From contig NZ_CP025030.1 in the NCBI RefSeq assembly GCF_002812705.1, positions 1,488,001 through 1,552,000 of the forward strand: a stretch of 64,000 nucleotides of DNA, in the 5' to 3' direction. Below the pieces are notes generated by a model. The model made no database searches. It saw nothing but the letters and a program-made list of their open reading frames with translations, and was not told where the DNA came from. This DNA is from Achromobacter spanius (GTDB taxonomy: Bacteria; Pseudomonadota; Gammaproteobacteria; Burkholderiales; Burkholderiaceae_B). The position numbers and the translations under genes were made by a program. Below, in pieces: positions 1 through 64,000 of the stretch. Within the stretch, counting starts at the first letter, position 1. Each line of letters starts with the position of its first letter.

Positions 1-139
1 TGGAGGAATTCTGGGGCTTGCTCATCGCGGCGATTTTACGGGTAACTCCGGCCCCATCTCAGCGAGGGGGATCGGTTTCTGTAACAAGATTGTTCTGTGT
101 GGTGCGCGGACAACTGGCGGCAGATGTGATAATGCCGAC

Positions 140-781
140 ATGAACTTTTCCGCTCACTCATGTCCGGAAGCTGACCCGGACCCAGCGCCCACTGGCGAGG
201 CGCCTGAAAACGTGCCGTGCGCCGTCGAATGCACAGGCAAGGCTGTGCCGTTGCCGCACGATTTGCCCGTCTTCCTGGTCGGGATGATGGGCGCGGGCAA
301 GACCACCATAGGCCGTAGTCTGGCGCGTGCGTTGGGGCGCGAGTTTATGGATCTGGATCATGAGCTCGAGGCGCGTTGCGGCGTTCGGGTGCCGGTTATC
401 TTCGAAATCGAGGGCGAAGCCGGTTTTCGTCGCCGAGAGTCCGCCGCCTTGGAGGAGTGTACCCAACGGCGCAACATAATTCTTGCCACCGGCGGCGGCG
501 CGATCCTGGCGGCCGAAAATCGCCAGCGGCTGCACGAGCGCGGAATTGTCATCTATTTAAGGGCCAGCGTGGACGAATTGTTTCGCCGGACCTGCCGCGA
601 CCGCAACCGGCCCTTGCTGGCCACGGCGGACCCCCGCGGCACCCTGCGGGACCTGATGACCCTGCGGGAACCTCTCTATAAAGAAGTCGCCGACCTGGTC
701 GTGGAAACGGGCGCGACGCCCATCCACACCCTGGTCAAGGCGCTGCTGCCGCAATTACAAGCCTTTGAGAAGCGCATATGA
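140..781 (+). CDS. aroK: Shikimate kinase
   Basis: Cytoplasmic enzyme that phosphorylates shikimate with ATP, the fifth step of the shikimate pathway to chorismate. The protein (213 aa) shows a Walker A loop, GMMGAGKTT, at about residues 48-56, the FMDLDHELE shikimate-binding stretch, the GGGA motif and the RNRPLL lid region. The first ~40 residues are longer than usual for the family and low in complexity, so the true start may lie downstream; no clear Shine-Dalgarno sequence precedes this ATG. The stop overlaps the start of aroB (ATGA), so the two are translationally coupled. aroK-aroB order is typical of proteobacteria. Confidence 0.93.
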
Positions 782-1854
782 ACGTTGTTGACGTCGACAC
801 CCCGGGCGGAAGCTATCCGATCCATATCGGCCCCGGCCGCATCGATGCCCTGGACCAATGCATTCCCGCCGACGCCACCGCGATTGCGGTCGTGACCAAC
901 CCCACCGTGGCGGCGCTCTACGGCGAACGCGCCGAGGCGGCGCTGGCGCGCACCGGCAAGCGGGTGTTGCGCATCGAGCTGCCGGACGGCGAAGCCTACA
1001 AAGACTGGCAGTCGCTGAACCTGATCTTCGACGCCTTGCTGACCCACCGCCTGGATCGCCGTTGCGTCCTGGTGGCGCTGGGCGGCGGCGTCATCGGTGA
1101 CATGACGGGCTTTGCCGCCGCCGTCTACATGCGCGGCGTGCGCTTTCTGCAGGTGCCCACCACCCTGCTGGCCCAGGTGGACTCGTCGGTGGGCGGCAAG
1201 ACCGCCGTCAACCATCCGCTGGGCAAGAACATGATCGGGGCGTTCTACCAACCGGTGGCGGTCGAGATCGACACCGATGTGCTGAACACCCTGCCCGCGC
1301 GGGAAGTGTCGGCGGGGCTGGCCGAAGTCATCAAGTACGGCTTGATCCTGGACCCGGATTTCTGGACCTGGTGCGAAGACAACGCCGCGAAGCTGCGCGC
1401 GCTGGACCCGCAGGCCGTCGCCCATGCCATCCGCCGTTCTTGCGAATTGAAGGCGCAGGTGGTGGGCAAGGACGAGCGTGAATCCGGCTTGCGCGCCATC
1501 CTGAACCTGGGCCACACCTTTGGCCACGCCATTGAGTCCGGCTTGGGCTATGGCGCCTGGCTGCACGGCGAGGCCGTCGGTTGCGGCATGGTGCAGGCGG
1601 CGGAATTGTCTGCCGACGTGGCGGGCTTTGACCGCGCCGACGTCGAGCGCGTGCGCGCGCTGGTGGCCGCCATCGGCTGCCCGGTCGTGGCGCCTGACCT
1701 GGGCGCGGACCGCTGGCTGGACCTGATGCAGGTCGACAAGAAAACAGAAGGCGGGTCCATCCGCTACGTGCTCATGCCGCGCATCGGCGAAGCCTTCATG
1801 CGCGCGGCCCCCGACGACGCGGTGCGCGCCGTCTTGTCCCGAACCACCCAGTAA
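778..1854 (+). CDS. aroB: 3-dehydroquinate synthase
   Basis: Converts DAHP to 3-dehydroquinate, the second step of the shikimate pathway, using NAD+ and a divalent metal. The protein (358 aa, normal length) has the NAD-binding [11 protein letters not shown] segment, the [15 protein letters not shown] substrate loop, and the metal-ligand stretch NLGHTFGHA followed by the LHGEAV histidine. It overlaps aroK by four bases and is followed after 24 bases by the dGTPase ATG, so all three probably form one operon. Confidence 0.96.
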
Positions 1855-1878
1855 CCGCGATTGGAGACGGTGTTGCAG

Positions 1879-3006
1879 ATGAATGAACTGGCTTCTTACG
1901 CATCCGACCCGTCTCAATCGCGAGGTCGGAAAACGGCAGAGGCGCCGCCCGAGAACCGGACCGAGTTTCAGCGCGACCGCGACCGCATCGTGCATTCCGG
2001 CGCGTTTCGCCGGCTGGAATACAAGACGCAGGTCTTCGTCAACCATGAAGGCGATCTCTTTCGCACTCGCCTGACGCATAGCCTGGAAGTGGCGCAGATT
2101 GCGCGCACGCTGGCCCGCAGCCTGAAGTTGTCGGAAGACCTGACCGAAGCCATCTCGCTGGCGCACGACCTGGGCCATACGCCCTTCGGCCATGCGGGGC
2201 AGGACGAGCTGAACGCCTGCATGCGCGAACTGGCGCCCGAAGCGGGCGGTTTTGAGCACAACCTGCAAAGCCTGCGCGTGGTGGACGAGCTTGAAGAGCG
2301 CTATGCGGACTTCAACGGCCTGAACCTGTGCTTTGAAACGCGCGAAGGCATCCTCAAGCATTGCTCGGCCGCGCACGCGCGCCAGTTGGGCGACGTGGGC
2401 GAACGCTTTCTGAGCCGCACGCAGCCGTCGCTGGAAGCGCAACTGGCCAACCTGGCCGATGAGGTCGCCTACAACAACCACGATATCGACGACGGCCTGC
2501 GTTCTGGATTGATCACGCTTGAGCAATTGCAGGACGTGTCGATCTTCGAACGGCATCACGCCTATGTGCTGGACCGCTATCCGGGCCTGGCGCCGCGCCG
2601 TGCGGTAGCGGAGACCATCCGCCGCATGATCAACACGCTGATCGGCGATTTGACGCAAACCTCGCTGGCCCGTATCCGCGACGCGGCGCCGGCCAGCGTG
2701 GACGACGTGCGCCGCTCACCGCCGCTGGCGGGGTTCTCGGACGACATCCGGCGCGAGGCCGATGCCTTGAAGAAGTTCTTGTTCGACAACCTGTATCGGC
2801 ACTACCAGGTGCTGCGCATGACGGCCAAGGCGCGCCGCATCGTGCGTGAACTGTTCGCGGCGTTTCTTGATGACCCGCGCCTGCTGCCGCCCGACTACCG
2901 GCGTCCGGCATTCAACGAGCAGGCGCGCGCCATTGCCGATTACATCGCCGGCATGACCGACCGCTACGCCATCCGCGAACACAAGCGCCTGTTCGAAATG
3001 GGCTGA
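1879..3006 (+). CDS. dgt: Deoxyguanosinetriphosphate triphosphohydrolase-like protein
   Basis: HD-domain metal-dependent hydrolase of the dGTPase family, which cleaves dNTPs to the nucleoside and triphosphate and helps control dNTP pools. Visible motifs are the [13 protein letters not shown] histidine, [12 protein letters not shown] (the HD pair) and a later NNHDIDD aspartate. I chose ATG 1879 (375 aa); a TTG at 1861 in the same frame would add six residues. The gene follows aroB closely and is probably cotranscribed. Substrate range cannot be judged from sequence; many family members act on several dNTPs. Confidence 0.92.
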
Positions 3007-3042
3007 CGCGGCCGGGGTTGGCCAGCCGCGCGCCATGCCCGC

Positions 3043-3705
3043 TTAGCGGTGCTTTCGATAGGGTTCGTCTTCCGGCACGAACGTGGCTTCAGCGCGCGCA
3101 TCGCGCATCCAATCCTGCATGGCCGGCAGCGCCAGGACGGCGTCCATGTAGTCGCGCACGGCGCCCGCCGCGGCAATGCCGTAGGTGGTGAAGCGCGACA
3201 CCACCGGCGCAAAGAATGCGTCGGCAATCGAGAATGCACCGAACAGGAAAGGGCCGCCGTGGCCGAATTCAGCGCGGGTGTCGTGCCAGATGGCTTGCAG
3301 GCGCGAGATATCCTGTTGCGCGGCCTCGGGCAGCTTGATGCCGGGCAGATGCGCTTCGATATTCATCGGCAGGGCATTGCGCAGGGCGCCAAAGCCGCTG
3401 TGCATTTGCGCCACCAATGAACGCGCGCGGGCGCGGGCCTTTGCGTCCTTCGGCCATAGCCCAGCTTCCGGGCGCTGCTCGGCCACGTATTCACAAATGG
3501 CCAGCGAATCCCACACGGCGAAGTCGCCGTCCAGCAAGACCGGCACCAGCCCGGCGGGCGACACCGCACCCACCTTGCGTGAAAACTCTTCCGTGAAAAA
3601 CCCGAGCTTTTGCTCGGTGAAGGCGATGCCCGTGGCACGCAGCGCCAGCCACGGCCGCAAGGACCACGAAGAGTAATTCTTGTTGCCGATGATCAGGGTG
3701 TACAT
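3043..3705 (-). CDS. Glutathione S-transferase family protein
   Basis: Small cytosolic glutathione transferase (220 aa). The N-terminal thioredoxin-like domain opens with IIGNKNYSSWSLRPWLAL, where the serine run occupies the glutathione-activating position. The cis-proline region (GLVPVLLDGD) and the ICEYV segment that binds the gamma-glutamyl part are present. The C-terminal helical domain occupies residues ~90-215. An in-frame extension upstream of 3705 runs into the end of uvrA and has no family similarity, so MYTLIIGN is the likely start. It lies just downstream of uvrA on the same strand. Its substrate is unknown. Confidence 0.9.
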   Translation of the reverse strand: MYTLIIGNKNYSSWSLRPWLALRATGIAFTEQKLGFFTEEFSRKVGAVSPAGLVPVLLDGDFAVWDSLAICEYVAEQRPEAGLWPKDAKARARARSLVAQMHSGFGALRNALPMNIEAHLPGIKLPEAAQQDISRLQAIWHDTRAEFGHGGPFLFGAFSIADAFFAPVVSRFTTYGIAAAGAVRDYMDAVLALPAMQDWMRDARAEATFVPEDEPYRKHR

Positions 3706-3739
3706 GGCGCGGTTCCTTGCGGGGTGTTGATAAGTCGTT

Positions 3740-6595
<2,856 letters not shown>

Positions 6596-6790
6596 GTCGA
6601 TCGGGTGTCCATCAGGCTCTTTTAAGCGGATTCAAAGGCCAACTTGTTACTATAGCGCGCCGAGTCCCCCCGCGTTCAAGGCAGTCCGCGATTTGGACTG
6701 AATGGGCTCCGGCGCCGCACCGCCAGATCAGACTGTGAACGTGTGACATCCACGCGCGCGCACCGCCCTTGTCATTGTTGAATTTTCCGC

Positions 6791-7975
6791 ATGCCGGCAG
6801 ACATCAAACTGAAATTGACCCCTTCCGAGCGCCGCGCCAGCGTGGCATTGGCCGGCCTGTTCGCCGCGCGGATGTTGGGGCTGTTCCTGTTGCTGCCGGT
6901 GTTTGCCGTGGCGGCGGCCGGCATGCCGGGCGGAGACGACCCCGCGCGCGTCGGCCTGGCGCTGGGCATGTATGGCCTGACCCAGGCGTTCATGCAGATT
7001 CCCTTCGGCCTGGCGTCCGACCGCTGGGGCCGCCGCCCCGTCGTGCTGTTCGGGCTGCTGCTGTTCGTGGCCGGCAGCATCGTCTGTGCGCAGGCAACCG
7101 ATGTGTACTGGATCACCATTGGCCGCGCCATCCAGGGGGCGGGCGCCATCTCGGCCGCCGTCACCGCGTGGTTGGCCGACGCCACCCGCGACGAAGTCCG
7201 CACCCGCGCCATGGCCATGGTGGGCGCGTCGATTGGCCTGTCTTTCGCGGTGTCCTTGGTGCTGGCGCCCGTGCTGGTGGGGTGGTGGGGCTTGTCCGGC
7301 CTGTTCTGGACCATCGCCTGCCTGGGTGTGATCTGCCTGGCCGTGGCGCGTTTCGTCGTGCCCGTGGTGCCGCGCACCCAGGCCCGCACCATGCAAGCCG
7401 CCCGGCCGATGGAAGTGTTGACCCACCGCGACCTGCTGCGCTTGAATTTCGGCGTGTTCGTGCTGCATTTGATTCAGGTGTCGATGTTTGTCGTGGTGCC
7501 GGCGCTGCTGGCCAAGGTGGGCGGCCTGGACGCGCGCGAGCTGTGGAAGGTCTATTTGCCCGTCATCCTGGTGTCGTTCGTGCTGATGGTGCCCGTGGTG
7601 TTCGTGGCGGAAAAGCGCCGCGCCCATCGGGGCGCCTTGCGCGCCGCCGTGGCGGGCCTGGTCCTGGTGTGCGCGTTGATGCCGGCGGCCAGCCATGGTT
7701 TCTACACGCTGGCCATCGCGCTGACGGGCTTCTTTGTCGCCTTCAACGTGCTGGAAGCCCTGCAACCGTCGCTGGTGTCCCGCGTGGCGCCGCAGGCCTA
7801 CAAGGGCTTGGCGCTGGGCTTCTACAACACGGCGCAGGCGGCGGGGCTGTTCATGGGCGGCGCTTTAGGGGGCTGGTTGGCAGCGCATTCAGGCGCCAGC
7901 GCGGTGTTCATCGGCGCGGCTATTTTGTCGGCGGTGTGGCTGGCGGTGACCTGGGCGTTGCGGCCGCTGGCGTAA
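6791..7975 (+). CDS. MFS transporter
   Basis: Inner-membrane secondary transporter of the major facilitator superfamily (394 aa) with about 12 hydrophobic segments. The motif-A signature between helices 2 and 3 is visible as GLASDRWGRRPVV near residue 75. The long cytoplasmic loop between helices 6 and 7 (RTQARTMQAARPMEVL) splits the protein into two halves. It sits divergent from uvrA with ~195 bases between them and upstream of ssb. The substrate is not evident; small exporters in this position are usually annotated only as MFS. Confidence 0.88.
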   Translation: MPADIKLKLTPSERRASVALAGLFAARMLGLFLLLPVFAVAAAGMPGGDDPARVGLALGMYGLTQAFMQIPFGLASDRWGRRPVVLFGLLLFVAGSIVCAQATDVYWITIGRAIQGAGAISAAVTAWLADATRDEVRTRAMAMVGASIGLSFAVSLVLAPVLVGWWGLSGLFWTIACLGVICLAVARFVVPVVPRTQARTMQAARPMEVLTHRDLLRLNFGVFVLHLIQVSMFVVVPALLAKVGGLDARELWKVYLPVILVSFVLMVPVVFVAEKRRAHRGALRAAVAGLVLVCALMPAASHGFYTLAIALTGFFVAFNVLEALQPSLVSRVAPQAYKGLALGFYNTAQAAGLFMGGALGGWLAAHSGASAVFIGAAILSAVWLAVTWALRPLA

Positions 7976-8374
7976 GGCGGCTGAGGTGGGCGTGGGGCCG
8001 CTGGCTAAGGTCGGTGCGGCCCGTTGCAGGGCTGTGGATCGAGCTCTGGATCGAGCTGGCTATGCGTCCCCTAATTCATCCGAAACCTCACTGATCGCGC
8101 TGCGAATGGCGGCCAACAGCCCCTAAATCGATTCCCTGGGTGGATCGCTTTGTCACGAATCGCGTTTGGCGTGCCGGGTGCTTTTCGTCGATAATACGTA
8201 CCAAATTAGGGCTTCACGGAAGTAGGGGTCATCAGGATCCCAGGCGTCGCCGGTCATTGTCATGATGACCGGCGTGTTTCATGAAGCCGGTCTTCAACAT
8301 CGCTTTTTATGTTGTTGCCGGCGCGCTCGCGGCAACGCACAGGCGCAGGCTGTCAACAACTGAGGGACATCGGC
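7976..8374. other. Noncoding region upstream of ssb with two hairpins and a possible promoter
   Basis: About 400 bases with no convincing gene. It contains a possible sigma70 promoter (TTGGCG at 8166-8171, 18-base spacer, GATAAT at 8190-8195). A perfect 10-bp hairpin follows at 8248-8274 (CGCCGGTCAT / ATGACCGGCG, 7-base loop), then a 7-bp hairpin at about 8313-8336 (GTTGCCG / CGGCAAC). The hairpins lie between this promoter and ssb, so they would be in the ssb leader if the promoter is real. No LexA box was seen. Confidence 0.4.
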
Positions 8375-8899
8375 ATGGCATCGGTTAACAAAGTCATTCT
8401 CGTGGGCAACCTGGGTCGCGACCCGGAAGTCCGCTACAGCCCGGAAGGGGCTGCAATCTGCAACATGTCCATCGCCACCACCTCCACCTGGAAGGACAAG
8501 GCATCGGGCGAGCGCCGCGAAGAAACCGAATGGCACCGCGTCGTCATGTACAACCGCCTGGCTGAAATCGCCGGCGAATACCTGAAGAAGGGCCGTTCGG
8601 TCTACATCGAAGGCCGTCTGAAGACGCGCAAGTGGCAAGACAAGGACACCGGCGCTGACCGTTACAGCACCGAAGTGGTGGCTGACCAGATGCAAATGCT
8701 GGGCGGCCGTGAAGACGGCGGCGGCGGCGGCGCCAGCTACGGTGGTGGTGGCGGCTACGACGACGCCCCGTCGCGCCCGCAACAACAACGCGCCGCCCCG
8801 GCGCAACGCCCGGCCCCGCAACAGCGCCCGGCGCCTGCTTCGGCCCCGGCCAGCAGCGGTGCGAACCTGGCGGATATGGACGACGATATTCCGTTCTGA
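8375..8899 (+). CDS. ssb: Single-stranded DNA-binding protein
   Basis: Homotetrameric SSB that protects single-stranded DNA in replication, repair and recombination. The protein (174 aa) begins [18 protein letters not shown], the standard OB-fold opening (residues 1-110). A glycine-rich then proline/glutamine-rich linker follows, and it ends in the acidic DMDDDIPF tail that docks partner proteins. GAGG upstream of ATG 8375 fits as ribosome binding site; a longer in-frame reading from 8309 lacks family similarity. The uvrA-MFS-ssb neighbourhood is common in Bordetella relatives. A strong terminator follows. Confidence 0.97.
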
Positions 8900-8927
8900 T
8901 ATCGCCACGCGAATAGATTGTTATTCC

Positions 8928-8960
8928 AAGCCCTCGCAAATGCGGGGGCTTTTCATTTTT
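8928..8960 (+). terminator. Rho-independent terminator of ssb
   Basis: An 11-bp stem (AAGCCCTCGCA / TGCGGGGGCTT, one T-G pair) is followed by TTTCATTTTT. The same TTTTCATTTTTAA tail recurs after the first two exoprotein genes downstream, so the tandem unit seems to have grown from this boundary. Confidence 0.8.
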
Positions 8961-8969
8961 AAGCTACGG

Positions 8970-9034
8970 AATCAATAAGACGGTTATGAAATTCGCAGCG
9001 TAATAATCATTATTTGGTTGCGAATTCTATAATC
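8970..9034 (+). promoter_or_regulatory. Promoter cassette of exoprotein gene 1 with Fur-like palindrome
   Basis: An AATCAATAAG block starts the cassette. A palindrome AATAATCATTATT lies at 9002-9014, and a consensus -10 TATAAT at 9028-9033. The palindrome centre is 20 bases before the -10, so it covers the -35 position, where no good -35 hexamer exists. The site matches the 19-bp Fur consensus at 13 positions and the 7-1-7 form at 11 of 14. The cassette recurs with the same spacing before the other three genes. Fur is an inference; another regulator could bind it. Confidence 0.55.
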
Positions 9035-9061
9035 GAGTTTTACAGCAATATGGCGTGCTAG

Positions 9062-9104
9062 CCTCGTCTAAAGGGTTTCCAATCATTGAGACGAGGAGAG
9101 TGAA
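9062..9104 (+). promoter_or_regulatory. Leader hairpin sequestering the ribosome binding site (copy 1)
   Basis: CCTCGTCT (9062-9069) pairs perfectly with AGACGAGG (9089-9096) across a 19-base loop. The right arm overlaps the Shine-Dalgarno GAGGAG (9093-9098), six bases before the GTG start. It lies downstream of the predicted -10, so it would be in the mRNA leader. It is conserved in all four tandem genes. Confidence 0.6.
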
Positions 9105-11978
9105 GTGAATAATCGCCGCCGTACTCCAGAAAATAAAATACAACGACGCGCGCGTCGCGCCTTGCGAACCGCATATCCGCTTCTGGCATGCATGTCGTCG
9201 TCCGTAATATTGTTTGCTGGTTCTGCCTACGCGCAGAATCTACCCATGGGCGGCAAGATCACCAGCGGACAAGGCAGTATCTCGGAGCCCAATCGCCTAT
9301 CGAAAAAAATCCAACAGACCAGCGACAAGCTATCCATTGACTGGACCAGTTTCAATATTGCCTCGGGCAGCCGGGTGGATTTTCATCAGCCCGACGCCAA
9401 TTCCATTGCCTTGAACCGCGTCGTCGGCATCAATGGCAGCAAGATCATGGGGCAACTCAACGCCAATGGCCGTGTGTTCCTGATCAACCCCAACGGGGTG
9501 TTGTTCGGCAAGACCGCGAAGGTCAACGTGGGGGGCTTGGTGGCGTCGACGTTGAAGCTGAGCAATGACGATTTCAACGAGGGCCGATTCCGCTTTGTCG
9601 GCGACGGCCGCCCGACATTGGCAAGCGTCGTCAACGAAGGCGTGTTGATTGCGGCAGAGGGCGGAACGATCGCGTTGCTGGGTGGGCAGGTTGAAAACAA
9701 GGGTGTCATCCGGGCCAAACAGGGCGCCATCGCGCTGGCAGCGGGCGAACGCATCACGCTCGGCGTTTCCGAGGATGGGCTGCTGAACGTAGAGATTGAT
9801 CAGGCGGGGTTGAATGCCTTGGTCAGCAACCACAACGCGCTGACGGCGCAGGGTGGGCAGGTGACGCTCAAAGCTCGCGCTGCCAATGCCGTGGCGCACG
9901 CGGTCGTGAATAACCAGGGTTTGATCGAAGCGCAAACGCTGAATGGCCGCTCGGGCACGATCGTGCTGGACGGTGGTGAGCAAGGCACGGTATTGGCGGC
10001 AGGCACATTGAACGCCAGCGCGTTCAGTGGCAACGCCGGTGATATTACGGTGCAAGGCCAGCGCGTGGACCTGCGTGGGAATCTACTCGCGACAGCCGGC
10101 GGACAGGGCGATGGCGGTAACGTTCTGGTCCAGGGCAGGCAAGTGCAGATGGAAGGTAGCGCCCAGGTCGATACACGCGCGGCGACGGGCAACGTTGGCT
10201 GGCTGACGCTTGAAGCGGATCAAATCAGCGTGACGACGCAGGAAGTGCCGCTGGTCAGCGGTATCAGTGGCGAGCATCTGAATCAGCAATTGGCCAAAAA
10301 CAATATCGCGCTGAAATCCACGCAAGGCGACCTTCGCGTTCTGGAAGAAATTAGCTGGGATGCCGATACGACGCTGAGTCTGGATGCGAAGAAATCCGTA
10401 CGGCTGAATGCAAATGTCGAGGTAAGCGGGGATAAGGCGGGTTTCGTGATGAACCATGGCGCCGACGCCGACTATATTTTGGGTAAGAACGTCACAGTGA
10501 CGTTGCCCGGGGCGCAAGCAAGCTTGCGCATCAATGGGCAGGATTATCAACTCATCCGCAATGTTCACGAGCTTCAGGCCGTGGAAAACAATCTGGACGG
10601 TTATTACGCCTTGGCCAATCGGATCGACGCGAGTGAGACAGCGAATTGGAATGGGGGCCGAGGATTTGTGCCGATTGGTGGAGGTCTCTGGAACCATAAA
10701 GACAGATTTAAGGGGACGCTTACCGGCTTGGGACATTCGGTCGACAATTTGACGATCAAAGTTGATTCCTCAAATACTGTTAAACAAGTAGGAATGTTCA
10801 GCAAGTCCCATGGGGTGCTTAGGAATATTGGTGTAGTCAATCAGAAAATTTCTTTAGATCGCCCTGATGCGCTTAATTATCTTGGCGGCCTGGTAGCGGT
10901 AAACTATGGCGTGGTGAAGTACGCCCATTCCTCTGGCCAAGTCACTACGACTCAATTGATGGACACGCTCGGTGGACTTGTCGGATATAACGAAGGGGAA
11001 GTGCTTTACTCAAATTCTCGCAGTGTAGTGCGAGGCGTTCCGGCTGATAGTGGTCAATTGGGAAACGCTGGTAGTTTAGTGGGCTATAACAGCGGGCACA
11101 TCGCGCACTCCTACGCGACCGGAGACGTCTACGGGGGGCTATCGGCGGCCGGAGGCTTGGTGGGAGTAAATGACCAAAAAGGGAATATTGAATATTCCTA
11201 CGCAACGGGAAATATTAATTCATTCTCCATTGCAGGGGGGTTGGTGGGCGATAATTATGGCAAAATTAGCAACAGCCATGCTCATGGAAGCACCTTTGGC
11301 CCGACTGGTTCTGGGGGGTTGGTGGGAATTAATAATGGTCAAATTAGCAACAGCCATGCTCACGGAAACTCCGGGGGGGATCAGAATGTTGGTGGACTTG
11401 TGGGGAGCAATCGACACACCGGAATCATCGCGGATTCTCGGGCATCGGGAAATGCGACACTCCGATTCGTTTTCGGACACGCAGGTGGTATTGCAGGCGA
11501 TAATTACGGGCTGATCCATCGCAGCCATGCATCGGGCAATGCAAATGGTAGCAGCGATAATGCGGTGGGGGGGGTGGCTGGATATAATGCGCGAAGTGGA
11601 ATAATCCGCGAATCTTCCGCAAGCGGTACGGCGACTGCTGGGTCGCACAACCCCAGGCATCCGATCGGTACGGTTGGCGGGCTGGTGGGGAGCAACTACG
11701 GTCTGATTGCGAATTCTTATGCCAGTGGCGCTGTTATAGGCCGTCATGATCAGGACGCAGTGGGCGGACTGGTCGGTCTCAATCGCGGTCTGATTGAGCA
11801 GTCTTATTCAAGCGGAGCCGTTACGGGCAAGGGCATCAAGGGCAGCCTGGTGGGATGGAACGTCCACCCTGATTCCTATGGGACCCTTAGCGAAATCCGC
11901 CAGTCCCTCGGTTCCGGCACCGTCAACGGTGAGGACGGCCCTCAGGTCGGTATCGACCAAGGCACCTTCGAATGGTGA
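9105..11978 (+). CDS. FHA/HMW-type TpsA exoprotein with GLUG repeats, copy 1
   Basis: Predicted secreted two-partner (type Vb) exoprotein, probably an adhesin (957 aa). A long basic signal peptide (RRR...RRARRALR, then a hydrophobic core) ends at AYA-QN near residue 44. The TPS domain follows (residues ~45-290) with the conserved NPNGVLFG motif, then a beta-helix-like region to about residue 530. About a dozen GLUG repeats (GGLVGxNxGxIxxSxAxG) fill the rest. The start is GTG, unlike the ATG of the other copies. It is 26 residues longer than copy 2 because one GLUG unit is duplicated. It carries G7 (11373-11379) and G8 (11567-11574) tracts. It ends in a block shared by all four copies (VNGEDGPQVG...GTFEW). 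No TpsB gene is near. Adhesion is inferred from the family. Confidence 0.85.
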   Translation: MNNRRRTPENKIQRRARRALRTAYPLLACMSSSVILFAGSAYAQNLPMGGKITSGQGSISEPNRLSKKIQQTSDKLSIDWTSFNIASGSRVDFHQPDANSIALNRVVGINGSKIMGQLNANGRVFLINPNGVLFGKTAKVNVGGLVASTLKLSNDDFNEGRFRFVGDGRPTLASVVNEGVLIAAEGGTIALLGGQVENKGVIRAKQGAIALAAGERITLGVSEDGLLNVEIDQAGLNALVSNHNALTAQGGQVTLKARAANAVAHAVVNNQGLIEAQTLNGRSGTIVLDGGEQGTVLAAGTLNASAFSGNAGDITVQGQRVDLRGNLLATAGGQGDGGNVLVQGRQVQMEGSAQVDTRAATGNVGWLTLEADQISVTTQEVPLVSGISGEHLNQQLAKNNIALKSTQGDLRVLEEISWDADTTLSLDAKKSVRLNANVEVSGDKAGFVMNHGADADYILGKNVTVTLPGAQASLRINGQDYQLIRNVHELQAVENNLDGYYALANRIDASETANWNGGRGFVPIGGGLWNHKDRFKGTLTGLGHSVDNLTIKVDSSNTVKQVGMFSKSHGVLRNIGVVNQKISLDRPDALNYLGGLVAVNYGVVKYAHSSGQVTTTQLMDTLGGLVGYNEGEVLYSNSRSVVRGVPADSGQLGNAGSLVGYNSGHIAHSYATGDVYGGLSAAGGLVGVNDQKGNIEYSYATGNINSFSIAGGLVGDNYGKISNSHAHGSTFGPTGSGGLVGINNGQISNSHAHGNSGGDQNVGGLVGSNRHTGIIADSRASGNATLRFVFGHAGGIAGDNYGLIHRSHASGNANGSSDNAVGGVAGYNARSGIIRESSASGTATAGSHNPRHPIGTVGGLVGSNYGLIANSYASGAVIGRHDQDAVGGLVGLNRGLIEQSYSSGAVTGKGIKGSLVGWNVHPDSYGTLSEIRQSLGSGTVNGEDGPQVGIDQGTFEW

Positions 11979-12002
11979 TCCCCTCCCCGCTGAAGTGATC
12001 CA

Positions 12003-12040
12003 AATCCCCCCGCAATTTTGCGGGGGGATTTTCATTTTTA
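12003..12040 (+). terminator. Terminator after exoprotein gene 1
   Basis: AATCCCCCCGCA pairs with TGCGGGGGGATT across a four-base loop and is followed by TTCATTTTTA. It separates copy 1 from copy 2, which has its own promoter. Confidence 0.82.
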
Positions 12041-12049
12041 AACGCTAAA

Positions 12050-12112
12050 TCAATAAGATGATTACGATATAAGAGACTTAATAATCATTATTTGATTGTC
12101 AATTTTATAATC
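12050..12112 (+). promoter_or_regulatory. Promoter cassette of exoprotein gene 2
   Basis: Same layout as copy 1: an AATCAATAAGATGATTACG block, palindrome AATAATCATTATT at 12080-12092 and -10 TATAAT at 12106-12111, with the same 20-base distance from palindrome centre to -10. The ~190 bases around it differ from copy 3 at a single position. Confidence 0.55.
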
Positions 12113-12140
12113 ATGAGCTGCGATTGTTTGGCGTGTTAGT

Positions 12141-12182
12141 CTCGTCTCCCAAGATTTGGTTAATCAAGACGAGGAGCAGTAA
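12141..12182 (+). promoter_or_regulatory. Leader hairpin over the ribosome binding site (copy 2)
   Basis: CTCGTCT (12141-12147) pairs with AGACGAG (12167-12173); an outer T-G pair (12140 and 12174) replaces the C-G of copy 1. The right arm overlaps GAGGAG at 12171-12176, six bases before the ATG. Confidence 0.6.
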
Positions 12183-14978
12183 ATGAATAATCGCAGCCAG
12201 ATAATTAAAAATAAAAAACAACGACGGGCGCGTCGTTCTTTGCCAACCGCCTATCCGATTTTGGCGTGCATGTCATCGTCCATGATTTTGCTTGCCGGTT
12301 CTGCCTACGCGCAGAATCTACCCATGGGCGGCAATATCACCAGCGGGAAAGGCAGTATTTCTGAACCCAATCGCCTGTCGAAGAAAATCGAGCAGGCGAG
12401 CGACAAGCTGTCCATCGACTGGACCAGTTTCAATATTGCCTCGGGCAGCCGAGTGGATTTTCATCAGCCCGACGCCAACGCCATAGCCTTGAACCGCGTC
12501 GTCGGCATCAATGGCAGCAAGATCATGGGGCAACTCAACGCCAATGGCCGTGTGTTCCTGATCAACCCCAACGGGGTGTTGTTCGGCAAGACCGCGAAGG
12601 TCAACGTAGGCGGCTTGGTGGCGTCGACGTTGAAGCTGAGCAATGAAGATTTCAACGAGGGTCGATTCCGCTTTGTGGGCGACGGCCGCCCGACGTTGGC
12701 AAGTGTGGTCAACGAAGGTGTGTTGGTTGCGGCAGAGGGCGGAACGATCGCGTTGCTGGGTGGGCAGGTTGAAAACAAGGGTGTCATCCGCGCGAAGCAG
12801 GGCGCCATCGCGCTGGCGGCGGGCGAGCGTATTACGCTCGGCGTTTCCGAGGATGGGCTGCTGAACGTAGAGATTGATCAGGCGGGGTTGAATGCCTTGG
12901 TCAGCAACCAGAATGCGCTGACGGCGCAGGGTGGTCAGGTGACGCTCAAAGCTCGCGCTGCCAATGCCGTGGCGCACGCGGTCGTGAATAACCAGGGTTT
13001 GATCGAAGCGCAAACGCTGAATGGCCGCTCGGGCAAGATCGTTCTGGACGGTGGTGAGCAAGGCACGGTATTGGCGGCAGGCACATTGAACGCCAGCGCG
13101 TTCAGTGGCAACGCCGGTGATATTACGGTGCAAGGCCAGCGCGTGGACCTGCGTGGGAATCTACTCGCGACAGCCGGCGGACAGGGCGATGGCGGTAACG
13201 TTCTGGTCCAGGGCAGGCAAGTGCAGATGGAAGGTAGCGCCCAGGTCGATACACGCGCGGCGACGGGCAACGTTGGCTGGCTGACGCTTGAAGCGGATCA
13301 AATCAGCGTGACGACGCAGGAAGTGCCGCTGGTCAGCGGTATCAGTGGCGAGCATCTGAATCAGCAATTGGCCAAAAACAATATTGCGCTGAAATCCACG
13401 CAGGGCGACCTTCGCGTTCTGGAAGAAATTAGCTGGGACGCCGATACGACGTTGAGCCTGGATGCCAAGAAATCCGTGCGGCTGAATGCGAATGTCGAGG
13501 TAAGCGGGGATAAGGCGGGCTTCGTGATGAACCATGGCGCGGATGCGGACTATATCTTGGGCAAGGACGTCGCGGTGACGTTGCCTGGAGCCCAAGCAAG
13601 CTTGCGCATCAACGGGCAGGATTATCAGCTCATTCGCAATGTTCACGAGCTTCAGGCTATCGAGAATAATCTGAACGGCTATTACGCCTTGGCCAATCGG
13701 ATCGACGCGAGTGAGACCGCGGATTGGAATGGGGGCAGGGGATTTGTGCCGATTGGTGGATACTACCGAACACCCCAAGAAAAATTCCAGGGAGAGCTTA
13801 CCGGCCTGGGACATACAATCGACCATCTGACGATTAAAATGGATTCTTCGAATACTGTTAAACAGGTGGGAGTTTTCAGTAATTCCTATGGTGTGCTTAG
13901 AAATATTGGTCTGGTCAATCAGAATATTTCTGTAGCACGCCCAAATCAGCAAAATATTATAGGCGGCTTGGTCGCGGTCAACGCTGGCGTGGTGAAGTAT
14001 GCCCACTCTTCGGGTCAAACTTCGACGACCAGATTCAGCCACATAATCGGTGGACTCGTTGGATATAACCTAGGCGAAATTCTCCAGTCACATTCTCGCA
14101 GTGTGCTTCGAGGTGGCCCTTCCGATGCTTTCGAACTTGCGTACGTCGGTGGTTTGGTTGGCCTCAACAGCGGACGCATTGCGCATTCCTATGCGACGGG
14201 AGACATTCACGGAAAACTGTCGGCGAGCGGAGGTCTGGTGGGTAGAAATCGCGGAACCGGGAGTATCGAGTATACGTACGCAACCGGCAATATCGCTTCA
14301 ACCATTTTTGCGGGAGGGTTGGTGGGCGAGAACGGCGGCCAGATTAGCAACAGCCATGCTCGCGGAAGCACTGATGGCGAGTACTATTCTGGCGGGCTGG
14401 TGGGAAGCAACAACGAAACCGGGATCATTATGGACTCTCGGGCATCAGGAGACGCGACAAACCGATCCCATTTCGGGAGAGCGGGCGGCTTGGCGGGCCA
14501 GAACTTTGGGCTGATTAACCGCAGCCATGCCTCGGGCAGTGCAAATGGTAGCAGGGATAATTTGGTAGGCGGCTTGGTTGGGTCTAACGAGCGTAGTGGG
14601 ACAATCCGCGACTCTTCCGCAAGCGGTACGGTGACTGCCGGGTTCGAAAATCGAAGGGATCGGGTCGGGACGGTTGGAGGGCTGGTGGGTAGCAACGCCG
14701 GTCTGATCGCCAACTCGTACGCCAGTGGCAATGTTATAGGCCTTCACGATCAGAACGCAGTGGGGGGACTCGTCGGTCTTAATAGCGGCCTCATTGAGCA
14801 GTCTTATTCCAGCGGAGCCGTCATAGGCAAGGGTATTCAGGGCAGTCTGGTTGGATGGAACGTCCATCCGGATTCAGATGGGACCCTCAGTGAAATCCGC
14901 CAATCCCTGGGCTCCGGCACCGTCAACGGCGAGGATGGCCCTCAGGTCGGGCTCGACGAAGGCACCTTCGAATGGTGA
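12183..14978 (+). CDS. FHA/HMW-type TpsA exoprotein with GLUG repeats, copy 2
   Basis: Second tandem paralogue (931 aa), ATG start after GAGGAG. It has the same signal peptide, TPS domain and beta-helix region as copy 1; the first ~500 residues are nearly identical, and divergence begins just after the FVPIGG motif. The C-terminal half has about eleven GLUG repeats and ends GTFEW. At individual sites it sides with copy 1 (VVGING), with copy 3 (GKDVAV) or with copy 4 (SGKIVLD), a mosaic pattern pointing to gene conversion. Function as a surface or released adhesin is inferred from the domain family only. Confidence 0.85.
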   Translation: MNNRSQIIKNKKQRRARRSLPTAYPILACMSSSMILLAGSAYAQNLPMGGNITSGKGSISEPNRLSKKIEQASDKLSIDWTSFNIASGSRVDFHQPDANAIALNRVVGINGSKIMGQLNANGRVFLINPNGVLFGKTAKVNVGGLVASTLKLSNEDFNEGRFRFVGDGRPTLASVVNEGVLVAAEGGTIALLGGQVENKGVIRAKQGAIALAAGERITLGVSEDGLLNVEIDQAGLNALVSNQNALTAQGGQVTLKARAANAVAHAVVNNQGLIEAQTLNGRSGKIVLDGGEQGTVLAAGTLNASAFSGNAGDITVQGQRVDLRGNLLATAGGQGDGGNVLVQGRQVQMEGSAQVDTRAATGNVGWLTLEADQISVTTQEVPLVSGISGEHLNQQLAKNNIALKSTQGDLRVLEEISWDADTTLSLDAKKSVRLNANVEVSGDKAGFVMNHGADADYILGKDVAVTLPGAQASLRINGQDYQLIRNVHELQAIENNLNGYYALANRIDASETADWNGGRGFVPIGGYYRTPQEKFQGELTGLGHTIDHLTIKMDSSNTVKQVGVFSNSYGVLRNIGLVNQNISVARPNQQNIIGGLVAVNAGVVKYAHSSGQTSTTRFSHIIGGLVGYNLGEILQSHSRSVLRGGPSDAFELAYVGGLVGLNSGRIAHSYATGDIHGKLSASGGLVGRNRGTGSIEYTYATGNIASTIFAGGLVGENGGQISNSHARGSTDGEYYSGGLVGSNNETGIIMDSRASGDATNRSHFGRAGGLAGQNFGLINRSHASGSANGSRDNLVGGLVGSNERSGTIRDSSASGTVTAGFENRRDRVGTVGGLVGSNAGLIANSYASGNVIGLHDQNAVGGLVGLNSGLIEQSYSSGAVIGKGIQGSLVGWNVHPDSDGTLSEIRQSLGSGTVNGEDGPQVGLDEGTFEW

Positions 14979-15003
14979 TTCCCTCCACTCGCTGAAGCAA
15001 TCC

Positions 15004-15041
15004 AAATCCCCCCGCAATTTTTCGGGGGGTTTCATTTTTAA
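15004..15041 (+). terminator. Terminator after exoprotein gene 2
   Basis: A C/G-rich stem (CCCCCCG / CGGGGGG) is followed by TTTCATTTTTA. It is homologous to the copy 1 terminator with small changes in the loop. Confidence 0.78.
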
Positions 15042-15048
15042 ACGCTAA

Positions 15049-15112
15049 ATCAATAAGATGATTACGATATAAGAGACTTAATAGTCATTATTTGATTGTC
15101 AATTTTATAATC
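15049..15112 (+). promoter_or_regulatory. Promoter cassette of exoprotein gene 3
   Basis: Almost identical to the copy 2 cassette. The palindrome has one change (AATAGTCATTATT at 15080-15092), which breaks one pair of the inverted repeat; -10 TATAAT is at 15106-15111. Confidence 0.52.
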
Positions 15113-15140
15113 ATGAGCTGCGATTGTTTGGCGTGTTAGT

Positions 15141-15182
15141 CTCGTCTCCCAAGATTTGGTTAATCAAGACGAGGAGCAGTAA
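15141..15182 (+). promoter_or_regulatory. Leader hairpin over the ribosome binding site (copy 3)
   Basis: Identical to copy 2: CTCGTCT at 15141-15147 pairs with AGACGAG at 15167-15173, and GAGGAG lies six bases before the ATG. Confidence 0.6.
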
Positions 15183-17981
15183 ATGAATAATCGCAGCCAG
15201 ATAATTAAAAATAAAAAACAACGACGAGCGCGTCGTGCGTTGCGAACCGCATATCCAATTTTGGCGTGCGTGTCATCGTCCATGATGTTGCTTGCCGGTT
15301 CAGCCTATGCGCAGAACTTGCCCATGGGCGGCAATATCACCAGCGGGAAAGGCAGTATTTCTGAACCCAATCGCCTGTCGAAAAAAATCCAGCAGACGAG
15401 CGACAAACTGTCCATAGACTGGACCAGTTTCAATATTGCCTCGGGCAGCCGGGTGGATTTTCATCAGCCTGACGCCAACGCCATTGCCTTGAACCGTGTT
15501 ATCGGCACTGACGGCAGCAAGATCATGGGGCAACTCAACGCGAATGGCCGTGTGTTTCTGATCAACCCCAACGGGGTGTTGTTCGGCAAGACCGCGAAGG
15601 TCAGTGTCGGCGGCTTGGTGGCGTCGACGTTGAAGCTGAGCAATGAAGATTTCAACGAAGGCCGATTCCGCTTTATCGGCGACGGCCGCCCGACGTTGGC
15701 AAGTGTGGTCAACGAAGGTGTGTTGGTTGCGGCAGAGGGCGGAACGATCGCGTTGCTGGGTGGGCAGGTTGAAAACAAGGGTGTCATCCGCGCGAAGCAG
15801 GGCGCCATCGCGCTGGCGGCGGGCGAGCGTATTTCGCTCGGCGTTTCCGAGGATGGGCTGCTGAACGTAGAGATTGATCAGGCGGGGTTGAATGCCTTGG
15901 TCAGCAACCACAACGCGCTGACGGCGCAGGGTGGGCAGGTGACGCTCAAAGCCCGCGCCAGCAATGCCGTGGCACATGCCGTTGTGAACAACCAGGGTTT
16001 GATCGAAGCGCAAACGCTGAATGGCCGCTCGGGCACGATCGTGCTGGATGGTGGTGAGCAAGGCACGGTACTGGCCGCAGGCACATTGAACGCCAGCGCG
16101 TTCAGTGGCAACGCCGGTGATATTACGGTGCAAGGCCAGCGCGTGGACCTGCGTGGGAATCTACTCGCGACAGCCGGCGGACAGGGCGATGGCGGCAACG
16201 TTCTGGTTCAGGGACGGCAAGTGCAGATGGAAGGCAGCGCACAGGTCGATACGCGCGCGGCGGCGGGCAATGGCGGTTGGTTGACGCTTGAAGCGGATCA
16301 AATCAGCGTGACAACGCAGGAAGTGCCGCTGGTCAGCGGTATCAGTGGCGAGCATCTGAATCAGCAATTGGCCAAAAACAATATTGCGCTGAAATCCACG
16401 CAGGGCGACCTTCGCGTTCTGGAAGAAATTAGCTGGGATGCCGATACAACGCTGAGCCTGGATGCCAAGAAATCCGTGCGGCTGAATGCGAATGTCGAGG
16501 TAAGCGGGGATAAGGCGGGCTTCGTGATGAACCATGGCGCGGATGCGGACTATATCTTGGGCAAGGACGTCGCGGTGACGTTGCCTGGAGCCCAAGCAAG
16601 CTTGCGCATCAACGGGCAGGATTATCAGCTCATTCGCAATGTGCATGAGCTGCAAGCCGTAGAGAATAATCTGAACGGCTATTACGCCTTGGCCAATCGG
16701 ATCGACGCAAGTGAGACGGCCGATTGGAATAAGGGCGGGGGATTCGTGCCGATTGGCGGAGATGGCGGGAGCGTCAAGGACAGATTTAACGGAACGCTGA
16801 CCGGCTTGGGGCATTCAGTCGACAATTTGACGATCAAGGTTGATTCCTCAAATACTGTTAAGCAAGTCGGATTGTTCAGTAATTCCTACGGTGTACTCAG
16901 AAATATCGGCTTGCTCAATCAGAATATTTCCGCAGCCCGCGTTGGCCGTCCTAACTTTGTGGGCGGATTGGTCGCGGCCAATTTTGGAACGGTGAAGTAC
17001 GCCCACTCATCCGGCCAAATCGTTACCACGCAGATCAAGGACTCGCTGGGTGGTCTTGTTGGAGTTAACGAGGGAGAGGTGCTCCATTCCTATTCCCGCA
17101 GTGTGGTGCGAGGTGTTCCCGCATTGGGCGGCCAATTGGGATACGTAGGCGGTTTGGTGGGCAAAAATAGCGGGCGCATCGCGCATTCCCACGCGACAGG
17201 CGACGTTCATGGCGGATTTTCGTCGGCCGGAGGCTTGGTCGGGGCAAATATCGAACGGGGGAACATTCAAAACTCCTACGCAACGGGAAATACGACTTCC
17301 AGCTTTCTTGCTGGCGGGTTGGCGGGCATTAATCGCGGCCAGATCAGCAACGGCCATGCCAGGGGTAATGTGTCCGGCCGGAACAATACGGGGGGATTAG
17401 TCGGCATCAACGGCGTGGCGGGAATAATTGTGGATTCTCGAGCATCGGGAGATGCTGTCAGCCAATATTTCGGCGTCGGCGGTTTGGTGGGGACTAACGA
17501 AGGAATGATCAAGCGTGCCCATGCATCGGGGAATGTGAAGGGAAATGTCAATGCCGTGGGTGGATTGGTGGGGACCAATCTGGGAGGGATGATCAGCGAT
17601 TCTTCGGCTAGTGGAACCGCGACTGCCGGTGATCATTCTACGAACATGAGCGGCGCGGTGGGTGGCTTGGTGGGTCAAAACTCGCAATATGAAGGGCGCG
17701 CCGGCACGATCATTAATTCGTACGCCAGCGGCGATGTCATAGGAACTCGAGATCAGGACATGGTGGGAGGGCTGGTTGGCTCGAACTTGGGCGTGATCCA
17801 AGCTTCTTATTCCAGCGGCCACGTGTCGGGCAAGGGCATCAAGGGCAGCCTGGTGGGATGGAACTTCCATCCTGATTCCTATGGATCCGTCAGCGAAATC
17901 CGCCAATCCGTTGGTTCCGGCACCGTCGACGGCCAGGAAGGTCCACAGGTCGGCATAGATCAAGGCACCTTCGATTGGTGA
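15183..17981 (+). CDS. FHA/HMW-type TpsA exoprotein with GLUG repeats, copy 3
   Basis: Third paralogue (932 aa), starting exactly 3,000 bases after copy 2. Signal peptide to AYA-QN, TPS domain with NPNGVLFG, beta-helix region, then about eleven GLUG repeats that differ from the other copies in linker sequence. In the TPS domain it shares VIGTDG and RAAAGNGG with copy 4, but its promoter and leader are those of copy 2. It ends VDGQEGPQVG...GTFDW, a variant of the shared C-terminal block. Role inferred as in copy 1. Confidence 0.85.
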   Translation: MNNRSQIIKNKKQRRARRALRTAYPILACVSSSMMLLAGSAYAQNLPMGGNITSGKGSISEPNRLSKKIQQTSDKLSIDWTSFNIASGSRVDFHQPDANAIALNRVIGTDGSKIMGQLNANGRVFLINPNGVLFGKTAKVSVGGLVASTLKLSNEDFNEGRFRFIGDGRPTLASVVNEGVLVAAEGGTIALLGGQVENKGVIRAKQGAIALAAGERISLGVSEDGLLNVEIDQAGLNALVSNHNALTAQGGQVTLKARASNAVAHAVVNNQGLIEAQTLNGRSGTIVLDGGEQGTVLAAGTLNASAFSGNAGDITVQGQRVDLRGNLLATAGGQGDGGNVLVQGRQVQMEGSAQVDTRAAAGNGGWLTLEADQISVTTQEVPLVSGISGEHLNQQLAKNNIALKSTQGDLRVLEEISWDADTTLSLDAKKSVRLNANVEVSGDKAGFVMNHGADADYILGKDVAVTLPGAQASLRINGQDYQLIRNVHELQAVENNLNGYYALANRIDASETADWNKGGGFVPIGGDGGSVKDRFNGTLTGLGHSVDNLTIKVDSSNTVKQVGLFSNSYGVLRNIGLLNQNISAARVGRPNFVGGLVAANFGTVKYAHSSGQIVTTQIKDSLGGLVGVNEGEVLHSYSRSVVRGVPALGGQLGYVGGLVGKNSGRIAHSHATGDVHGGFSSAGGLVGANIERGNIQNSYATGNTTSSFLAGGLAGINRGQISNGHARGNVSGRNNTGGLVGINGVAGIIVDSRASGDAVSQYFGVGGLVGTNEGMIKRAHASGNVKGNVNAVGGLVGTNLGGMISDSSASGTATAGDHSTNMSGAVGGLVGQNSQYEGRAGTIINSYASGDVIGTRDQDMVGGLVGSNLGVIQASYSSGHVSGKGIKGSLVGWNFHPDSYGSVSEIRQSVGSGTVDGQEGPQVGIDQGTFDW

Positions 17982-18005
17982 TCCCGTCTATGCAATGACG
18001 CGCTT

Positions 18006-18038
18006 AAAAGCCCTCGAAAATCGCGAGGGCTTTTCATT
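18006..18038 (+). terminator. Terminator after exoprotein gene 3
   Basis: AAAAGCCCTCG pairs with CGAGGGCTTTT and is followed by CATTA. It resembles the ssb terminator more than those after copies 1 and 2. Confidence 0.8.
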
Positions 18039-18050
18039 ACGGAACCGTTT

Positions 18051-18115
18051 AATCAATAAGATGATTACGATATGCATGGCGGAATAATCATTATTTGACT
18101 GCCGGTTTTCAAATC
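18051..18115 (+). promoter_or_regulatory. Promoter cassette of exoprotein gene 4, degenerate -10
   Basis: The AATCAATAAGATGATTACGATAT block and the palindrome AATAATCATTATT (18083-18095) are kept. The position of the -10 reads TCAAAT (18109-18114) instead of TATAAT. This copy may be transcribed poorly or from another site. Confidence 0.45.
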
Positions 18116-18143
18116 ATGATTTGCGATTATTTAGCATGTTAGT

Positions 18144-18185
18144 CTCGTCCCCCCAAAGTTTCAGTTATTAAGACGAGGAAGGTAA
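18144..18185 (+). promoter_or_regulatory. Leader hairpin over the ribosome binding site (copy 4)
   Basis: CTCGTC (18144-18149) pairs with GACGAG (18172-18177), one pair shorter than in copies 2 and 3. The Shine-Dalgarno region is GAGGAAGG, four bases from the ATG, so part of it lies outside the stem. Confidence 0.5.
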
Positions 18186-20987
18186 ATGAATAATCGCCGC
18201 CAATCTGTCAAAAATAAAAAAGAACGACGAGCACGTCGCGCATTAAGAACCGCATATCCAATTTTAGTGTGCGTGTCGTCGTCCATGATGTTGCTTGCCG
18301 GTTCAGCCTATGCGCAGAACTTGCCCATGGGCGGCAATATCACCAGCGGGAAAGGCAGTATTTCTGAACCCAATCGCCTGTCGAAAAAAATCCAGCAGAC
18401 CAGTGAGAAGCTATCCATAGACTGGACCAGTTTCAATATTGCCTCGGGCAGCCGAGTGGATTTTCAGCAGCCCAACGCCAACGCTATTGCATTGAACCGT
18501 GTTATCGGCACTGACGGCAGCAAGATCATGGGGCAACTCAACGCGAATGGCCGTGTGTTCCTGATCAACCCCAATGGGGTGTTGTTCGGCAAGACCGCCA
18601 AGGTCAACGTGGGGGGCTTGGTGGCGTCGACGTTGAAGCTGAGCAATGAAGATTTCAACGAGGGTCGATTCCGCTTTATCGGCGACGGCCGCCCGACGTT
18701 GGCAAGTGTGGTCAACGAAGGCGTGTTGGTTGCGGCAGAGGGCGGAACGATCGCGTTGCTGGGTGGGCAGGTTGAAAACAAGGGTGTCATCCGGGCCAAA
18801 CAGGGCGCCATCGCGCTGGCGGCGGGAGAGCGCATCACGCTCGGCGTTTCCGAGGATGGGCTGCTGAACGTAGAGATCGATCAGGCGGGGTTGAATGCCT
18901 TGGTCAGCAACCACAATGCGCTGACTGCGCAGGGTGGCCAAGTAACGCTAAAAGCTCGCGCCAGCAATGCCGTGGCGCACGCGGTCGTGAACAACCAGGG
19001 TCTTATCGAAGCACAAACGCTGAATGGCCGCTCGGGCAAGATCGTGCTGGATGGTGGTGAGCAAGGCACGGTACTGGCCGCAGGCACATTGAACGCCAGC
19101 GCGTTCAGTGGCAACGCTGGTGATATTACGGTGCAAGGCCAGCGCGTGGATTTGCGTGGGAATCTCCTGGCGACAGCCGGTGGACAAGGCGATGGCGGCA
19201 ACGTTCTGGTTCAGGGTCGGCAAGTGCAGATGGAAGGCAGCGCACAGGTCGATACGCGCGCGGCGGCGGGCAATGGCGGTTGGTTGACGCTTGAAGCGGA
19301 TCAAATCAGCGTGACAACGCAGGAAGTGCCGCTGGTCAGCGGTATCAGTGGCGAGCATTTGAATCAGCAATTGGCCAAAAACAATATCGCGCTGAAATCC
19401 ACGCAAGGCGACCTTCGCGTTCTGGAAGAAATTAGCTGGGATGCCGATACGACGCTGAGCCTGGATGCGAAGAAATCCGTACGGCTGAATGCAAATGTCG
19501 AGGTAAGCGGGGATAAGGCGGGTTTCGTGATGAACCATGGCGCCGACGCCGACTATATTTTGGGTAAGAACGTCACAGTGACGTTGCCCGGGGCGCAAGC
19601 AAGCTTACGCATCAATGGGCAGGATTATCAGCTCATTCGTAATGTGCATGAGCTACAAGCCATTGACAACAAATTGGACGGCTTTTACGCGTTGGCTAAT
19701 GGAATCGACGCCAGTGAAACGGCGACTTGGCATGCGGGCGCAGGGTTTAGACCGATTGGGGGGGATAACGGAAGTGAAACGCACAGATTCCGAGGTGTTT
19801 TGACCGGCATGGGTCATGCCGTGAATAAGCTGACGATGAACGTGGATTCGTCGGACTATAAGGGATATGTGGGGGTATTCAGCGATTCATATGGCGTGCT
19901 AAGAAACGTCGGATTGCAGGACTACAGTATTTCCGCAAGCGGACTTGACTCTTCCTACGCTGTGGGAGGACTGGTAGGGGCGAATTTTGGCGTGGTGAAG
20001 TACGCTCACACCTCGGGGCAAATCCGGACGACACAAATCGTGAATTTACTGGGCGGACTAGTCGGATACAACGTTGGCGAGGTGTCGAACTCCTATTCGC
20101 ATGGCACCGTGGACGGCGCCTCAAATCATGGTGGCAAGAGTATGTCCGGCGGTTTGGTCGGCTCGAATGAGGGTCGTATCGCTCGCTCATACTCGACTGC
20201 GGTGATTAACGGGAGGCAGTCATATGCCGGAGGATTGGTCGGCTCAAACTATGGTGGAAAAATTGAGCAGTCTTACGCGACCGGTGACGTTTCCAGCCTT
20301 TTCTATGCCGGCGGGTTGGCCGGTGAAAACTACGGCTCAATCAATAACAGTTACGCAAGCGGAAATAGCAGTGGTCATACAGCGGGCGGGCTGGTGGGGC
20401 TGAACTTCCCAGGGCGGACCATCGCAGATTCGCGAGCATCAGGGAATGCGACGTCGACGTCCGGAGGCTATTTAGGCGGTTTGGTTGGTGAGAACGCTGG
20501 GTTGATCCTTCGCAGCCACGCATCGGGAGACGCCACCGGAGGCCAGGACAGCAGGGTTGGCGGATTGGTGGGGATAAACCGGGGTGGAATTATTCGCCAA
20601 TCCTCCGCCAGTGGCATGGCCACGACCGGGGGGCGTTCGTCCGGCGCTTATCCGAGGGGTAGCGCCGGTGGGTTGGTTGGAAGCAATTTCAGCGCGCACG
20701 GAAATACGGCGCTGATCATCGATTCCTATGCCAGCGGCAACGCGGCGGGCACCCACGAGCAAGACGCCGTGGGCGGGTTGGTGGGCGCAAATTCCGGCGT
20801 GATCGAAAGCTCTTCTTCCAGTGGCCAAGCCTTGGGCAAGGGCATCATGGGCAGTCTCGTAGGATGGAATTTCCACCCGGACACTTATGGCACCGAAAGT
20901 GAAATCCGCCAGTCCTTGGGTTCCGGCACTGTCAACGGCGAAAACGGCCCCCAGGTCGGCATCGACCAAGGCACCTTCGAATGGTAA
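18186..20987 (+). CDS. FHA/HMW-type TpsA exoprotein with GLUG repeats, copy 4
   Basis: Fourth paralogue (933 aa). The N-terminal half again matches the others; residues around GKNVTVTLPGAQ are shared with copy 1 rather than with its neighbour copy 3. The C-terminal GLUG region is the most diverged of the four, diverging from about residue 495 onwards. It contains a G7 tract at 19758-19764. The gene ends directly against the end of the convergent LysR gene with no terminator between. Adhesin role inferred from family. Confidence 0.85.
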   Translation: MNNRRQSVKNKKERRARRALRTAYPILVCVSSSMMLLAGSAYAQNLPMGGNITSGKGSISEPNRLSKKIQQTSEKLSIDWTSFNIASGSRVDFQQPNANAIALNRVIGTDGSKIMGQLNANGRVFLINPNGVLFGKTAKVNVGGLVASTLKLSNEDFNEGRFRFIGDGRPTLASVVNEGVLVAAEGGTIALLGGQVENKGVIRAKQGAIALAAGERITLGVSEDGLLNVEIDQAGLNALVSNHNALTAQGGQVTLKARASNAVAHAVVNNQGLIEAQTLNGRSGKIVLDGGEQGTVLAAGTLNASAFSGNAGDITVQGQRVDLRGNLLATAGGQGDGGNVLVQGRQVQMEGSAQVDTRAAAGNGGWLTLEADQISVTTQEVPLVSGISGEHLNQQLAKNNIALKSTQGDLRVLEEISWDADTTLSLDAKKSVRLNANVEVSGDKAGFVMNHGADADYILGKNVTVTLPGAQASLRINGQDYQLIRNVHELQAIDNKLDGFYALANGIDASETATWHAGAGFRPIGGDNGSETHRFRGVLTGMGHAVNKLTMNVDSSDYKGYVGVFSDSYGVLRNVGLQDYSISASGLDSSYAVGGLVGANFGVVKYAHTSGQIRTTQIVNLLGGLVGYNVGEVSNSYSHGTVDGASNHGGKSMSGGLVGSNEGRIARSYSTAVINGRQSYAGGLVGSNYGGKIEQSYATGDVSSLFYAGGLAGENYGSINNSYASGNSSGHTAGGLVGLNFPGRTIADSRASGNATSTSGGYLGGLVGENAGLILRSHASGDATGGQDSRVGGLVGINRGGIIRQSSASGMATTGGRSSGAYPRGSAGGLVGSNFSAHGNTALIIDSYASGNAAGTHEQDAVGGLVGANSGVIESSSSSGQALGKGIMGSLVGWNFHPDTYGTESEIRQSLGSGTVNGENGPQVGIDQGTFEW

Positions 20988-21887
20988 TCAGCCTGAGCGT
21001 TTGAACACCTCAACCAGATAATCAATAAACGCCCTGGCCCGGGCGGTTTGATTTCTGCGTTGCGGGTAATACACAAAGAGGTCGGCGGACGGCAGCGTGA
21101 TGTCGGGTAATACCACTCGCAGCCGTCCGCTTTTCAAATATTTGGCCAGATCCCATTCCGAGCGGATCAATATGCCATGGCCGTCCAGCGCCCAGCCCAG
21201 CACGATATCTCCGTCATTGCTGGACAAGGCCCCATCCACCTTGATTGCCACGCTTTCCCCATCGCGGGTGAATCGCCACACGCCGTGCGCCTCATCGTTT
21301 TGCGTATGCAGGATGCAGCGGTGTGACGCAAGATCGGCCAGCGTGGCGGGCGTGCCGTGTTTATCCAGATAGCGCGGCGCCGCGCACAAGAAGCGGCGGT
21401 TGGACATGACGCGCCGCGCGCTCAGGCGTCTGTCGGGTAGTTCGCCGAAGCGGATCCCCAGGTCGAAGCCGCTTTCCACCAGATCCACCGGCCGGTCCGT
21501 GACTTCCAGTTGGACTTGGACCTCGGGATAGCGCTTGGCGAAGTCCGAGACCAGCGGGGCGATGGTGGTGCGGCCGAAGCCCAAGGTGGCGTTCACTTTC
21601 AGCGCGCCGCGTGGCGTTGCGCCGCTGCTGGAGACGGCGTCTTCCATGTCGCGCAGATCTTCAAGGATCTTGGTGGCGTGCGACAGATACGTCTCGCCTT
21701 CGCTCGTGAGGCTCAGGTTGCGCGTGCTGCGGTTCACCAGCCGCACGCCCAGGCGCCGCTCCATCAGCGCCAGGCGCTTGGTGGCGGCGGGCGGCGTCAA
21801 ATTGAGTTCGCGCGCGGCGGCGGACAGGCTGCCCAGCCGGGCCAGATGGATGAAGAACTCCAGTTCGGACGCGATGTCAGTTTTCAC
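20988..21887 (-). CDS. LysR-family transcriptional regulator
   Basis: DNA-binding regulator (299 aa) with an N-terminal winged helix-turn-helix (LARLGSLSAAARELNLTPPAATKRLALMERRLG) and a LysR substrate-binding domain from about residue 90. The GTG at 21887 gives the normal family start; the longer in-frame reading runs through the intergenic region and lacks similarity. It is divergent from the D-tartrate dehydratase gene with ~124 AT-rich bases between, so it probably controls that gene. A PLP- or metal-binding role is not suggested. The inducer is unknown; tartrate or a related hydroxyacid is the natural guess. Confidence 0.9.
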   Translation of the reverse strand: MKTDIASELEFFIHLARLGSLSAAARELNLTPPAATKRLALMERRLGVRLVNRSTRNLSLTSEGETYLSHATKILEDLRDMEDAVSSSGATPRGALKVNATLGFGRTTIAPLVSDFAKRYPEVQVQLEVTDRPVDLVESGFDLGIRFGELPDRRLSARRVMSNRRFLCAAPRYLDKHGTPATLADLASHRCILHTQNDEAHGVWRFTRDGESVAIKVDGALSSNDGDIVLGWALDGHGILIRSEWDLAKYLKSGRLRVVLPDITLPSADLFVYYPQRRNQTARARAFIDYLVEVFKRSG

Positions 21888-22011
21888 TGAAAGTAAATAA
21901 TCAAATGAATAATGGTGAATCTTAGTGCGGGTATTCGCCTCTACGCTAGGGGTTCCCACTGACTTATTCCCCACCCCTCGCCGCCACAGTCGGCGCATCA
22001 GGAGACACCCC

Positions 22012-23178
22012 ATGAGAATCGTCGAGATCCGCGAACAGACGCTGCCCATCAGCTCGCCCATCCGCAACGCCTATATCGATTTCAGCAAGATGACGCTGAG
22101 CCTGGTTGCCGTGATCACCGACGTGATCCGCGACGGCAAGCCGGTGGTGGGCTACGGCTTCAATTCAAATGGCCGATATGGCCAGGGCAAGCTGATGCGC
22201 GAACGCTTCATTCCGCGCGTCATGGAGGCGGATCCTGAATCGCTGGTGGACGCGACGGGCAAGAACCTGGACCCGCACAAGATCTGGAACGCCATGTTCA
22301 CGAACGAGAAGCCGGGCGGCCATGGCGAGCGCTCGGTCGCGATCGGCACCATCGACATGGCGGTGTGGGATGCGGTCGCAAAGATCGAGGGCAAGCCGCT
22401 GTTCCAGTTGCTGGCCGACCGCTACGGCAACGGCCAGGCCGACCGTCGCGTGTTCGTCTACGCGGCGGGTGGGTATTACTACCCTGGGCAAGACCACGGC
22501 AAGCTCAAGGACGAGATGCGCAGCTACATCGACCGGGGCTACACGGTCGTGAAAAAGAAGATTGGCGGCGCGTCGCTGGATGAGGACTTGCGCCGCATCG
22601 ATTCGATCTTGAGCGTGCTGCAAGACGGGCAGAAGCTGGCGGTTGACGCGAACGGCCGCTTTGATCTGGATACCGCCATCCAGTACGCCAAGGCGTTGTC
22701 GCAGTACGACCTGTTCTGGTACGAAGAGGCGGGCGACCCGCTGGATTACGAATTGCAGGCCACCCTGCGCAACTACTACGCCAACCCGATGGCGACGGGC
22801 GAGAACCTGTTTTCGATGCAGGACGCGCGCAACCTGATCCGCCATGGTGGCATGCGTCCGGACCGCGATTGGCTGCAATTTGATTGCGCGCTGAGCTACG
22901 GATTGGTGGAGTATCTGCGCACGCTGGACATGCTGAAGCAGCACGGCTGGTCGGCCAGCCGTTGCATTCCGCACGGCGGCCACCAGATGTCCTTGAACAT
23001 TGCGGCAGGCTTGGGGCTGGGCGGCAACGAAAGCTACCCGGACCTGTTCCAGCCCTTCGGCGGGTTCCCCGATGGCGTGAAAGTGGACGGTGGTTACGTC
23101 ACGATGCCGGAGCTGCCCGGCATCGGCTTTGAAGGCAAATCGGACCTGATCACCGTCATGCGGCAATTGTCGGCGTAG
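22012..23178 (+). CDS. tarD: D(-)-tartrate dehydratase, enolase superfamily
   Basis: Mandelate-racemase-type enolase-superfamily enzyme (388 aa) predicted to dehydrate D-tartrate to oxaloacetate. The start follows AGGAG. A KKK triplet at 181-183 provides the catalytic lysine; metal ligands are D212 (VDAN), E238 (WYEE) and E264 (GENL), and the acid/base histidine is H321 (PHGGH). These fall one residue from the positions I recall for the characterised Bradyrhizobium enzyme, and the length is the same within one residue. It is divergent from a LysR regulator. A related acid-sugar dehydratase is the main alternative. Confidence 0.85.
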   Translation: MRIVEIREQTLPISSPIRNAYIDFSKMTLSLVAVITDVIRDGKPVVGYGFNSNGRYGQGKLMRERFIPRVMEADPESLVDATGKNLDPHKIWNAMFTNEKPGGHGERSVAIGTIDMAVWDAVAKIEGKPLFQLLADRYGNGQADRRVFVYAAGGYYYPGQDHGKLKDEMRSYIDRGYTVVKKKIGGASLDEDLRRIDSILSVLQDGQKLAVDANGRFDLDTAIQYAKALSQYDLFWYEEAGDPLDYELQATLRNYYANPMATGENLFSMQDARNLIRHGGMRPDRDWLQFDCALSYGLVEYLRTLDMLKQHGWSASRCIPHGGHQMSLNIAAGLGLGGNESYPDLFQPFGGFPDGVKVDGGYVTMPELPGIGFEGKSDLITVMRQLSA

Positions 23179-23281
23179 GCGGCAGCCGCCCCGCACGGGG
23201 TTTGCCGGCGAATCACCGGCGAACCCTCAGCGGGTCATTCTGAGCGGGTCACCCGCGAATCACCCGCGATCCCCGCCCGAT

Positions 23282-25489
23282 TTACCAGCGATAGCGCAGC
23301 GTCGCCATCACCGTGCGCTCCGCGCCCCAGTAGCAACTGACGGCCGTGCCCAGGCAGTTGGCGACGTAGCGCTTGTCGAACAGGTTGGACACGTTCAGCG
23401 CCACCTGCGCGCCGGCCAGCGTGGGGCTGGCGCGGCCCAGGTCATAGCGGATGGCCGCGTCCACCAGCGTGACGGCGGGGATGGCGTAGCGGTTGTTCAA
23501 GTCGCCATAAAAGCCGCCACGGTAAGTGACGCCCGCGCCCAGGCCCACGCCTTGCAGCGGACCGTCGCGCAGCGTGTAGTCGGCCCACAAGGCGGCTTGA
23601 TGGCGCGGCACGAAGATCAACTGGTTGCCACGTTGGGCCGCAACGTTGGTCTTGGTGATTTCGCTGTCGCTCAACGCATACGACATGGTCAGGTCCAGGC
23701 CGTTGTCGAAACTGGCCTTGCCTTCCAGCTCGATACCCTGCACCTGCGCTTCGCCGGTCTGCACGACAAAGCTGGTGTTGACGGGATCCGGCGTGCTGAC
23801 GTTTTTCTGCGTGATCTGGAAGGCCGACAGCGTGATGAAGCTGTCGTAGCCATCGGGCTGGAACTTCACGCCGGCTTCGTACTGTTCGCCCGTGGTGGGC
23901 TTGAGCGCCGAGCCGTCGCGGGTGACGCCCGTCATCGGTTGGAAAGACGTGGAATAGCTCAGGTACGGCGACAAGCCGTTGTCGAAGCGGTAGGTCACGC
24001 CGGCGCGGCCGGTGAAGCGGTCGGCGTCGGCCTTGCGGGACGTCCAGCCCCATTGGCCGCCACTACCCACGGTGCCGTTGTCGGTGGTGCCTTCGGTCCA
24101 GTCATAGCGGCCGGCAAACGTGAAGCGCAGGCGGTCCAGTTCAATCTGGTCTTGCGCATACAGGCCCAACTGGCTGCGCGTCATGTTGATCTTGGTGGCG
24201 GTGGGCGGGCGCGTCACCGAGGTGCCGTAGTCAGGGTCGAACACGTCGAACAAGGGGGACGCGGGCGGCAGCATCAGACCCAGGCTGCTCTCGTTGTAGC
24301 GGGACTTTTCGCGCAGGTAGTCCAGGCCGAAGGTCAGGTCATGACGCATCGGGCCGCTGCTGAACTTGGCGTTCAACTGGTTATCGATCTGAAACGTGTG
24401 TGAGGTTTCGGGAAAGGCCCAGGCGTAGCGGATGGCCTGGGTGTCCGACACCATTGCGCCAATCTGCACGCGCCGCGTGTTGGTGTCGACGTTCGTGTAG
24501 CGGGCGCTTTGGCGCAGGCTCCAGGTGTTGTTTACGCGATGGTCTAGCGTGTAGCCGACCATGGTTTGTTCGTTGGTGAAGATGTCGTAGCCGGGTTCGC
24601 CCACGAAGCGGTCGCGCGGGATGTAGCCGGCCGTGTCGCTTTTTTCCAGCGTGCCGATGACGGGCAGCACAGGGGCGCCGCCGCCGCCATGGCTGGTGAT
24701 CTTCTGATACTGGGCGCTTAGGTTCAGGCTGGTGTCGGACGAGGGGCGCCAAGTGAAGCTGGGGGCGATGAACTGGCGTTCGTCGTCAACGTGCCGATAC
24801 TGCGTATCGCTGTCGCGCAGCGTGCCCGTCAGCCGGTACAGAAACTTGCCTTCTTCATCGGCCGGGCCAGAGAAGTCGAATGCGCCCTGGAACCGGTTGA
24901 AGCTGCCCGCCTGCAACACCACTTCGTTAAGTGGTTCGGCGGTGGGGCGTTTGCTGGTCATGTTGACCAGACCACCCGGCGCGCTTTGGCCGTACAGGCC
25001 TGACGACGGGCCTTTCAGGATTTCGATGCGCTCCAGGCCATAGGTGTCGATACGTGGCTGCGAATAGCCGCGCGCGCCAAAGGGCAGCAGCAGGCCGTCC
25101 AGGTAGCGCGACGGCGTAAAGCCGCGAATGGTCAGCCAGTCATAGCGCACATCGTTGTCGCCGTATTGCGCGATCACCCCCGGCGTGTAGCGCACGGCCT
25201 GGGCGACCGAGGTGACGCCGCGCTGGTCCATTTCATTGCGGGTGATGACGTTGATGGTCTGGGGCGTGTCGATGAGTTCCGCGTCCGACTTGGTGCCGGA
25301 GCGGCTGCGCGTGGCCACGAAGTCCGCGCCAGAAGTGGGCGACGCGTCGCGCGCGCCTTGCACCACCACCGGTGCCAGCGTGGTCACGCCGCTTGCGGCA
25401 GGCGATGCGGTTTGCGCGGCAACGATAGCCGGCGACGCGGCAATGGCGGCCAACAACGCCAGCGGCAGCGGCTTCTTGGTAAAGGACAC
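23282..25489 (-). CDS. TonB-dependent siderophore receptor
   Basis: Outer-membrane ferric-siderophore transporter (735 aa, GTG start). It has a signal peptide of ~25 residues ending AAQT, a TonB-box-like segment (TLAPVVVQGA), a plug domain (DTPQTINVITR...SGLYGQSAPGGLVN) and a 22-strand barrel ending in the aromatic YRW typical of outer-membrane proteins. The extracellular loop near the C terminus has a cysteine pair (NCLGTAVSCYWGAERTV) that resembles ferrichrome/coprogen-type receptors. It is divergent from an AraC-type regulator of the kind that senses siderophores. No siderophore synthesis genes are nearby, so it probably takes up foreign siderophores. Confidence 0.93.
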   Translation of the reverse strand: MSFTKKPLPLALLAAIAASPAIVAAQTASPAASGVTTLAPVVVQGARDASPTSGADFVATRSRSGTKSDAELIDTPQTINVITRNEMDQRGVTSVAQAVRYTPGVIAQYGDNDVRYDWLTIRGFTPSRYLDGLLLPFGARGYSQPRIDTYGLERIEILKGPSSGLYGQSAPGGLVNMTSKRPTAEPLNEVVLQAGSFNRFQGAFDFSGPADEEGKFLYRLTGTLRDSDTQYRHVDDERQFIAPSFTWRPSSDTSLNLSAQYQKITSHGGGGAPVLPVIGTLEKSDTAGYIPRDRFVGEPGYDIFTNEQTMVGYTLDHRVNNTWSLRQSARYTNVDTNTRRVQIGAMVSDTQAIRYAWAFPETSHTFQIDNQLNAKFSSGPMRHDLTFGLDYLREKSRYNESSLGLMLPPASPLFDVFDPDYGTSVTRPPTATKINMTRSQLGLYAQDQIELDRLRFTFAGRYDWTEGTTDNGTVGSGGQWGWTSRKADADRFTGRAGVTYRFDNGLSPYLSYSTSFQPMTGVTRDGSALKPTTGEQYEAGVKFQPDGYDSFITLSAFQITQKNVSTPDPVNTSFVVQTGEAQVQGIELEGKASFDNGLDLTMSYALSDSEITKTNVAAQRGNQLIFVPRHQAALWADYTLRDGPLQGVGLGAGVTYRGGFYGDLNNRYAIPAVTLVDAAIRYDLGRASPTLAGAQVALNVSNLFDKRYVANCLGTAVSCYWGAERTVMATLRYRW

Positions 25490-25514
25490 GGTGTTACCCC
25501 TGGTTCAATTTATA

Positions 25515-25533
25515 ATTAACAAGAATCATTCCT
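25515..25533. promoter_or_regulatory. Weak Fur-box-like sequence before the siderophore receptor
   Basis: The AT-rich stretch between receptor and AraC gene matches the 19-bp Fur consensus at 11 positions, with ATCATT intact. Iron control of a siderophore receptor is expected from the family, but the match alone is weak. Confidence 0.3.
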
Positions 25534-25632
25534 AAGCGTCGGCATGATTCCAGATCCCGGTTTTTCTGTCTGACGTTTCTTCGGCGCCCATTGACGGTTT
25601 TGCTGCCGCCCCGTTTTTTGCGCCCGCCACCT

Positions 25633-26610
25633 ATGCCTGCCAGCGCCACCGCGCCCTTGTCTACTCTGTCACTGCCCGACCCCTGCACGGGTCCCATCAA
25701 GCCGCATGAATGGTGGCGCGGCACGCTGCCGACCGTGCCCGCCACCGACGACTGGGAAGATGTCATCGAAAAAGTGCTGCGGGTTGATGATGGCGTCAGC
25801 CTGGTGGTGCTGGATGGTTGCCCACGACGGACGTTGACGATTCCCGCGCCGGGCGCGCCGGTGTTCGGCATGCAGGTCTGGCTGGAAGGCGATGCCCTGT
25901 TGGCGCTGGAAGGGGGGGAGCCTCTGAAGGTGACGGGCGGCGCGGCGCTCTTGTTCAACCACGAGCGCGTGATGGGCTGGGCCACGCATCTGCCGGCCAG
26001 GCGTCGGGTGCGAATGGTGGACATCCGCTACACACCGGACGCGCTGGCGCGCGCGGGCGGCACGATGCCCCTCGGCTTGCTGCGGCAGCGTTTCCACCGC
26101 GATGTCAGCGTACCGGCGCACGGGTCCTTGGTGGCATCGCTGGACGCGCCCCCCAGCTTGCTCGCCTTGGCGGGTAGCCTTTCCAGCGATGCGCCGCCGG
26201 CGGCAGACGCGCGGCGCCTTTGGTATCGCGCCAAGTCCCTTGAAATGCTGTCGGCATTCGTGCAGCTACTATCCCTGCCTGCCGCGCTGGCCGGCCCCGC
26301 GGCGCACGAACATCAACGGATACGTCACGCGTGCCAACTGTTGCGGGATCGCTGCGCGGAACACTGGCCGCCGGGGCTCCTGGCGCGCACGGTGGGGCTG
26401 TCAGAGAAGCGCTTGCAGCAATTGATGCGCGAATGCGTGGGCCGGTCAGTGCATGCGTACCTGAGCGACATGCGCTTGGCTCGCGCATCGGACTTGTTGC
26501 AGGCCGGCATGAGCGTCACGCAGGTGGCGGGCGAGGTGGGCTTTTCCAGCCTGAGCCATTTCAGCAAGGTCTTCAAACTGCGCTATGGCGCATCGCCGCG
26601 ATCCTGGTAA
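25633..26610 (+). CDS. AraC-family transcriptional regulator
   Basis: Regulator of the PchR/AlcR type (325 aa from ATG 25633; a TTG at 25591 would add 14 residues). The N-terminal part is a ligand-binding domain; the C-terminal ~100 residues form the paired helix-turn-helix domain (LLARTVGLSEKRLQQLMRE and VTQVAGEVGFSSLSHFSKVFK). It is divergent from the siderophore receptor, and in known systems such regulators activate receptor genes when the ferric siderophore is present. That role is inferred here. Confidence 0.88.
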   Translation: MPASATAPLSTLSLPDPCTGPIKPHEWWRGTLPTVPATDDWEDVIEKVLRVDDGVSLVVLDGCPRRTLTIPAPGAPVFGMQVWLEGDALLALEGGEPLKVTGGAALLFNHERVMGWATHLPARRRVRMVDIRYTPDALARAGGTMPLGLLRQRFHRDVSVPAHGSLVASLDAPPSLLALAGSLSSDAPPAADARRLWYRAKSLEMLSAFVQLLSLPAALAGPAAHEHQRIRHACQLLRDRCAEHWPPGLLARTVGLSEKRLQQLMRECVGRSVHAYLSDMRLARASDLLQAGMSVTQVAGEVGFSSLSHFSKVFKLRYGASPRSW

Positions 26611-26687
26611 GGTCGGACCCAACCTGACGCATCCGCTGCTGGAATGCGTAATACAGGCGTAGGAATGCCCTGCACAAAGGACGCGCC

Positions 26688-27416
26688 ATGACGCAAAACA
26701 TCTATGACACCGCTGAGTTTTTTGAAGGCTATAGCCAGATGGCCCGATCCGTGCACGGCCTGGACGGCGCGCCCGAATGGCCAGCGTTGCGGGCGCTGAT
26801 ACCCGCATTGGCCGGCAGCCGCGTCGTGGACCTGGGCTGCGGCTTTGGTTGGTTCTGCCGGTGGGCGGAAGCGCAGGGCGCCGCCCAGGTATTGGGCCTG
26901 GACGTATCCCAGAACATGCTGGACCGCGCACGCGCCACGACGCCCGCCGGACCGATCGCTTATCAACGCGCCGACCTGGAAAACCTGGCGCTGCCTGCTG
27001 CGGCCTACGATTTGGCCTACAGCTCTCTGACGCTGCACTACATCGAACGATTACCCGAGTTGTTGGCGGCGATTTACCGCGCGTTGACGCCAGGAGGGCA
27101 TTTTGTGTTCTCTGCCGAGCACCCCATCTACACTGCGCCGGCGCAGCCGGGCTTCGTGCAAGATGCAACCGGGCGCCGGGTCTGGCCGCTGAACCAATAC
27201 GCCGTGGAGGGGCCGCGCACCACGGACTGGTTGGCTAAAGGCGTGATCAAGCAGCACCGCACGCTGGGCACGTATTTGAACCAGTTGATTGCGGCCGGGT
27301 TCACCATCACGCACGTGCAGGAGTGGGCGCCGACCGCTGAGCAACTGGCGGCGCAACCGGCTCTGGATGAAGAGCGTGATCGCCCGATGATGGTGTTGGT
27401 GGCGGCGACGCGCTAG
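26688..27416 (+). CDS. Class I SAM-dependent methyltransferase
   Basis: Cytosolic methyltransferase (242 aa) with the SAM-binding motif VVDLGCGFGWFCRW near residue 47, the acidic loop VLGLDVS, the motif II region DLAYSSLTLHYI and a post-motif GGHFVFSAEHP. It starts after AAAGGA. The fold is that of the UbiE/UbiG-like Methyltransf_11 group, whose substrates are usually small molecules. Neighbours give no clear clue to the substrate. Confidence 0.88.
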   Translation: MTQNIYDTAEFFEGYSQMARSVHGLDGAPEWPALRALIPALAGSRVVDLGCGFGWFCRWAEAQGAAQVLGLDVSQNMLDRARATTPAGPIAYQRADLENLALPAAAYDLAYSSLTLHYIERLPELLAAIYRALTPGGHFVFSAEHPIYTAPAQPGFVQDATGRRVWPLNQYAVEGPRTTDWLAKGVIKQHRTLGTYLNQLIAAGFTITHVQEWAPTAEQLAAQPALDEERDRPMMVLVAATR

Positions 27417-27476
27417 CGCGCTGTTGTCTTTCCGGCATCATGAAATATTTGGTTTCACAAAACCCGCTTGCGCTAT

Positions 27477-27494
27477 CTATCTAGTAGTAGGTAA
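27477..27494. promoter_or_regulatory. Candidate TetR operator A, half conserved
   Basis: CTATCTA-GTAG-TAGGTAA. The left arm matches the consensus exactly, and the right arm matches the operator in front of the TetR gene at 28583. It lies ~230 bases upstream of the first DUF4148 gene. Confidence 0.45.
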
Positions 27495-27641
27495 GATTCA
27501 TCCATCGACGCAGCACAAGCAGCAAACGCAGCAAGGCAAGTACAGGCAACACCCAGGCAACACCCCGGAAGCACCGCTGCCGCCGAAACCAGAAATACAG
27601 TAGGACGATTTTTGATTGGCCCTTTTTATTTATCGCCGTAC

Positions 27642-27659
27642 CTATCTATAAGTAGATAG
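27642..27659. promoter_or_regulatory. Candidate TetR operator B
   Basis: Perfect inverted repeat CTATCTA-TAAG-TAGATAG, 63 bases before the first DUF4148 start codon. The same arms and spacer length recur before the second DUF4148 gene. Confidence 0.6.
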
Positions 27660-27721
27660 CTGGTGATCGTAACCCAAACTCAACCGAAGCACCTTTCGCA
27701 TATTCATCTGGAGAACTGACC

Positions 27722-28030
27722 ATGAAGACCCTCGTATCCGCCCTGATCCTGTCCGCCTCGTTCATTGGTGCCGCTCAAGCCGGCGAACTGGACTACCCGC
27801 CCGAACTGAACACCGCCAGCACCGTGACGCGCGCCCAAGTGCAGCAAGAACTGGCCGCCGCCCGCGCCAACGGCGAACTGAGTTTTGGTGAAGAAGGCTA
27901 CGCCGCGACGACGTTTGCCGATGTCGGTAGCGACAAGACCCGCGCCCAAGTGAAGCAGGAACTGGCAGCCGCCCGTGCCCAAGGCCTGACGGAAAGCAAC
28001 GAACTGGCCTACCCGCCCGTGCAAGGCTGA
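27722..28030 (+). CDS. DUF4148 domain-containing secreted protein 1
   Basis: Small exported protein (102 aa) with a signal peptide cleaved after AAQA (residue ~19) and two short homologous segments, RAQVQQELAAARANGEL and RAQVKQELAAARAQGL, each followed by a conserved aromatic/acidic patch (YPP). This is the DUF4148 pattern, common and often multicopy in Burkholderiales; function unknown, probably periplasmic. The next gene is a near duplicate. Operator-like palindromes lie upstream of both and before the TetR gene 28583, which suggests common control. Confidence 0.88.
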   Translation: MKTLVSALILSASFIGAAQAGELDYPPELNTASTVTRAQVQQELAAARANGELSFGEEGYAATTFADVGSDKTRAQVKQELAAARAQGLTESNELAYPPVQG

Positions 28031-28048
28031 GTTTTTTTGAGGCCTTAT

Positions 28049-28066
28049 CTATCTAGGCATAGATAG
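28049..28066. promoter_or_regulatory. Candidate TetR operator C
   Basis: Perfect inverted repeat CTATCTA-GGCA-TAGATAG, located between the two DUF4148 genes and 81 bases before the second start codon. Arms identical to operator B. Confidence 0.6.
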
Positions 28067-28146
28067 TTTTTCGCAGCAACGTTTCATCCTGATTGTTCAA
28101 ACCGATTGCCCCCTTACGCAGCACAGATCCTTACTGGAGATCAACC

Positions 28147-28455
28147 ATGAAGACCCTCGTATCCGCTCTGATTCTGTCCGCCTCGTTCATTGGCGCCGCT
28201 CAAGCCGGCGAACTGGACTACCCGCCTCCCCTGAACACCGCCAGCACCCTGACCCGTGCTCAAGTGCAGCAAGAACTGGCCGACGCCCGCGCCAATGGCG
28301 AACTGGTGTTCGGTGAAGAAGGCGAATCCGCCACGGCCTTTGCCGCCGTCGGTGCCGACAAGACCCGCGCCCAGGTCAAGCAGGAACTGGCTGCCGCCCG
28401 TGCCCAAGGCCTGACCGATACCGGCGAACTGGACTACCCGCCCGTGCAAGGCTAA
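28147..28455 (+). CDS. DUF4148 domain-containing secreted protein 2
   Basis: Near copy of the preceding gene (102 aa), with identical signal peptide and the same two internal segments; differences are concentrated in the middle (GEESATAFAAVGADK). It starts after GGAGA. A strong hairpin follows at about 28471-28513 (TGCGAACCCCGG / CCGGGGTTCGCA) without a T run. It is a tandem duplication with a separately conserved operator, which suggests that dosage or joint regulation matters. Function unknown. Confidence 0.87.
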   Translation: MKTLVSALILSASFIGAAQAGELDYPPPLNTASTLTRAQVQQELADARANGELVFGEEGESATAFAAVGADKTRAQVKQELAAARAQGLTDTGELDYPPVQG

Positions 28456-28555
28456 GCCAATGCCGGCACATGCGAACCCCGGGGGGCGGGAAGTTTCCCG
28501 GCCGGGGTTCGCACGGGCTCCGGTCCACACACTAGGGCGGGCACCGATGACGGAC

Positions 28556-28573
28556 CGACCTATTAGTAGGTAA
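28556..28573. promoter_or_regulatory. Candidate TetR operator D (autoregulatory)
   Basis: CGACCTA-TTAG-TAGGTAA ends ten bases before the start codon of the TetR gene. It shares spacer length and core with operators A-C, as expected for an autorepressor site. Confidence 0.5.
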
Positions 28574-28582
28574 TATTCAGCC

Positions 28583-29185
28583 ATGGACACTCCGACCCCC
28601 AACACCACCCGAGACCTGCTGCTGGCGCATGCCGAAAAGCTCATCCGCACGCGCGGATGCAATGGTTTCAGCTACCGCGACCTGGCGGAGCATGTGGGCG
28701 TGAAGACGTCCAGCATTCACTATTATTTTCCAGGCAAGGACGACCTGCTGTACGAAGCGGTCGAAGCCTATAGCACGCGCGCGCTGGGCGCCATACGCGG
28801 CATCGACACCACGCAGCCTGCCCAAGCGCAGCTTAAGGCGTACCTGTCGATGATGGAATCGGCGGCCTGCGGCGAAGGTGAACTTTGTCTGGGCGGGATG
28901 TTGGCCGCCGACATCATGACCTTGTCTGACCGCGTGCGCGGCGCATTGCAGGGATTTTTCCGTGCGCACGAAGCGTGGTTGGCGCGTGTGCTGGCTCAAG
29001 GCGCCGCTGAGGGCACGCTGAGATTCTCTGGCTCGGCCGAGGCCGCCGGCCGCGCCGTGTTCGCGACCGTGCAAGGTTGCTTACTTGTCTCGCGACTGTT
29101 CCAGCAACCGCCCGCGTTGTGCGAGGCCATCAGCGCCTTGTACGTGGCATGCGACAAGGCCGCCAAGCCCGCGGCGGGCGTCTAA
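28583..29185 (+). CDS. TetR/AcrR-family transcriptional regulator
   Basis: Repressor-type regulator (200 aa). The N-terminal helix-turn-helix reads FSYRDLAEHVGVKTSSIHYYFPGKDDLLYEAV (residues ~30-61); the rest is the variable ligand-binding helical domain, with cysteines in the AACGEGELCLGG stretch. The gene follows the two DUF4148 genes, and palindromes with the same 7-4-7 geometry lie before all three. I infer that it represses itself and the DUF4148 pair. The ligand is unknown. Confidence 0.9.
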   Translation: MDTPTPNTTRDLLLAHAEKLIRTRGCNGFSYRDLAEHVGVKTSSIHYYFPGKDDLLYEAVEAYSTRALGAIRGIDTTQPAQAQLKAYLSMMESAACGEGELCLGGMLAADIMTLSDRVRGALQGFFRAHEAWLARVLAQGAAEGTLRFSGSAEAAGRAVFATVQGCLLVSRLFQQPPALCEAISALYVACDKAAKPAAGV

Positions 29186-29317
29186 GCGCAGCAGGACTGA
29201 CGACAGGCGTTCAGCAGTGCTTTTATTAGCGTAGTACTTCACGGCCGCCCGGCGTAAGCAGGCGGCCGTTGTCATGGGCGTCAACGTGGCCTCAACGACG
29301 GACGTCAACGATGGGCG

Positions 29318-30175
29318 TCAACTTTGCAGCGCGCGCGCCATGTCGACGCTGGTGCGTTCCTGCACACCCAGGTCGCGCATGCGTTGCAGGAACGTTCTCT
29401 GAGCATCTTCAAACCCGGCGACCGGGCTCATGCAGTCGGTCAACAGCACAACCCGCGACAGATTGCCCCCAGGCAAGTGTTCGGCCAGATGCTCCACCGT
29501 GGCTCGCACGCAGTGGCTGCCAGCTTCGCCCGCGACCAGGATGAGGTCGGAACGATCCAGCGAATCCAGCAAGCCCCGGTTGAGCTGGCTGCGCGGGTCG
29601 TCGGGGTCCGGCACTTCGGCCATCAGCGCGCTGTAGTGCTCCGTCCACGGGTTCGTGCCCTTGGGCACCTTGCGCACGATGAATTGTCCGGCGTCTTCCC
29701 AGCGGTTGTACGCCGCCCGCACGTCGGGGTGCACGTTGTGGCCCCACGTGCCGATTTCGCAATGCACCGGCCACACCATCAGCGTGTATCGGCCCCGCGC
29801 TTCAAGCTCGTCCAGATAGGTCAAGGTGCGCGGCAGGTCGTCGGCGTGGCGGGGCACAAATTGGCCCGCGCGCAGTTGCGCGGCGGAGATCGGCGTGAAC
29901 GGCTCGACAGCCAGGCCTTCGCCGGCGTGCCAGAAGGTGGGGTGCGCGATGTCCACGCGATGGTGGGAATCCAGCGTGACGGTTATCGAGCTTAATACTG
30001 GCGCGGTGGCGTCGATGAAACGCGCCAGCCGCTGCATGTCGGCGTGGGCCCCCGGCACGGGCAGGGCGGGTTGCCTGGCCTGTCCGGTCATGGGATCCCG
30101 GGGCAGGTAAGGCTCGGGCAGATCGCAGAAATCGTTCTGCGGGTCGACGATCAATAAATGGACGGAACGCGGCAT
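29318..30175 (-). CDS. Isochorismatase-like cysteine hydrolase
   Basis: Hydrolase of the isochorismatase/nicotinamidase fold (285 aa, longer than the usual ~200). The opening LLIVDPQNDF carries the catalytic aspartate, and VAGEAGSHCVRATV carries the nucleophilic cysteine; a lysine in the RKVPKGTN region fits the third position. The insert between residues ~30 and 110 is larger than in nicotinamidase. The start is the MPRSVHLL methionine; the longer frame upstream crosses the small membrane ORF. It lies downstream of the small ORF and an operator-like palindrome shared with the TetR gene 30421. The substrate is unknown. Confidence 0.85.
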   Translation of the reverse strand: MPRSVHLLIVDPQNDFCDLPEPYLPRDPMTGQARQPALPVPGAHADMQRLARFIDATAPVLSSITVTLDSHHRVDIAHPTFWHAGEGLAVEPFTPISAAQLRAGQFVPRHADDLPRTLTYLDELEARGRYTLMVWPVHCEIGTWGHNVHPDVRAAYNRWEDAGQFIVRKVPKGTNPWTEHYSALMAEVPDPDDPRSQLNRGLLDSLDRSDLILVAGEAGSHCVRATVEHLAEHLPGGNLSRVVLLTDCMSPVAGFEDAQRTFLQRMRDLGVQERTSVDMARALQS

Positions 30176-30227
30176 GGGGAATTTGGATGGCCTTTTCCGG
30201 AATATAGACCGGGATGACGCTTGACCA

Positions 30228-30341
30228 CTAGAACAGCACCAGATGTTCCGCGCAGTCGGGCAATTGACGCAGCAAGGCGCGCCATTGCCGCCAAAGGTAG
30301 ACCAGTACGGCGAGGGCAAGAGCGGCGATCAGCATCCACAT
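30228..30341 (-). CDS. 37-residue putative single-pass membrane protein
   Basis: Short ORF beginning MWMLIAALALAVLVYLWR, a clear transmembrane helix followed by a basic segment (RQWRALLRQ) and the tail PDCAEHLVLF. It fills the gap between a TetR gene and the cysteine hydrolase on the same strand. It starts 19 bases after a 20-bp palindrome and ends 52 bases before the hydrolase start. The ribosome binding site is weak (TTTGGA). The hydrophobic pattern and context support it, but expression is unproven. Confidence 0.45.
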   Translation of the reverse strand: MWMLIAALALAVLVYLWRQWRALLRQLPDCAEHLVLF

Positions 30342-30359
30342 GGCAGTATCCAAAGAATG

Positions 30360-30379
30360 TTTCGCACGACCGTGCGAAA
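30360..30379. promoter_or_regulatory. Candidate TetR operator, site 1
   Basis: Perfect palindrome TTTCGCACGACCGTGCGAAA with nine-base arms, located between the TetR gene and the small membrane ORF. Eighteen of 20 positions recur at 31048-31067. Confidence 0.7.
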
Positions 30380-30420
30380 TTGGTCAAGAAAATCGCCGGC
30401 ATCGGCCGGCCGGGAGTGGG

Positions 30421-31038
30421 TTACTCCAGGTACGTAAAGCTGCGGTACGTTGAGATAAGCCTGTCATAGGCGGCGCGTACGCGCGCGGGGGCTTTCGGGT
30501 CCCGCAGGAAGCGGGCGTCATGCATCAGGCCGATCATCAGGCTGTACACCTCGAACACCAGTTGTTCCGGATCGGTGTCGGGCCGCAAATGGCCGGCCTC
30601 AAGCGCTTGGCGCACCGTGCGCACCATGGCCGCGCGCCAGCGCCGCAAGTTGCCTTCCAGCACGGCTCGCAGCGGCGATTCCACGTCGTCGTATTCAAAG
30701 GCGCCCGCTACATAGACGCAGCCCGTCGACATCTCGACGTTGCTGGCGCGTTCAACCCACAGTGACACCAGCGCATTCAAGCGCGGCAGGCCACGCGGTT
30801 GCGCCATGGCGGGGGTGAAGACGGCGGCGACGAAGCGCCGGTCGTATTCGTCCAGCACGGCCTGCTGCAAGGCTTCCAGCGACCCCACGCGCGAAAACAC
30901 GCCGCTTTTGCTGATGCCGAGCCGCTTGGCAACCTGGCCCAGCGACAGGCTTTCCATGCCCTGGGTCGCGGCCATCTCCAGGGACGCATCCACGATGGCG
31001 GCGAAGGTCAGCTCGCTTTTCTCTGTTTTGGCAGTCAT
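30421..31038 (-). CDS. TetR/AcrR-family transcriptional regulator
   Basis: Regulator of 205 residues. The helix-turn-helix is LSLGQVAKRLGISKSGVFSRVGSLEALQQAVLDEY (residues ~32-66); the C-terminal domain carries a CVYVAGAFEYDD stretch typical of TetR_C members with a conserved aromatic/acidic patch. An operator-like palindrome lies ten bases before its start codon and an 18/20 match lies just after its stop, before the small membrane ORF and hydrolase. I infer autorepression and control of that pair. Ligand unknown. Confidence 0.9.
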   Translation of the reverse strand: MTAKTEKSELTFAAIVDASLEMAATQGMESLSLGQVAKRLGISKSGVFSRVGSLEALQQAVLDEYDRRFVAAVFTPAMAQPRGLPRLNALVSLWVERASNVEMSTGCVYVAGAFEYDDVESPLRAVLEGNLRRWRAAMVRTVRQALEAGHLRPDTDPEQLVFEVYSLMIGLMHDARFLRDPKAPARVRAAYDRLISTYRSFTYLE

Positions 31039-31047
31039 GCGGCAAAA

Positions 31048-31067
31048 TTTAGCACGACTGTGCGAAA
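31048..31067. promoter_or_regulatory. Candidate TetR operator, site 2 (autoregulatory)
   Basis: TTTAGCACGACTGTGCGAAA, two changes from the perfect palindrome at 30360-30379, ten bases before the TetR start codon. Confidence 0.65.
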
Positions 31068-31102
31068 GTAATGTGTTTTTTTAATGGGGCTCATTGGGAT
31101 GG

Positions 31103-31135
31103 CAAAAAAAACGGGCAGCCCAGGCTGCCCGTTTT
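31103..31135 (-). terminator. Terminator of malate synthase gene
   Basis: AAAACGGGCAGCC pairs with GGCTGCCCGTTTT across two bases. On the minus strand the stem is followed by a run of eight T. Confidence 0.88.
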
Positions 31136-31156
31136 GGCGTGTAACGCGAACAGCGA

Positions 31157-33328
31157 TCAGGCTGCCTTGAATTGCAGACGATACTTGTGCAGCAAGGGTT
31201 CGGTGTAGCCGTTCGGTTGCGTCAGGCCTTCAAACACCAGGGCGCATGCCGCCTTGAAGGCCAGCGAGGTGTCGAAGTTGCCGGCCACCGGCTGGTAGAG
31301 CGCGTCGCCGGCGTTCTGGCCATCCACCACCTTGGCCATGCGCTTGAAGGTCTCCATGACCTGATCCTTGTTGGTCACACCGTGGCGCAGCCAGTTGGCG
31401 ATGTGCTGGCTGGAGATGCGCAGGGTGGCGCGGTCTTCCATCAGGCCCACGTTGTGGATGTCGGGCACCTTGGAGCAACCCACGCCCTGGTCGATCCAGC
31501 GCACCACGTAACCCAGGATCCCCTGCACGTTGTTGTCCAATTCCTGCTGGATGTCGGCGGCGGACCACTTGGACGGGTCGCCCACCGGCACGGTCAACAG
31601 CCCGCCCAGCAAGTCGTCGCGCACGCTATCCAGCTTGGTGCGTTCCAGTTCCTTTTGCACCGCTTGCACGTCGATCTGGTGATAGTGCAGCGCGTGCAGC
31701 GTGGCGGCGGTGGGCGAGGGCACCCAGGCGGTATTGGCGCCGGCCTTCGGATGCGCGATTTTCTGTTCCAGCATGGCCGCCATCAGGTCGGGCATGGCCC
31801 ACATGCCCTTGCCGATCTGGGCGCGGCCGCGCAGGCCGGTGTCCAGCCCAACCAGCACGTTGTTGCGTTCGTAGGCCGTGATCCAGGCGGTGGATTTCAT
31901 GTCGCCCTTGCGCAGCATCGGGCCGGCTTCCATGCTGGAGTGCATTTCGTCGCCGGTGCGATCCAGGAACCCCGTGTTGATGAAGGCGACGCGCGAGGCC
32001 GCCGCGCCAATGCAGGCCTTGAGGTTGATGCTGGTGCGGCGCTCTTCGTCCATGATGCCCATCTTCAGCGTGTTGCGCGGCACCTTGATCAGGTCTTCCA
32101 CGCGGTCGAAGAGCTCGCTGGCGAAGGCGGCTTCGTCGGGGCCATGCATCTTGGGCTTCACGATGTAGACCGAGCCGGTGCGCGAATTCAGCTTGGCGGT
32201 GCGGTCGTGCAGCGCGGCCAGGCTGGTGACGACGGCGTCCAGAATGCCTTCCGGGATTTCCTGGCCATCGCGGTCGAGGACGGCGGGGTTGGTCATCAAG
32301 TGGCCCACGTTGCGCACGAACATCAGCGAACGGCCATGCAAGGTCAGCGCGCCGCCGTCGGGGCGCGTGTACTGGCGGTCGGCGTTCAGCTTGCGGGTAA
32401 AGGTCTTGCCGCCCTTGGTGACGTCTTCGGTCAGGTCGCCCTTCATCAGGCCGAGCCAATTGCGGTAGATATGGACCTTGTCGTCGGCATCGACGGCGGC
32501 GACCGAGTCTTCGCAGTCCATGATGGTGGTCAGCGCGGCTTCGACCAGCACATCCTTCACGCCGGCGGCGTCGGTGCTGCCGATGGTGTTGGCGCGGTCG
32601 ATCTGGATCTCGAAGTGCAGGCCGTTGTTCTTCAGCAGGATGGCCGTGGGGGCGGACGCCTCGCCTTGGTAGCCGGCGAATTGCGAGCCGAACTTCAGGC
32701 CGGTGACCACGCCCTTGGCCAAGGCCACTCGCAGTTGGTCGCCGTCAACGGTGTAGCTTTGCGCGTCGGCGTGCGAACCGTTGGCCAGCGGGGCGGCGGT
32801 ATCAAGGAAGCTGCGCGCGCGCGCAATGACCGCGGCGCCGCGCTCGGGGTTATAGCCCTTGCCGGTATCGCCCGGCGTGGCGGGAATGGCGTCGGTGCCG
32901 TAGAGGGCGTCGTACAGGCTGCCCCAGCGCGCATTCGCGGCGTTCAAGGCGTAGCGGGGGTTCGACATCGGCACGACCAGCTGCGGGCCGGCCTGCTGCG
33001 AGATTTCGGTATCGACGTTATCGGTGGTGGCCTGCACGCTGGCGGGCTGGGGCAGCAGGTAGCCTATGCCTTCCAGAAACTTGCGGTAGGTGGCCGGGTC
33101 GGCAATGGGGCCGGGGTTGGCGCGGTGCCAGGTGTCCAGTTCGGCCTGCAGGCGGTCGCGTTCGGCCAGCAGTGCGCGGTTCTTGGGCGCCAGGTCGTGT
33201 ACCAGCGCCGCAAAGCCCTGCCAGAAGCCGTCGGCATCCAGGCCGGTGCCGGGCAAGGCTTCTTGTTCGATGAATTGGTTGAGATTGGCCGCCACTTGCA
33301 GGCCGTGGTGCTGGATGCGTTGAGTCAT
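31157..33328 (-). CDS. glcB: Malate synthase G
   Basis: Condenses glyoxylate with acetyl-CoA to malate, in glycolate and glyoxylate use. The 723-residue length is that of the monomeric G isoform. Characteristic stretches include the [18 protein letters not shown] motif with the Mg2+/acid residues near residue 275, KPKMHGPDE, and the [25 protein letters not shown] segment, here [18 protein letters not shown]. It is divergent from a GntR regulator, with identical operator-like sequences in the shared intergenic region. Confidence 0.97.
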
Positions 33329-33432
33329 GCGGGTCTCTAGCGGTAAGAAGGGCTGGCCGGCGCCTGAGCGCCGGGCGAATCTGTTTTGACATCATCGTTC
33401 GCACCCGCTCCAATGTCCATATCAAAACCAGC

Positions 33433-33443
33433 TGGTCATACCA
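33433..33443. promoter_or_regulatory. Candidate GntR/FadR-type operator 1
   Basis: TGGTCATACCA, an 11-bp palindrome fitting the TnGTnnnACnA pattern of FadR-subfamily regulators, ~105 bases upstream of glcB. An identical copy is at 33541-33551. Confidence 0.6.
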
Positions 33444-33540
33444 GTTTGTTTACGGCGGTGAAGACAGATACCAGATTTTTGTGGTTCTATATCAGCCACT
33501 TACGGGGGTATGGTAATTCGCCGGAAACAACGGTTCGGCT

Positions 33541-33551
33541 TGGTCATACCA
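33541..33551. promoter_or_regulatory. Candidate GntR/FadR-type operator 2
   Basis: Identical TGGTCATACCA, 17 bases before the regulator start codon and 108 bases from operator 1, about ten helical turns. This suits autoregulation, possibly with looping. Confidence 0.6.
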
Positions 33552-33567
33552 CTGGTGCGGAGATTGC

Positions 33568-34332
33568 ATGTACGCGGAAACAGAAGAAAAACCCCGCCAG
33601 GTGGCGGACGAGGTTGCCGAACGAATCGAACGCCTGATCCTGGATGGCGTGCTGAAAGCTGGGCAGGCGTTGCCGTCCGAACGGCGCTTGACTGAAAAGT
33701 TGGGCGTATCGCGCACGGCGTTGCGAGAAGGGCTGAAGCTGTTGCGCGCGCGCGAGATCATTCACACCGCGCAAGGCAAGGGCTCGTTCGTGGCGCACAT
33801 TTCCAAGGTGGACGCCGGGCCGTTGATGCATCTGTTCAATTCGCAGCCCCGCACGCTTTACGACCTGCTGGAAGTGCGTTCGCTGCTGGAAGCCGAGTCC
33901 GCGCGCCTTGCCGCCATACGCGGCACCGAGGCAGATTTCATCATGATCCGCCGCCGTTATGACGACATGGTGGCGGCACAGGGTACGGCTACCGATACGG
34001 CTACCCATGCCCATCTGGACCACGCTTTCCATCTGGCGATCTGCGAGGCATCACATAACCCGGTGCTGGTGCACACGCTGCAATCGCTGACGGATCTGCT
34101 GCTGGGTTCGGTGTTTGCGTGCGTGAACAATCTGTACCACCGCGAACCCGAAAAGCGGCAGATCGACCGGCAGCACACGCGCCTGTTCAACGCGGTGACG
34201 GGACGCCAGCCGGAACAGGCGCGCAAAGCCGCCGCCGACCATGTGGACAGCGTGCGTCAAAGCTTGTCGGATATCGAACAGGAAGAACAGCGGCTGGTGC
34301 GTGCGACGCTACGTCTGGAAGGTTGGACGTAA
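33568..34332 (+). CDS. glcC: FadR/GntR-family regulator, GlcC-like
   Basis: Regulator (254 aa) with an N-terminal GntR winged helix (LILDGVLKAGQALPSERRLTEKLGVSRTALREGLKLL, residues ~23-60) and a C-terminal FCD ligand domain with the metal-binding pattern (D...H in AHLDHAFHLAICEASHN, later DHVDSV). Its divergent position next to malate synthase G and the shared operators suggest control by glycolate or a related acid. The symbol is a context-based assignment; other GntR regulators of malate synthase are possible. Confidence 0.8.
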   Translation: MYAETEEKPRQVADEVAERIERLILDGVLKAGQALPSERRLTEKLGVSRTALREGLKLLRAREIIHTAQGKGSFVAHISKVDAGPLMHLFNSQPRTLYDLLEVRSLLEAESARLAAIRGTEADFIMIRRRYDDMVAAQGTATDTATHAHLDHAFHLAICEASHNPVLVHTLQSLTDLLLGSVFACVNNLYHREPEKRQIDRQHTRLFNAVTGRQPEQARKAAADHVDSVRQSLSDIEQEEQRLVRATLRLEGWT

Positions 34333-34377
34333 CGCCGCGCGGGCGGGCGTATGCGCCCGCGCGATGGGTAGCGGCTT

Positions 34378-35499
34378 TTAGCGGTCGGCCGTCGCGCAGC
34401 CCGCCAGTGCCAGTGGTTTGCCCGCGTAGACGCGGCCGAAGCGGTTGTTCAGCAACGCATCCAGATCAATCGCTTCCTGGCCCACGAATCCCTTTTGCGG
34501 CAAGGCGCCTTGCGCCACCAGGTCCAACGCCGCGCAGATGCCCGCCGCCGTGGACAACTGGATGGCGCTAAGGCGGTGGCCGTCGACGTCCGCGCCGAAC
34601 ACGCGGATCGGGTACGACTCTTCTTCCAACCTGCCGTGGCGATGGCCGGATGCCGAGGCCTGGATGACGATGACGTCCTGCTCGGTGGTGGGAATGGCGG
34701 ACTCGAAAATGTCCTTGAGCAGATCGCGGCGATCGCGCAGGCGCAGATCGTTGAGCAGCAACTTCATGATGTTGCAATGGCCGGGATAGCGCACGGATTT
34801 GTAGTCGACGTTGCGGGCACGGCCCAGCAGCGTCGTGGGCAGGGTGCCCAGTCCGCCCGAGGTGTTGAAGGCTTCGTATTCGACGCCATCCAGCGCGAAC
34901 GTTTCGTAGCCTTCCAGCGCCGGCACGCTGGTCAGTTGCCCGTCGACGATGGCCTCGCAAGGGTTGCAGTATTCGTTGATCAGCCCTTCGGTGCTCCAGG
35001 TCAGGTTGTAGCGCAAGCTGTTGGAGGGGTAACGCGGCAGCGCGCCCACGCGCATGCGCAGGTCTAGCAAGGTGTCGAAGCGGCGTGCCAGCGCGTTGCC
35101 GACGATGCCGATAAAGCCGGGAGCCAGGCCGCATTGCGGCATCAAGACGCTTTGCACATCGCCCGCCAGCGCCTGGATGGCGTGGGTGCTGGCGACGTCT
35201 TCAGTCAGGTCAAAGTAGTGCACGCCGGCGCGGGCGCAAAGGCCTGCAACGGCGGTGGCGCGATGAAAGGGCAGGGCATTGACCACGGCATAGGCGCCTT
35301 CGATGCAGCGCGCCACCGAGGCGTCGTCATTGATCTGGCGGGTTTCGCAGCCCAGTTCGGCCAGAACCGCCAGCCGGGCGGGGTCCTGATCGGCAACCAG
35401 GACGGCGTAATCGCCGCTGCGTTCCAGCATCAGGGCAATGGCGAAACCGATTTTTCCGGCACCCAGCAAAACGATGGGGCGGGTGGCTGAGGTGGACAT
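34378..35499 (-). CDS. Saccharopine dehydrogenase family protein
   Basis: NAD(P)-dependent oxidoreductase (373 aa) with an N-terminal Rossmann fold (IVLLGAGKIGFAIALML, residues ~9-25), the segment AVVNALPFHRATAVAGLCARAGVHYFDL, and the saccharopine dehydrogenase C-terminal domain (LRYNLTWSTEGLINEYCNPC). This group includes Lys1/Lys9-type and carboxynorspermidine-type enzymes; the exact substrate cannot be fixed from sequence. A 6-6-6 inverted repeat (35559-35576) lies 60-77 bases upstream and may be an operator. It stands alone between divergent or differently directed genes. Confidence 0.82.
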   Translation of the reverse strand: MSTSATRPIVLLGAGKIGFAIALMLERSGDYAVLVADQDPARLAVLAELGCETRQINDDASVARCIEGAYAVVNALPFHRATAVAGLCARAGVHYFDLTEDVASTHAIQALAGDVQSVLMPQCGLAPGFIGIVGNALARRFDTLLDLRMRVGALPRYPSNSLRYNLTWSTEGLINEYCNPCEAIVDGQLTSVPALEGYETFALDGVEYEAFNTSGGLGTLPTTLLGRARNVDYKSVRYPGHCNIMKLLLNDLRLRDRRDLLKDIFESAIPTTEQDVIVIQASASGHRHGRLEEESYPIRVFGADVDGHRLSAIQLSTAAGICAALDLVAQGALPQKGFVGQEAIDLDALLNNRFGRVYAGKPLALAGCATADR

Positions 35500-35558
35500 G
35501 GTGCTGCTCCTGCAATGAAATGGACGGGGGTGGCCTCATCCTATGCGTGAGCGCTGTC

Positions 35559-35576
35559 GATTTGTAGAATCAAATC
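35559..35576. promoter_or_regulatory. Inverted repeat upstream of saccharopine dehydrogenase gene
   Basis: GATTTG-TAGAAT-CAAATC is a perfect palindrome with six-base arms and spacer, in an AT-rich stretch where the promoter of the minus-strand gene should lie. The regulator is unknown. Confidence 0.4.
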
Positions 35577-35636
35577 TGTCGTAACGGTTTAAGTTAACGC
35601 CGATATGACTTAATTAGCCGTCGAATCGTCAAAAAC

Positions 35637-35669
35637 AAAGCCCCTCGGTAGTTTACCGAGGGGCTTTCG
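35637..35669 (-). terminator. Terminator of DUF4148 gene 3
   Basis: AAAGCCCCTCGGTA pairs with TACCGAGGGGCTTT around a short loop. On the minus strand it is followed by TGTTTTTG. Confidence 0.85.
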
Positions 35670-35702
35670 ATGGGGCTGTCACGGCCTTTTCAGGCCCGTG
35701 GA

Positions 35703-36095
35703 TCAGCTACCCATGGGGGGGTAGTCCAGGTTGCCGAAGGTGACCAGGCCTTCCGCCTTGGCTTGGGCCAGTTGCGACTGCACTTGCGAACGGCTCAGCG
35801 ACGTGGCGTGTTCAGCGGCGGCGACGGGCGGGTAGTCCAGGTTGCCGAAGGTGACTTCGCCAGCGTTCTTGGCTTGGGCGAGTTCAGCTTGGACTTGTTG
35901 CGAGGTCAGGCTGGACGTCTGGGCGATGGGGGCGGGGTAGCCTTCTTCGCCGAACGTGTATTGGCCCGAAACCTTGGCTTGTTGCAGTTCGGCCTGAACC
36001 TGTGCGCGGGTCGGGCCTTGGTCGGCTTCGGCGGCTTGCGCGCCGGCAGCCAGAACGGACATGGACAGCATCAATGCGGTAGCAAGGGTTTTCAT
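35703..36095 (-). CDS. DUF4148 domain-containing secreted protein 3
   Basis: Exported protein of 130 residues with a signal peptide (MKTLATALMLSMSVLAAGAQA) and three repeats of the RxQVQxxLAQAKxxGxxTFG type rather than the two in the pair at 27.7-28.5 kb. Each repeat ends near a YPP or YPA patch. It starts after GGAGGT. The signal peptide opening resembles the other two DUF4148 proteins, but none of the CTATCTA palindromes is found upstream, so it is probably regulated separately. Function unknown. Confidence 0.88.
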   Translation of the reverse strand: MKTLATALMLSMSVLAAGAQAAEADQGPTRAQVQAELQQAKVSGQYTFGEEGYPAPIAQTSSLTSQQVQAELAQAKNAGEVTFGNLDYPPVAAAEHATSLSRSQVQSQLAQAKAEGLVTFGNLDYPPMGS

Positions 36096-36434
36096 AGCAG
36101 ACCTCCGGTGTCTTGTGAGCTTGGGATTCGAACCGCTGGCGTCATTGCCTGGGGTTCGCTTGCTGTGTCCCGATGAGATGCATTCTGTGCTCAAAGAACC
36201 CTGGGATAAACCCTTATTACCTGAAAACATCTTTCCAAATTCTGTACTAATCTATTTGGATTCCACCAGTTGGCACCATGGATGGTGATATTTCCGTCTG
36301 ATGACACGATAGATAGTGGTTGAGGGGGAGTTCGAAAGGCCGCTCGCACATCGCGGTCAGGACTAAAAAAGCAAAGCCCCGGGGCATGCCCGGGGCTAAG
36401 GGAAAGCAGACAGCGCAAACAGAGAGCAAACGCC
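36096..36434. other. Noncoding AT-rich region between DUF4148 gene 3 and DUF1090 gene
   Basis: No gene is supported here. It should contain the minus-strand promoter of DUF4148 gene 3, has a small palindrome CACCAT-GG-ATGGTG at 36274-36287, and ends with the terminator of the DUF1090 gene at 36364-36397. Its base composition is visibly richer in A and T than its surroundings. Confidence 0.55.
36364..36397 (-). terminator. Terminator of the DUF1090 gene
   Basis: AGCCCCGGG and CCCGGGGCT form a nine-base stem around GCATG. On the minus strand it is followed by TTGCTTTTTT. Confidence 0.85.
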
Positions 36435-36851
36435 CTAGCGATTCAACTCCACCAGCGCGGCGTTGTATTCGGATTGGGCTTCTTCCAGCTTGCGCTGCGC
36501 CTTGTCGATTTTGTCTTGCTTGCCCTTGGCGCGCGCTTCCTTCAGCTCTTGCTCGCGTTCGGACACCTTGGTTTGTTTCTCACGCACGTCGGCTTCGCGC
36601 TGCGACTGCAGGCGGCCGTCGGTGCAATTGGCACGGGCTTCGGCCAGCGCCTTCTTCAAGCCGGCTTCGCGGCGCGTGTTGTTCTGTGCCTGGGCAGCGG
36701 CGATGTCGTTTTCGATTTCGCAGAACTTCGCGGCGCAACCGCGCTGCGCCGAGCAGTCGGTGGCGGCCTGCGCGGGCATTGCGCCGAACAGGGCGCCGAA
36801 CATGGCGGATGCGGCGGCGGCAGTCGCCAGGGATTTCACGAAAGAGGGCAT
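36435..36851 (-). CDS. DUF1090 family periplasmic protein (YqjC-like)
   Basis: Small exported protein (138 aa). The signal peptide ends at AQA (residue ~29). The mature part has a conserved cysteine set (DCSAQRGCAAKFCEIENDI and NCTDGRL) followed by a long charged coiled-coil region (KQTKVSEREQELKEARAKGKQDKIDKAQRKLEEAQ). This is the DUF1090 pattern; function is unknown, although enterobacterial members sit in stress-related operons. The MPSFVKS start gives a normal signal peptide; the longer frame does not. Confidence 0.87.
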   Translation of the reverse strand: MPSFVKSLATAAAASAMFGALFGAMPAQAATDCSAQRGCAAKFCEIENDIAAAQAQNNTRREAGLKKALAEARANCTDGRLQSQREADVREKQTKVSEREQELKEARAKGKQDKIDKAQRKLEEAQSEYNAALVELNR

Positions 36852-37020
36852 GCGGTGTCTCCGTAGGTCGTTTCGACAAGCGCCATGATGGCGCGATCCG
36901 GCCCAGGCGGCAATGCGCGCGCGGCAAATCGTGGCCGGCTCATGTGCCCGGCTCATGCCCAGGATCTGCGCCGGATCCGGGCCGGATCTACGTCGGGTCT
37001 GCGCGTATGCCCCGTCTTCC

Positions 37021-37953
37021 CTAGCGGATCAGCGTGCCCGCCAACGCGGCCGCAACCAGCAGCGCGCCCAGCCACAGGTTGGCGCGGAACAGCATGAAGT
37101 TGCGATCGGGCCGCTGAATATCGAACACCTTCAACTGCCACGCCAGATGTACCGCCACGGCGGCCATCCCCACCTGATACGCCCACGACAGCCCCATGGC
37201 GTGGCCGCCCCAGGCCCACAGCACGACGGTGGCGACATAGAACCCGCCGATCCACAGCTTGCCCTGGTCGCCGAAGCGCATGGCGGTGGAGTGCAGGCCC
37301 AGGCTGCGGTCGTCGCGCACGTCGACATAGGCGTAGATGCTGTCGTAGCCCACCTGCCACAGCACCGCGCCCAGCCACATCGCGATGGCCGCCAGCGGCA
37401 CCACGTTCTGCGTGTCGGACCAGGCCATCAGCATGCCCCAGTTAAAGCAGATGCCCAGCACCACTTGCGGCCAGTACGTCACGCGCTTGCACAGCGGGTA
37501 GATGAAGACGAAGGGCAGCACCGCCAAGGCCAGCCAGCGGCTCATCTCGTTCAGGAAAAACAGCAGTGACCCGCAGACCAGCAACTGGCCGACCAGGAAC
37601 CACACGGCGTTCTTCATCGATAACTGGCCGCTGGTCAGCGGGCGGAAGCGCGTGCGTTCAACGTGCTTGTCGAAGTTGCGGTCGCACATGTCGTTGACGG
37701 TGCAGCCGATGCCGCGCATCAGCAGCGCGCCCAGCGAAAAGACGATCAGCCGTTGCAGGTCGGGCAGCCCGCCCGCGGACTGCACCAGCGCGGCAATGGC
37801 CGGCAACAACGTCAGCCACGTGCCGATGGGCCGGTCCAGGCGGCAAAGGCGGGCGTAGGGACGCCACGACTTCGGGAGCCAGCGTTCGACCCAGTCGGTG
37901 AAGACGATGTCGCTGAGATCGACGGGAGATTGTTGCGAGGCGCTCACTGTCAC
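37021..37953 (-). CDS. ubiA: 4-hydroxybenzoate octaprenyltransferase
   Basis: Integral membrane prenyltransferase of ubiquinone synthesis that attaches the polyprenyl chain to 4-hydroxybenzoate. The first prenyl-diphosphate motif is NDMCDRNFDKHVERTRFRP, the second YDSIYAYVDVRDD; the N-terminal DRPIGTWL stretch and eight or so membrane helices fit. I chose the GTG at 37953 (310 aa). A TTG at 37992 in the same frame would overlap the terminator of the upstream aminotransferase gene, which makes it unlikely. Confidence 0.93.
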   Translation of the reverse strand: MTVSASQQSPVDLSDIVFTDWVERWLPKSWRPYARLCRLDRPIGTWLTLLPAIAALVQSAGGLPDLQRLIVFSLGALLMRGIGCTVNDMCDRNFDKHVERTRFRPLTSGQLSMKNAVWFLVGQLLVCGSLLFFLNEMSRWLALAVLPFVFIYPLCKRVTYWPQVVLGICFNWGMLMAWSDTQNVVPLAAIAMWLGAVLWQVGYDSIYAYVDVRDDRSLGLHSTAMRFGDQGKLWIGGFYVATVVLWAWGGHAMGLSWAYQVGMAAVAVHLAWQLKVFDIQRPDRNFMLFRANLWLGALLVAAALAGTLIR

Positions 37954-37985
37954 GGTCAGAAAATGGTCGGGAAAGCCGACAGCAT

Positions 37986-38016
37986 AAAACAACGGCCGGG
38001 CATCGCGCCCGGCCGT
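37986..38016 (-). terminator. Terminator of aminotransferase gene
   Basis: ACGGCCGGGC pairs with GCCCGGCCGT; on the minus strand the stem is followed by TGTTTTAT. It lies between the aminotransferase and ubiA. Confidence 0.75.
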
Positions 38017-38080
38017 GGAGGATCAATCGCCGTTCAGGATGCGGTTTTCAGGCCGCATTGCCCGGAAGGCTGCGGCTTGC

Positions 38081-39283
38081 TTATGCTGTGTATTCCTTGA
38101 GCAGCTTGCCCAGGATGGCGATGCCCGTGCGGATCTTGTCTTCCGGCACGGTGGCGAAGCTCAGGCGCAGCGTGTTCGGCTTGCCCGCGCCGCTGTAGAA
38201 CGGCGCGCCCGGCACGAAGGCCACGTTTTGCGCGATGGCTTTTTCCAGCAGCTTGGTGCTGTCCATGTGTTCGGGCAGCGTCAGCCAGATGAACATGCCG
38301 CCTTCCGGCTTGGTCCAGGTGACGGTGGACGGGAATTCCTGCTTGATCGCGTCCAGCATGCAGCTGCCTTGAGCGCGGTAGATTTCGCGCACGTTCGGCA
38401 GATGCTCTTCCAGGAAGCCGTCCTTGACGATTTCGTACACGGCCATCTGCGTCAGCGTGGGCGTGTGCAGGTCGGTGGCTTGCTTGGCCTGCACCAGCTT
38501 GTTGATCAGCGAGCGCGCGCCGGCGATGTAGCCCAGGCGCAGGCCCGGGGCCAGCACCTTCGAGAACGTACCCAGGCGCACCACGTTGGCGCCGTATTCG
38601 GCGGCCAGCGCGATCAGGCCCGGCTGCGGCTCGCCTGCGTAGCGCAGTTCGCCGTAGGGGTCGTCTTCAACGATAGTCAGGTTCAGTTCGGCGGCGCGCT
38701 TGACCAGCGCGATGCGGCGTTCCAGGTTCAGCGTGCGGCCCGTGGGGTTCTGAAAGTTGGGCAGCGCGTACAGGAAGCGCGCGCCGTCAGCCAGTTCCGG
38801 CGTGATGGCTTCGGGGATGAGGCCGCCGTCATCGGTGGGCACCGGCACGAACTTCGGCTGGTACAGGCTGAACGATTGCAGGGCGCCCAGGTAGCTGGGG
38901 TCTTCGACCAGCACCTTGCTGTCCTTGTCGATCAGCACTTTGCCCAGCAGGTCCAGCGCCTGCTGCGAACCCGAGACGATCAGGATCTGGTCGGCGGCGA
39001 CGTTGGCGCCCGCGCGGTTCAGGTCGTCGGCAACCCATTGGCGCAGCGGCGCATAACCTTCGGTGGGGCCGTATTGCAGGGCCGCGCGGCCGTTGGTGGC
39101 CAATACCTTGTCGAACGCAGCACGTACCACTTCTACCGGGAAGCCGCCGGGCGCCGGCAGGCCGCCAGCGAACGAAATGACTTCGGGGCGCTCGGTGACC
39201 TTGAGGATCTCGCGGATGGCGGAGCTGGTAAGTTGCTGAGCGCGTTCCGAAAAGGAAAACGCAGGTTCGAGAGGCTTGTCCAT
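38081..39283 (-). CDS. PLP-dependent aminotransferase, fold type I
   Basis: Cytosolic aminotransferase (400 aa) of the 2-aminoadipate/aromatic aminotransferase (LysN/MocR-domain) group. Markers are FAGGLPAPGGFP, YGPTEGYAPLRQW, the cofactor-contacting PNFQNPTG and VEDDPYGELRY, and the PLP lysine in TFSKVLAPGLRLGY. It starts after AAGAAG at the MDKPLEP methionine. Substrate is not settled by the sequence; related enzymes act on 2-aminoadipate, leucine or aromatic amino acids. Confidence 0.9.
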   Translation of the reverse strand: MDKPLEPAFSFSERAQQLTSSAIREILKVTERPEVISFAGGLPAPGGFPVEVVRAAFDKVLATNGRAALQYGPTEGYAPLRQWVADDLNRAGANVAADQILIVSGSQQALDLLGKVLIDKDSKVLVEDPSYLGALQSFSLYQPKFVPVPTDDGGLIPEAITPELADGARFLYALPNFQNPTGRTLNLERRIALVKRAAELNLTIVEDDPYGELRYAGEPQPGLIALAAEYGANVVRLGTFSKVLAPGLRLGYIAGARSLINKLVQAKQATDLHTPTLTQMAVYEIVKDGFLEEHLPNVREIYRAQGSCMLDAIKQEFPSTVTWTKPEGGMFIWLTLPEHMDSTKLLEKAIAQNVAFVPGAPFYSGAGKPNTLRLSFATVPEDKIRTGIAILGKLLKEYTA

Positions 39284-39440
39284 GGATTGCTTCTTGAAGA
39301 AGAAGGGTAAAGGGAGAGGCTTGTAACGGGACTGCGACAAAAAAGTATTGTCCCACACGCTAGCAGCCCGGCCCCTTTAACGCGCGGAACCCCTAAAATC
39401 ACCTGCATCGAAAACCGCCTGTACAGTTACATTTATCGCC

Positions 39441-39926
39441 ATGTTTGAAGCCGCCCCGATCGTCGCCGAATCCAAGTCCGCCCTGTATGCCGAACTGGTG
39501 GCGCAGGCCCGCGCGCTGCTGGAAGGCGAGCCCGACCGCATCGCCAACGCCGCCAACCTGAGCGCGCTGGCCTATCAAGCCTTGCCCGATTTGAACTGGG
39601 CGGGCTTTTATTTTTTCGATGGCACCGAGCTGGTTCTTGGACCCTTCCAGGGCAAGCCGGCCTGCGTGCGCATCCCCTTGAATCGCGGTGTGTGCGGCGC
39701 GGCCGCGAGCCAACGGCAGACGCAGTTGGTGCCCGACGTGCATGCCTTCCCGGGCCACATCGCTTGCGACGCCGCGTCGCGTTCGGAAATCGTGGTGCCG
39801 TTGGTGCATCAGGGTGAATTGATCGGTGTCTGGGATGTGGACAGCCCGGTGCCTGACCGCTTCGACGAAGACGACCGCCAAGGCATGCAGGCGCTGTGCG
39901 CCGTGTTCCTGGCCAGCCTGGGGTAA
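39441..39926 (+). CDS. msrC: Free methionine-(R)-sulfoxide reductase (GAF domain)
   Basis: GAF-fold repair enzyme (161 aa) that reduces free methionine-R-sulfoxide with thioredoxin. The three catalytic or resolving cysteines are present at C75, C85 and C109 (ACVRIPLNRGVCG and HIACDAASRSE), at the same mutual spacing as in the E. coli enzyme, together with the WDVDSP stretch. The length is normal. It is divergent from the aminotransferase gene. Confidence 0.92.
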   Translation: MFEAAPIVAESKSALYAELVAQARALLEGEPDRIANAANLSALAYQALPDLNWAGFYFFDGTELVLGPFQGKPACVRIPLNRGVCGAAASQRQTQLVPDVHAFPGHIACDAASRSEIVVPLVHQGELIGVWDVDSPVPDRFDEDDRQGMQALCAVFLASLG

Positions 39927-40063
39927 GCGTAGCTATGCGCGGGCTTAGCGCCGTCGAGCCGTCCGAGACGCGCGCAAGGCCGCACGCCACCGCGCGCCGT
40001 TGACACGTTGACGGCCGCCCGGTAAATTTCCGCATCCGTCGCTTACGCGCGTTTTTTTCATTC

Positions 40064-40162
40064 ATGAATCTTCAGGCCATCGAATCCGCTTCCTGCATCC
40101 GCGCCCTGGGCGTGGTGCTGGCTGCCGTCGGCCTGAAATCCAAAAAACAGCCGCTCATCTGA
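40064..40162 (+). CDS. Possible 32-residue leader ORF
   Basis: A short ORF starting MNLQAIESASCIRALGVVLAAVG and ending KSKKQPLI, with a mildly hydrophobic centre. Its stop codon lies inside CATCTGAC, which can pair with GTCAGATG at 40180-40187. That pairing excludes a stronger 11-bp hairpin just downstream. No clear ribosome binding site is seen, and no run of one codon suggests classical attenuation. It may be only chance. Confidence 0.25.
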   Translation: MNLQAIESASCIRALGVVLAAVGLKSKKQPLI

Positions 40163-40201
40163 CCGGAGCATGCTGTTCCGTCAGATGGGCGACGGAACAG
40201 C
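40156..40201 (+). promoter_or_regulatory. Mutually exclusive hairpins in leader of DapA-family gene
   Basis: Stem 1 pairs CATCTGAC (40156-40163) with GTCAGATG (40180-40187). Stem 2 pairs GCTGTTCCGTC (40172-40182) perfectly with GACGGAACAGC (40191-40201). They share 40180-40182, so they cannot both form. No T run follows stem 2, so it is not a standard terminator. The rest of the 39927-40303 interval holds nothing else I recognise. Confidence 0.4.
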
Positions 40202-40303
40202 GGCCTCCTGGCGGCGCCTCAGCGCCTCCGCGCGCATCCTCTGATATCCCGAGCACTTCTGTACGGTCCAACCGCGGTCCGCTTACATCGAAGGAGTGTT
40301 CTC

Positions 40304-41197
40304 ATGTCTATTCAACAATCTGTGTTCCAAGGCGTCTGGGTGCCGTTGGTGACGCCGTTTTCCGGCGGGGCCGTCGACGGCGGAGCATTGCGCCGCCTGG
40401 TGCGCCACTATGCCGCCGCGGGTGTGGACGGGCTGGTCGTGTGCGGCAGCACGGGCGAGGCCGCGTCACTGGACGACGCCGAGCAACTGGCGGTGTTGGA
40501 CGCCGTGTTGACCGAAGCCGGCCGGCTGCCCGTCATCATGGGCCTGGCGGGCAACCACCAGGGGCATGTGCTGCATCGCCTGTCGGCCTTTGGTACGCGA
40601 CCGCTGGCGGGCATCTTGGCGCCCGCGCCGTACTACGTGCGCGCTGGCCAGGAAGGGGCCGCCGCCTATTTCCGCCGCCTGGCCGATGCCTCGCGCTTTC
40701 CCCTGGTGCTCTACGACATTCCCTACCGCACGGGCACCACGCTTGAGACATCGACCTTGCTGTCGCTGGCCGCGCATCCGAACATTGCCGCCATCAAGGA
40801 TTGCGGCGGGTCCTTGGACAAGACGCTGGCCCTGATTGCCGACGGCCAGATGAATTTGCTGGCGGGCGAAGATCTGCAAACCTTGTCCGTGCTGTGCCTG
40901 GGCGGGGCCGGCATGATTGCCGCCGCCGCGCATATACGGCCTGACCTGTTCGTGGCCATGTACCAGGCGGTGCGCGCGCAGCAACTGGACGTGGCGCGTC
41001 GGCTGTTCCAAGCCTTGGCGCCAGTGATCCGTCTGGCTTTCGAAGAACCCAACCCCGGCCCGCTGAAGGCGCAGCTTGGGCGCCAGGGCCTCTTGACCGA
41101 AGAACTGCGGCAGCCGATGCCGGCGGCCAGCGCGGCGTTGGCACTGCGCCTGGACGCGGCCGTTGCGGGCCTGAACCGCCAGTTTCCTTGCCAGTAG
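40304..41197 (+). CDS. DapA-family Schiff-base lyase (dihydrodipicolinate synthase family)
   Basis: Class I aldolase-fold enzyme (297 aa). The Schiff-base lysine is K165 in AAIKDCGG; the catalytic tyrosine and arginine are Y137 and R142 in LYDIPYRTG; the pyruvate-binding GSTGEA is near residue 48. These sit four residues beyond the E. coli DapA positions. GAAGGAG precedes the ATG. The family includes DapA proper, N-acetylneuraminate lyase and several pyruvate aldolases. The genome context does not show a lysine operon, so I leave the symbol open. Confidence 0.88.
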   Translation: MSIQQSVFQGVWVPLVTPFSGGAVDGGALRRLVRHYAAAGVDGLVVCGSTGEAASLDDAEQLAVLDAVLTEAGRLPVIMGLAGNHQGHVLHRLSAFGTRPLAGILAPAPYYVRAGQEGAAAYFRRLADASRFPLVLYDIPYRTGTTLETSTLLSLAAHPNIAAIKDCGGSLDKTLALIADGQMNLLAGEDLQTLSVLCLGGAGMIAAAAHIRPDLFVAMYQAVRAQQLDVARRLFQALAPVIRLAFEEPNPGPLKAQLGRQGLLTEELRQPMPAASAALALRLDAAVAGLNRQFPCQ

Positions 41198-41331
41198 ACG
41201 GAAGTTAGGCCGCAATCGCGCTGTTCCATTCAGCTTTGTGGTGCCCGGATTCATTTTGTAATAAATGCCTTACCGGGATGCTGACGGATTGCTTATGATG
41301 CGGCCATTCTTCGGGGTGAAACAAAACGTTC

Positions 41332-42108
41332 ATGGCTCAAGCATTTGAAGCCTTGTCCGCCTGGCAGGTGATGCTGGCGGGGCTGCTGTTCTTCGGCGGC
41401 ATCTATCTGGTCTTCGGCGCGGCCACCTGGCTGCTGACCCAGCACGTGTTGCCGGCACTCGGCATAGGCCGGCCGCTGGATCCGCGCCCCTTGGGCCCCG
41501 GCCAGCTACGCCGTGAATTTGCGCAGTCCGGGCTGTCCATCCTGCTGTTCGGCACGGGCATGATCTTTCCCTGGGGCTTGCTGCAACTGGGTTGGGCGCA
41601 TCTGGACCCGAACCCAAGCTGGCAAAAAGTGGTGGTGGAAATCCTGCTGCTGGTGGCCTGGAACGATGTCCATTTCTGGATCAACCACCGCTTGCTGCAC
41701 ACCAAGCTGCTGCGCCGTTTCCACTTGCCGCATCATCGGTCCGTGGTGACCACGCCGTTCTCGACCTACAGCTTTCATCCCATCGAAGCGCTGATGCTGG
41801 GCAACGTCATCATGCTGCCCATGGTGCTGCATGATTTCAGCTTCTGGGCGTTGGCGTCGGTGCCGCTGTTCAGCCTGTTCTTCAATTGCATCGGCCACGC
41901 CAATTACGATTTTTTCCCCAAGGTGTCCTACGCGCACTGGTTCGCCGCCAGCCGGCGCCACCATCTGCACCACGCCTGCTACAACGGCAATTACGGCTTC
42001 CAGTTCACCTTCATGGACCGCTTGTTCCGCACGCGCCTGCAAGCCGAGGCCGCGGCCCCCCAGCTGGATGCCTTCCGGCGCAGAGACTCTGTTGGCGGCA
42101 AGGCTTAA
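41332..42108 (+). CDS. Sterol desaturase/fatty acid hydroxylase family protein
   Basis: Membrane di-iron oxygenase of the fatty acid hydroxylase superfamily (258 aa). The histidine boxes are visible: HFWINHRLLH (H114, H119, H123), HLPHH (H131, H134, H135), a central H in NCIGHANYD and HHLHH (H210-H214). Membrane helices flank them. Known relatives hydroxylate or desaturate lipid chains or sterols. It is the first gene of a tight four-gene group; its 3' end overlaps the next gene by 41 bases. The upstream 134 bases contain a possible -10, TATGAT, at 41294-41299. The substrate is unknown. Confidence 0.9.
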   Translation: MAQAFEALSAWQVMLAGLLFFGGIYLVFGAATWLLTQHVLPALGIGRPLDPRPLGPGQLRREFAQSGLSILLFGTGMIFPWGLLQLGWAHLDPNPSWQKVVVEILLLVAWNDVHFWINHRLLHTKLLRRFHLPHHRSVVTTPFSTYSFHPIEALMLGNVIMLPMVLHDFSFWALASVPLFSLFFNCIGHANYDFFPKVSYAHWFAASRRHHLHHACYNGNYGFQFTFMDRLFRTRLQAEAAAPQLDAFRRRDSVGGKA

Positions 42109-43000
42109 CGCGCGGCGCCGCCTGCCGTCGCTGCGCAACCGGCGCGACTGGCAAAGCCTGGCCTATCTGGCCGCGCTGCCCGCGTTGGCGGCGTGGCAAT
42201 GGGTGTACGGATTCTGGTGGCCGCTTTACGCGCTGATGCTTTTTTTGACCTTGGGCATCGGCGTCATCCATCACAACCACACGCACATCCGCATGTGGCG
42301 CGGACGCTGGACCAATCGCGCCACCGATTTCTGGATCACGTTGTTGCAGGGGCACCCGACGTTTGTGTTCTATCCGGCGCATGTGGCGAACCATCATCGC
42401 TACAAGCATGGCGCGCGCGACGCCGCGCGCACGTATCGCTTTGGCGGCGACACGAATCACCTGTGGGGCTATGTGCTGCACCCGTTCCAGGCGGGCTGGG
42501 TGCTGTACCCGATGTTCTTCGCGTGGCTGGGCCGACTGCGCCGCTACTGGCCGGGCGCGTGGCGCTACAGCATGGCGCAATACGGTGCGTGGCTGGGATT
42601 GTGGGGCGGACTGCTGGCCGTGAATCCGGTCAAGGCGCTGGTGCTGGTGATCGTGCCGCAACTGCATGGCCTGCACTGGCTGCTGGCCACCAACTACTTG
42701 CAGCACGCGCATGCCGACGGCGGGCCGCGCCCGGTGGCGGGTCTGAATTACGCGCGCAATTTCGAAGGGTTGGTCAACCCGTTGCTGTTCAATATCGGCC
42801 TGCATACCGCGCACCACGAGCATCCGCGCGCGCATTGGTCGGAACTGACCCGGCTGCATCGCGAGCACTATCGCGCGCGCGTCGACCCGGCACTTAACGA
42901 ACGTGGGCTGCTGCCCTATATGTGCCGCGTCTTCGTGCTGGCGGCGTTCGTGCCGCGTTTGCGCAGCCGTTCCCGCATGGCGCCCGAGCATGTCCGCTAG
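42068..43000 (+). CDS. Fatty acid desaturase
   Basis: Membrane fatty acid desaturase (310 aa) with three histidine boxes: HHNHTH (residues 68-73), HVANHHRYKH (105-114) and HTAHHEH near residue 245. The most plausible start is the ATG at 42068 inside the previous gene; the frame is open further upstream, but that part only shadows the hydroxylase gene. The 41-base overlap indicates translational coupling. It probably introduces a double or triple bond in an acyl chain handled by the next gene product. Not recognised as a phospholipid desaturase of the DesA type. Confidence 0.85.
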   Translation: MPSGAETLLAARLNARRRLPSLRNRRDWQSLAYLAALPALAAWQWVYGFWWPLYALMLFLTLGIGVIHHNHTHIRMWRGRWTNRATDFWITLLQGHPTFVFYPAHVANHHRYKHGARDAARTYRFGGDTNHLWGYVLHPFQAGWVLYPMFFAWLGRLRRYWPGAWRYSMAQYGAWLGLWGGLLAVNPVKALVLVIVPQLHGLHWLLATNYLQHAHADGGPRPVAGLNYARNFEGLVNPLLFNIGLHTAHHEHPRAHWSELTRLHREHYRARVDPALNERGLLPYMCRVFVLAAFVPRLRSRSRMAPEHVR

Positions 43001-43032
43001 CGTCCCATCCATTCTCCATCGAGGCCTGTCAC

Positions 43033-44964
43033 ATGCCCATCGCGTTTAATCGTGTCTACCTGGAAAGCGCCGGCTATTTCATGCCGGGCGAAGCCGTGTC
43101 CAACGACGCCATGGACAGCTACATTGCGCCGCTGAACCGGATGTCCAGCCGCATCAAAAGCCGCATCCTTGCCGAGAACGGCATCAAGCAGCGCTACTAC
43201 GCCATCGACCCGGAAGGCCAGACGGTCTACACGAACGCGCAACTGGCGGCCAACGCCATCCGCGACTGCCTGCGTCGCAACGACAGCGACCTTTCCGCCG
43301 TGTCCTTGTTGACCAGCGGGTCGTCGGGCGGCGACGCGCTGATGCCGGGCTTTGCCAACATGATCCAGGGCGAGCTTGCCGCGCAGCCGATGGAAACGCT
43401 GTCGGTGCATGGCATTTGCGCGGCGGGTGTGTCGGCGATCCAGGTGGCCGCGCAGGGCGTGGAGATGGGCGGACACGCCAGCGCTTTGGCCGTGGCCAGC
43501 GAATTGCCGTCGCGCCTGTTCAAGCGATCGCGCTTCGCGGCGCGTGGCTATGACGCGGACTTTGACGCGCACTTCCTGCGCTGGATGCTGTCGGATGGCG
43601 CGGGCGCCTTGCTGCTGGGCAACTCGGGCCGCGCGCTGGCGGGGGCATCCAGCGGCGTCCGGCTGAAACTGAAATGGGTGCATCAGCGCTCGTTCTCGGG
43701 CGACTACCCCGTGTGCATGCAACTGGGCTTGTCCGCTGACCGCCAAAAAGGCCATCTGGATTACCCGTCCTGGAACGAGGCCGAGGCCGACGGTGCGCTG
43801 TCACTGCGGCAGGACATCCGCCTGCTGCCGCATCTGTTCGACATCGGTATCCACGAGTACGCCAAGCTGGTGCGCGACGGCTGGCTGGATCCGGACCAGG
43901 TCGACCATTTCCTGTGCCATTACTCGTCTGAAAAATTCATCCCCGTGGTCGAAGACCTGATGGAAAAGGCGGGCCTGGTGATTCCGCGCGAGCGCTGGTT
44001 CAGCAACCTGGCGTGGCGCGGCAACACGGGCGCGGCGTCGATCCTGATCATGCTGGCCGAGTTTCTGGAAACGCGCGAGATCAAGCCCGGCGAACAGATC
44101 TTCTGCTACATCCCCGAGTCCGGGCGCTTCATGGCGGCCTATATGCTGCTGGAAGCCGAGGCCGTGCATGCGCCGGCCGTGACCGGAACCACGATGTCCG
44201 CCGCCAAGCCCGCTTCCCGCGACGACACGCAAAGCGATGACGCCGACGCCATCGCACCGCCGCACGATCCCGACATGGCGCCGCAAGGCCTGGGCCAATT
44301 GCTGACCGAGCTGGCCGCCATCTGGCATGACTACCGTTCGCGGGTATGGCGCACGCCAGTGGTGCGCCGGCTGCGCAACCGCCAGTTCCAGACGGCCGAC
44401 TACCTGAACTGGATGGAAAACTGGATTCCGCAGGTGCGCGAAGGCAGCAAGTGGATGCGCGAAGGCGCGGCGTCGCTGACGGAGCAATACGCGCCGCTGG
44501 CCGCGCTGATCGACATGCATGCCGGCGAAGAGCAGAACGACTTCCAGATTCTGTTCCAGGACTACCGCACGGCAGGCGGCGCGGTCGACAACATCGATGC
44601 GCTGCGCCGCAACCCCGGTGGCGAGGCACTGAACGCCTATCTGCACGGCCTGGCCGCCACGCGCGACCCGATTGGGCTGCTGGGCGCCATCTACATCATC
44701 GAGGGCACGGGCCAGCGCATCGTGTCGGCGCTGCTGCCGCTGTTGAAGGCCAGCCTGAAGCTGCCGCCCGATGCGTTCCGCTTTCTGGAATACCACGGCC
44801 ATAACGACGAACATCATCTGGCGCGTTGGTTGTCGGCGGTGGAACTGGCGCTGGATTGCGACGAAGACGGCCGCGCCGAACAGCGCATCGTGGATACCGC
44901 GCGCCGCACGGCCGCGCTGTACCTGATGCAGTTCCACCACGTGATGGAGGGCGAAGCGGCATGA
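43033..44964 (+). CDS. Ketoacyl synthase III fused to haem-oxygenase-like metal oxidase domain
   Basis: Two-domain enzyme (643 aa). Residues 1-375 are a thiolase-fold KASIII-like synthase with the full triad: C129 (HGICAAG), H296 (CHYSSEK) and N331 (GNTGAAS). A low-complexity linker (residues ~376-415) leads to a helical domain of the iron-containing redox enzyme / haem-oxygenase-like oxidase group, with candidate metal ligands E462, H496, E499/E500, E557, H588/H590, D592 and H594/H595. Such domains can carry out oxidative decarboxylation or other C-H chemistry (UndA-type). In one polypeptide they suggest that an acyl product is made, then oxidised. The stop overlaps the next start (ATGA). 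Confidence 0.82.
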   Translation: MPIAFNRVYLESAGYFMPGEAVSNDAMDSYIAPLNRMSSRIKSRILAENGIKQRYYAIDPEGQTVYTNAQLAANAIRDCLRRNDSDLSAVSLLTSGSSGGDALMPGFANMIQGELAAQPMETLSVHGICAAGVSAIQVAAQGVEMGGHASALAVASELPSRLFKRSRFAARGYDADFDAHFLRWMLSDGAGALLLGNSGRALAGASSGVRLKLKWVHQRSFSGDYPVCMQLGLSADRQKGHLDYPSWNEAEADGALSLRQDIRLLPHLFDIGIHEYAKLVRDGWLDPDQVDHFLCHYSSEKFIPVVEDLMEKAGLVIPRERWFSNLAWRGNTGAASILIMLAEFLETREIKPGEQIFCYIPESGRFMAAYMLLEAEAVHAPAVTGTTMSAAKPASRDDTQSDDADAIAPPHDPDMAPQGLGQLLTELAAIWHDYRSRVWRTPVVRRLRNRQFQTADYLNWMENWIPQVREGSKWMREGAASLTEQYAPLAALIDMHAGEEQNDFQILFQDYRTAGGAVDNIDALRRNPGGEALNAYLHGLAATRDPIGLLGAIYIIEGTGQRIVSALLPLLKASLKLPPDAFRFLEYHGHNDEHHLARWLSAVELALDCDEDGRAEQRIVDTARRTAALYLMQFHHVMEGEAA

Positions 44965-45857
44965 GCAAGGAACCCGATTTTCTGGCCAAGCCGCACGATC
45001 CGGCCGACCCCAACCCCTGGCTTGCCCTGTACCTGGACCGCAGCACGCCCTTGCCGGACAAGGTGAAGAAGGCCTGGCTGACGGACTCCAGTTGCGCCTC
45101 GCGCCAGTATCTGCTGCCGTTCCTGCGGCCGCTGGCGCGCGCCTTCATCATCCTGATTCAGGTGGTGAAGACGTTCCTGCCGCGCCGCTGGTCGCATTCG
45201 AAACTGCTGCATCGCATTCTGGCCTGGGGGCTCAAGCGCTTTGTGTCGCCCGAGGCCAACTGGCTGATCCTGCGCCACTTCCATCTGGGTGCGCAGGCGC
45301 TGGCGTTCATCGCCGCGAACTCGCCGGTGCCGATCACGACCACGCCGCTGCAACCGCTGGAAATCGATGATCTGAAAGACGAACTCTTCGTCAAACATGA
45401 CCTGAACCTGTTCAACTTCGTCATCCGCTTGAACCAGGCGCTGCGCGAGGCCGGCGTGGAAATGCATGCGCCTGAAACGGTGGACTTCTCGATGATCCAG
45501 GACCCGCCGCTGAAGTTGGAAGACATGCCGCAAGGCCGGTTGAATTTCCTGGACCTGCAAAGCGCCATTGAACTGTTCACGCCGCTGTATCAGTTGATGC
45601 TGACCGACAACGACTTCTGGCGCGCCGCCAATTCGTTGCAGTTGGACGAGACCATCGGCATCTACACGGCCAAGTTGCTGGGCGCGCCGCAGCACCTGAT
45701 CCTGGTCAACAACAGCCATCCGCTGGTGCCGCTGTCGACCTTGCGCGCGGGTTACCGCCTGGTGCTGCACGGCTTGTCCACCGAGATGCTGCACAGCTTG
45801 CTGATGGAGATGAAGGCGGCGCAGCAGGGGGCGGAACCGCCCGCGCCGATCAGCTAG
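44961..45857 (+). CDS. Uncharacterised protein in the lipid operon
   Basis: I do not recognise this 298-residue protein. It is translationally coupled to the synthase-oxidase gene (ATGA overlap). It has one hydrophobic stretch near residue 60-70 (LARAFIILIQVVKTFL) followed by basic residues, which may associate with a membrane, and otherwise looks soluble and helical (LRHFHLGAQALAFIAAN, FNFVIRLNQALRE, AIELFTPLYQLML). No catalytic motif stands out; scattered histidines and acidic residues could bind metal. Its place as last gene of the operon suggests a partner, carrier or late enzyme of the same lipid pathway. Confidence 0.8.
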   Translation: MSKEPDFLAKPHDPADPNPWLALYLDRSTPLPDKVKKAWLTDSSCASRQYLLPFLRPLARAFIILIQVVKTFLPRRWSHSKLLHRILAWGLKRFVSPEANWLILRHFHLGAQALAFIAANSPVPITTTPLQPLEIDDLKDELFVKHDLNLFNFVIRLNQALREAGVEMHAPETVDFSMIQDPPLKLEDMPQGRLNFLDLQSAIELFTPLYQLMLTDNDFWRAANSLQLDETIGIYTAKLLGAPQHLILVNNSHPLVPLSTLRAGYRLVLHGLSTEMLHSLLMEMKAAQQGAEPPAPIS

Positions 45858-46036
45858 GCCAGGCCGGGGAAAGGGTCTACGCATCGGACGTAGCGCGGTG
45901 CGCCTTGGTGTAGTCCCTGCGTTACACGGCAATATGCCTGCGTTATATTGCCTGCCTTGTTCGGTGAGCAGCGCCGGATCGCGTTCGCATCGCGTGAGTT
46001 TCCGTTGCGTGATTCTTTATTTCGGAAGTCCCTCTT

Positions 46037-47320
46037 ATGCCCCAGCCTATTGAAGTCATCGCCACCATCCTGTTTGCCGTGGCGGTTCTTCATACCTTTT
46101 CCGTTCCCGTTTTTGCGCGGCTTGCCCATCGCGGCGGCCCGCACGCGGGCATCTGGCATTTGTTCGCCGAGGTGGAGGCAGTGTTCGGCGTCTGGGCATT
46201 TGCGCTGATCGTGACGATGGCGGCGTTGTCAGGCCCCACCAGCGCCATCAACTACATGGACACGCGCAACTTCACCGAGCCGCTGTTCGTTTTCGTGATC
46301 ATGGTGGTGGCGGCCAGCCGGCCGATCCTGGAAATGGTGGGGCTGATGGTGCGCATCGTGGCGCGCGTGCTGCCGCTGCCGCGCGAGCTGGCGACCTTCT
46401 TCGTGGTGATGTCCCTGGTGCCGCTGGGCGGCTCCTTCATTACCGAGCCCGCCGCCATGACGCTGGCCGCCATCTTGCTGCGCGATGCCTATTTCCGCAC
46501 GAGCGGCCGCGCCGGCTTCAAATACCTGACCTTGGGCGTGCTGTTCGTGAACGTGTCCATTGGTGGTGTATTGACGTCCTACGCCGCGCCGCCGGTGCTG
46601 ATGGTGGCATCCACCTTCGGATGGGACGCCGCGCACATGGTGCAGCATTTCGGCTGGCGTGCCGCGGTGGCGGTCCTGCTGAACGCAGGCATCCTGACCT
46701 TCGTCTGCCGTAAGGCGCTGATGGAACGCTCGGTGGGTACGGGCGGCGGGGTGGATGCACCGGATGGGTCGGATTCCCGTCCCCCGGTGCCGGTGCTCGT
46801 CATCCTGGTGCATCTGGCGTTCCTGGTGGCCGTGGTGCTCACCGCCCATCACCCGGCCATCTTCATGGGCCTGCTGATGATGTTCATCGGCTTTTCGGAA
46901 GCCTATAAGCGCCATCAGAACCGCCTGCTGATCAAGGAAGGCCTGATGGTGGGCTTCTTCCTGGCCGGGCTGGTGGTACTGGGCGGCTTGCAAAAATGGT
47001 GGTTGCAGGACTTGCTGGGCGGGCTGGAACCGTTCGTGCTGTTCTGGGGCGCCACGGCGCTGACGGCCATTACCGACAATGCCGCGTTGACGTACCTGGG
47101 CTCGCTGGTCGAAGGCACGAACGAGACTTGGCGCTACATGCTGGTGGCCGGCGCAGTCACGGGCGGCGGCTTGACCGTGATTGCCAACGCGCCCAATCCG
47201 GCAGGCTTCGCCATCTTGAAGAACCACTTCCCGGACGGCAGTATTTCGTCGGGCCGCCTGTTCCTGTCGGCCCTCGCGCCCACCCTGGTCGCGGCCATCA
47301 TGTTCCTGCTTCCGGTATAG
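46037..47320 (+). CDS. Putative Na+/H+ antiporter
   Basis: Polytopic inner-membrane protein (427 aa) with about 11-12 hydrophobic segments and a polar loop (residues ~235-255, GGGVDAPDGSDSRPP). Conserved stretches such as MSLVPLGGSFITEPAAMTLAAILL and ATALTAITDNAALTYLGSLV, with acidic residues inside membrane segments, match the Na_H_antiport_3-type family of uncharacterised cation/proton antiporters. It has its own upstream gap of ~180 bases. Ion specificity has not been shown for this family as far as I know. Confidence 0.82.
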   Translation: MPQPIEVIATILFAVAVLHTFSVPVFARLAHRGGPHAGIWHLFAEVEAVFGVWAFALIVTMAALSGPTSAINYMDTRNFTEPLFVFVIMVVAASRPILEMVGLMVRIVARVLPLPRELATFFVVMSLVPLGGSFITEPAAMTLAAILLRDAYFRTSGRAGFKYLTLGVLFVNVSIGGVLTSYAAPPVLMVASTFGWDAAHMVQHFGWRAAVAVLLNAGILTFVCRKALMERSVGTGGGVDAPDGSDSRPPVPVLVILVHLAFLVAVVLTAHHPAIFMGLLMMFIGFSEAYKRHQNRLLIKEGLMVGFFLAGLVVLGGLQKWWLQDLLGGLEPFVLFWGATALTAITDNAALTYLGSLVEGTNETWRYMLVAGAVTGGGLTVIANAPNPAGFAILKNHFPDGSISSGRLFLSALAPTLVAAIMFLLPV

Positions 47321-47529
47321 GCAAAGGCGGCTGGCGGCACGGGGGGCAGGCCCCCGCGGTGCCGCTTGGCGCCCCAGGGCCGGGCCGGACACCGACGGTT
47401 CATGAAAAACCGCTAAAATTCAAGACTTTCCCGAATTTTTTTCCGGCCTTGCCCTCCCGTCGCCCCAGACTGCATTTGTCTGGCGACCGACGGCTTTTTA
47501 TTTTCCGGGCGCGCGCCTGGGAGCCCTTG

Positions 47530-47862
47530 ATGCCCATCTACGCCTATAAGTGCAGCGCCTGCGGCCATGCCAAAGACGTCTTGCAGAAGCTTTCCGATGC
47601 ACCCCTTTCGGTTTGCCCCGAATGCGGCCAAAGCACGTTTTCCAAGCAGGTGACCGCGGCTGGATTCCAGCTCAAGGGTTCCGGCTGGTACGTCACCGAT
47701 TTCCGTGGCAATGGTTCCGGGGGCGCTGCGCCCACAGGGACGGCGGCCGAAGGTGGGGCGCCTGCTTCGGCGCCGGCCGCCACGCCGGCGGCAACTCCAG
47801 CGGCTCCTGCGGCAGGCGCTCCTGCCGCAAGCGCGCCTGCCGCAGGGTCGTCCGCCACCTAG
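47530..47862 (+). CDS. FmdB-family zinc ribbon protein
   Basis: Small protein (110 aa) opening MPIYAYKCSACGHAKDVLQKLSDAPLSVCPEC, a zinc ribbon with two CxxC pairs (residues 8-11 and 29-32), followed by an alanine/proline-rich tail of ~45 residues that is probably disordered. FmdB proteins are widespread putative regulatory proteins without known mechanism. It lies directly upstream of the DUF502 gene and aspS, a conserved order in betaproteobacteria. Confidence 0.9.
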   Translation: MPIYAYKCSACGHAKDVLQKLSDAPLSVCPECGQSTFSKQVTAAGFQLKGSGWYVTDFRGNGSGGAAPTGTAAEGGAPASAPAATPAATPAAPAAGAPAASAPAAGSSAT

Positions 47863-47872
47863 AGCCCTTGCG

Positions 47873-48544
47873 ATGCGGATGCGCCTTATCAAAAAGTACT
47901 TCATCACCGGCCTGCTGATCTGGGTTCCCCTGGTCATCACGGTGTGGGTGCTGGGTTTGCTGGTCGCCACCCTGGAAGGGTTCGTGCCTGGCTTTCTGTC
48001 GTCCGAATCGCTGTTCGGCATCGACATCCCCGGCTTCCGCTTCGTCCTGGTCATTGTGGTGGTGCTGTTGACGGGCGTGTTTGCGGCTAACCTGATCGGC
48101 CGTACCATGGTGGACCAGTGGGAAAACCTGCTCGGCCGTATTCCGCTGGTGCGTTCCATCTATAACTCGGTCAAGCAGGTCAGCGATACCGTGCTTGCCC
48201 CGAACGGACAGGCGTTTCGCCGCGCGGTGCTGGTGCAGTATCCGCGGGCGGGTTCCTGGACCATCGCTTTTGTCACCGGCACACCCAGCGGTGAAGTGGC
48301 CAGCCTGATGCCAGGCGACCACATCAGCGTGTATGTGCCGACGACGCCGAACCCCACGTCCGGCTTTTTCCTGATGATGCCTCGCGCTGATGTGATTGAT
48401 CTTCAGATGAGCGTGGACGCGGCTTTGAAGTACATCGTTTCCATGGGCGTGGTCGCCCCGGCCCAGGCGCTTGCGCCCGAGGGCCAACCGGCTTCGCTCT
48501 CTCCGGCGCCTGGCGTGCAAGACGCGCCGCGCGCCGATTCGTAA
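47873..48544 (+). CDS. DUF502 family membrane protein
   Basis: Inner-membrane protein (223 aa) with two N-terminal helices ([23 protein letters not shown] and [20 protein letters not shown]) and a soluble C-terminal domain containing [17 protein letters not shown] and [12 protein letters not shown], typical of DUF502. Two possible ATG starts (47873, 47879) differ by two residues. Its position between fmdB and aspS with short gaps suggests cotranscription. Function unknown. Confidence 0.88.
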
Positions 48545-48584
48545 CCCTTACGCTCAAACTAAGCACACAACGGAGTCATCCCGC

Positions 48585-50369
48585 ATGCGTACCTGCTACA
48601 CCGGCCAGGTTTGCCGTGACCATCTCGGCCAGACCGTCACCCTGTACGGCTGGGTGAACCGCCGCCGCGACCACGGCGGGGTCATCTTCATCGACTTGCG
48701 CGACCGCGCGGGCCTGGCCCAGATCGTGTTCGATCCGGACAACGCCGCCTTCGCCACCGCCGAGCGCCTGCGCAATGAATTCTGCGTCCGCGTCACCGGC
48801 CTGGTGCGCGAGCGTCCGGCCGGCACCGCCAACAGCGAACTGGCTTCGGGCGAAATCGAAGTGCTGTGCAAGGAAGTCGAAATCCTGAACGCGTCGGTCA
48901 CGCCGCCGTTCCAGTTGGATGACGACAACCTGTCGGAAACCACCCGCCTGACGCACCGCGTGCTGGACCTGCGCCGCCCGCAAATGCAGCGCAACCTGAT
49001 GCTGCGTTACCGCGTGTCGATCGAAACGCGCAAGTTCCTGGACCAGCTGGGCTTCATCGATATCGAAACCCCGATGCTGGCCAAGAGCACGCCCGAAGGC
49101 GCGCGCGACTACCTGGTGCCTTCGCGTGTCAACGCCGGCCACTTCTTCGCGCTGCCGCAGTCGCCGCAGTTGTTCAAGCAGATGCTGATGGTGTCGGGCT
49201 TTGACCGCTACTACCAGATCACCAAGTGCTTCCGCGACGAAGACTTGCGCGCTGACCGTCAGCCCGAATTCACTCAGATCGACTGCGAAACCTCGTTCCT
49301 GAACGAGTTCGAGATCCGTGAAATCTTCGAGAACCTGATCCGTCACGTCTTCAAGGTCGTGCAGGGTGTGGACCTGGCGTCGCCGTTCCCCATCATGCCG
49401 TGGACGGAAGCGATGCGCCGCTACGGTTCGGACAAGCCGGACCTGCGCGTGAAGCTCGAATTCACCGACATGACCGACGTCATGCGTGATGTGGACTTCA
49501 AGGTGTTTGCCGCCGCCGCCACGGCGCCCGGCAGCCGCGTGGTCGCCCTGCGCGTGCCCGGCGGCGCGGAAATGTCCCGCAGCGAAATCGACGGCTACAC
49601 GCAGTTCGTCGGCATCTACGGCGCCAAGGGCCTGGCCTACATCAAGGTCAACGAAGTGGCCAAGGGCCGTGATGGCCTGCAATCGCCCATCGTCAAGAAC
49701 CTGCACGACGCCGCGCTGGCCGAACTGGTCAAGCGCACCGGCGCGCAAGATGGCGACATCATTTTCTTTGGCGCGGATCGCGAGAAGGTCGTCAACGACG
49801 CCATCGGCGCGCTGCGCGTGAAGATCGGCCACAGCGAATTCGGCAAGAAGACGGGCCTGTTCGAAGCCGGTTGGCAGCCGCTGTGGGTGGTTGACTTCCC
49901 GATGTTCGAATACGACGAGGAAGACGGCCGCTACACCGCTGCCCACCACCCGTTCACCAGCCCGAAGGACGGCCACGAAGACTTCCTGGAAACCGATCCC
50001 AGCAAGGCGTTCGCCAAGGCCTACGACATGGTGCTGAACGGTTGGGAAATCGGCGGCGGCTCGGTCCGTATCCACCGCGAAGAAGTGCAAAGCAAGGTGT
50101 TCCGCGCGCTGAAGATCGGCGCCGAGGAAGCCCAGGAAAAGTTCGGCTACCTGCTGGACGCGCTGCAGTATGGCGCGCCTCCGCACGGTGGTATCGCGTT
50201 CGGTCTGGACCGCATCGTCACGATGATGACCGGCGCCGAATCGATCCGCGACGTGATCGCCTTCCCGAAGACGCAACGCGCTCAGGATCTGCTGACGCAA
50301 GCGCCTTCCGAAGTCGACGAAAAGCAGCTGCGCGAATTGCACATCCGCTTGCGTAACGTCGAAAAGTAA
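48585..50369 (+). CDS. aspS: Aspartyl-tRNA synthetase
   Basis: Class II aminoacyl-tRNA synthetase (594 aa) charging tRNA-Asp. Layout: N-terminal OB-fold anticodon-binding domain (residues ~1-105, [20 protein letters not shown]), the catalytic core with motif 2 ([19 protein letters not shown]), an inserted GAD domain (residues ~290-420) and motif 3 ([10 protein letters not shown]). CGGAG precedes the ATG at 48585. The presence of the bacterial GAD insert fits either a discriminating or a nondiscriminating enzyme; Alcaligenaceae typically use the latter with GatCAB, but this is not decided here. Confidence 0.97.
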
Positions 50370-50450
50370 GGGACCCCCCCGAGGCGCCGGGGGCGCCTCC
50401 CCCCCAGGGGGGCGCCTCACGGGACCGGCGGAGCCGGATCCTCGGCGGCC
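50370..50450. repeat. GC-rich intergenic inverted repeat element
   Basis: A stretch of nested, almost pure G/C palindromes: GAGGCGCC-GGG-GGCGCCTC, then GGCGCCTCCCCCC / GGGGGGCGCC, ending with ACCGGCGGAGCCGG. The two arms GGCGCCTC and GAGGCGCC allow alternative hairpins. It looks like a dispersed REP-type element of Achromobacter/Bordetella genomes; it may also terminate aspS. The following ~195 bases to 50646 contain no gene I support. Confidence 0.5.
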
Positions 50451-50646
50451 CGGCTTGTGGCGCGGCATGGGCTTGCGGCGGGTTGCGTTCTTTGGCGGCT
50501 TGGCTTGCGATAAGTGTGTTCTTGTTGCGGCTAGGGCTTGCTGAATTGGAGTAATCTGGCAAACGCCGCTTTGTTGGCGGTGCTTGCCGGGGCTGCTTTT
50601 GGGCCCGGCTTGTGGTTCCTCTGCTTTCAAAGGCGCCATCGCTTTT

Positions 50647-51513
50647 ATGTCGCTCATCCGTGTCGTCAGCTACAACATTCACAAGGGCCGTTCGGCATTG
50701 GGCCGGCTCGACTCCCTGAATGAACTTCGCTTGGGGCTGTATGGCCTGCGCCCAGATTTGGTCTTCCTGCAGGAAGTCCAGGGCCGCAACGAGCAACGAT
50801 CCCTGCTCCACGCGCAACACGAATCCCTGGCCGCCGCCTTGCGGCTGGACGTGGCTTACGGCCGCAATGCTGTCCGCCACGCCACGGACCATGGCAACGC
50901 GCTGCTGTCGCGCTTTCCCATTCTTGATCACGAAAACCTCGACATCTCCGACCATCGCCTGGAGCAACGTGGCCTGCTGCATGCGCGCATCGACGTGGGC
51001 GACCGGCCGGTGCATTGCTTTGTGGTGCATCTGGGCCTGTTTGCCGGCAGCCGCACGCGCCAGGTGCTGGCGTTGACCGAGCGGATCCGACGCATGGTGC
51101 CGGACGGTGAGCCCATTCTGATCGCAGGGGATTTCAACGATTGGAATGACCGGCTGGCGCCGCTGTTCGTTCAACAGTTGGGGCTGTATGAAGTGTTTTC
51201 CCATGCGCCCCGCAGTCATGGCGGCGAATTGCCGCGCTTGCGCGATTCAGTCAAACGGCTGAGCAACGCGCTGCGCGGGTTGCCCAATGGCGGCTTATCC
51301 GTCATGGAACGCACCAACCAACTTGGCATGGACGGCAGCGCGCGCATGCTGCAGCCGCCGCCCCGCACGTTTCCCGCCGTGTTCCCGTGGTTTCGCCTGG
51401 ACCGCATTTACCAGCGCGGGTTTGCCGTGCGCAGCGCGCGCGTGTTGCGCGGCCGGGAGTGGGCGCGGCTGTCGGATCACTCCCCCTTGCTGGCGGAGCT
51501 GGAACTTCCGTGA
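50647..51513 (+). CDS. Endonuclease/exonuclease/phosphatase (EEP) family protein
   Basis: Metal-dependent phosphodiesterase fold (288 aa) with the family residues in order: VVSYNIHKG (Asn), FLQEV (Glu), DHGNALLSR, CFVVHLGL (His), GDFNDWNDR (Asp/Asn pair) and LSDHSPLLAEL (Asp-His). The MSLIRVV start fits the family. It overlaps the next gene, a cardiolipin-synthase-like phospholipase D, by four bases (GTGA), so the two are coupled and probably work on membrane phospholipids; that link is inferred from neighbouring genes in this order. Confidence 0.9.
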   Translation: MSLIRVVSYNIHKGRSALGRLDSLNELRLGLYGLRPDLVFLQEVQGRNEQRSLLHAQHESLAAALRLDVAYGRNAVRHATDHGNALLSRFPILDHENLDISDHRLEQRGLLHARIDVGDRPVHCFVVHLGLFAGSRTRQVLALTERIRRMVPDGEPILIAGDFNDWNDRLAPLFVQQLGLYEVFSHAPRSHGGELPRLRDSVKRLSNALRGLPNGGLSVMERTNQLGMDGSARMLQPPPRTFPAVFPWFRLDRIYQRGFAVRSARVLRGREWARLSDHSPLLAELELP

Positions 51514-52721
51514 AGACCGAGCAGGTCAAGCTGGAATGGACGGACGGCAACAACATCCGCTTGTTGCAGAACGGCGCCGACTTCTTCCCCGCGCTGTGTT
51601 CGGCTATCGACGCCGCGCAGGTCAGCGTGCATCTGGAAACCTATATTTTCATGGTGGATCGCACCGGCTCGCAGGTGCTGGAGTGCCTGACGGCGGCGGC
51701 GCGGCGCGGCGTCAAAGTGCGGGTGGTGCTGGACGGCTTCGGCAGCGCCATGAACGTCGAGCACGTGCGCGCGATGCTGCTGGACGCAGGCGCCCAATGC
51801 CGCATCTTCCGGCCTGAACCGCGCTGGTTCGCTCGCTTTATTCCGTCGCGCAGCCGGCTGCGACGGCTGCATCGCAAGGTCACCATTGTGGATGGACGCA
51901 TTGCGTTCATCGGCGGCATCAACGTCATCGATGATTACGATGATTTGGATCCTACGGACGGCATCTCCGCGCCGCGCTTTGATTTCGCGGTGCAGGTAGA
52001 AGGCCCGCTCGTCACCGAAGCGGCCTACGCGCAGGACTTGCTGTGGGTGCGCTTGAATTGGGCGCGGTTGCGGCGCCATCCGCGCGACTGGAGCCGCATG
52101 CGGCTCACCAAGCCGCACCATGCGCCGGTTGAACCTTGCGGCACCTTGCGCGCGGCGCTGGTGCTGCGTGACAACCTGCGGTATCGCCAGACGTTCGAAC
52201 GCGCGTATCTGTATGGCATCACTCAGGCGCGTCGCGACATTCTTATCGCCAACGCGTATTTCTTTCCCGGGCGCCAGTTCCGACGCGCACTGGCCAAAGC
52301 CGCCGCGCGTGGTGTGCGGGTACGGTTGCTGCTGCAAGGCAAGGTCGAATACCGCATGCAGTACCACGCCACCCGTTCCCTATACGACCAGTTGCTGCGC
52401 GACGGCATCGAGATCTTCGAGTACATGCCGGGATACCTGCATGCCAAGGTCGCCGTCATTGATAACGTGGCCACGGTGGGTTCGTCCAATCTGGATCCGT
52501 TCAGCCTGCTGCTGGCGCGCGAGGCCAACGTCGTCGTCGACAGCCAGCCCTTTGCGTGGGACCTGCAAGAACGCCTGGAAGCGGCCATACGCGAAGGCGG
52601 CCGCTTCATCCGGCCGTTGGATTACCAGCGCCGGGGATGGTTGCGGCGCTGGGTGGACGCGGTGTCCTATACGCTGCTGCGCATCGGCGTGGCGTTGACG
52701 GGGTCGTCGGATAAATACTGA
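51510..52721 (+). CDS. clsB: Cardiolipin synthase B-type phospholipase D
   Basis: Phospholipase D superfamily enzyme (403 aa, GTG start overlapping the previous stop). Two HKD motifs are seen: LHRKVTIVDGRIAFIGG (residues ~114-130) and LHAKVAVIDNVATVGSSN (~312-330). No N-terminal membrane helices precede the first domain, which fits ClsB rather than ClsA. It probably joins phosphatidyl groups to make cardiolipin or phosphatidylglycerol at the inner membrane. Coupling to the EEP gene parallels the E. coli ybhP-clsB arrangement. Confidence 0.9.
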   Translation: MKTEQVKLEWTDGNNIRLLQNGADFFPALCSAIDAAQVSVHLETYIFMVDRTGSQVLECLTAAARRGVKVRVVLDGFGSAMNVEHVRAMLLDAGAQCRIFRPEPRWFARFIPSRSRLRRLHRKVTIVDGRIAFIGGINVIDDYDDLDPTDGISAPRFDFAVQVEGPLVTEAAYAQDLLWVRLNWARLRRHPRDWSRMRLTKPHHAPVEPCGTLRAALVLRDNLRYRQTFERAYLYGITQARRDILIANAYFFPGRQFRRALAKAAARGVRVRLLLQGKVEYRMQYHATRSLYDQLLRDGIEIFEYMPGYLHAKVAVIDNVATVGSSNLDPFSLLLAREANVVVDSQPFAWDLQERLEAAIREGGRFIRPLDYQRRGWLRRWVDAVSYTLLRIGVALTGSSDKY

Positions 52722-52730
52722 AGCGCCGAC

Positions 52731-53600
52731 TCAGGTACGGCGCTTGATCAGCCCCAAGGCCAGCGCGGTGCCAACCAGGATGATGGCGGCGCCCAGCGCG
52801 ATGGACGGCGTGATGCTTTCGTCCAACAACCACGCGCCCCACACCACGCCGAAAATCGGCACCAGGAAGGTGACGCTGACGGCGGCGGTCGGCCCCACAT
52901 TGGCGATCAGCCGGAAGAAAATGATGTAGGCCGCGCCGGTGCAGACGACAGCCAGCAAGATCGTGGAGATCCAGGCGGTCATCGACGCGGGCGTCTCCGG
53001 CCAAGCCGACACGGCCAGCGGCAGCAGCACGAGCGAGGCCGCGATCATGCTGCCCGTGGCGCTGGCCAAGGCGTCCACGCCGGTCAGGAAACGCTTGGTC
53101 CAGTTGGCGGCGATGCCGTAGAACACGGGCGCCGACACGGCGGCCAGCACGGCGGGCCCGGTGCCCCCGGCCTGGAAATTCAGCTTGTCCCACACCAGCA
53201 CGATGATGCCCACGAACCCGATCAACAGGCCCAGCGACCGCATCCACGGCAACCTGTCTTTCAGCCACAGCCACCCGACGACCGCGCCCCATACCGGCGT
53301 CACCGCGTTGGCCACCGACAGGAACCCAGCGCCCAGCGATTGCGCCGCGTAGGCATACAGCAGGAAGGGCACGGCGGCGTTCAAGGTGCCCACCACCAGC
53401 AGCGCCTTCCAGTGCCGCGCAATCAAGGGCAGCTTGCCGCGCCAGATGGCCGCCGGCAGCAGGAACAGCGCCGCCAGGCCGACACGCAATTCGATCAGGG
53501 CGATGGGCCCGAAGTCCTGCACGGCAAGGCGCATGAACAGAAAAGAGCCGCCCCAGACCGCCGCCAGCAGCAGCAGGTCCAACAGATTGCGTTGACGCAT
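52731..53600 (-). CDS. EamA/DMT-family transporter
   Basis: Drug/metabolite transporter superfamily member (289 aa) with ten predicted membrane helices in two EamA repeats (AVWGGSFLFMRLAVQDFGP at the start of repeat 1 and SAPVFYGIAANWTKRFL at the start of repeat 2). It lies 18 bases downstream of the DHA2 exporter gene on the same strand, so the two may share an mRNA. The transported substrate is unknown; amino acid or drug export is typical. Confidence 0.88.
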   Translation of the reverse strand: MRQRNLLDLLLLAAVWGGSFLFMRLAVQDFGPIALIELRVGLAALFLLPAAIWRGKLPLIARHWKALLVVGTLNAAVPFLLYAYAAQSLGAGFLSVANAVTPVWGAVVGWLWLKDRLPWMRSLGLLIGFVGIIVLVWDKLNFQAGGTGPAVLAAVSAPVFYGIAANWTKRFLTGVDALASATGSMIAASLVLLPLAVSAWPETPASMTAWISTILLAVVCTGAAYIIFFRLIANVGPTAAVSVTFLVPIFGVVWGAWLLDESITPSIALGAAIILVGTALALGLIKRRT

Positions 53601-53618
53601 GATGTGTCTCGGTTTGCC

Positions 53619-55037
53619 TTATTTCCGGCCAGTGACCAGATTCTTCATCTTGACTCGATGCGCAAGCAGCGCGCAGGCCAGGGACAGGACAATACACAAG
53701 ACCAGGCCGGCCCGCACTCCGTTTAGTACCGTGCCGTGTGAAATCATGATGCCCACCAGCGCGGTACCCAAGGCGCTGCCGATCGCGCGCGTGGTCTGGA
53801 CCAGCGCCGACGCCACGCCCACGTCGCGGCGTTCGCTCAGCATCTGCATGAAGAGCGTCAGATTGGGAAGTAGAAAGCCCAGCGCGCAGCCGTTGACGAA
53901 GAAAGCGGCAAGAATCCACCAGGCCGAGGTCCCGGGCGAGATCAACAGCACCATCAGCGTACCGCCCGCCAGGAGGAGGCCGCCGAACACCATCAGGCGT
54001 TGCGGTTCAGTCTGCTTGGGAAACATCCGGCCATTGATGATGCTGCCGACTGAAATCGCCGCGACCAGCGGGGTCAGCAGCAAACCCGCTTCGCTGGGCG
54101 AGTAGCCCAACACCTGCTGCAACAACAGCGGGCTATAGAAGATCAGCACAAACATGACCGCGCCCACCATCATGGCGGACAGGTTCAGCAGGCGGGATTC
54201 CTGCCCGGCCAGCACGCGTAGCGGAAAAATGGGGGACTTTACGCGGCGTTCGGTGGGGATAAGGATGGCGATGGCGGCCACGCCAATCACCGCCAACATG
54301 GCACCCAGCAAGGGATGGGCATGTTCGCCCCGGGCGAAGGCCAGTTCCAGCGCCGCCAGCGGGGCGCCCACGGCCAAGACCAGCAAGATGGCGCCTACCC
54401 AGTCGATCTTGCGGCTGCCATCGTGCATGGGGCGGATGCGCGGGAAGTAGCGCGCCAACAGAAAAAACGCGCCGGCGGCCGCGATAGGCGAAATGAAGAA
54501 CGCCGCACGCCATCCCAGCGCCTGGGTCGCCGCGCCGCCCAGCACCGGGCCGATCCCGCTGGCCATGGCAAACGCGGCGGACACCAAGGCCATCCAGCGC
54601 ACCCGCTGCTTGGCATCGGGAAACAGGTCGGCCGGCGCCGCGAACGCGGTGGCGATCATCATGCCGCCGCCGACCCCTTGAAGGGTGCGGAACACGATCA
54701 GTTGCGTCATGGACTGCGCCAGTCCACAGGCGATGGAGCCCAGCGCGATGATAAGCACGGACACCAGCATCAAGGGCTTGCGGCCGAACATGTCGCCCAG
54801 CCGGCCAAAGATCAGGATGGACGCCGCGGTGGCCAGCAGATAGCCGGTGCCCACCCAGGCGTAAAGCGCCATGCCGTTCAGGGCCTCGGCCACGCGAGGC
54901 AGGGTGGTGCTGATAATGGTGGAATCCAGCGCGGCCAGCACCACCGTCGCCGACACGCCCGCCATGGCCATCAGCAAGTCTCGTCGAGAGCGAGGGGATT
55001 CGGCGGCTGGCTGTGTCGGTGGCGGCGGCGGAGTCAT
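53619..55037 (-). CDS. MFS transporter, DHA2 (14-helix) type
   Basis: Multidrug-type proton antiporter (472 aa) with about 14 hydrophobic segments. The motif C region in helix 5 (SGIGPVLGGAATQALGWRAAFFI) and the loop-2/3 motif A (GRLGDMFGRKPLML) are clear. It sits between the CoxG-like gene upstream (33-base gap) and the EamA transporter downstream (18-base gap), so the three may form an operon. No adjacent regulator is visible. Confidence 0.9.
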   Translation of the reverse strand: MTPPPPPTQPAAESPRSRRDLLMAMAGVSATVVLAALDSTIISTTLPRVAEALNGMALYAWVGTGYLLATAASILIFGRLGDMFGRKPLMLVSVLIIALGSIACGLAQSMTQLIVFRTLQGVGGGMMIATAFAAPADLFPDAKQRVRWMALVSAAFAMASGIGPVLGGAATQALGWRAAFFISPIAAAGAFFLLARYFPRIRPMHDGSRKIDWVGAILLVLAVGAPLAALELAFARGEHAHPLLGAMLAVIGVAAIAILIPTERRVKSPIFPLRVLAGQESRLLNLSAMMVGAVMFVLIFYSPLLLQQVLGYSPSEAGLLLTPLVAAISVGSIINGRMFPKQTEPQRLMVFGGLLLAGGTLMVLLISPGTSAWWILAAFFVNGCALGFLLPNLTLFMQMLSERRDVGVASALVQTTRAIGSALGTALVGIMISHGTVLNGVRAGLVLCIVLSLACALLAHRVKMKNLVTGRK

Positions 55038-55070
55038 GCTGCCTAGGATATCACCGGCCCACTAGGGTTT

Positions 55071-55640
55071 TCACTTGTAAAACGAGTGATACCCCCAGAA
55101 AACCGCGATAACCAGCACGACCAACAACCATGACCATCGGGAATTGGACAGGCCGCGGGGTTCGGGCTCGGGAGGAGGGGGCGGCGGCGCGACGCGCGGC
55201 TGGGCCGCCATGTGGTCGATGAAGGCGGCAAAGAACTTCTGGATGATCTTGTCGCCCGCTTTCAGCAGCAGGCCTTCCCCGCACTCGGCCAACTTGCCCC
55301 CGGCCATGCCCGCCACGGTGTAGGCGACGCGGGTGCCTTGGTCCTTGGTGCTGAGGTTGACCTGCGCGGTACCGATGGCCAGGCAGGCTGCGCGGCCCTT
55401 GCCTTCGAAGACCAGCGTGCAACTGTCAGGGGCGTTGACGTCCGAGAGCAGGATCTCGCCCTCGTAGTCGGTGTCGATCCCCGCGATGTTGGCCCGCAAG
55501 GTGACGGCGTATTCGGTAGGGGACCGTTGCGTCACGTTCACGCATCCCGGTATGCATCGCTGCAACACCGCCGGATCCGTGAGGGAATCCCAGGTTTGGT
55601 GCTGGGTGGAGGGAATCCATTGGGCATCGGCAATGCGCAT
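55071..55640 (-). CDS. CoxG-like SRPBCC protein with C-terminal membrane anchor
   Basis: Protein of 189 residues. Residues 1-145 form the SRPBCC/CoxG domain (LTDPAVLQRCIPGCVNVT, YTVAGMAGGKLAECGEGLL, FFAAFIDHM). A proline-rich linker (residues ~148-160) and one hydrophobic helix at the C terminus (WSWLLVVLVIAVFWGYHSFY) anchor it to the membrane. In carboxydotrophs CoxG recruits CO dehydrogenase to the membrane, but no coxMSL genes are present here. It may serve another molybdenum hydroxylase elsewhere or bind a lipid. Confidence 0.87.
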   Translation of the reverse strand: MRIADAQWIPSTQHQTWDSLTDPAVLQRCIPGCVNVTQRSPTEYAVTLRANIAGIDTDYEGEILLSDVNAPDSCTLVFEGKGRAACLAIGTAQVNLSTKDQGTRVAYTVAGMAGGKLAECGEGLLLKAGDKIIQKFFAAFIDHMAAQPRVAPPPPPPEPEPRGLSNSRWSWLLVVLVIAVFWGYHSFYK

Positions 55641-55819
55641 GGCTGTCTCCTTGCTTGGCGTTGTTGTAAGTTCATTTTGGACTTAATCCACGGAAATGCC
55701 AACCATACGTCGGCAGGCGCTGAGTGGGGCCCGAGTATGCGCATGGCGTGGAGGTAAAATACCGAGTTCCGCTGGCCATACCCGAGGGGTGGCGGCAATC
55801 TACTCTGGCGCGCATTTCC

Positions 55820-56881
55820 ATGAGCATTCTTGTTAGCGGTGGGGCCGGTTTCATTGGCTCGAATTTCGTGCTCGATTGGTTGGGCGATTCTGGCGAACCG
55901 GTGGTCACGCTGGATAAGCTGACCTATGCGGGCAATCCCGCCAATCTGGCGTCGTTGCATGGCGATCCGCGGCATGAGCTGGTGGTGGGCGACATCGGCG
56001 ACACCAAGTTGGTTGAGTCCCTGCTTGCACAGCATCGTCCGAGGGCAGTGGTCAATTTCGCTGCGGAATCACATGTTGATCGATCCATTCTCGGGCCGGG
56101 TGAGTTCATTCAGACCAACATCGTCGGCACCTTCAATCTGCTAGAAGTGGTGCGGAACTACTGGGCCGCGCTACCGCCTCCGGAACGTGCGGCCTTTCGC
56201 TTCCTGCACATCTCCACCGACGAGGTGTATGGCTCGCTCGCACCCGGAGACGCAGCCTTCAGCGAGACGCACCGGTACGAACCCAACAGTCCGTATTCGG
56301 CCAGCAAGGCGGCAAGTGATCACCTGGTACGCGCTTACCACCATACCTACGGGCTACCGGTACTGACGACGAATTGCTCGAACAACTATGGCCCCTATCA
56401 TTTCCCCGAGAAGCTGATTCCGCTGGTGATCCACAACGCGCTGGGCGATCGGCCGCTGCCGATCTACGGCGACGGTCAACAGATTCGCGACTGGCTGTAC
56501 GTCAAGGATCATTGCAGCGCTATCCGCGCCGTGCTGGCGGGCGGCCGGACAGGGGAAACCTATAACGTGGGCGGCTGGAACGAAATGTCCAACCTTGACG
56601 TCGTCAAGACCATCTGCCGCCTGCTCGACGAGTTCAAGCCGCGTACTGACGGCCAGCCGTACGAGGCGCAGATCACCTTCGTCAAGGATCGCCCTGGCCA
56701 CGACCGACGTTACGCCATTGACGCGCGTAAGCTGGAACGAGAGCTGGGATGGAAGCCGGCCGAGACCTTCGCGTCCGGAATCCGTAAGACAGTGCGGTGG
56801 TATCTGGATAATCCGCAGTGGGTGGCGGACGTGACCAGCGGTGCGTACCGCAACTGGATGAAGGTACAGTACGACGTATGA
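55820..56881 (+). CDS. rmlB: dTDP-glucose 4,6-dehydratase
   Basis: Second step of dTDP-L-rhamnose synthesis, forming dTDP-4-keto-6-deoxyglucose with bound NAD+. The protein (353 aa) has the Rossmann motif [10 protein letters not shown] (residues 7-16), the STDEVYGSL catalytic Thr-Asp-Glu, and the YSASK tyrosine-lysine pair. The start MSILVSGG is preferred over the longer in-frame reading. Its stop overlaps rmlD (ATGA). It opens the surface polysaccharide part of the window. Confidence 0.96.
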
Positions 56882-57774
56882 AGATTCTGCTGATCGGTGC
56901 CAATGGCCAAGTGGGGCAGGAATTGCGGCGGACGTTATTGCCGCTGGCGGAGGTGACGGCCTGGGGGCGGGAAGACGCCGACCTGGCCAGCCCCGACACC
57001 TTGCCGTCGATGCTGGCCGCCTGTGCGCCCGACCTGATTGTCAACGCGGCTGCCTATACGGCGGTGGACCAAGCCGAAAGCCAGCCGGATGCCGCCGACG
57101 CGGTCAATGCTGTCGCCGTCGCGGCGTTGGCGGCCTACGCCAGGCAGGCTGGCATTCTGCTGGTGCACTACTCCACGGACTATGTGTTCGATGGAACGCT
57201 GGATCGGCCATATCGCGAGACCGACACGCCCGCTCCCTTGAACGCGTATGGGCGTTCGAAACTGGCAGGCGAACGGGCTATCGCTCAGAGCGGCTGTCGG
57301 GCGCTGGTCTTTCGCATCAGCTGGGTGGTGTCAGCCACCGGGGCGAATTTCGTGAAGACGGTGCTGCGGCTCGCTGGCAGCCGTGATGCCCTGCGCATTG
57401 TGGATGACCAGTTCGGCGCCCCGACGGCCGCCGAGCTGGTGGCGGACACGACCGCGCTGGCGATCGCCGCCCACCAACGTGGCGCGCTGTCAGCCGGCGT
57501 GTACCATCTGACCGCATCCGGCATGACTTCCTGGTGCGGCCTGGCCCGGCACGTCGTGGCCCGCGCTCGCCACAACGGCGCGGTGTTGAAGGTCGACGAG
57601 CGCGGCATCACGGCCATCAGCACGGAGGATTATCCACTGCCCGCCGTCCGGCCGCGGAATTCCCTGATGGACTGCGGCCTCTTGTCCGAGGCGCTGGGGC
57701 TGCAATTGCCCCATTGGACGATTCACGTCGACCGCGTCGTGGATCAACTCACCAAACAGGAAAAACGATCATGA
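56878..57774 (+). CDS. rmlD: dTDP-4-dehydrorhamnose reductase
   Basis: Final, NAD(P)H-dependent reduction to dTDP-L-rhamnose. The protein (298 aa) shows [10 protein letters not shown] at its N terminus, the STDYVFDG serine/threonine, the YGRSKLAGE tyrosine-lysine pair and the C-terminal RPRNSLMDC. It overlaps both neighbours by four bases, so rmlB-rmlD-rmlA are translationally coupled. Confidence 0.95.
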
Positions 57775-58652
57775 AGCGCAAGGGCATCATCCTGGCGGGC
57801 GGTTCAGGTACCCGACTGCATCCAGCGACGTTGGCGCTTAGCAAGCAGTTGCTGCCGGTCTACGACAAACCGATGATCTACTATCCCCTGACCACGCTGA
57901 TGCTGGCTGGCATCAGGGAAATCCTGGTTATTTCCACGCCACAGGATATTCCCAGGTTTCAGCAGTTGCTGGGCACCGGAGAGCGCTGGGGGTTGGACCT
58001 CCAGTATGCGGTGCAGCCGTCTCCCGATGGCCTGGCGCAGGCATTCCTGATCGGCGAGTCGTTCATCGGCGACGACTTGTGCGCGTTGGTGCTGGGCGAC
58101 AACATCTTCTATGGCCACGACTTTCCACAGCTACTGGGCAGCGCAATGCGGCGTGAGCAGGGCGCCAGCGTGTTTGCCTACCATGTGCTGGATCCGGAGC
58201 GCTATGGCGTGGCCGAGTTCAATCAAGCAGGAAAGGTGCTGTCTATCGAGGAAAAACCGGCGCAGCCGAAATCGAACTACGCGGTCACGGGCCTGTATTT
58301 TTATGATCGCCAGGTGGTCGAGCTGGCCAAGCGTATTCGTCCATCGGCGCGGGGCGAACTCGAGATCACGGATCTGAACCGTTTGTATCTGGAACAGAAT
58401 CAACTCAACGTCGAGATCATGGGCCGCGGCTACGCCTGGCTGGATACGGGTACGCATGATTCCCTGCTGGACGCGAGCCAGTTTATCGCTACGCTGGAGA
58501 ATCGCCAGGGCTTGAAAGTCGCCTGTCCCGAAGAAGTTGCCTACCGCAAGAAGTGGATCGACGGGCCGCAGCTCGAAGCGCTGGCGCAGCCTTTGGCCAA
58601 GAATGGTTATGGTCAGTACCTGTTGCGTATTCTGAACGAATCGGTGTTTTGA
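57771..58652 (+). CDS. rmlA: Glucose-1-phosphate thymidylyltransferase
   Basis: First step of dTDP-L-rhamnose synthesis (dTTP + glucose-1-phosphate). The nucleotide-binding signature [11 protein letters not shown] is at residues ~9-19, with [16 protein letters not shown] after it, the metal-binding LGDNIFYG and the [20 protein letters not shown] stretch. Length (293 aa) is that of the tetrameric RmlA. The stop shares one base with the start of rmlC. Confidence 0.96.
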
Positions 58653-59197
58653 TGAAGACCACTCCGCTTGCCATTCGTGACGTGCTGTTGATCGAACCCA
58701 GGGTGTTTGGCGACGCGCGCGGCTATTTCTACGAAAGTTTCAACCAGGCTGCGTTTGAGGCGGCGGTGGGTCGTAGGGTCGAGTTCGTGCAGGATAACCA
58801 TTCGCGGTCGGCCCGCCACGTGTTGCGCGGGCTGCACTATCAAATCCAGTGCACGCAAGGCAAGCTGGTACGGGTGGTGGAAGGCGAAGTGTTTGACGTG
58901 GCCGTCGACCTGCGTAAGTCGTCGCCTACGTTCGGGAAATGGGTCGGCGCGGTCCTGTCCCAGGAAAACCGGCAGCAGCTATGGGTGCCGGAAGGCTTTG
59001 CGCACGGTTTTGTGGTGTTATCGGATTACGCCAGTTTTCTGTACAAGACCACGGACTATTACGCACCGGAGCACGAGCGCAGCCTCAAGTGGGATGACCC
59101 GTCGATTGGCATCGACTGGCCATTCGAGGGTGTGCCGGTTCTTTCGGCCAAGGATCAGGCCGGGGTGGGCTTGGCCGAAGCTCAGGTGTTCGACTGA
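58652..59197 (+). CDS. rmlC: dTDP-4-dehydrorhamnose 3,5-epimerase
   Basis: Cupin-fold epimerase (181 aa) of the rhamnose pathway. The catalytic histidine lies in VLRGLHYQ, the aspartate in FDVAVDLRKSSPTFGKW and the tyrosine in YKTTDYYAPEHE. It is last in the rmlBDAC order. Its 3' end overlaps the end of the convergent minus-strand transferase gene by 16 bases, an unusual tail-to-tail overlap that leaves no room for a terminator. Confidence 0.96.
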   Translation: MKTTPLAIRDVLLIEPRVFGDARGYFYESFNQAAFEAAVGRRVEFVQDNHSRSARHVLRGLHYQIQCTQGKLVRVVEGEVFDVAVDLRKSSPTFGKWVGAVLSQENRQQLWVPEGFAHGFVVLSDYASFLYKTTDYYAPEHERSLKWDDPSIGIDWPFEGVPVLSAKDQAGVGLAEAQVFD

Positions 59198-60246
59198 CTG
59201 TCCGCGGTCTCTGGACGTCCGGCGCCGAGGCGCACGGCCGCAGCCAGCAGCGGCAAATAGGCAAGCACCGCGAACGCCCACTGCCATTTAGGCCAGGCGA
59301 CGCTGGCCGCTGCCAGGGGTGCCAACCACAATACATTCACGGCCAGCACAAGGCAGGTGACTCGGCGGTGGCCACGCTTGCGCGGCCCATGCCAACGGCG
59401 TGCAAGGTGCTGATAGGCATGGCTGCGATGGGCCTGCAACCATCGCTCGCCTGCCATCATCCGGCGCAATAGCGTCGACGTGGCATCCGATACGAATACG
59501 GCGGCAAGAATCAACCACGTCGTCAGCGGTAGCCAGCCTGCCGAGGCCGACAGCAGGGCAAGTGCGAACAAAGAGAAGGCCAGGAATGTGCTGCCCACGT
59601 CACCCATGAATATCTTTGCCGGCGGCCAATTGAATGGCAGAAAACCGGCGATCGCACCCACTAACGCCAAATTCCAGAGCCAGATGGGATGGCTGTCGGG
59701 AACGGCAGGCGCGACGACTGCGGTCAGTACGGCACCCCCCACTGCCATGAACAGCGCCTGGACACTGGCCAGGCCATCCACGCCGTCCATGAAGTTGAAC
59801 AGGTTGACCCACCAGATACCGATAAACAGCAGCGGGGCCAGCAGCATAGCGCCACTCAGTGACCAACCGCCCGGCAGGACCAATGGTGGCAACGGGGGCA
59901 ACACGATCAGGAGCGTGGCGCATACCCCAATCTGTACCAAGAAGCGCACACGTGCTGAAACAGGCGCGACATCATCGCGGAAGCCGACCAGGGCCAGGAT
60001 GCCGCCGGCGCCAGCGAGCGCTAACCACGCTTGCGGCTGCGCGCTTTGCGTCGCGACCCACAATCCGGAGACGACACCGGCCACCGCCATACCCGCGCCG
60101 CCGCCGCCTGGTGTGGGCACCTCGTGCGACGAGCGCTGATTGGGTGCCTGGATCAGGCCCAGCCGGGCTGCGAAACGCAGCGTCAGCACGGTGACGAGAC
60201 CGGAGAGCAGCAGCGCGGCGCTCAGGAGGATAAGGCCTGGATTCAT
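59182..60246 (-). CDS. Undecaprenyl-phosphate sugar-1-phosphate transferase (WbpL/WecA-like)
   Basis: Integral membrane initiating transferase of the MraY/WecA family (354 aa, ~11 membrane helices). Key stretches are the NQRSSHEVPTPGGGG loop, the catalytic NFMDGVDGLAS and FMGDVGSTFLAF motifs, and HRSHAYQHLARR in the last cytoplasmic loop. Such enzymes place the first N-acetylated sugar phosphate on undecaprenyl phosphate. Pairing with the adjacent WbpV-like reductase (four-base overlap) suggests an O-antigen or capsule unit started with N-acetylquinovosamine or fucosamine; that sugar identity is inference. Confidence 0.88.
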   Translation of the reverse strand: MNPGLILLSAALLLSGLVTVLTLRFAARLGLIQAPNQRSSHEVPTPGGGGAGMAVAGVVSGLWVATQSAQPQAWLALAGAGGILALVGFRDDVAPVSARVRFLVQIGVCATLLIVLPPLPPLVLPGGWSLSGAMLLAPLLFIGIWWVNLFNFMDGVDGLASVQALFMAVGGAVLTAVVAPAVPDSHPIWLWNLALVGAIAGFLPFNWPPAKIFMGDVGSTFLAFSLFALALLSASAGWLPLTTWLILAAVFVSDATSTLLRRMMAGERWLQAHRSHAYQHLARRWHGPRKRGHRRVTCLVLAVNVLWLAPLAAASVAWPKWQWAFAVLAYLPLLAAAVRLGAGRPETADSQSNT

Positions 60247-61118
60247 GCCGGGATGTCGTTTGGTGAAAGATGGAAGGGGCGAGGGCGGAAACCAAGGTCC
60301 TGGCGGGCGGCGGTATGGTCGAACACCATATCGCGGTTCATCCGTTCCGCCATGGCGGGCGACCATTTCCGGAAGCGAGGTAGCACGCGCGCAAGGCCTA
60401 CCGCGATTCGAAACATGAACAGCGGGATGGCGATCATTCGTACCGGTCGGCCCAGGGCCTCGAAGATTCGTGCCACCATCTGGCGGTAGGGCAAGGTCTC
60501 GCCACCGGACAGGTTGTAGGCTTGATCGGCGGCCGCAGGCGCGGTCAATGCCGCGACGCAGGCGCTGGCAATATCCAGAGCGTGGACGGGTTGGCGCAGC
60601 CCCTGAGCGTGTCCCAAGAGGGGAAACAGCGTAGTGCGCTGTATGAGGCGGGCAATCTCGGAGACGTTTTTGTCTTGGCCGAATCCGTAGATCAGCGTTG
60701 GTCGCAAGATCACCCATTCGATATTGCGGCGTTCAGCCCATTGCCGCACTTGTTCTTCCGCTTGCGTGAGCCGCTGTGCTACAGCGTTTTCCTCGTCGTC
60801 GCTGGAATCGATCTTGGTGAATCGGCTGGTCGAGGACAACGCCACGACCCGGCGCGCGCCACAGGCTTCCAGCGCCGCGAAATACTGAGGTAGTGTCCAG
60901 ATGGGCGCCAGGCACAGCCACCAATGAATCGGCGCTTCGTCCGAGGCGAGCACGGGTGGCATCAGGCGCCACGAAATGCCTGTCACGTCCAGGCTCGACG
61001 GGCGTGGACGGCGGGAATACGCACACGCATGCCATCCGGACGCCGCCAGTAGCGGTAGCACGGCTTGCCCGACCAGGCTCGATCCGCCCAGAACGGCGAC
61101 GCGGCGGCCATCAGCCAT
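60243..61118 (-). CDS. NAD-dependent epimerase/dehydratase, WbpV-like
   Basis: Short-chain-type sugar nucleotide or lipid-linked sugar reductase/epimerase (291 aa from ATG 61118; an ATG at 61130 would add four). The Rossmann motif is VAVLGGSSLVGQAVLP (GxxxxxG), and RPTLIYGFGQDKN follows near residue 140. The classical YxxxK is not obvious; RFTKIDSSDDEE occupies that area, so it may be a divergent family member. It lies between a glycosyltransferase and the WbpL-like enzyme with overlaps on both sides. In Pseudomonas WbpV acts with WbpL in making N-acetylquinovosamine. Confidence 0.8.
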   Translation of the reverse strand: MADGRRVAVLGGSSLVGQAVLPLLAASGWHACAYSRRPRPSSLDVTGISWRLMPPVLASDEAPIHWWLCLAPIWTLPQYFAALEACGARRVVALSSTSRFTKIDSSDDEENAVAQRLTQAEEQVRQWAERRNIEWVILRPTLIYGFGQDKNVSEIARLIQRTTLFPLLGHAQGLRQPVHALDIASACVAALTAPAAADQAYNLSGGETLPYRQMVARIFEALGRPVRMIAIPLFMFRIAVGLARVLPRFRKWSPAMAERMNRDMVFDHTAARQDLGFRPRPFHLSPNDIPA

Positions 61119-62010
61119 TCTTGCGTCCATGGATACCGAACCATCGGCACAGCGTGTGGTACAGCGAGACCAGCGAGAAACGTAGCCAGACCCCGGCGGT
61201 GACGAGCCACATCAGGGCGCCTGGATACTGGTGACCGAAGAATTTACGGTAGAACCGCATCATGCCGCGGTGCTTGTGCCATTCCACGAACACGGGTCGT
61301 GACCGGCTGCAGACTCCCTTATAGTGCAGTACCTTCGCGTCCGGCACGAATAGAATCTTCCAGTGCGCCCGCCAGAACCGCATGCACCAGTCCAGATCTT
61401 CGCAGTGCATGAAGTACTCCTCGTCCAGTAGGCCGACTTCGTCGAGTGCTTCACGACGGGTGAACATGCACGCACCTGAGATGGCCTCGACTTCGATCGG
61501 GGCGGGTGGCAATGGCTGCTTGTGCAGGTGGAAATCGGTGAAGAGTTTCGGCCAGCGCTTGGCAAGTCGCGCCAGGCCAAATGCCCGCACGAAGGAGCGC
61601 CACGGTGTGGGCACGGCCCGCCGGCCACCGGCCTGCTCGGTGCCGTCCGGATTGAGCAGCAGGCCGCCGACCATGCCCGCCCGGGGATTGGCTTCGCACA
61701 CTGCCTGCAGGCGCGCGAGCGCGCCAGGCTGCAGTTCGCAATCCGGATTCAGGAAAAGCAGATACTTGCACTTGGCTGAGTGGGCTCCGCGATTGCACGC
61801 TTTGGCGAAGCCCTGGTTGTCGGGGTTGCGTAGGATGACTAGATTGTCGCGACCGGCGCAGCGTTGTTCGAGGATGGCCAGACTGTCATCCGCGGATGCG
61901 TTGTCGACCACGATGATTTCCTGCACGTCATCGATAGCTGACAAGACACAGGCCGCCAATCCTGGGCCGGCGTTGTAGTTCACGATGATGATCGAAGTAG
62001 GGCTTTTCAT
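61111..62010 (-). CDS. Glycosyltransferase family 2 (rhamnosyltransferase-like)
   Basis: GT-A fold transferase (299 aa). The N-terminal IIIVNYNAGPGLAACVLS and VVDNASADDS bind the nucleotide sugar; NPDCE is the DXD-like motif; EAISGACMFTRREALDEVGLLDEEYFMHCEDLDWCMR is the acceptor-side segment common to WbbL-type rhamnosyltransferases. A C-terminal hydrophobic stretch may attach it to the membrane. With rmlBDAC alongside, transfer of L-rhamnose is likely. Confidence 0.9.
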   Translation of the reverse strand: MKSPTSIIIVNYNAGPGLAACVLSAIDDVQEIIVVDNASADDSLAILEQRCAGRDNLVILRNPDNQGFAKACNRGAHSAKCKYLLFLNPDCELQPGALARLQAVCEANPRAGMVGGLLLNPDGTEQAGGRRAVPTPWRSFVRAFGLARLAKRWPKLFTDFHLHKQPLPPAPIEVEAISGACMFTRREALDEVGLLDEEYFMHCEDLDWCMRFWRAHWKILFVPDAKVLHYKGVCSRSRPVFVEWHKHRGMMRFYRKFFGHQYPGALMWLVTAGVWLRFSLVSLYHTLCRWFGIHGRKNG

Positions 62011-62033
62011 TTGTAGTGCGCGCTGTCTGCGCG

Positions 62034-63035
62034 CTAGTCTTTATACGGTTTCTTATTCAGTACGCGGAGCAGTTGCCAGGGCGCGATCGAGCGGTTGCGC
62101 TGCAGGACCCGGCGCTTGCGCCAGATTTTTGGTAAGCCGCGAATGGCATCCCATTTGGCGCGCATGACACCCCGAAAGTTGCCACGCCGGACATACCGCG
62201 CGATTCCAAGCATGTTGAGCGCGATATGCAGTGGCAGGAAGAGCCAGAACAGGTACCCCGGCATATTCTTGGCAAACGTCCAGACCAGATTGCGCTGTCC
62301 ATGATAAATATAGAACTCGCTTTGTTTTCCGGTCACGGCCGAGCCAGCATGCAATACGGTCGAACCGGGTACGCCCAGGCAGCGATGGCCCGCTAGGCGC
62401 AGCCTGAAACCGAGGTCAACATCTTCCATATAGCAAAAAAAATCTTCGTCAAACCCGCCGGCGGCAAGAATAATATCTCGCCGGTATAGTGCGGCCGCCG
62501 CGCAGGGTGCAAATATCTCACCGTTATCCGTGGAATAGGCGGTGGCCGGCTGATTGATACCGCTACGCCACGCATAGCCGCTGACGTGATAGCAATCGCC
62601 ATTGCCATCGAGCAAGGCCGGATTATCTGCTCGCAGCAGGCGTGAGCCAAAAAAGGCAAACTGCGGATAGTCGAGGGTAGCCTGCGCCAGCCGCGCCAAC
62701 CACTCAGGATGCGGCACGGTGTCCGGATTCAGCAGTGCAATCCATTCGCAATCGCCCACGTGGGCGAATCCCAGGTTATTGCCAGCGGCAAAACCCAGGT
62801 TGCCAGCCGCTTTGACGTAGACCAGATTGGTGTGATGCGCCAGTCGCGCGACGTCGTCGGGAGATTCGTTGCCATTGTCGACGACAACGATGCGCATGGG
62901 CGGCATAGTCTGTGTCATCAGGGCTTCCAGACAAGGGTGCAGCAGGTCCCAGCAGTTGAAGGCGACGATTACGACGGAGCAGCGCGGCGCCCCGGGCATT
63001 CCGGTGGCGGCCCCGGCAAGAGCGAAGGTGTTCAT
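62034..63035 (-). CDS. Glycosyltransferase family 2
   Basis: Second GT-A transferase (333 aa) of the WbbL-like group. Visible parts are SVVIVAFNCWDLLHPC, VVDNGNESPDD, the NPDTV metal motif and EDFFCYMEDVDLGFRLRLAG. A hydrophobic segment, MPGYLFWLFLPLHIALNML, near residue 265 suggests membrane association. The MNTFALA start is chosen because its ATG overlaps the upstream gene stop (ATGA). It probably adds another residue, perhaps rhamnose, to the repeat unit. Confidence 0.9.
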   Translation of the reverse strand: MNTFALAGAATGMPGAPRCSVVIVAFNCWDLLHPCLEALMTQTMPPMRIVVVDNGNESPDDVARLAHHTNLVYVKAAGNLGFAAGNNLGFAHVGDCEWIALLNPDTVPHPEWLARLAQATLDYPQFAFFGSRLLRADNPALLDGNGDCYHVSGYAWRSGINQPATAYSTDNGEIFAPCAAAALYRRDIILAAGGFDEDFFCYMEDVDLGFRLRLAGHRCLGVPGSTVLHAGSAVTGKQSEFYIYHGQRNLVWTFAKNMPGYLFWLFLPLHIALNMLGIARYVRRGNFRGVMRAKWDAIRGLPKIWRKRRVLQRNRSIAPWQLLRVLNKKPYKD

Positions 63036-64000
63036 GGCCGAGAAGATCCCGGGGCTGCTGGCGACGCCGTGCCAGCGGCGAGCAAGTCGATCAGCTCGGC
63101 AAGGCGTGCGGGCGCCAGGGCGTCCGGACGAAAGTCGAAATACATCCGGATCTCCTGTCGTTCGGTATCTAACATCGCATGGTACTGGGCTGGGTTTGCC
63201 AGTGTGTCCAGAAGCGTATCGAATTCTTCCCAAGTGGTGAATTTGGTGCCGGGCAGCGAGGAGAACAGACGCTGGTCATATGGCGAACGTACCGAAATTC
63301 CCGACATCAGGCAGATACGCCCACGTGCGATGTTCTCCACGGCGGCGGACGAAATATTGGTGACGCAAAGCCACACACGTTCGACCAGCGCGCTTAACTC
63401 GATGTCGACATGTAATTGCAGCCCAGGTACATCTTGCAGCCTTTTGTAGGCTGCCACGTCATCGGCGGGGTGCAATTTGATGTGCAGGATGGCTCCCTTG
63501 GGCAAGCGCCGGTCGAGCACACCGCGTAGCTGCAGGAGTTCCTCAATCTGCCTCTCATGGGCATGAGCATCTCCCATCCCACTTAGGAAGTTGGTGCAGA
63601 AATACAGCACGTCGCGTGTGTCGAACACGCCTGGTTCGGTATGGGAGATATCCAGGCTGGGATGACCGGTGATATGTACCGTGGTGCCCGGACTCGGCTG
63701 CCTGTCGGACAGAATTTTGGCCCATCTTTCGCCATGTGCGGCGATATGGTCGCATCCACCCATGCCATACGGAACACGGCCCAGTTGTGCTCCACCCAGA
63801 GCTAGCCATGCCTTGGTGCGTAGCAAATGCAGGCGGCCTCGCCAATCGAGCGAGAATTGGTCGGAGACGAAACCGTCCTGGACGAGTAGAGTCGGAATGC
63901 GCAAGGATTGCGCTGCGGCGATCGCGGCGCGTTCGAGATGGCCTGTATCGTTGCCCAGCACCAGGAGTCTTGCTTGGTTGCGAACCAGCATCTGCCTGAA
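63032..64000 (-). CDS. Putative polysaccharide synthesis protein, 5' partial
   Basis: The frame stays open to the window edge, so only the C-terminal part (at least 322 residues) is visible. It contains LLVLGNDTGHLERAAIAAAQSLRIPTLLVQDGF, a GTTVHITGHPSLD segment, LHIKLHPADD and TNISSAAVENIARGRICLM. This pattern resembles the GT-B-like proteins of the CDP-glycerol transferase / capsule synthesis group, in which the HP motif and a late serine/glutamate bind the donor. The match is by pattern only. It overlaps the next gene by four bases and belongs to the same operon. Confidence 0.65.
   Translation of the reverse strand, partial: FRQMLVRNQARLLVLGNDTGHLERAAIAAAQSLRIPTLLVQDGFVSDQFSLDWRGRLHLLRTKAWLALGGAQLGRVPYGMGGCDHIAAHGERWAKILSDRQPSPGTTVHITGHPSLDISHTEPGVFDTRDVLYFCTNFLSGMGDAHAHERQIEELLQLRGVLDRRLPKGAILHIKLHPADDVAAYKRLQDVPGLQLHVDIELSALVERVWLCVTNISSAAVENIARGRICLMSGISVRSPYDQRLFSSLPGTKFTTWEEFDTLLDTLANPAQYHAMLDTERQEIRMYFDFRPDALAPARLAELIDLLAAGTASPAAPGSSRP

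Follow-up and report, generated by a model that had tools for sequence, protein, structure and literature searches.

The window, i.e., the whole 64-kb stretch of DNA that was analyzed, is part of a 6.43-Mb host genome assembled as a single contig. It harbors four genes on the plus strand that an earlier note had described as an operon, and their coordinates in the window sequence agree with that layout: the first two genes, HYD and DES, overlap by 41 bases, a gap of 32 bases separates DES from the following fusion gene, and the fusion gene and the last gene are joined by an ATGA. The features are as follows, all Pfam assignments being above the curated cut-offs.

41332..42108, plus strand: HYD, fatty acid hydroxylase/sterol desaturase-superfamily membrane protein, 258 aa (ATG 41332, stop 42108; PF04116 and histidine motifs)
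42068..43000, plus strand: DES, fatty acid desaturase-superfamily membrane protein, 310 aa from the putative start ATG 42068 (PF00487 and histidine boxes)
43033..44964, plus strand: KS-HDO fusion gene, 643 aa (PF08541 and PF14518)
43033..44172, plus strand: StlD/DarB-type ketosynthase (KS) domain, residues 1-380, with C129 at 43417-43419, H296 at 43918-43920 and N331 at 44023-44025
44173..44268, plus strand: linker, residues 381-412, of low model confidence (pLDDT < 50)
44281..44961, plus strand: heme-oxygenase-like oxidase (HDO) domain (PF14518), with invariant H496, E500, D503, E557, H588, D592 and H595
44961..45857, plus strand: DUF6999 protein, 298 aa (PF22523), with its ATG 44961 inside the ATGA that overlaps the fusion stop 44964

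Elsewhere in the window (35703-36230, minus strand), a small protein with repeated LTRAQVQAEL..AK..G..TFG...YP-like units is encoded, which we take to be DUF4148-like.

Conservation of the cassette

HYD matches PF04116 with 78 bits (cut-off 31) and DES matches PF00487 with 94 bits (cut-off 29.7), the latter score being that of a frame opened 6 bases upstream of ATG 42068. The histidines of the HxxxH, HxxHH, and HHxHH motifs of HYD are kept in 85 of 85 rows, and the DES boxes H69/H73, H105/H109/H110, and H246/H249/H250 are invariant in the 83-84 rows that have letters there. Both proteins thus display the histidine boxes of membrane fatty acid hydroxylases and desaturases, and because these boxes are intact, HYD and DES should be O2-dependent membrane metal enzymes.

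Related loci were examined for the best 80 of 209 confirmed ones. HYD, DES, KS, HDO, and DUF6999 are all found in order on one strand in 79 of these 80, the single exception (L079) having no DES. In contrast, the flanking DHDPS and antiporter genes were seen in 30 of the 80 loci (at most 8 kb was searched, and some loci end at contig ends), which indicates that the association of the cassette genes is above chance. The first 24 of the 80 named relatives are all Achromobacter, with 90-96% identity over the fusion, and the 120 fusion homologs listed of 6,924, mostly from Achromobacter, all carry PF08541 and PF14518. All 43 genomes of the window's own genus that were searched encode DUF6999, which argues that the cassette is a maintained trait. 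It is thus real, conserved, and very probably functional; its parts are of known kinds, while their combination and DUF6999 are uncharacterized in the literature searched.

The flanks of the cassette vary in several relatives. In four Achromobacter loci (L008, L015, L024, and L064), the distance to the downstream antiporter gene exceeds the usual one by approximately 5 kb, a segment between DUF6999 and the antiporter having been either inserted there or lost elsewhere. Longer gaps also occur in three Bordetella loci (L027, L036, and L039). Pararobbsia silviterrae, a member of the Burkholderiaceae, has the whole cassette (L025:6298-10825) with 86-89% protein identity but without the Achromobacter flanks, and in the KS tree described below its KS groups with those of the window and L001 (support 100/99), inside the Alcaligenaceae rows. 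Taken together, the identity, the tree position, and the missing flanks suggest that this species likely acquired the cassette by horizontal transfer.

Distribution of the ketosynthase, oxidase, and DUF6999 genes

The trio formed by KS, HDO, and DUF6999 was found in Burkholderiales, in the other gammaproteobacterial genera Colwellia (L091) and Pleionea (L101), and, for the other seven loci outside Burkholderiales, in another class of Pseudomonadota, which is probably Alphaproteobacteria. In all nine loci outside Burkholderiales (L090, L091, L100, L101, and L107-L111), the three proteins are encoded by separate adjacent genes in the same order, whereas in each of the seven Burkholderiales trio genomes among 398 of Pseudomonadota the open frame is 644-688 residues long. 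Neither a match to HYD or DES nor a consistently placed recurring neighbor was found beside the nine unfused trios, although the 5.8-kb contig of L110 is too short to be informative about neighbors, and no conserved ACP, ligase, or transporter was identified among the recurring frames at these loci. That the trio occurs as separate genes, without HYD and DES, in nine of nine loci suggests that it is the core of the system, that the fusion is a later event, confined in this sample to Burkholderiales, and that HYD and DES are accessory rather than core enzymes. Chain tailoring would be a natural role for them. Within the sample, G316 (L094) gave a weak DES-like match only and no HYD.

DUF6999 occurs in 55 of 200 genomes of the window's family. 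It is found in 2 of 149 genomes of the family of G223 and in 6 of 337 of its class, G223 being counted in both cases, as well as in 2 of 197 genomes of the order of G368, also counted. It is present in the Caulobacter vibrioides control genome, and the annotated homologs (120 listed of 3,307) include proteins from Microbulbifer, Lysobacter, and acidobacterial metagenome genomes. In one member of the window's family (G1203:C1:2070679-2071499), the DUF6999 match falls into two overlapping parts that lie in different frames, which might reflect a broken copy or a sequencing error. Directly upstream of the unfused Colwellia KS gene lies a 188-residue open frame with no Pfam match (L091:11441-12007, minus strand).

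The DUF6999 protein of the window is a full-length member of the PF22523 family (441.3 bits, cut-off 27), and the term DUF6999 was not found in the literature searched. Its model is all-helical (pLDDT 88.3, pTM 0.88), and a fold search of the PDB with it gave no significant match. The window protein is 46-59% identical to the rows drawn from a search with the Pleionea protein, and 45 columns are invariant over the 90 rows of the alignment, with residues including H84, R105, H106, H146, D147, D198, D218, W220, R221, D229, E230, R266, and E275. The Colwellia protein, which lies outside this alignment, is only 27% identical to that of the window. Our guess from the context is that DUF6999 is an enzyme acting on the product of the oxidase.

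The ketosynthase and oxidase domains

The fusion protein of the window has an intact Cys-His-Asn triad (C129, H296, and N331) in a thiolase-fold, KASIII-type domain. In the KS alignment, all fused (15 of 15), unfused (9 of 9), and StlD/DarB-subfamily rows (13 of 13) retain it. The triad recognized in the earlier note therefore stands, but the name KASIII gives way to that of an StlD/DarB-like ketosynthase, since the domain scores 333 bits against the StlD/DarB subfamily model NF005293 and 60-72 bits against FabH models. Its closest PDB match is StlD of Photorhabdus (5gk0, E 4.5e-65), followed by OleA. The window KS has in common with StlD and DarB the KS fold, the triad, the overall sequence, and the absence of an OleA-type Glu; it differs from them in that it falls below the subfamily cut-off of 450 bits, lies outside their group in the tree, and has no DarA-like partner, while the trio KSs are fused or adjacent to HDO and DUF6999. 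Against the DarB model NF053539 it scores 268 bits for a cut-off of 550, but the scores of two control KSs that do have a DarA-like neighbor, 504 and 464, are likewise too low, so that this cut-off is no argument against a KS of the DarB kind. An StlD/DarB-type KS with an E value of 1e-50 or lower was found in 20 of the 398 Pseudomonadota genomes. Twelve of the proteins are of subfamily grade (560-601 bits with NF005293), and nine are trio KSs below its cut-off (302-398 bits), DUF6999 being present in exactly the nine genomes with such a low-scoring KS. One genome, G379, has both kinds.

The KSs of the OleA type harbor a catalytic Glu that extends into the active site of the partner subunit (E117 in OleA, E105 in PpyS), the latter being located 24 residues before Cys129 of PpyS (PMC4578411). 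By spacing and alignment, no Glu is found at this place in the trio and StlD/DarB KSs, residue 105 being Pro in 37 of 37 rows; residues 102-106 of the window KS read ALMPG, and there is no Glu at 101-106. Identity to OleA is 17-20%. For MxnB and CorB, the missing Glu has been argued to fit a β-ketoacyl nucleophile (PMC4578411), and by the same argument its absence here fits such a nucleophile.

The KS tree comprises 38 rows: besides the window, 14 fused loci out of 86 (nine from L001-L080 and five from L092-L097), all nine unfused and all 12 subfamily loci, as well as StlD and a FabH. The fused KSs form one clade (100/100), with the KS of the unfused Colwellia trio as its sister (97/97). A separate group holds the StlD and DarB rows (84/89), and a third one the eight remaining KSs of unfused trios, from Pleionea and the other class (100/99). 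How these three groups are joined is not resolved in the tree, and as the trio KSs are not united in one clade, it does not follow that all trios perform a single chemistry.

The C-terminal domain matches PF14518 with 45.1 bits (cut-off 28.9), and all 33 rows of alignment A3 match it at E 0.1 or better. The A3 profile, built from 33 relatives, retrieved a single PDB sequence, 3dde (E 1.4e-12), a heme-oxygenase-fold protein of unknown function; this protein was reached by sequence only, both match lists of the fold search with the fusion models being filled by ketosynthase chains. As for the several candidate metal ligands announced in the earlier note, a full set (H496, E500, D503, E557, H588, D592, and H595) proved to be invariant throughout both A1 (69 rows) and A3 (33 rows), two alignments that overlap, A3 being without the unfused locus L108. 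Alignment A2 left out L069, L045, and L078.

H588-x3-D592-x2-H595 and E557 fit the HX3(D/E)X2H motif of helix α3 and the Glu of α2, a pattern also described for AetD (PMC11611611). The PF14518 profile, the HX3DX2H motif of α3, and the α2 Glu are common to the heme-oxygenase-like diiron oxidases UndA, AetD, SznF, and CADD and to the window domain, which differs from them by its fusion to a ketosynthase and by its α1 motif. In the latter, the usual order of a carboxylate followed by a His, as in D76 and then H79 of AetD (PMC11611611), is replaced by H496-x3-E500-x2-D503, where the His precedes the carboxylates, and the window Asp stands opposite the His of the E-x2-H pair in the alignment with 3dde. 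The candidate ligands thus number three histidines and at least three carboxylates, but in a rearranged order, and with an α1 order unlike that of AetD the metal site itself is a putative one. Further upstream, E470 is a Glu in all 69 rows of A1 and in 30 of the 33 of A3, the other three having Asp. It may represent the extra carboxylate known from SznF-type enzymes and may occupy the auxiliary α2 place, which holds a ligand in the HDOs that are not substrate-triggered and a hydrophobic residue in substrate-triggered ones such as UndA (PMC11611611).

Proposed pathway and alternatives

A search for a DarA-like partner was performed in 20 genomes with the gene next to the subfamily KS of L136, which we presume from its position to be DarA, a flavodoxin-like protein; NCBIfam gives it no name. 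The gene was found, each time adjoining the KS, in the four control genomes with a subfamily KS only (G042, the source of the query, G282, G326, and G364; 4 of 11 such genomes). It gave no match in the window's genome and none in 15 of 16 trio genomes, one of the genomes (G791) being 74% complete. The remaining trio genome is that of G379, where it lies beside the subfamily KS; that this genome keeps both kinds of KS indicates that they are not redundant.

These results bear on the automatic label 'resorcinol', which software gives to such regions because of the DarB-like gene; the literature searched gave no experimentally assigned product for the gene set. A report on Achromobacter mucicolens describes a DarB 'resorcinol' region found by antiSMASH (PMC9045304), and since the window's genome has no second StlD/DarB-like KS (its two other matches being one FabH-like frame), we infer that this region is the present operon. 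A 'resorcinol' cluster of A. xylosoxidans reported as induced early in plants (PMC9168490) presumably corresponds to it as well. In Chitinophaga pinensis, expression of the neighboring darB and darA together gave a dialkylresorcinol (PMC3992019). A dialkylresorcinol (or cyclohexanedione) pathway, with the HDO domain aromatizing instead of DarA, would agree with the StlD/DarB superfamily membership of the KS (333 bits with NF005293), and HDO could still replace DarA, but the score below the subfamily cut-off, the separate tree group, the missing DarA-like gene, and the coexistence of both KS kinds in G379 make this reading rather unlikely. The label itself is poorly supported, as the DarB-like gene on which it rests seems to be without its partner in 15 of 16 trio genomes.

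Less probable still is the synthesis of an alkene or a ketone by OleA-like condensation to a β-keto acid followed by UndA-like oxidative decarboxylation by HDO, in line with the leading analogy of the earlier note. The two oxidases are akin only at the level of PF14518, the KS has no OleA-type Glu, the order of the α1 ligands appears to differ from the UndA type, and the carboxylate E470 may lie at a place that is hydrophobic in UndA. It appears very improbable that HDO serves in protection from oxidative stress or drying, as DtpC does in Acinetobacter, with the KS as a lipid-repair enzyme: DtpC activity does depend on an HDO-like domain (PMC13232832), but dtpC is in an operon with katE, the words ketosynthase and β-ketoacyl do not appear in the main text of that paper, and no catalase-type gene is among the listed frames that recur beside the trios.

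The best explanation, to which we would give about an even chance, is a small lipid-type pathway with a core made up of an StlD/DarB-like ketosynthase, a heme-oxygenase-like metal oxidase, and DUF6999, in which two chains would be condensed, oxidized with O2, and processed by DUF6999. At the level of sequence, it draws on the domain families, the intact catalytic and candidate metal residues, the co-occurrence of the three proteins, and the KS-HDO fusion in the sampled Burkholderiales. The ketosynthase would take up on C129 an acyl chain supplied by fatty acid synthesis and condense it head-to-head with another acyl thioester, one already in the β-ketoacyl form, as in DarB, to yield a cyclohexanedione-like or β-keto acid intermediate. 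As no conserved ACP, ligase, or transporter accompanies the trio, the substrates should come from the fatty acid synthesis of the host. Using O2 and two metal ions, the oxidase would then aromatize, hydroxylate, or oxidatively decarboxylate the intermediate, in the role played by DarA in the synthesis of dialkylresorcinols, and DUF6999 would perform the next, obligatory step, although the kept neighbors do not fix the order of the reactions. In Burkholderiales, HYD and DES would hydroxylate and desaturate the chains, and the fusion would allow a labile intermediate to be handed on between the active sites. Of the operon for an unusual acyl product envisaged in the earlier note, the proposed pathway retains the oxidized acyl product, with HYD and DES outside the core and without UndA as the leading analogy.

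More tentatively, and with a probability that we place somewhat below even, the trio may represent an undescribed, widespread class of pathways in which a DarB-like two-chain condensation is followed by oxidation in cis by an HDO with rearranged metal ligands and then by the action of DUF6999, a fold not yet in the PDB, with a product that would be no dialkylresorcinol and no alkene. A pathway of three proteins that draws on ordinary fatty acid synthesis lends itself to direct testing by expression. If it is borne out, functions would be assigned to DUF6999 and to a new group of metal oxidases, and a label that recurs in genome mining could be corrected.
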